From positions 1 to 18,756 of the forward strand of contig JAUVQB010000003.1 in assembly GCA_030598385.1 (NCBI GenBank): DNA of 18,756 bases, written 5' to 3'. The notes under the pieces were generated by a model. The model made no database searches, had not been told where the DNA came from, and saw nothing but the letters and a program-made list of their open reading frames with translations. Shown here in pieces: positions 1-18,756 of the stretch; position 1 is the first letter of the stretch; the number at the start of each line of letters is the position of its first letter. The position numbers and the translations under genes were made by a program. Source of the stretch: Alphaproteobacteria bacterium (lineage in GTDB: Bacteria > Pseudomonadota > Alphaproteobacteria > Kiloniellales > JAKSDN01).

Positions 1-1
1 C

Positions 2-721
2 CACGAGGCGGGCCTCAAGGTGCGCTACATCCACTCCGACGTGGAGACCCTGGAGCGCATCGAGATCATCCGCGACTTGCGGCTCGGCGTGTTCGACGTG
101 CTGGTCGGCATCAACCTCTTACGCGAGGGCCTCGACATTCCCGAATGCGCCCTGGTGGCGATCCTCGACGCCGACAAGGCGGGCTACCTGCGCTCCACCA
201 CCTCGCTCGTCCAGACCATCGGCCGGGCCGCGCGCAACATCGACGGCCGGGTCATCCTCTACGCCGACGTGATGACCGTGAGCCTCACCGCGGCGCTGGA
301 CGAGACCAACCGGCGGCGCGAGAAGCAGCAGGCCTACAACGCCGCCCACGGCATCACGCCGGAGAGCGTGAAGAAGCAGATCGCCGACATCCTGGGGAGC
401 GTCTACGAGCGCGACCACGTGACCGTGGAGACCGGCGACGAGGAAACCCGCCACCTGGTCGGCAAGGCCCTGCACGAGCATATCGCGGACCTGGAAAAGC
501 GCATGCGCGAGGCCGCCGCCGACTTGGAGTTCGAGGAAGCCGCCCGTTTACGCGACGAGATCAAGCGCCTGGAGACCCGCGACCTGGAGCTGAAGGAGGC
601 GCCGGAGACCGCGTCGGGCCTCGCCGCCCGCATCCGGCGCGCCGACGCCCACAAGAAGAGCGGCAAGCCGGGCAAAGGGCGTGGTGGGAAGTGGAAGGGG
701 CGCCGAAGGCGCGGACCGTAG
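2..721 (+). CDS. uvrB: UvrABC system protein B, C-terminal part (5' end outside window)
   Basis: UvrB is the DNA-damage-verifying helicase-like subunit of cytoplasmic nucleotide excision repair; it is loaded by UvrA and recruits UvrC. The reading frame is open to the left edge, so only about the last third is present. Helicase motif V ([10 protein letters not shown]) and motif VI (QTIGRAARN) are followed by the UvrB interaction region and a C-terminal UVR coiled-coil motif (from [20 protein letters not shown]), which contacts the matching motif in UvrC. The protein ends in a strongly basic Lys/Gly/Arg tail ([20 protein letters not shown]), outside the conserved domains. The TAG stop at 719-721 lies inside a short imperfect tandem repeat. 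uvrC lies about 7.3 kb downstream on the same strand, in a separate transcription unit. The family call is very secure. Confidence 0.97.
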
Positions 722-757
722 GTCGGGAGGTGGGGGCCGTAGGCCGGGAGGAGCGGG
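716..757. repeat. Two-copy imperfect 21-bp tandem repeat at the uvrB stop
   Basis: The units at 716-736 and 737-757 both begin CCGTAGG(T/C)CGGGAGG; the first 15 bases match at 14 positions and the rest diverge. The first unit contains the uvrB stop codon, so the duplication extends the region just after the gene. It is G-rich on the plus strand. It may be no more than a replication-slippage product. Confidence 0.6.
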
Positions 758-796
758 CCGGGGCAGAGACCTAGCGAAGCGAATACGCCCGCTCCT
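749..796. terminator. 10-bp inverted repeat between convergent uvrB and antiporter genes
   Basis: AGGAGCGGGC at 749-758 is the exact reverse complement of GCCCGCTCCT at 787-796, with 28 bases between the arms. It lies in the 79-base gap between two convergent genes, where a bidirectional terminator or a REP-like element would sit. There is no T-run on either side and the loop is long, so it is not a classical intrinsic terminator. The perfect arms are seen; the terminator role is inferred. Confidence 0.4.
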
Positions 797-800
797 GCGC

Positions 801-1823
801 TCAGCCGCCAACCACGGCCGTCTGGTACTTCATCGCCACATAGACCCCGTAGGCGATCAGGAAGGCCGCTCCTTCGCGCCGGCCGATGCGCCAACCCGTC
901 ATCATCACGGGCAAGAGGACCACCACGGCGCCGACCATCACCCAGACGTCGAAACTCAGCATCTCCTCGGCGACCTGGAAGGGTATGATGAACCCCAGCA
1001 CCCCGAGGACCAGCAGCAGGTTGAAGAGGTTCGAGCCGAGCACGTTGCCGAGCGCGATCTCGGAATGCCGGCGCATTCCGGCGACGATGGCGGTCGCCAG
1101 CTCCGGCAGCGAGGTCCCGACCGCGACCAGGGTGAGCCCGATCACGGCATCGGAGACGCCGAGGACCCGGGCGATATCCTCCGCCCCATCGACCAGCAGA
1201 TGCGATCCGCCGACCAGCGCGCCGACGCCCGTGACGACAAAGATCATGGCCATCAACGGGCCGGGCCGGGCCGGCGCCTTTTCGATGCGACGCTCGTCCT
1301 TCAGCGCCGCGTCCCGGGCCGCACTGTCCTGGTCGGCCGCCGCCTGGGCAGCTTCGGCGGATCGCTTTCCATTGATCCGGCGATCATTGAAGTAGCTGAA
1401 CACCAGATAGAGCACGAGGGCCACCAGCATCAGCGAACCTTCGAGCCGACCGACCGTGCTGGTGAAGGCGAAGGCCGTGAACAGCACCGTCGCGGTCAGC
1501 AACACCATGCCGTCGCGCATGACGTGCTCGGGCCGCGTGGCGATCGGCCAAAGGACGGCCGCCGTGCCCAGGATCAACAGGATGTTGGCGATGTTGGAGC
1601 CGATAACGTTGCCGACGCCGAGGTCCGGCACGCCCTCGATGCCGCTGGTCACGGTGACCACCAGTTCCGGCATCGAGGTGGCCGCCGCCACCACGGTCAA
1701 GCCGATCAACAGGGGCGACAGGCCGAGACAGACGGCCAGGGAGGCGGCGCCGCGCAGCAGAACCTCGCCGCCGCCCAGCAGAAAGAGGAGTCCTACGGTC
1801 GCCATCAGGATAGAAACCGACAT
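801..1823 (-). CDS. Calcium/sodium antiporter of the CaCA family (YrbG-like)
   Basis: An inner-membrane cation exchanger, 340 residues, the normal length for bacterial YrbG-type CaCA proteins. Two inverted alpha repeats, the family hallmark, are clear. Alpha-1 spans about residues 41-86, with ATSMPE and GNVIGSNIANI; alpha-2 spans about 229-274, with GTSLPE and GNVLGSNLFNL. The acidic residue after the conserved proline in each repeat (Glu53, Glu241) belongs to the ion-binding site. About ten hydrophobic segments are split by a charged loop at about 146-188, rich in Ala, Asp, Arg and Lys. Family members export Ca2+ in exchange for Na+, some also using K+; the ion preference cannot be read here. 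The ATG at 1823 gives a hydrophobic first segment directly. It stands alone, convergent with uvrB. Confidence 0.93.
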   Translation of the reverse strand: MSVSILMATVGLLFLLGGGEVLLRGAASLAVCLGLSPLLIGLTVVAAATSMPELVVTVTSGIEGVPDLGVGNVIGSNIANILLILGTAAVLWPIATRPEHVMRDGMVLLTATVLFTAFAFTSTVGRLEGSLMLVALVLYLVFSYFNDRRINGKRSAEAAQAAADQDSAARDAALKDERRIEKAPARPGPLMAMIFVVTGVGALVGGSHLLVDGAEDIARVLGVSDAVIGLTLVAVGTSLPELATAIVAGMRRHSEIALGNVLGSNLFNLLLVLGVLGFIIPFQVAEEMLSFDVWVMVGAVVVLLPVMMTGWRIGRREGAAFLIAYGVYVAMKYQTAVVGG

Positions 1824-2201
1824 GAAGGATCCCTATCCCAAATGCGGGCCGCTACCGGCCGGGATCAGCCGTCCGAAATCCGGCGCGGCGAAGGAAAGAT
1901 TCATGGGCGTCCGTTGGCAGTTACGCCGGTCGGCCCGGCGGTCGCGATTTCCCCCTCGCGCCCCAGCCCCACGTCGCTTGCCCAGCCTCCCGGCTCCCGA
2001 TGCCGAGCGATTCGGCGGACGGCGTTACACTAAAGGCACTTGGGAGTAGATGCGTACGGGGCGCAGCGTTTTCAACGCTTCGCGCGCGGCAATGGCCCGG
2101 CCGGGTGGCGCGCCTGTGGCAGGAATGCAACGGCTCCCGGGCGGCCCCAGGGTAGCGAGAGCGCGGCCAGGGGGCCGCCAGGGACGACACGGGACCGGCG
2201 G
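1824..2201. other. 378-bp gap with no supported gene
   Basis: Lies between the antiporter start and the msrB stop. Open frames occur on both strands, but they are low-complexity Arg/Pro/Ala/Gly readings with no recognisable domain, so I call none. It should hold the antiporter promoter and the msrB 3' end. The only compact structure seen is a perfect 6-bp inverted repeat, AGCGTT-TTC-AACGCT, at 2065-2079, with no adjoining T-run. Confidence 0.5.
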
Positions 2202-2663
2202 CTATTCCTCCGCCTTGGCCTCGCTGGCGCCGGCGCCTTCGCCGCCTTCTGCCGCGTTGGGCGGTTGCAAATCCAAGGCCGCGGAGTTCATGCAGTAGCG
2301 CAACCCCGTGGGCTCCGGGCCGTCGGGAAAAACATGGCCGAGGTGGGCGTCGCAGCGGGCGCAGACCACCTCCGTGCGTTTCATCCAGAGGGCGCGGTCC
2401 GCGTGCTCATCCACCGCCTCGGGCGCGAGCGGTTCCCAAAATGACGGCCAACCGGTGCCGGAATCGAACTTGGCGTCGGAGGAGAACAGCGGCTCGCCGC
2501 AGCACACGCAGACATAGGTGCCGGGCGTCTTACTGTTCCAATACCGGCCGGTGAAGGCCCGCTCGGTGCCGGCCTGACGGGTCACGTGGAACTGTTCGGG
2601 GGTCAACTGAGCCAGCCACTCGGACTCGCCCTTCTTGATCTTGTCAGGTTTGCTCTCGCTCAT
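2202..2663 (-). CDS. msrB: Peptide-methionine (R)-S-oxide reductase
   Basis: Reduces methionine-R-sulfoxide in oxidised proteins, a repair step with thioredoxin as usual donor. Numbered from the start chosen here ([10 protein letters not shown]), the two zinc-binding CxxC pairs are Cys52/Cys55 and Cys101/Cys104. The catalytic cysteine lies in [11 protein letters not shown] (Cys124). The family signature DSGTGWPSF is present. An upstream in-frame ATG at 2684 would add seven residues. I prefer the ATG at 2663 because GGGGAG precedes it by 7 bases, while the upstream ATG has no good ribosome site. The C-terminus has about 20 residues rich in Ala, Glu and Gly beyond the catalytic domain. There is no export signal, so the protein is cytoplasmic. 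It is monocistronic here, 153 bases downstream of the sulfatase-like gene on the same strand. Confidence 0.96.
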
Positions 2664-2816
2664 CGTCGGGCTCCCCGTCTCCATTCATGTCTCTAGCCGC
2701 TCTCACCTGGGTATAGCACCACTTCGAGTCAAACGCCCGCGGCCTCAGATTTTCGTGATCTCTAAGATCAGTGGCAGAGCTCATGCAAGCCGGCGCCCCA
2801 GCCGAACAGAGGCCGC

Positions 2817-4520
2817 TTAGGGCGAATTGGTCCCACGCCCAAGACCGCTCATCGGCCTGCGCGGGAAGGGCGGCGGCGTGTGTTTGGCATTGAATGTCGC
2901 GGGATAATCGAGAAAGATATCCGGCGGCCGGTCGCCGTGCGAGCCGCCGAGAAACATCTCGCGGAACAGAGCTTGCAGGGACACGAGGTCTTGGCGATAG
3001 CCAGGCGACAGCGACGGCGAGCGCACGGCGAGCAGCACCGAGTACATGTCCGCCAGATCCTCATCCGAAAGCGGTTGCGGCGCCGTGGTCAACGGGGCGA
3101 CGCGCGCAATTCTCGATCCGTGGTCGCCATGAACCACGATCGTGGCGTCTTCGAAGGCGCCTATCTCCATGAGGCCCTCGAAGAACCGCCGCAAGGCGGA
3201 GTGAAGGCAGCCGACTTGCGCAAAATAGCCGTTATAGCGCAGCTCGCGCGAGGCCGCCGAGTTCAAGGCCCCGGTAGAGATGTCGAGATCGCCATAGCTG
3301 GTCCAGGTGAGCGGATCGGCCCGCACCCGACAGTCCCGGTCGAGCATATGGGTGACGTGAGGAACCATGAGGTGCGCGAAATAAGCGTTGCCGCGCGGCG
3401 CGGCGCGGATATCCGCCAGCATTCGCTCGAGCACGGCGAGACTATCCGGCCCATAGAGGGAAGGCCGTTCCGGTAGCATTCGCGACAACCGGCCAGCCGG
3501 CCCGGCGAGAAGCTCGAAGGCCCGGTAGGGAACGAGGGAGTAAAGGTAACTCGAGAGAATTACCTTGGCCTTCGCGTCGACCGTTAGATCGGCGCCAGCG
3601 ATATTCGTGATCGATCCGGCGGTGTAGGTTACGCAGCGCGCAGCATAGCCGGCCTCGCCTCCGCAATAGTCCCATCCTTTCATGTGATAGGCGTTGATGA
3701 AGTAACCGCGCTGGGCGAGCTGCTTGAACCAGCGGTTGCCCCAGAATAGACGCAAGAGTTCGTCTGCATCGCCGGAGATTTTGCCGTCGAGAGAGTCGAA
3801 CCCGTTGAGCAACGCAGGCACCGAATGCGTCGTTCGGGAGTATTCCGAATAGGCTCGGCCATAGAGCGCGAAGCCGAAATCGACGTAGAAACGCCGCAAA
3901 TCGTCGCGCAGTTCCTCGCCGCCGGCGATATCCGCAGGCAGGCCTTCGACGCCGATCTGTTCATCCAACACCAGATGGATGACGAGAGGCAGGTCCCTGG
4001 TCGCGCCCGCATCGCGCCGATAGGTCTCGCCCAGGGGCGGCGGCTCGGCGGGCAGCAACAGGGTGCTCACGAGGGCCATGGAAAAAACCGTGGCAAGCAC
4101 GATGCCCAGATTCGGCCCGAGCCACGACAGCACAGCGAAGGGAACCGCCGCGATCGGCAGAGCGATCAGGACGCTGACCGCAACGCCGCCGAAAGGGCCG
4201 GCCCAGTCGATGAGGTCTTGGCTGAGGCTGCCCCAAGAACCCAAGAGGTTCATTTCTTCAGGAAAGATCTGCATGGAAAAGGCTAGTAGAAGCAGGGTCA
4301 CGGCGGCGGCGCCGAAGGTCCGCGGGCGCAGAGACAGGAGAAGGCCGAACGGCAGGCCGGCAATGAGCAGAAGGCCGGCGGTGATCAGCACCTCCAGACG
4401 CCACAGCGGATATCCCTGGTACTGAACGAAGGCGGCGAAGCTGGGAAGAAACACCAGGCCGGGGGCCAGGAGGTTGGCGAGATGGCGCAGCAGGAACTTG
4501 GGCGACTTGGTGGAAGTCAT
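2817..4520 (-). CDS. Membrane-anchored sulfatase / phosphoethanolamine-transferase-like enzyme
   Basis: A 567-residue protein of the alkaline phosphatase superfamily. About five hydrophobic segments occupy residues 13-33, 43-65, 68-86, 107-131 and 136-157; a soluble domain, predicted periplasmic, runs from about 177 to 540. Candidate metal ligands are Asp186/Glu187 in HLVLDEQ and Asp466/His467 in VVHGDHGSR. SRTTHSVPALL resembles the EptA motif TALSVP and puts the nucleophile at Thr230. His388 in MVPHVTHML may be a further site residue. Relatives are sulfatases, LtaS-type transferases and EptA-type phosphoethanolamine transferases; the substrate here is unknown. It starts 8 bases after the methyltransferase stop, so the two are almost certainly co-transcribed and probably coupled. 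The context suggests modification of a surface glycan or lipid. The superfamily is confident, the reaction is not. Confidence 0.85.
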   Translation of the reverse strand: MTSTKSPKFLLRHLANLLAPGLVFLPSFAAFVQYQGYPLWRLEVLITAGLLLIAGLPFGLLLSLRPRTFGAAAVTLLLLAFSMQIFPEEMNLLGSWGSLSQDLIDWAGPFGGVAVSVLIALPIAAVPFAVLSWLGPNLGIVLATVFSMALVSTLLLPAEPPPLGETYRRDAGATRDLPLVIHLVLDEQIGVEGLPADIAGGEELRDDLRRFYVDFGFALYGRAYSEYSRTTHSVPALLNGFDSLDGKISGDADELLRLFWGNRWFKQLAQRGYFINAYHMKGWDYCGGEAGYAARCVTYTAGSITNIAGADLTVDAKAKVILSSYLYSLVPYRAFELLAGPAGRLSRMLPERPSLYGPDSLAVLERMLADIRAAPRGNAYFAHLMVPHVTHMLDRDCRVRADPLTWTSYGDLDISTGALNSAASRELRYNGYFAQVGCLHSALRRFFEGLMEIGAFEDATIVVHGDHGSRIARVAPLTTAPQPLSDEDLADMYSVLLAVRSPSLSPGYRQDLVSLQALFREMFLGGSHGDRPPDIFLDYPATFNAKHTPPPFPRRPMSGLGRGTNSP

Positions 4521-4528
4521 GGGGTGGC

Positions 4529-5953
4529 CTAGCCTGCGGATATATCCCGCGCGTCATACCAGACGAGCTCGCGACCGCCCGGGCTGAGGCTCAGCCGCTC
4601 CACGATCTTGGCCCGTCCGCCCAAGATATTGAGAAAGCCCTCGAGCGTGTAATCCGGGAAAATGTCATCGCGCAGGCCGAGCATGCCCCGAACCTGGGAA
4701 TCCTCCTTGCCGACGAACTCGACCACCCCGCAGGGCGCCAGATCGACGAGCCAGGAAACGATCGCCTCCAGCGGCACGTTGTTGGTGATCGCCAGGTGGT
4801 GGATGAGCGCCAGGGCCAGCACCGCATCGACGGCGCCGCGCCCCTGCCAGCCGGCCCGCTCCTGCTCGGCCCAACCTTGGGCAGGCGTCGGATCGCAGGC
4901 ATCGCCATAGAGCGGCGTGAAGCTCGTGCCGGCCTTTCGCGAACGGGCAAAGGCTATGTCCAAGGCCCCGAGGTCGTTGTCCCAGCCGACGACGTAGCCG
5001 GCCCCGCCGTCGAGCGCCGTCATGGCGAAGTCGCCGGTGTTACAGCCCAAGTCCCAGAGCATCTTGGGTTGCACGTCCACCACAAAGCGGCGGACAAAGT
5101 CGTGCTTGGCTGCGGTCTCGTCGTCGCTGTAGGTCTTGAACTGGCTATAGTCGCCCCAGTAGGTGGCGGTACTCCCGGCCGGCGCCAGGCCGTCGATCCA
5201 AGATCTAAGGCCGGTGAGCATCCCGACCAGGCGGGATTTCGGCAGGCCAGCCTGTTTGGCGTTGGCCGCCAATTCCGTTTTCGGCTTGTGGACCGATTTG
5301 CTGAGCGCCGCGTGCAGCACGACATGAGTGAGGACCCGCTTGGAAAACCGCCGTCGCAGTGGGATCAGCCGGCTGAGCTCGGCGCTGGGGATGCCGGCGA
5401 TCCGGCCGCGAAACCAAGCATTGTGCGGCACGCCGCAATAGGCGTGAAGCAGCAGCGGGTTGAGGAACTGCTCGCAAAACTGCCGATAGCCCTCCCAAAA
5501 CTGCCCCTCCCGGTAAGGACGGAATGACAAGAGGTCGATGAACAGCGGCTGGGCGCCCAGGAACTGGACGTTATAGGCGGAGGCATCGCAGAGGGTCGCG
5601 TCGCGCTCCAGCGCCGCGAGATGAACGTCGAGATGCAACAATGCCGCCGCCTTCAGTTGCGAGAATCCCCATTCGTAGGGATAGGATATGACCGGTAGGC
5701 GGGGATGTTCGATTACCGCATGGACACCGTCGCCGAGCATGGCGGCAAACGAATCCAGCTCCGCCAGATCGGCCGTATCGGAGGAAATGAGCCAGCCGCG
5801 CGCGACCAGGTCGTCGATCAGGCCGCTCGCACGTAGCTGTTCGAAATCCGCTGCAATTTCCGGGCTGACGGTCCGCAGAATGCGCTCGCCGGCCCGGTAG
5901 ACCCGGCCGGCAGGATCGCGGAACGAGGCGGGATCGGCGATCGGTCCCGTCAT
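4529..5953 (-). CDS. NoeA-like SAM-dependent methyltransferase with a large N-terminal domain
   Basis: A 474-residue protein. The C-terminal part (about 295-470) is a class I SAM-dependent methyltransferase: motif I DLGCNTGD at 301-308, acidic end of beta-2 in GWDND (323-327), and LALIHHLAITNNVP at about 381-394. The first 290 residues form a separate domain with the stretch DATLCDASAYNVQF (118-131), then PLFIDLLSF (136-144). I recall the layout from NoeA-type nodulation proteins and their many non-symbiotic homologues, whose substrate is not established. The ATG overlaps the TGA of the upstream small gene in an ATGA arrangement, and the next gene starts 8 bases after the stop, so this is the middle of a compact operon. 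There is no signal peptide, so it acts in the cytoplasm. It may methylate a precursor of an envelope glycan or lipid; that is inference. Confidence 0.8.
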   Translation of the reverse strand: MTGPIADPASFRDPAGRVYRAGERILRTVSPEIAADFEQLRASGLIDDLVARGWLISSDTADLAELDSFAAMLGDGVHAVIEHPRLPVISYPYEWGFSQLKAAALLHLDVHLAALERDATLCDASAYNVQFLGAQPLFIDLLSFRPYREGQFWEGYRQFCEQFLNPLLLHAYCGVPHNAWFRGRIAGIPSAELSRLIPLRRRFSKRVLTHVVLHAALSKSVHKPKTELAANAKQAGLPKSRLVGMLTGLRSWIDGLAPAGSTATYWGDYSQFKTYSDDETAAKHDFVRRFVVDVQPKMLWDLGCNTGDFAMTALDGGAGYVVGWDNDLGALDIAFARSRKAGTSFTPLYGDACDPTPAQGWAEQERAGWQGRGAVDAVLALALIHHLAITNNVPLEAIVSWLVDLAPCGVVEFVGKEDSQVRGMLGLRDDIFPDYTLEGFLNILGGRAKIVERLSLSPGGRELVWYDARDISAG

Positions 5954-6210
5954 TCTGTGGCCGACGGCGGCTCCTCTTGCGGCGCCTTCTTGTCCAAGCC
6001 CAACAGGCCCCGAAGCCGGTGCCAGTAAAGCTTGCCAACCACCCCCAAGCCGGCCACGCCACCGATAATGATCTGCAGCAGGATGCTGCCGGTCCCCGGG
6101 TCGAGGTAGGCCTGCGCGGTTTTGGGCGCGGCGAGCCAGGGCAGCACGAGCAGCAACAAAAAGGCCAAGCGTGCGGCACGCCTTCGGGTCGCAAGTCTTG
6201 AAGGTCTCAT
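5950..6210 (-). CDS. Small exported/membrane protein with YLDPGTGS motif
   Basis: An 86-residue protein, first gene of the three-gene unit. Residues 1-34 look like a signal peptide: Arg-rich start, a Leu/Val core and a plausible cleavage site after TAQA. The mature part opens with YLDPGTGSILLQIIIGGVAG, a motif I recognise from small uncharacterised proteins in many bacteria. One membrane helix (about 42-60) and a basic KLYWHRLRGLLG stretch follow, then a charged Pro/Glu tail. No enzymatic residues are visible; a scaffold or anchor for the neighbouring enzymes is possible but unproven. AAGGAA lies about 6 bases before the ATG, a good ribosome site. Its stop overlaps the methyltransferase start by 4 bases. 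Function unknown; reality of the gene is well supported by the motif and overlap. Confidence 0.82.
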   Translation of the reverse strand: MRPSRLATRRRAARLAFLLLLVLPWLAAPKTAQAYLDPGTGSILLQIIIGGVAGLGVVGKLYWHRLRGLLGLDKKAPQEEPPSATE

Positions 6211-6371
6211 AGTGGTTCCTTATAGCAGCCTACCAGGGGCCGGGCCACTGGGTTCGAGAGTCATGAATGACATAGCCCGAGAGCCTTACCAAAGCGTTAG
6301 CCTGCGCCACAACCGGTGCCGCACCCCTTGCCCCGCCTCTTGCCCTGGGGCCCGGCCTTCTGCAGGATCAG

Positions 6372-7172
6372 ATGATCATGTCTGAGAGCGGCCCCGAGGC
6401 ACATTCGACGGACTACCCCCGCGCGGCGCTCGTGACCGGCGCGGCGCGGCGTATCGGACGGGCCATCGCCCTCGATCTTGCCGCGCATGGCTGGGCGGTG
6501 GCGGTGCACCACAACCGTTCCACGGAGGCTGCCGAAGAGCTCGTGCGGCAGATCGACGCGGATGGCGGGCGCGCCGTCGCGCTCGCGGCGGACCTGGCGC
6601 GCGAAACGGAGAGCGCCGGCCTGGTCGCCCGCGCGACCGAGGCTCTGGGACCGCTGGGCTGCCTGGTGAACAGCGCCTCCCGGTTCGAACGGGACGAGAT
6701 CGGCGGCGTGACGCGGGAGTCCTGGGACAGCCATCTGGAGCCGAACCTGCGGGCGCCGCTGATCCTTGCCCAAGACTTTGCCAAAGCCCTGCCGCCGGAC
6801 CGCGGCGGCGTGATCATCAACCTGCTGGACGAGCGCGTCTGGAATCTGACGCCGCATTTCATCAGCTATACGGTTTCGAAGTCGGCGCTTTGGACGCTGA
6901 CCCGGACGCTCGCCCTGGCGCTCGCCCCGCGCATCCGCGTCAACGGAATCGGCCCGGGGCCGACGCTGCCGAGCGCCCGCCAGAGCGCCGAACAGTTTGC
7001 CAGGCAGGGCGCCTCCTTGCCGCTCGGACGGGGCACCAATCCCGAAGAGATCTGCCAGGCCATACAATTCCTGCTTGCCGCCGGCTCCGTGACGGGGCAG
7101 ATGATAGCGCTCGACGGCGGGCAGCACCTGGGCTGGGCCCAGGCAGACAAACGCAGCGACCCGAAGGAATAG
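6372..7172 (+). CDS. Pteridine-reductase-like short-chain dehydrogenase (FolM/PTR1 type)
   Basis: A 266-residue cytoplasmic SDR. The cofactor motif is TGAARRIG at 22-29; the Arg-rich form is that of NADPH-dependent pteridine reductases. NSAS at 100-103 and the YTVSK active site (Tyr166, Lys170) are present. Where most SDRs have the catalytic Ser, this one reads IINLLDERVW with Asp153, matching the Asp of PTR1 (NMVDA) and FolM (HITDF). That suggests reduction of dihydropterin or dihydrofolate rather than general dehydrogenase activity. folB follows 25 bases later on the same strand, which supports a pterin role. Two ATGs compete: at 6372 an AGGA lies 4 bases upstream, and at 6378 it lies 10 bases upstream, so the start is uncertain by two residues. 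The exact substrate is inferred. Confidence 0.85.
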   Translation: MIMSESGPEAHSTDYPRAALVTGAARRIGRAIALDLAAHGWAVAVHHNRSTEAAEELVRQIDADGGRAVALAADLARETESAGLVARATEALGPLGCLVNSASRFERDEIGGVTRESWDSHLEPNLRAPLILAQDFAKALPPDRGGVIINLLDERVWNLTPHFISYTVSKSALWTLTRTLALALAPRIRVNGIGPGPTLPSARQSAEQFARQGASLPLGRGTNPEEICQAIQFLLAAGSVTGQMIALDGGQHLGWAQADKRSDPKE

Positions 7173-7197
7173 ACGGCGTCGGCCAACTTGGGGCGCG

Positions 7198-7620
7198 ATG
7201 CGAGGGGCCAGTATAGTGGATGGAGAGGAGGCCGGCGGCGGCCACGAGACGGACACCGAGGTTACCGCGCAACGCATTATCGTGCGCGATCTGTCGCTGT
7301 CGTGCCGGATCGGCGTAACCGAGGAGGAACGCGCCCGGCGCCAGAGAATTCGCCTCAACCTGAAACTGGAGGTGGTCCCCGCTCCGCCCAGCGAGGACCG
7401 CATCGCCGAAGTGGTTCACTACGGCCACCTGGTGGACCGGGTCCGGCGTACTTGCCTCAAGGCCGACGTCCAGCTTTTGGAGACCCTGGCCGAACAGGTC
7501 GCCGCCAACTGCTTTTTCGACGCCCGCATCGTCTCGGTCACGGTGCGGATCGAGAAACTGGACCGCTACGCCGATGTCGGCGGAATCGGCATCGAGCTGG
7601 AGCGCCAGCGCAAGGGCTGA
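7198..7620 (+). CDS. folB: Dihydroneopterin aldolase
   Basis: FolB cleaves 7,8-dihydroneopterin to 6-hydroxymethyl-dihydropterin and glycolaldehyde in folate synthesis. It is 140 residues long with about 25 extra residues before the conserved core, so the start could lie further in (for example GTG at 7216). Visible family features are IIVRDLSLSCRIGVTEEER, the HYGHLVDRVR helix with Tyr75, LLETLAEQVA with Glu95 (pterin-binding), and VRIEKLDRYADVGGIGIEL with the catalytic-type Lys120. Members usually form a tunnel-shaped homo-octamer. The gene is 25 bases after the pteridine-reductase-like SDR and presumably shares its transcript. GGGG lies just upstream of the ATG. No clear terminator was found behind it. 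Confidence 0.92.
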   Translation: MRGASIVDGEEAGGGHETDTEVTAQRIIVRDLSLSCRIGVTEEERARRQRIRLNLKLEVVPAPPSEDRIAEVVHYGHLVDRVRRTCLKADVQLLETLAEQVAANCFFDARIVSVTVRIEKLDRYADVGGIGIELERQRKG

Positions 7621-7733
7621 CCTCCGCAGATGTCACCAGGGCTGATACCAACCAGCAGGGCCTGTGGAAGATCCGCACACCGACTCGCTAACGCCTTGCC
7701 ATCACGGCGATTCTGGTGCTTCCGCAAGTAAAG

Positions 7734-7743
7734 TTGTGCACAA
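7734..7743. promoter_or_regulatory. Perfect palindrome TTGTGCACAA, DnaA-box-like on both strands
   Basis: The ten bases are self-complementary. Read on either strand they contain TTGTGCACA, one mismatch from the relaxed DnaA box TTATNCACA. It could equally be an operator for a dimeric repressor. It lies at the left edge of the AT-rich stretch. Confidence 0.4.
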
Positions 7744-7800
7744 TGCCACCCCGTCTGACTGTTGCAATTCCGCCACAGTTCCGAAAAATTTTCTTTGCAG

Positions 7801-7842
7801 TTTGTTTACGCTTGACAACAAATAAACGGTTTTAAATTAGAT
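7801..7842 (+). promoter_or_regulatory. Candidate promoter (-35 TTGACA) for uvrC
   Basis: TTGACA at 7812-7817 is a perfect housekeeping -35 box. No good -10 is found at 17 bases; the best are weak A/T hexamers such as TAAATT (7833-7838). TTTGTT (7801-7806) and AACAAA (7817-7822) form a 6-bp inverted repeat that brackets the -35, so a regulator could compete with RNA polymerase here. The downstream gene is uvrC. Confidence 0.4.
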
Positions 7843-7920
7843 ACTTACTAACTTTGCCTAATTTTTGGGCAATAGACACAAAAGCTTGATATGCTTGACC
7901 GTCGGTCCGGCGCAGAAGAG

Positions 7921-7955
7921 TTCCCCACAGCTTTGTCCACAGAATCCGTGGATAG
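7921..7955. promoter_or_regulatory. Cluster of three DnaA-box-like 9-mers
   Basis: TTCCCCACA (7921-7929), TTGTCCACA (7933-7941) and, on the minus strand, CTATCCACG (7955-7947) match the DnaA box TTATCCACA at 7, 8 and 7 of 9 positions. A GAATC site (7942-7946) sits between the last two. Only one is a close match, so this is suggestive. It lies next to the AT-rich stretch, as in replication origins and DnaA-controlled promoters. Confidence 0.4.
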
Positions 7956-8052
7956 CTGGCAAACCGCCGGGCAGGTTGCCTTCGCCCGTCTGCATTCGGC
8001 CTCAGGGGCGAGGGACGTTGACGCCGTGGAAGCATCGCGCAAGATTGCCGCC

Positions 8053-10146
8053 ATGACGACCCGGCGTGGACGACGCAGACGCAACGACCCGTCGGCCGGC
8101 GGCAAGCGGTCCGCCATGCCCGCCGAAGCGCCGGCGGATCCGACCGAGAACCGAGCGCGCGGTCTGGCGGAGGACCCGGCGCCCTATCAGCACCCCGAGG
8201 CCGACGGCGGGCGGGACAGCCCGGTGCAGCCCCTGGCCGCGGGGCGCGACGTCATCGCCCGGGCGGTGAAGACACTGCCGGCCGGGCCCGGCGTCTACCG
8301 CATGATCAACCGGCGCGGCGAGGCGCTTTATATCGGCAAAGCCCGCAGCCTCAGGAAACGGGTCGCGAGCTACGCGCAACTGGGCAAGCTGCCCCATCGC
8401 CTGCTGCGCATGGTGGCCGAGACGTCCAAGATCGAGGTCATCGCCACCCACACCGAGGCCGAGGCGCTGCTGCTGGAAAGCAACCTCATCAAGCGCCATA
8501 TGCCGCGCTACAACGTGCTGTTGCGCGACGACAAGTCCTTCCCCTACATCCTGATCACCAGCGACCATCCTTTCCCGCAAGTCGCCAAGCACCGCGGCGC
8601 ACACGAGCGCGACGGCGACTATTTCGGCCCTTTCGCATCGGCTGGCGCGGTCAACCGCACGATCACGGCCTTGGAAAAGGCCTTTCTGCTCCGGTCCTGT
8701 TCGGATGCGGTCTTCGCCAGCCGCACGCGGCCCTGTCTCATGCATCAGATCAAGCGCTGCGCCGCGCCTTGCGTCGATCTGATCTCCCGGGCGGACTACC
8801 AGGACCTGGTTGATCAGACCCGCGCCTTCCTCACCGGACGCAGCCACGACATTCAGCAGACCTTGAGCGAAGAGATGCGCCGCGCCTCCGAGCGCCTCGA
8901 CTTCGAGGCTGCCGCCGTCACTCGCGACCGGCTGCGCGCGCTCGCCCACATCCAGTCCCATCAGGACGTCAACGTGGAGGGGCTCGACGATGCCGACGTC
9001 ATCGCCGCCTATCAGGACGCCGGGCACACCTGCGTCCAGGTCTTCTTCTTCCGCGCCGGGCGCAACTACGGCAACCGGGCCTACTTCCCGTCGCACGACC
9101 GCCGGCTCGACGCGGCCCAGGTCCTCGCGGCCTTCGCAACCCAGTTCTACGACAACAAGCCGGCGCCGCGGCTCATCCTGCTGAGCCAACGCGTGGCCGA
9201 GCAGGATCTGATCGCCGAGGCGCTCAGCCAGCGCGAGGGCCGCAAAGTGGCCCTCACGGCACCGCAGCGCGGCGAGAAACGCAAGTTGGTGGAAAGCGCC
9301 CTCATGAACGCCCGAGAGGCGCTCGCCCGGCGCCTGGCCGAGAGCGGCAACCAGCGCCGCCTGCTCGAGCAGCTCGCCGAAGCCTTTGCCCTCGAGGCGG
9401 CGCCCGACCGCATCGAGGTCTACGACAACAGCCACATCCAGGGCGCCAACGCCTACGGCGCCATGATCGTGGCCGGCCCCGAAGGCTTCGTCAAAGCGGC
9501 CTACCGCAAGTTCCGGATCAAGGGTGCCCAGCCGAGAGCCGCAGGGGACAAGAGGCCCGCACCCGACGGCCCGACGCCCATGGGCCCGGACCGGGGCGGC
9601 TACACCGCCGGCGACGACTACGCCATGATGCGCGAGGTGCTGACCCGGCGGTTCACTCGCATCGTCAAGGAAGACCCGGAGCGCGAAAGCGGCGAGTGGC
9701 CCGACCTGATCCTGATCGACGGCGGCCGCGGCCAGCTCGCGGTGGCGCAGGAGGTTCTGGCCGACCTCGGGCTGGAGGACGTGGCGGTCGCCGCCATCGC
9801 CAAGGGCCCGGACCGCAACGCGGGGCGCGAGCGCATCTATCTGCCGGGGCAAGCTTCGAAAATGCTCGCCGCCCGAGACCCTTGCCTCTATTTTTTGCAG
9901 CGCCTGCGCGACGAGGCCCATCGCTTTGCCATCGGCGCCCACCGCAGCGGCCGCACCAAGTCCCGGCTGCGGTCCAGCCTGGACGAGATCTCGGGCATCG
10001 GGGCCAAGCGCAAGCGCGCCTTGCTGCATCATTTCGGCTCGGCCCAGGCGGTCGCCCGGGCCGGATTGGCCGACCTGGAAGCGGTCGCCGGCATCAGCCG
10101 CGTGGTGGCGCGGCGGATTTACGATCATTTTCACGGCAATCCCTGA
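8053..10146 (+). CDS. uvrC: UvrABC system protein C (excision endonuclease subunit)
   Basis: UvrC makes the 3' and 5' incisions of nucleotide excision repair. From the ATG at 8053 it has 697 residues; an in-frame ATG at 7891 would add 54 that lack family similarity and overlie DnaA-box-like sequence, so I prefer 8053. An ATG at 8116 is also possible. No strong ribosome site precedes any of them. Order of domains: basic low-complexity lead, GIY-YIG nuclease (GPGVYRM at 79-85, LYIGKA at 92-97), UVR motif (about 266-297) that pairs with UvrB, RNase H-like nuclease with EVYDNSHI (Asp458), and C-terminal tandem helix-hairpin-helix (about 642-695). A Pro/Gly/Arg-rich stretch at about 492-516, between RKFRIK and the conserved AGDDYAMM, seems longer than in relatives I recall. 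Confidence 0.95.
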
Positions 10147-10270
10147 CCGGCCCCTGTGGAAATACCTGCAAGGCCCCTGGACGGCGCAGCGCAGAATCGC
10201 GATATTGGCCCAGCGATCTGTGGCGGCCGCCGCGGACCCTTGACCGCTTGAGAGATTGCCGTCCCGGCCC

Positions 10271-10828
10271 ATGCTGACCAGCCTGCCCAACATGCTGACG
10301 CTCTCGCGCATCGGACTCATTCCGGTGCTGCTGCTGCTGCTCTACCTGAACGAGCCTTGGGCGCGCTGGACGGCGCTGGTGCTTTTCACCCTCGCTGGCG
10401 TCACGGATTGGCTCGATGGTTACCTGGCGCGCAATCGCGGCCAGGTTTCCTCCATCGGCCGTTTTCTCGACCCGATCGCGGACAAGCTCTTGGTCAGCGC
10501 CGTGATCCTCCTGCTGGTGGCCGTAGATTCCATCACCGGCCTGGTCCTCCTACCCGCCCTGGTCATCCTCTGCCGCGAGATCATGGTCTCCGGCCTGCGC
10601 GAGTACTTGGCCGGAATTCAAGTGCCCGTGCCGGTCAGCAACCTGGCCAAGTGGAAGACGGTGATCCAGATGGTGGCGCTCGGGTTCCTCATCGTCGGCG
10701 ACGCCGGGCCGGATGTCCTGCCGGTTCAGATGATCGGCGAGGTCGGCCTCTGGCTGGCCGCCGTGCTCACCCTGATCACCGGCTACGACTACCTGTCGCG
10801 AGGGCTGAAGCATATGCTGGAGCCGTGA
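10271..10828 (+). CDS. pgsA: CDP-diacylglycerol-glycerol-3-phosphate 3-phosphatidyltransferase
   Basis: Integral inner-membrane enzyme that makes phosphatidylglycerophosphate from CDP-diacylglycerol and glycerol-3-phosphate, the committed step to phosphatidylglycerol and cardiolipin. It has 185 residues, the usual length. The CDP-alcohol phosphotransferase signature is intact: Asp46, Asp49-Gly50, Ala53-Arg54, Gly63, Asp67 and Asp71 match DGxxAR-x8-G-x3-D-x3-D exactly. Several hydrophobic segments surround it, and CREIMVSGLREY, typical of PgsA, follows. I chose the ATG at 10271 because it gives MLTSLPNMLTLSRIG, the usual PgsA beginning; a TTG at 10256 is less likely. It starts 124 bases after uvrC, a neighbour pair common in Proteobacteria, and may share its transcript. 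Confidence 0.94.
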   Translation: MLTSLPNMLTLSRIGLIPVLLLLLYLNEPWARWTALVLFTLAGVTDWLDGYLARNRGQVSSIGRFLDPIADKLLVSAVILLLVAVDSITGLVLLPALVILCREIMVSGLREYLAGIQVPVPVSNLAKWKTVIQMVALGFLIVGDAGPDVLPVQMIGEVGLWLAAVLTLITGYDYLSRGLKHMLEP

Positions 10829-10947
10829 GGGATGGCCTTGTCGCGCAACGCTCGCATAGCCGCAAACGGTTGACTTTCGGGTGCGGGGTGCCCTTCTTTC
10901 TGGCAGGATCGCACGATTTCGCGGTCGGCGGCGGCGATGGGAGCGGC

Positions 10948-11493
10948 ATGAAGATATTCGGCCTGGCGGGTTGGAGCGGCAGCGGCAAGACCACGCTCGC
11001 GATCAAGTTGATCCCGGCGCTGGTCGGATGTGGCGTGACGGTCTCGACCATCAAGCACGCCCACCACAGTTTCGACATCGACCATCCCGGCAAGGATTCC
11101 TACCAGCACCGCCAGGCCGGCGCGACCGAGGTGATGGTCACCTCGGGCGAGCGCTGGGCGCTCATGCGCGAGCTGCGCGGCGCCGCCGAACTCAGCATCG
11201 AGGATCTGGTCGCCCGCATGAGCCCGGTGGACCTGGTGCTGGTCGAGGGGTTCAAGCGCGAGCCGCACGACAAGCTCGAGGTCTTCCGCGCCGAGCGCAA
11301 CCGGCTGCCGCTGTGCCGCAAGGACCCGCGCATCGTGGTCATTGCCTCAGACGAGCCCGCCTGCGCGGCGCTCGCCGATGTGGCGCTGCCCCGCCTCGAC
11401 CTCAACGACGTAGGCGTCATCGCCGATTTCATCATTGCACACTGCGGGCTGGCGCCCGGACTCCCAAAGGCGCCCACCAAGGCGGCGGGCTAG
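10948..11493 (+). CDS. mobB: Molybdopterin-guanine dinucleotide biosynthesis adaptor protein
   Basis: MobB is a GTP-binding accessory protein that assists MobA in attaching GMP to molybdopterin; it is cytoplasmic and usually not essential for the pathway. It has 181 residues. The P-loop GWSGSGKTT is at 8-16, followed by the family pattern TIKHAHHSFDIDHPGKDSY and HRQAGA. VDLVLVEGFK supplies the Walker B-like strand. The open frame runs much further upstream but only as an out-of-frame reading of pgsA; the ATG at 10948 has GGGAG just before it and begins directly with the P-loop strand. It opens the Mo-cofactor group: moeA starts 2 bases after its stop. The 119-base gap from pgsA contains TTGACT at 10870, without a convincing -10. 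Confidence 0.94.
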   Translation: MKIFGLAGWSGSGKTTLAIKLIPALVGCGVTVSTIKHAHHSFDIDHPGKDSYQHRQAGATEVMVTSGERWALMRELRGAAELSIEDLVARMSPVDLVLVEGFKREPHDKLEVFRAERNRLPLCRKDPRIVVIASDEPACAALADVALPRLDLNDVGVIADFIIAHCGLAPGLPKAPTKAAG

Positions 11494-11495
11494 AC

Positions 11496-12752
11496 ATGGC
11501 ACAGCTCAGCGACGACTGCTTCGCCCACGGCGGGCGGCTGATGACCACGGCGGAGGCGCTCACGCATCTGACCGGGCGGGTGAGCCGCGTCACCGCGGAC
11601 GAGGCGATGCCCCTAACGGAGGCCCTGGGCCGCATCTTGGCCGAGGATCTGGTGGCGCCCGACGACGTGCCGCCCCACGACAACTCGGCCGTCGACGGCT
11701 ATGCGGTCACTTTCGACGACCTCGATCCCGAGGCCGACGCCCGCCTGCCGGTCCGGGGCCGCGCCGCCGCGGGGCATCCCTTGGTGGGGCCGGCCGCCCG
11801 CGGTACGGCGGTGCGCATCTTCACCGGCGCGCCCATGCCCGAGGGGCCGGATACGGTGATGATGCAGGAGGACTGCCGGCTGGACGGCGGCCAGGTGGTG
11901 ATCCCCCCCGGCATCCGCCGCGGCGCCAACCGCCGCGCGAAGGGCGAGGACATCCGCGCCGGCACCCGGGTCCTCGCCCGCGGCCGACGCCTGCGCGCCC
12001 AGGATCTGGGCCAGGCGGCCGCCATCGGGCGTACTACCGTCGCGGTGTCCCGGCCGCTCCGTGTCGCCCTTTTCTCGACCGGCGACGAGCTACGCGAGCC
12101 GGGCACGCCGCTCGACGCTGGCTGCATTTACGATTCCAACCGCTTCACGATCTCCGCCCTGCTGCAGGGGCTGGGCTGCCGGGTCGCGGATCTGGGAATC
12201 CTGCGAGACGAGGCCGATACCATCCATGACGCCCTGGCGGACGCCGCGGAGGGCCACGACCTGATCGTCACCTCCGGCGGCGTCTCGGTCGGCGAGGAAG
12301 ATCACGTCAGGCAGGCGGTCGAGGCGCTCGGCCGGATCCATTTCTGGCGCCTGGCGATCAAGCCGGGGCGCCCGATCGCGCTCGGCCAGGTCGGCCGGGT
12401 GCCGCTGGTCGGCCTGCCCGGCAATCCGGTGGCCGTCGTGGTCACCTTCGTGAACCTGGTTCGGCCGATGATCCTCAGCCTCATGGGCGGCACCGAACTC
12501 ATGCCCCATCACTTCCGGGTGCGCGCCGCCTTCGACCACAAGAAGAAGAAAGACCGGCGCGAATGGGTGCGCGCGCGCCTGGAGGCGGACTCCGAAGGGG
12601 ATTGGCAGGCGATCAAGTTCCCGCGCGAGGGCGCCGGCATCCTCTCGTCGCTGGTGGAGTCCGACGGCCTGGTCGAACTGCCCGAGGAAATGACCTATCT
12701 TGAGGCCGGAACTTTGGTGGATTTCCTGCCGTTCAGCGAGGTGTGCACGTGA
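11496..12752 (+). CDS. moeA: Molybdopterin molybdenumtransferase
   Basis: MoeA inserts molybdate into adenylylated molybdopterin, the last step to active Mo cofactor, in the cytoplasm. It has 418 residues, the normal length. The start MAQLSDDCFAHGGRL is the form I know from alphaproteobacterial MoeA, which supports ATG 11496 over the ATG at 11541. The N-terminal domain carries the conserved HDNSAVDGYA (61-70) and the RIFTGAPMPEG stretch (107-117). The MPT-binding domain begins near 188 with ALFSTGDEL, then YDSNR, and reaches TSGGVSVGEEDHV (259-271). GLPGNPVAVVV and a C-terminal beta-barrel domain follow. It begins 2 bases after mobB, and its TGA overlaps the moaD start, so the three genes should be translated from one message. 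Confidence 0.95.
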   Translation: MAQLSDDCFAHGGRLMTTAEALTHLTGRVSRVTADEAMPLTEALGRILAEDLVAPDDVPPHDNSAVDGYAVTFDDLDPEADARLPVRGRAAAGHPLVGPAARGTAVRIFTGAPMPEGPDTVMMQEDCRLDGGQVVIPPGIRRGANRRAKGEDIRAGTRVLARGRRLRAQDLGQAAAIGRTTVAVSRPLRVALFSTGDELREPGTPLDAGCIYDSNRFTISALLQGLGCRVADLGILRDEADTIHDALADAAEGHDLIVTSGGVSVGEEDHVRQAVEALGRIHFWRLAIKPGRPIALGQVGRVPLVGLPGNPVAVVVTFVNLVRPMILSLMGGTELMPHHFRVRAAFDHKKKKDRREWVRARLEADSEGDWQAIKFPREGAGILSSLVESDGLVELPEEMTYLEAGTLVDFLPFSEVCT

Positions 12753-13000
12753 AGCTGCTCTATTTCGCCTGGCTCAAGAACAAGACCGGCGTCGCCGAGG
12801 AAGAGGTCGCGCTGCCGGCCGAGGTCGCCACCGTGGCCGAGCTGCTCGATTGGCTGAAGGGCCGTGGCCCCGGCTATGCCGAGGCTCTGGCCGACCTCGA
12901 TGCGGTGCGGGTCGCGGTCAATCAGGACTACGCGCGGCCCGGCGACCCGGTGGCACCGGGCGACGAGGTGGCGCTCTTCCCGCCGGTGACCGGCGGCTGA
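12749..13000 (+). CDS. moaD: Molybdopterin synthase sulfur carrier subunit
   Basis: MoaD is the ubiquitin-like small subunit of molybdopterin synthase; its C-terminal thiocarboxylate gives sulfur to precursor Z while bound to MoaE. It has 83 residues from the GTG at 12749, beginning KLLYFAWLKNKTG after the initiator. It ends in FPPVTGG, with the essential Gly-Gly terminus. I chose this GTG because it overlaps the moeA TGA as GTGA; the GTG at 12743 would add only two residues. moaE often follows moaD directly, but here amn does, so moaE must lie elsewhere or be absent. It ends the mobB-moeA-moaD unit. Confidence 0.94.
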   Translation: MKLLYFAWLKNKTGVAEEEVALPAEVATVAELLDWLKGRGPGYAEALADLDAVRVAVNQDYARPGDPVAPGDEVALFPPVTGG

Positions 13001-13069
13001 CGGGCGTGAGGGGCCGGCCAGCCAGATCCTCCTGCGCTCTCGCTGTGGCAGCCTAAGGAACGCGGTCTC

Positions 13070-14539
13070 ATGACGGAACTGCTGAACGGCGTGGCCCGAA
13101 ACCTCCGCTCCTTCACAGAGCCGCACGCCGCGCTGGATCGCATCTGCGAAATTTACGAGGCCGGCGCCGGGGCGCTCAGGCAAAGGTTTGAGGAGTTTCT
13201 GGCAGGCGGCTCGGGCACGACGGAAGAGGCCCCCTGCTATCCCTATGTGGGCATGGTCATCGGTCCTCAAGAGGTCACGAAGGGCGTCGAGATGTCCTAC
13301 GGAAAGCTGCCCGGCGCCGGCGCCTTCGGCACCACGCTGACCCGCCCGGACCTGTTCCGCGACTACTATCGCGAACAGCTCGAACTCCTGCTGAACAACT
13401 ACGACAAACCGATCTGGGCCGGGACCAGCCATCAACCGATCCCGCTGTCCTTCGTGATCGAGGAAGCGACGGCGGGCCTGACGGCCGAGCGCGTCCAGGC
13501 CCTGCGCGGCCGCTTTGCCTTGCCCGAGCTGTCCCGCATCGACGACGCCATCGCCAACGGCACCTATACCCCGCCGCCGGGCACGCCCAAGCCGCTCTCC
13601 CTGTTCAGCGCCACGCGGGTCGACTTTTCGTTGGTGCGCCTCAAGCATTACACAGCGACCTCGCCCAGGCATTTTCAGCGCTTCGTCCTGTTCACCAACT
13701 ACCAGCGCTATGTCGACGAGTTCGTCGCCTATGGCCGGGATCAGGTCTTGAACGGCAATGACTACGCCGCCTTTGTCGAACCGGGCGACGTGATGACGCC
13801 GAACCCCGCGCGGTCAAGCGAGGGCCCCTCGGGCCAGGCCCCCGGTCACCTGCCGCAGATGCCGGCCTATCATCTCGTCAGGGGCGATCATGAAGGCATT
13901 ACGCTGGTGAACATCGGCATCGGGCCGTCGAATGCCAAGACCATCACCGACCACCTCGCCGTGCTGCGCCCGCACTGCTGGCTCATGGTCGGCCATTGCG
14001 GCGGGCTGCGCCTCACCCAGCGTCTCGGCGACTATGTGCTGGCGCACGCTTATGTCCGCAGCGATCACGTGCTCGATGAGGACCTCCCTGACTGGGTGCC
14101 CGTGCCGCCCATCGCCGAGGTTCAAATTGCGCTGACCGGCGCGGTCTCCGAGGCGACCGGCCTCATGGGGCGCGAACTGAAGGTGCGGCTGCGCACCGGC
14201 ACCGTGTTCACGACGGACGACCGCGATTGGGAGCTTCGCCACAACGAGCTGGCCAAGCGCTTCAACCAGTCCAGGGCCATTGCCGTGGACATGGAATCGG
14301 CGACCATCGCGGCCAACGGCTTTCGCCTGCGGGTCCCTTACGGGACCCTACTTTGCGTGTCCGACAAGCCGCTGCACGGCGAAATCAAGCTGCCGGGCAT
14401 GGCGGATGCCTTCTACCGCGAACGGATCAGCCAGCACCTCAGGATCGGCATCGCGACCCTTTGCAGCCTCAGGGACGCCGGCGTCGAATCGCTGCATTCG
14501 CGCAAACTCCGCAGCTTCGACGAGCCGGCCTTCCGCTGA
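13070..14539 (+). CDS. amn: AMP nucleosidase
   Basis: Cytoplasmic enzyme that hydrolyses AMP to adenine and ribose-5-phosphate, setting AMP levels and purine salvage. It has 489 residues, close to the E. coli protein. The N-terminal Amn-specific domain (to about 180) includes YPYVGMVIGPQEV and SYGKLPGAGAFGTTLTRPD. The catalytic domain has the purine nucleoside phosphorylase fold: ITLVNIGIGPSNAKTITDHL, GHCGGLR, AVDMESATIAANG and LLCVSDKPLHGE, whose Asp (about residue 432) corresponds to the catalytic aspartate. TAAGGA lies about 10 bases before the ATG. It follows moaD by 69 bases and faces a convergent gene 37 bases past its stop; no terminator with a T-run was found in that gap. Confidence 0.96.
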   Translation: MTELLNGVARNLRSFTEPHAALDRICEIYEAGAGALRQRFEEFLAGGSGTTEEAPCYPYVGMVIGPQEVTKGVEMSYGKLPGAGAFGTTLTRPDLFRDYYREQLELLLNNYDKPIWAGTSHQPIPLSFVIEEATAGLTAERVQALRGRFALPELSRIDDAIANGTYTPPPGTPKPLSLFSATRVDFSLVRLKHYTATSPRHFQRFVLFTNYQRYVDEFVAYGRDQVLNGNDYAAFVEPGDVMTPNPARSSEGPSGQAPGHLPQMPAYHLVRGDHEGITLVNIGIGPSNAKTITDHLAVLRPHCWLMVGHCGGLRLTQRLGDYVLAHAYVRSDHVLDEDLPDWVPVPPIAEVQIALTGAVSEATGLMGRELKVRLRTGTVFTTDDRDWELRHNELAKRFNQSRAIAVDMESATIAANGFRLRVPYGTLLCVSDKPLHGEIKLPGMADAFYRERISQHLRIGIATLCSLRDAGVESLHSRKLRSFDEPAFR

Positions 14540-14576
14540 CCCCGCGGCGGACCCTCCTGCGGCGCGCCAGTGGCAG

Positions 14577-15779
14577 CTAACCCAGGAATTCGAACTTTTC
14601 GGTGACGAGCGCTCCGTCGCGCTCGGTGAAGAGGTTGACCTCGCGGCGCAGGTCCTCGAAGAAGGATCCGGGCGAAAAGCAGGTCTCGGGGGCAAAGCCC
14701 CCCTTGGCGCCGATCTCTCCGCCCAGCAGCTTCAGGCTTGCCACCAGGAGGGGCCCGCCGGTCACGACATCGCCGGAGGCATCCTCGGCAAAGGCCTCGG
14801 CGTTCCAGTTCGGCTCCACGAGGCAGCGCGCCGGCCGCCCGTCTTTGATCCCTTCGAGGCACACCGACTCGCCCTTGGTCACGTCCTCGCGGGCCTCGGC
14901 CGTCCAGCGCTCCGGGTCGCCCGCCAATTCCTTCCTGACGGCGGCGACGACGGCCTCCTCCTCCCCGGGGAAGTGCGCGTCGATATGCCGCTTGATCAGG
15001 TCGTTGACCTGCGGCGGATAGAAGCCTGCCCCCATGGTCACTTCTTCGATACCGGGGATGCTCTCGGGCAGGGTAATCGGCTCGGCCGAGCCCTGGGTAT
15101 GGACCTCGATGGCGCCGCCGCTCAGGAGTGGGATCTTATAGGCCGGCCCGAAGGCCGGCAGGTCGGCATAGCGGCCGTCGACGAACTGGCGGGCGGTTCC
15201 GCTGAAGCCGTGGATGACGGCGGCCAGGGCAGCGCCAATTTCCTGGTGTGAGGTGTGGGCGGGCGCGCCGCCAAGCGAATCGCCGAAGGCGGCCTGAACA
15301 CTCATGCAATATCCGAGGCGAAGGGTCTTCACTTGGTCGAATCGGCTGACGCCCTGCATTGCCAGGAGACTGAAAAGCCCCGGGAAGGCGCCGATACCGG
15401 TGATAGCGGTGATGCCGGCGGCCGCGGCGTCTTGGCTCATGGCAAGCGCCTCTTCCGTCGCCCGCCAGGAGATGTTGAGATCGCAGTAGTCGGCGCCGGC
15501 GGCGATCGCCAGGCGCAGCGCCGGGATCACCGTCAGATGATCTGGTCCGGTCGCATTCACGACAAGATCTGCGCCCCGGACGGCTTCCGGAACGTCTGCC
15601 TTCTCGAAGAGATCGACCCGCCCGGCCACGGCCTTGGCGCCGAGGAGATCCGCCTGCGCCTGGGCCTTCTCCAAGGAGCGGCCGGCGACAACCAGGGTCG
15701 TGACGATGTCCCTTTCGGCCAGTTGTCGCGCGACATAGCGCCCGTAGTGGCCATAACCGCCCAGCACCACCACCTTCAT
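14577..15779 (-). CDS. Saccharopine dehydrogenase-like NAD(P)-binding protein
   Basis: A 400-residue oxidoreductase-like protein. The first strand and loop, VVVLGGYGHYGRYVARQL, form a Rossmann dinucleotide site; AGRSLEKAQ then supplies a second-strand Arg that may favour NADPH. DLVVNATGPDHL and ADYCDLN are the next family landmarks. The rest matches the wider saccharopine dehydrogenase-like group, whose members act on varied substrates or have none known, so no lysine-pathway role should be assumed. GGGAG lies 7 bases before the ATG. It is convergent with amn and separated by 124 bases from the DUF1326 gene on the same strand. No signal peptide or membrane segment is evident. Confidence 0.82.
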   Translation of the reverse strand: MKVVVLGGYGHYGRYVARQLAERDIVTTLVVAGRSLEKAQAQADLLGAKAVAGRVDLFEKADVPEAVRGADLVVNATGPDHLTVIPALRLAIAAGADYCDLNISWRATEEALAMSQDAAAAGITAITGIGAFPGLFSLLAMQGVSRFDQVKTLRLGYCMSVQAAFGDSLGGAPAHTSHQEIGAALAAVIHGFSGTARQFVDGRYADLPAFGPAYKIPLLSGGAIEVHTQGSAEPITLPESIPGIEEVTMGAGFYPPQVNDLIKRHIDAHFPGEEEAVVAAVRKELAGDPERWTAEAREDVTKGESVCLEGIKDGRPARCLVEPNWNAEAFAEDASGDVVTGGPLLVASLKLLGGEIGAKGGFAPETCFSPGSFFEDLRREVNLFTERDGALVTEKFEFLG

Positions 15780-15903
15780 GGCGCCTCTCCCGTTCTCGGC
15801 CGGATCAGTTCACGATCCCCTGCGGGCCATAGGCGAACCGCGAGAAAATGGCGGTGCGCTCTGCCATCATCGATCCGTGGCGTTGAGGATTGAGCCGAAT
15901 GGT

Positions 15904-16533
15904 TCAGTCCATCACTCCGTTTCGGTTCAAATGGACTTCGTTGAACTGCGCATAGCCGTCGCTGAGCTCCAGTTCGATCTTTCCCTCCACCTTGCAACGA
16001 CCGCGGCCAACCTCCGCCACCCTATATTCAATGCCTTCGGGCAGGCAGATCTGGGCGCGATGTTGATTGCCCGCTACACCGATGATGGGCTCGCCGGAGG
16101 ATTCGCAAACACCGTGGGCGAGACACTTGGCGGTGCGGCTCTCCATGTCCATCTCGAACTCGATCTCGGTGAAGATCGGGTCATAGACTTCATCGGACAT
16201 CTCGGTGTAGACGCAGAAAACGTTCGAAAACGGTTCGGCTTCCTGGCCGAGTGAGATCTTCAGAAGCGCCTCGCGCTGCGCCTCGTTGGCATTAGCATCG
16301 ATGAAGATCTGGCATTTCCCCTTACCCTCATGGATCGGGCCCGGCCAGGCGTAGATCGCCCCCATTTTCAACCCATCCAGCGAGACCTCGCCGAAATGCC
16401 CTTTGTCGATCCTGAAGAAGCCCGTGCCCCGGCAATCGCCCTGCGTCGGCAAGGCTTCGAATTGACACGGACAACTGTAATCGCAGTTGCAGTTACCGAA
16501 CTCCAGTCCATGAATCTCCCAATCGATCGCCAT
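15904..16533 (-). CDS. DUF1326 family protein
   Basis: A 209-residue protein of unknown function. The Cys-rich N-terminus GNCNCDYSCPCQFEALPT has Cys15, Cys17, Cys21 and Cys23, with Cys34 soon after, suggesting a metal or redox site. Its sequence fits the DUF1326 family, which in my recollection often neighbours DUF2182 membrane proteins; none is seen here. The C-terminal region is rich in beta-strand-like alternation. A good ribosome site, GGAGAGG, precedes the ATG at 16533. It starts 39 bases after the DUF1059-like gene on the same strand, a likely operon. A second copy of the C-terminal region lies at 18511-18756: 20 of 52 aligned residues are identical. Metal binding is inferred only from the cysteine spacing. 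Confidence 0.85.
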   Translation of the reverse strand: MAIDWEIHGLEFGNCNCDYSCPCQFEALPTQGDCRGTGFFRIDKGHFGEVSLDGLKMGAIYAWPGPIHEGKGKCQIFIDANANEAQREALLKISLGQEAEPFSNVFCVYTEMSDEVYDPIFTEIEFEMDMESRTAKCLAHGVCESSGEPIIGVAGNQHRAQICLPEGIEYRVAEVGRGRCKVEGKIELELSDGYAQFNEVHLNRNGVMD

Positions 16534-16572
16534 TAGCCTCTCCTACGGTCAATAACATGCCCTTGTGGTCAG

Positions 16573-16764
16573 TTAGATCTTGATGAGCGTCTTGATATAG
16601 GCTCTGTCTTCGTCGCTCCACGCGCTGGGGTCTTCCTCGTGGGCGGCCGACGCATGCAGCTCCATCAGCTTCCAAAGCTCGTCTTCCGTTTCGGCGACGA
16701 AATGCCCGGGACAGGCTTCCATCCCCGGATAGTCCTTACAGGCGTAGGAGTACGTCGGTTTCAT
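16573..16764 (-). CDS. Small DUF1059 family protein
   Basis: A 63-residue protein matching the DUF1059 pattern: SYACKDYPGMEACPGHFVAE, then a helix ELWKLMELHASAAHEED. Cys9, Cys18, His37 and His42 could together bind a metal such as zinc, though that is my inference. Function is unknown. It is the first gene of a two-gene unit with DUF1326, starting at 16764 in a 182-base divergent region shared with the LuxR/TPR regulator. No strong ribosome site is visible before the ATG. Its small size and lower GC (about 48% by hand count for 16561-16620) mark it off from the housekeeping genes to the left, but the family match makes it a real gene. Confidence 0.8.
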   Translation of the reverse strand: MKPTYSYACKDYPGMEACPGHFVAETEDELWKLMELHASAAHEEDPSAWSDEDRAYIKTLIKI

Positions 16765-16826
16765 CGTTGGCCCACTCGCGTCGTTGTTATGGCACGGCCA
16801 GTCTCGAACGCCCTGCGTTTACATTC

Positions 16827-16867
16827 CATAGTGCATATGCATCAATTCACGCCGTGCAAATGCACTA
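16827..16867. promoter_or_regulatory. Dyad operator candidate in the divergent promoter region
   Basis: ATAGTGCATATGCA at 16827-16840 and TGCAAATGCACTAT at 16854-16867 are complementary at 13 of 14 positions across a 13-base spacer. Each arm also contains the unit TGCAWATGCA (16831-16840 and 16854-16863), itself palindromic in the first case, with starts 23 bases apart, about two helix turns. It lies 62 bases from the DUF1059 start and 79 bases from the regulator start. The natural candidate to bind is the adjacent LuxR-type regulator. A terminator is unlikely, as no T-run follows. Confidence 0.6.
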
Positions 16868-16946
16868 TAGCTTTGGGGAGCCGGAGTTCGCGCGCTCGGA
16901 ACAGGAAGGCGTTTCAGCGCGCCGATAGCTCTGGTGAAAAGCAAGA

Positions 16947-18425
16947 ATGAAGCTGTCCGAACGAGAGTTCACGGTCGCCGAGCGCTACGCGACGGGAGAA
17001 ACTCATAAAGAGATCGCAGCCAAGCTTCATATTGCCCCGGCGACGGTGCGCAACCATCTTGCGGCCATCTATCGCAAGCTCGAGGTCAAGAATAAGCCGG
17101 AGTTGATCCAGGCCCTGCCGGCGCAGGAGGGCAACGGCACCGCACTGCCGTCTCCCGAAGCGCATGCGCCGACGATCCCGCTACTGCGCCATCTGGACGA
17201 GGATGGGCGGCCGTCGATAGACGGTGCCTCGATCGCGGTGATGCCCTTTGCCAACATAGGCCCCACGGAGGCGGAGTACTTCGGCCACGGTGTCGTCGCG
17301 GACATCCAGCACGAGCTGACTCGCTGTCACGATCTGTTCGTTTCCGGGCGAAGTTCCTGCCTCGCCCTGAGTGGGCAGCCGGCCGACGCCGCCGCCGTGG
17401 CGAGGAAGCTTGCGGTTCAGTACCTGCTGCAAGGCACCGTGCGATCCCAACATGACAAGATCCGGCTCACCGCGGAGCTGGTCGATGGCGCGACGGGAAC
17501 GGTCTTATGGTCCGAGCGCTACGACCGGGTGCTCAGCGACGTTCTCGAAATCGAGGCGGAAGTCGCCAACTCGATCGCCGCAAGCCTCGCCCTGCAAATC
17601 GCGGGCGCGCAATACGAGCGCCGCCGACACTTATCAACCGACGAGCTCTCCGCCTACGATTGGCGGTTGCGCGGCAATCGACTTTTAGAGTTGGGCGGCG
17701 TGGAAAATCTAAAAAAGGCCAGAGACTGCTTTGTCAGCGCCTTGCAGCTCGAACCCAATTCCGCGGCGACCTATGCCGGTCTCTCGATGTGTTTCGGATA
17801 CGAATGTGACTTGCTGTTGACGGACAACTATGCGGAGAGCCTCGAGCGTCATATGGAGTACGCCGAGCGGGCGGTCGCATTGGACGAATCCGACAGCAGG
17901 AGTCATTACGCCATGGTCTGCGCCCTCCTGCTCAGCGGTCAATTCGAACGTGCCGACCTTCATGCCGTACGGGCGCTGGAGTTGAATCCAAGCGAGTACC
18001 ACAACCTCTGCAGCCGGGGATACACCTTGATGTCCTTGGGGCGAAATGAAGATAGCCTGGCCTGTTTCAACCAGTCGCTGCGCCGAAACCCGCTCGCGCC
18101 CAACAGCTGTTTGATGGCCCTTGGCCTCATCGAGTACCTGGAGATGAACTACGGGCAATCTGCCGTCGCCTTGTCGCGGATGACGGCCGCCACCATTCAA
18201 AAGGCCAGTACGCTCGCCGCCGCCTGCGCCCAGTCGGGACACGAAGACGCGGCCCGTACTGCCGCGCTGGAGTTCAGGCATTTGAGCGAGGAAGTCCCTG
18301 TTTGCCCAACAAGATCGGAGGCTTTGGATTGGCCGGCGTTCTGGCGCCTTGCCTATCCCTGTTTAAACGAGGACGCCTTCGAGCGCGTACTAGAGGGCAT
18401 CGGCAAGGCGGAGTTGCCGATATAG
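16947..18425 (+). CDS. LuxR-type HTH regulator with TolB-like domain and TPR-like repeats
   Basis: A 492-residue transcription regulator. Residues 1-56 are a LuxR-type helix-turn-helix (LSEREFTVAERYATGETHKE, then IAPATVRNHLAAIYRKLEVK). A TolB-like domain follows at about 94-195, recognised by SIAVMPFANIG, EYFGHGVVADI and YLLQGTVRSQ, then LWSERYDR. From about 240 to 450 the sequence is TPR-like, with repeated ALQLEPN and ALELNPSE helix ends. The common relatives of this layout carry an OmpR/CadC-type winged helix or a cyclase domain instead of an HTH at the N-terminus, so this fusion is less usual. No membrane segment was seen, so it is probably cytoplasmic. It is divergent from the DUF1059-DUF1326 pair and has the dyad upstream; it may regulate both. 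GC is lower than in the housekeeping genes. Confidence 0.85.
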   Translation: MKLSEREFTVAERYATGETHKEIAAKLHIAPATVRNHLAAIYRKLEVKNKPELIQALPAQEGNGTALPSPEAHAPTIPLLRHLDEDGRPSIDGASIAVMPFANIGPTEAEYFGHGVVADIQHELTRCHDLFVSGRSSCLALSGQPADAAAVARKLAVQYLLQGTVRSQHDKIRLTAELVDGATGTVLWSERYDRVLSDVLEIEAEVANSIAASLALQIAGAQYERRRHLSTDELSAYDWRLRGNRLLELGGVENLKKARDCFVSALQLEPNSAATYAGLSMCFGYECDLLLTDNYAESLERHMEYAERAVALDESDSRSHYAMVCALLLSGQFERADLHAVRALELNPSEYHNLCSRGYTLMSLGRNEDSLACFNQSLRRNPLAPNSCLMALGLIEYLEMNYGQSAVALSRMTAATIQKASTLAAACAQSGHEDAARTAALEFRHLSEEVPVCPTRSEALDWPAFWRLAYPCLNEDAFERVLEGIGKAELPI

Positions 18426-18510
18426 GGAGCCGGCAGTCGACTCCCGGTGTACATGGGAGGCCGTGATTTAGAGCGTCCAGGCTTTGGCCGGGCAGCCCCT
18501 CGAAGTCAGC

Positions 18511-18756
18511 TCACCCGTGCACCACGCCGCTCCCCGCGTGACGCAGAACATTCCACTGGCCGTAGCTGTTCTGCAGATCAAGCTTGATCGCGGCCGTTAC
18601 TTTTGTGGAGGCGTTGCCAATCTCGGCCTGCTCGAACTCGATGCCGCTGGGGATATCGATGCGCACCCGATGGTCCGCCCGCTCGATTTGCCGGTCGGCG
18701 CAGGTACCCATGAGCTTCGCGTCGAACTCGAGGGCTACATCGGACAAAAGCAGACC
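18511..18756 (-). CDS. DUF1326 family protein, C-terminal part (5' end outside window)
   Basis: The minus-strand frame ends in TGA at 18511-18513 and is open to the right edge, so only about 81 C-terminal residues are seen. The stretch HRVRIDIPSGIEFEQAEIGN and the following KVTAAIKLDLQNSYGQWN align without gaps with the C-terminus of the DUF1326 protein at 15904-16533: 20 of 52 residues are identical. A TTG at 18747 is possible but the frame runs past it, so it is more likely internal. The Cys-rich N-terminal half, if present, lies outside. It points toward the regulator gene, with 85 bases between the two stops. The family call rests on the paralogue match and is good; function is unknown. 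Confidence 0.75.
   Translation of the reverse strand, partial: GLLLSDVALEFDAKLMGTCADRQIERADHRVRIDIPSGIEFEQAEIGNASTKVTAAIKLDLQNSYGQWNVLRHAGSGVVHG

Follow-up and report, generated by a model that had tools for sequence, protein, structure and literature searches.

A noeA-noeB-type cassette without nod genes, with a small membrane protein and a probable role in phosphate-based modification of the cell surface

Three closely packed genes on contig JAUVQB010000003.1 (assembly GCA_030598385.1, Alphaproteobacteria bacterium) raise the question of whether they form one functional unit and, if so, which group they place on which part of the cell. Within the window, as we call the whole stretch of 18,756 nt that was analysed, they appear as three minus-strand ORFs spanning positions 2817-6210 (Table 1). 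The small and middle ORFs overlap by 4 bases (5950-5953) and an 8-base gap (4521-4528) separates the middle from the third, exactly as the original prediction had it. The neighbours of the cassette are msrB and an SDR gene; these being housekeeping surroundings, no substrate is indicated by the flanks. ORF scan and flank inspection disclosed no nod genes in the window. Scanning of positions 2100-6600 gave no sigma-70-like promoter site, and 6 terminator-like matches compared to 3.0 expected.

Table 1. Coordinates of the cassette genes and of their predicted features in the window
Feature	Position	Strand	Basis
Small YLDPGTGS membrane protein, first cassette gene	5950..6210	-	ORF, 86 aa; alignment; nod-operon small ORF homologue
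Leader-like stretch ending A-x-A, residues 1-34	6109..6210	-	Hydrophobic stretch 12-30 (hydropathy)
YLDPGTGS motif, residues 35-42, predicted mature N-terminus	6085..6108	-	Alignments
Transmembrane helix, residues 43-61	6028..6084	-	Hydropathy
NoeA-type kinase-methyltransferase	4529..5953	-	ORF, 474 aa; NoeA homology; structure model
Kinase-like N-terminal domain, residues 1-250	5204..5953	-	Published for Lani_1194; helix/strand order of model
Catalytic-loop-like D123-x4-N128 and D140	5534..5587	-	Alignment
Class I SAM methyltransferase domain, residues 262-474	4532..5170	-	
NoeB-type membrane AP-superfamily enzyme	2817..4520	-	ORF, 567 aa; NoeB homology; structure model
N-terminal transmembrane region, about five helices, residues 1-160	4041..4520	-	Hydropathy and model helices
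AP-superfamily catalytic domain, residues 172-567	2820..4007	-	
Predicted nucleophile T230	3831..3833	-	Alignment; begins helix in model
Metal-site D466-H467	3120..3125	-	Alignment

The three genes are a real conserved unit, and the neighbourhood survey thus sustains the earlier claim that they belong together as one cassette. Searching with the middle gene brought up 80 named loci. In 73 of them the small gene is the immediate upstream neighbour and has the same orientation, and 63 have a gene of the alkaline-phosphatase (AP) fold within 3.5 kb; five of the 80 (L034, L036, L054, L076, L088) were themselves used in building the AP profile, so that their match to it is a given. Co-occurrence in genomes, with the window's own genome left out and kinship ignored, gave Fisher p values of 8e-8 (class) and 5e-9 (phylum), and on these values together with the 73 adjacent small genes a rare or chance neighbourhood was rejected. 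Co-divergence of the three proteins across 55 loci is moderate (r 0.28-0.41; as high in 0 of 2000 permutations, kinship ignored). Class genomes carried a middle-gene match of at least 300 bits in 10 of 190, the small gene adjoining in eight; the two exceptions are a partial match (G141, profile positions 112-461) and a gene with an internal stop (G129). Another 20 of the 30 class genomes with any match were excluded as weak partial hits under 30 bits to the methyltransferase region. In 299 phylum genomes, including the window's own, the small gene is found within 2 kb of the middle gene in 7/7, with an AP-fold gene between the two in three of them.

Departures from the arrangement are confined to a minority of loci. 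The small gene is missing at L060, L062, L080, L100 and L110, only the first of which is cut there by a contig end; at L101 it occupies the opposite strand and at L103 it stands behind the middle gene. No AP-fold gene was found within 3.5 kb at 17 loci, including two (L083, L106) that stop with the middle gene and nine that are acidobacterial; the small and middle genes of Acidobacteria seem to stand without it (9/10 loci). According to record labels, many of them of metagenome bins, the small and middle genes occur together in Alpha- and Gammaproteobacteria, Acidobacteria, Planctomycetota, Nitrospinaceae, Anaerolineaceae, Acidimicrobiaceae and Gemmatimonadaceae. One cassette was met on a phage-like contig, with a tail gene at a distance of under 1 kb, a position that fits surface modification. 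A fourth conserved upstream gene was not apparent, no Pfam family recurring in more than two of 49 upstream ORFs scanned; these were hand-picked from 78, mostly omitting AP-fold genes and doubtful frames, and were called by length, so that some frames may be wrong. Sugar-pathway genes were few among them.

Based on its sequence, the middle protein is a member of a published kinase-methyltransferase family, with putative kinase and predicted methyltransferase activity. It has at least 7887 relatives at E ≤ 0.001 among the best 8000 candidates by shared words, and its identity of 43.5% to S. meliloti NoeA over 457 of 474 aa bears out the designation as NoeA-like. A kinase-like N-terminal domain was already described for the homologue Lani_1194 in PMC9758233. 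Residues D123, N128 and D140 are invariant in 100/100 aligned rows, window included, and kinase and SAM motifs are both present in every row of this set, which was gathered using the whole protein. The original prediction of a methyltransferase was therefore right about the C-terminal domain and missed the kinase-like one; given the published family and the invariant residues, a plain methyltransferase was rejected. The structure model (pLDDT 83.4, pTM 0.87) has an N-terminal topology that fits a protein-kinase-like fold, but the fold searches, dominated by matches of the methyltransferase domain, listed no kinase for the N-terminal part. In sequence searches the N-terminal domain matched neither solved kinases nor Pfam kinases nor an APH profile significantly. 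With hhalign, the APH profile, a weak one built from 15 of 30 fetched sequences, gave a probability of 0.13, inside the range of 0.06-0.77 obtained with unrelated controls, although its top local alignment coincides with the catalytic loop. WbdD was found through its methyltransferase domain, 1.2 below the best Z, in a fold search that placed the window's methyltransferase domain equally near to sugar-, small-molecule- and phosphate-methylating enzymes.

For the third protein, the predicted fold is clearly that of the AP/sulfatase superfamily (model pLDDT 88.3). At least 112 relatives were recovered at E ≤ 0.001 from the best 8000 candidates by shared words, and the match to NoeB extends over 388 aa (31%, E 1e-35). 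In 78 aligned AP proteins, window included, the nucleophile position is occupied by Thr in 71 and Ser in 7, while the metal site retains D466 in all 78 and H467 in 64. The Pfam Sulfatase match is below the curated cut-off (20.2 vs 25 bits), and among PDB matches to the sequence profile an arylsulfatase ranks first (E 8e-6) and LtaS second (E 1.7e-5). The C/S-x-P-x-R signature is absent at the nucleophile, where the window has T230-T-H-S-V, and with T, S or L close behind it occurs anywhere in the protein in just 6/78. A formylglycine sulfatase was rejected because the nucleophile is Thr or Ser. Of the earlier description as sulfatase- or phosphoethanolamine-transferase-like, the membrane-bound superfamily assignment thus stands by predicted fold and the formylglycine sulfatase falls away. 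The fold comparison does not separate transferase from sulfatase or phosphatase. LtaS and EptA-type transferases characteristically combine a multi-helix membrane domain with a Thr nucleophile.

The small protein returned 120 relatives at E ≤ 0.001 in a database search (136 candidates). A34 and Y35 are kept in 28/28 rows of its alignment, A-x-A-Y is found in 80 of 93 small proteins adjoining the middle gene (position -1 is G or S in some), and the Y-x-[DG] stretch is present in all 109 small-protein ORFs. The relatives at L107 and L182 begin M-YLDP, without the leader. The YLDPGTGS motif that had been noted is confirmed; the leader-like stretch, the A-x-A and Y residues, one transmembrane helix and a basic tail suggest that the protein is probably membrane-inserted, and not simply exported as first proposed.

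Taken together, the cassette probably serves to decorate the cell surface with a phosphate-based group, and envelope modification, the role originally proposed, is upheld as the likeliest reading. Working from the cytosolic side of the cytoplasmic membrane, the kinase-like domain of the NoeA-type enzyme would phosphorylate a lipid-linked sugar or lipid head group, and the methyltransferase domain would methylate the same substrate, most economically at the new phosphate, to give a methyl phosphate in the manner of WbdD, which offers a precedent for kinase action combined with phosphate methylation (PMC3482155). The NoeB-type enzyme, with its predicted active site outside, would transfer (less likely remove) the phospho-group via a Thr-bound intermediate, with a glycan or lipid of the envelope as the putative acceptor. 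Spanning the membrane once, the small protein, its YLDPGTGS end presumably outside and its basic tail inside, may couple both enzymes across the membrane. We regard this explanation, as a whole, as evenly poised between right and wrong; the kinase domain without a significant kinase match, the 17 loci lacking an AP gene and the possibility of sugar methylation count against it.

Capping of a lipid-linked glycan with methyl phosphate by the NoeA-type enzyme, the AP-fold enzyme, where present, acting as a phosphodiesterase or phosphatase that trims the caps outside, is an unlikely alternative that draws on the chain termination of O9a by WbdD (PMC3482155), on the existence of hydrolases of the same fold in the AP superfamily, and on the 17 of 80 loci without a nearby AP gene (nine of them acidobacterial), as expected of an optional editor. 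It is opposed by the membrane domain and Thr nucleophile of LtaS/EptA type, and by the lack of a recurrent glycan-export or polymerising gene in the 49 upstream ORFs, at most two of which share a Pfam family. Quite unlikely are two unrelated activities, in which a hydroxyl of a sugar or lipid is methylated and phosphorylation takes place elsewhere, comparable to the Nod factor decoration proposed for NoeA, and with NoeB acting on a different bond. The hypothesis tying noeA/noeB to Nod factor recognition (PMC9048898; PMC9758233) speaks for it, as does the indifference of the methyltransferase fold among sugar-, small-molecule- and phosphate-methylating enzymes. However, many carriers are by label not nodulators (e.g., Pelagibacteraceae, Acidobacteria, Anaerolineaceae), hence the Nod factor is not the general substrate, and the kinase and methyltransferase motifs are never apart in 100 rows, albeit of a set gathered with the whole protein.

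That the protein is secreted to act as an effector within a host, a role suggested for its Legionella relative, appears very improbable. Lani_1194 and its neighbours are indeed given as putative effectors in PMC9758233, yet the same paper leaves an envelope role open; moreover, the gene is found in many environmental bacteria and on virus-like contigs, the partner beside it is usually an integral-membrane protein, and the window cassette sits among housekeeping genes.

A shared coupling role is suggested by other partners of the small-protein family. The original prediction was to fail if the small protein paired only with unrelated genes; this came true by half, since the family does pair with other genes too, but a group-transfer enzyme of one of three kinds is nearby in 29 of the 30 places surveyed. 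Sulfotransferase genes are near small-protein relatives in 12/30 genomes, accompanied by arylsulfotransferase genes in 11, and PF04464 glycerophosphotransferase-like genes in 3/30. Although the three profiles were built from genes beside small proteins, the Pfam curated cut-off is passed by 12/12 sulfotransferases (PF13469), 11/11 arylsulfotransferases (PF14269) and 3/3 survey PF04464 proteins, and six later finds outside the profiles (G159, G453, G254, G395, G307, G206) have both sulfate genes in every case. Near G187, two additional PF04464-kind cassettes were noted in G474, one PF04464 match being below cut-off; G471 carries a kinase-methyltransferase cassette, and G477 has no recognised partner. 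The PF04464 gene of L152 is separated from the small gene by 2.5 kb and by other genes, and that of L149 is convergent. Motif position +3 is D in 87/87 places with a nearby AP-fold gene (84 by pattern, 3 misread ones by eye) and G in 11/11 places with arylsulfotransferase, thus tracking the outer partner; L160, the sole sulfotransferase place with an AP-superfamily partner, has D. This rule may reflect mere subfamily descent.

The PF04464- and sulfotransferase-associated relatives suggest, as a new proposal, that the small Y-x-x-P-G-x-G protein is a shared coupling subunit of two-enzyme group-translocation systems, in which a cytoplasmic enzyme would load an acidic group onto a membrane carrier and a chemically matching outer enzyme would deliver it to the surface. 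Loading would involve phosphate or methyl phosphate by NoeA-type, glycerol phosphate by PF04464-type and sulfate by sulfotransferase enzymes; delivery would fall to the AP-fold enzyme for phosphate and to arylsulfotransferase for sulfate. We advance this generalisation tentatively, with doubt outweighing confidence. If the small protein is such a subunit, separate glycan-phosphate and sulfate modification pathways would be linked by one design.

The noeA and noeB genes were reportedly named as host-range genes by Ardourel et al. in 1995. Their action is still called hypothesised in a 2022 paper (PMC9048898). Open-licence PMC literature yielded no mention of NoeA/NoeB homologues or NoeA-/NoeB-like proteins, of YLDPGTGS, of methyl phosphate in this connection, or of the arrangement of sulfotransferase, small protein and arylsulfotransferase. 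Our study has importance in joining noeA/noeB and the gene of a small, so far unnamed membrane protein into one unit of three genes that reaches well outside the rhizobia and occurs also on virus-like contigs; the noeA/noeB problem thus becomes testable in simple free-living bacteria.

Among known systems, the nodL-noeA-noeB operon (nod box n5, S. meliloti/Ensifer) contains all three genes of the window cassette in identical order and orientation, an unnamed small YLDPGTGS ORF being located between nodL and noeA. Its product, 45% identical to the window small protein over 53 aa, is annotated merely as hypothetical protein in Sinorhizobium/Ensifer. Altogether 61 plasmid records carry this small ORF (57 Sinorhizobium, 3 Rhizobium, 1 Ensifer), equal to the NoeA match counts of these genera when compared by genus totals. 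The nod operon is plasmid-borne behind nodL, whereas the window copy has msrB/SDR flanks and no nod genes; judged from these alignments, the window genes belong with the noeA-noeB cassettes, presumably as a member that has no part in nodulation. The original statement that no named system has these three parts is therefore superseded, also by the neighbours of Legionella anisa Lani_1194 reported in PMC9758233: Lani_1193, whose nature is not stated in the main text of that paper, in 65% of 816 neighbourhoods and the AP-fold Lani_1195 in 38%. Lani_1193-1194-1195 resembles the window as a kinase-methyltransferase with conserved neighbours, a likeness drawn from the published description.

WbdD of E. 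coli O9a has the methyltransferase first, then the kinase, then a coiled coil (PMC3482155), an order different from the window protein, in which the kinase-like domain precedes the methyltransferase; residues 262-474 of the window protein are aligned to residues 10-224 of WbdD. WbdD is termed remotely related in PMC9758233, there for another protein, Lcin_0519. By its model, the third protein shares with LtaS and EptA-EptC a multi-helix membrane N-terminus, an AP-fold extracytoplasmic domain, the Thr nucleophile and the metal ligands, at about 10-14% identity in structural alignments. The sulfotransferase/small YxGPGxG/arylsulfotransferase cassettes likewise have a homologous small membrane protein between two group-transfer enzymes, and differ in using sulfate instead of phosphate chemistry and in having G instead of D at motif position +3.

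The cassette in the window is understood as an extra-symbiotic member of the noeA-noeB type. Its three genes, read from 6210 to 2817, encode a small YLDPGTGS membrane protein, a NoeA-type kinase-methyltransferase (middle protein) and a NoeB-type membrane enzyme of the alkaline phosphatase (AP) fold (third protein). The ORF coordinates agree with the original prediction of a 4-base overlap between the small and middle genes and an 8-base gap between the middle and third. With uvrB, a Na/Ca exchanger gene, msrB, an SDR gene, folB and uvrC as flanks, the cassette is placed among housekeeping genes. A second third-protein relative (G000:C489:4-1539; 512 bits) lies at a contig end of the same genome (512 contigs, 72% complete).

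Cassette genes and two further features of the window
Feature	Position	Strand	Remark
Small protein gene	5950-6210	minus	86 aa ORF
Middle protein gene	4529-5953	minus	474 aa ORF
Third protein gene	2817-4520	minus	567 aa ORF
DUF1326 gene	15904-16533		near the LuxR-type/tetratricopeptide fusion gene
LuxR-type fusion gene	16947-18425		LuxR-type DNA-binding domain fused to tetratricopeptide repeats

The three genes are a real conserved unit. The best 80 of 580 confirmed loci, fetched with the middle-protein alignment and hence favouring close relatives, have the small gene within 3 kb of the middle gene in 75 cases, immediately upstream in the same orientation in 73 and with the exact 4-base overlap in 20; an AP-fold gene lies within 3.5 kb in 63. 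In a 190-genome sample of the class, 10 genomes gave a middle-gene match of at least 300 bits; eight of these carry the small gene next to it, while of the other two matches one is partial and one contains an internal stop. Among 299 genomes of the phylum, the small gene lies within 2 kb in all seven with a middle gene, three having the AP gene in between. Divergence of the three proteins is correlated (r 0.38, 0.41 and 0.28; none of 2000 permutations as high; 55 loci, uncorrected for species kinship). Upstream there is no constant gene, no Pfam family occurring in more than two of 49 chosen ORFs. Of the three genes, the AP gene is the one most often missing: it is not found within 3.5 kb in nine of ten acidobacterial loci (L064, L069, L070, L079, L080, L081, L087, L100, L102), seven of which retain the small gene. 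These loci show that the inner pair can exist without an adjacent outer enzyme.

The small protein comprises an apparent leader ending in A-x-A, the YLDPGTGS motif, a single transmembrane helix and a basic tail. In the broader family alignment, Ala precedes the motif Tyr in 28/28; A-x-A-Y occurs in 80/93 small proteins beside the middle gene, 12/12 beside sulfotransferases and 2/3 beside PF04464 genes, the remainder having, for example, S or G before the Tyr. Leaderless ORFs beginning M-YLDP, in an Anaerolineaceae locus (L107) and a virus-like contig (L182), with Met at the same place inside longer, mechanically called ORFs of L106 and L183, support the Tyr as the functional N-terminus.

The family profile matches 15/190 class and 16/299 phylum genomes, 30 distinct ones, with as partner the kinase-methyltransferase (14), Sulfotransfer_3 (12), a PF04464 glycerophosphotransferase-like protein (three, one fused to an N-terminal YLDPGTGS domain, L150:7633-8931) or none recognised (one). 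One contig (L184) has two small protein/PF04464-type/AP-fold cassettes within ~9 kb, one PF04464 match being under the Pfam cut-off. The sulfotransferase is accompanied by an arylsulfotransferase in 11 of its 12 places and by an AP-superfamily gene in the remaining one; Pfam cut-offs are passed by every one of the 12 sulfotransferases and 11 arylsulfotransferases. As background, the 80 kinase-methyltransferase loci give one match to the sulfotransferase profile and none to the PF04464-type and arylsulfotransferase profiles. The third motif residue, tallied over 115 places from all sources, is always D where an AP-fold gene is nearby (87/87, three read by eye after pattern misreading) or where both kinds of outer gene are absent (17/17), and always G where an arylsulfotransferase is present (11/11). 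Outer and inner enzymes thus match in chemistry. Subfamily descent could also be the source of this residue-partner pattern.

In the mechanism proposed, the middle protein would phosphorylate and methylate inside, the AP-fold enzyme would handle the phospho-group outside, and the small protein would physically couple the two steps. The middle protein is probably an active kinase. For the outer enzyme, transferase is slightly favoured over hydrolase; a coupling role of the small protein is evenly balanced, and placement of the methyl on phosphate is a tentative suggestion, a little short of even. On these odds, the acidobacterial loci lacking the AP gene and the passed Pfam cut-offs act in opposing directions. 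Virus-like contigs carry cassettes at L181:4687-8526, L182:2582-5533 (small protein of 46 aa only, starting MYLD) and L183:4829-7221 (weak small match, 20.6 bits; AP gene truncated where the stretch ends), with a pI/Zot-like ATPase gene close by in the latter two. In L181, 0.75 kb separate a phage tail gene from the start of the small gene that follows it; because of this proximity (<1 kb) on a phage-like contig and the integral-membrane nature of the outer enzyme, an envelope target is favoured.

Searching plasmid proteins with the middle protein gave 65 records, among them 57 Sinorhizobium, 3 Rhizobium and 1 Ensifer; the small ORF is present in 61 plasmid records, with identical counts for these genera. 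The Ensifer canadensis order is nodL, a hypothetical protein (WP_011970946.1), noeA, noeB. The hypothetical protein contains YLDPGTGS and is 45% identical over 53 aa to the window's small protein, NoeA 43.5% over 457 aa to the middle and NoeB 31% over 388 aa (E 1e-35) to the third; these ORFs also occur on pSymA of S. meliloti 1021, unannotated in the feature table used. The window's cassette almost certainly belongs to the noeA-noeB family. The original prediction was right in what it observed and partly right in its interpretation: the unit is conserved, but the system has a name. Since all three proteins match, the nod-box n5 operon, nodL-small-noeA-noeB, contains the entire cassette, its small gene unnamed. 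PMC9758233 (section 8) describes NoeA-family proteins as kinase-methyltransferases, present in 1201 species other than Legionella; among 816 neighbourhoods, two neighbour genes recur in 65% and 38%. The former, Lani_1193 of Legionella anisa, of which that main text gives no description, is plausibly the small protein. For the arylsulfotransferase/small YxGPGxG protein/sulfotransferase cassettes of 11 genomes (L153, L154, L161, L163, L164, L175-L180), no description was found in open-licence PMC papers. What is new here is the unnamed third gene of the noeA-noeB operon and the parallel cassettes sharing the same small protein.
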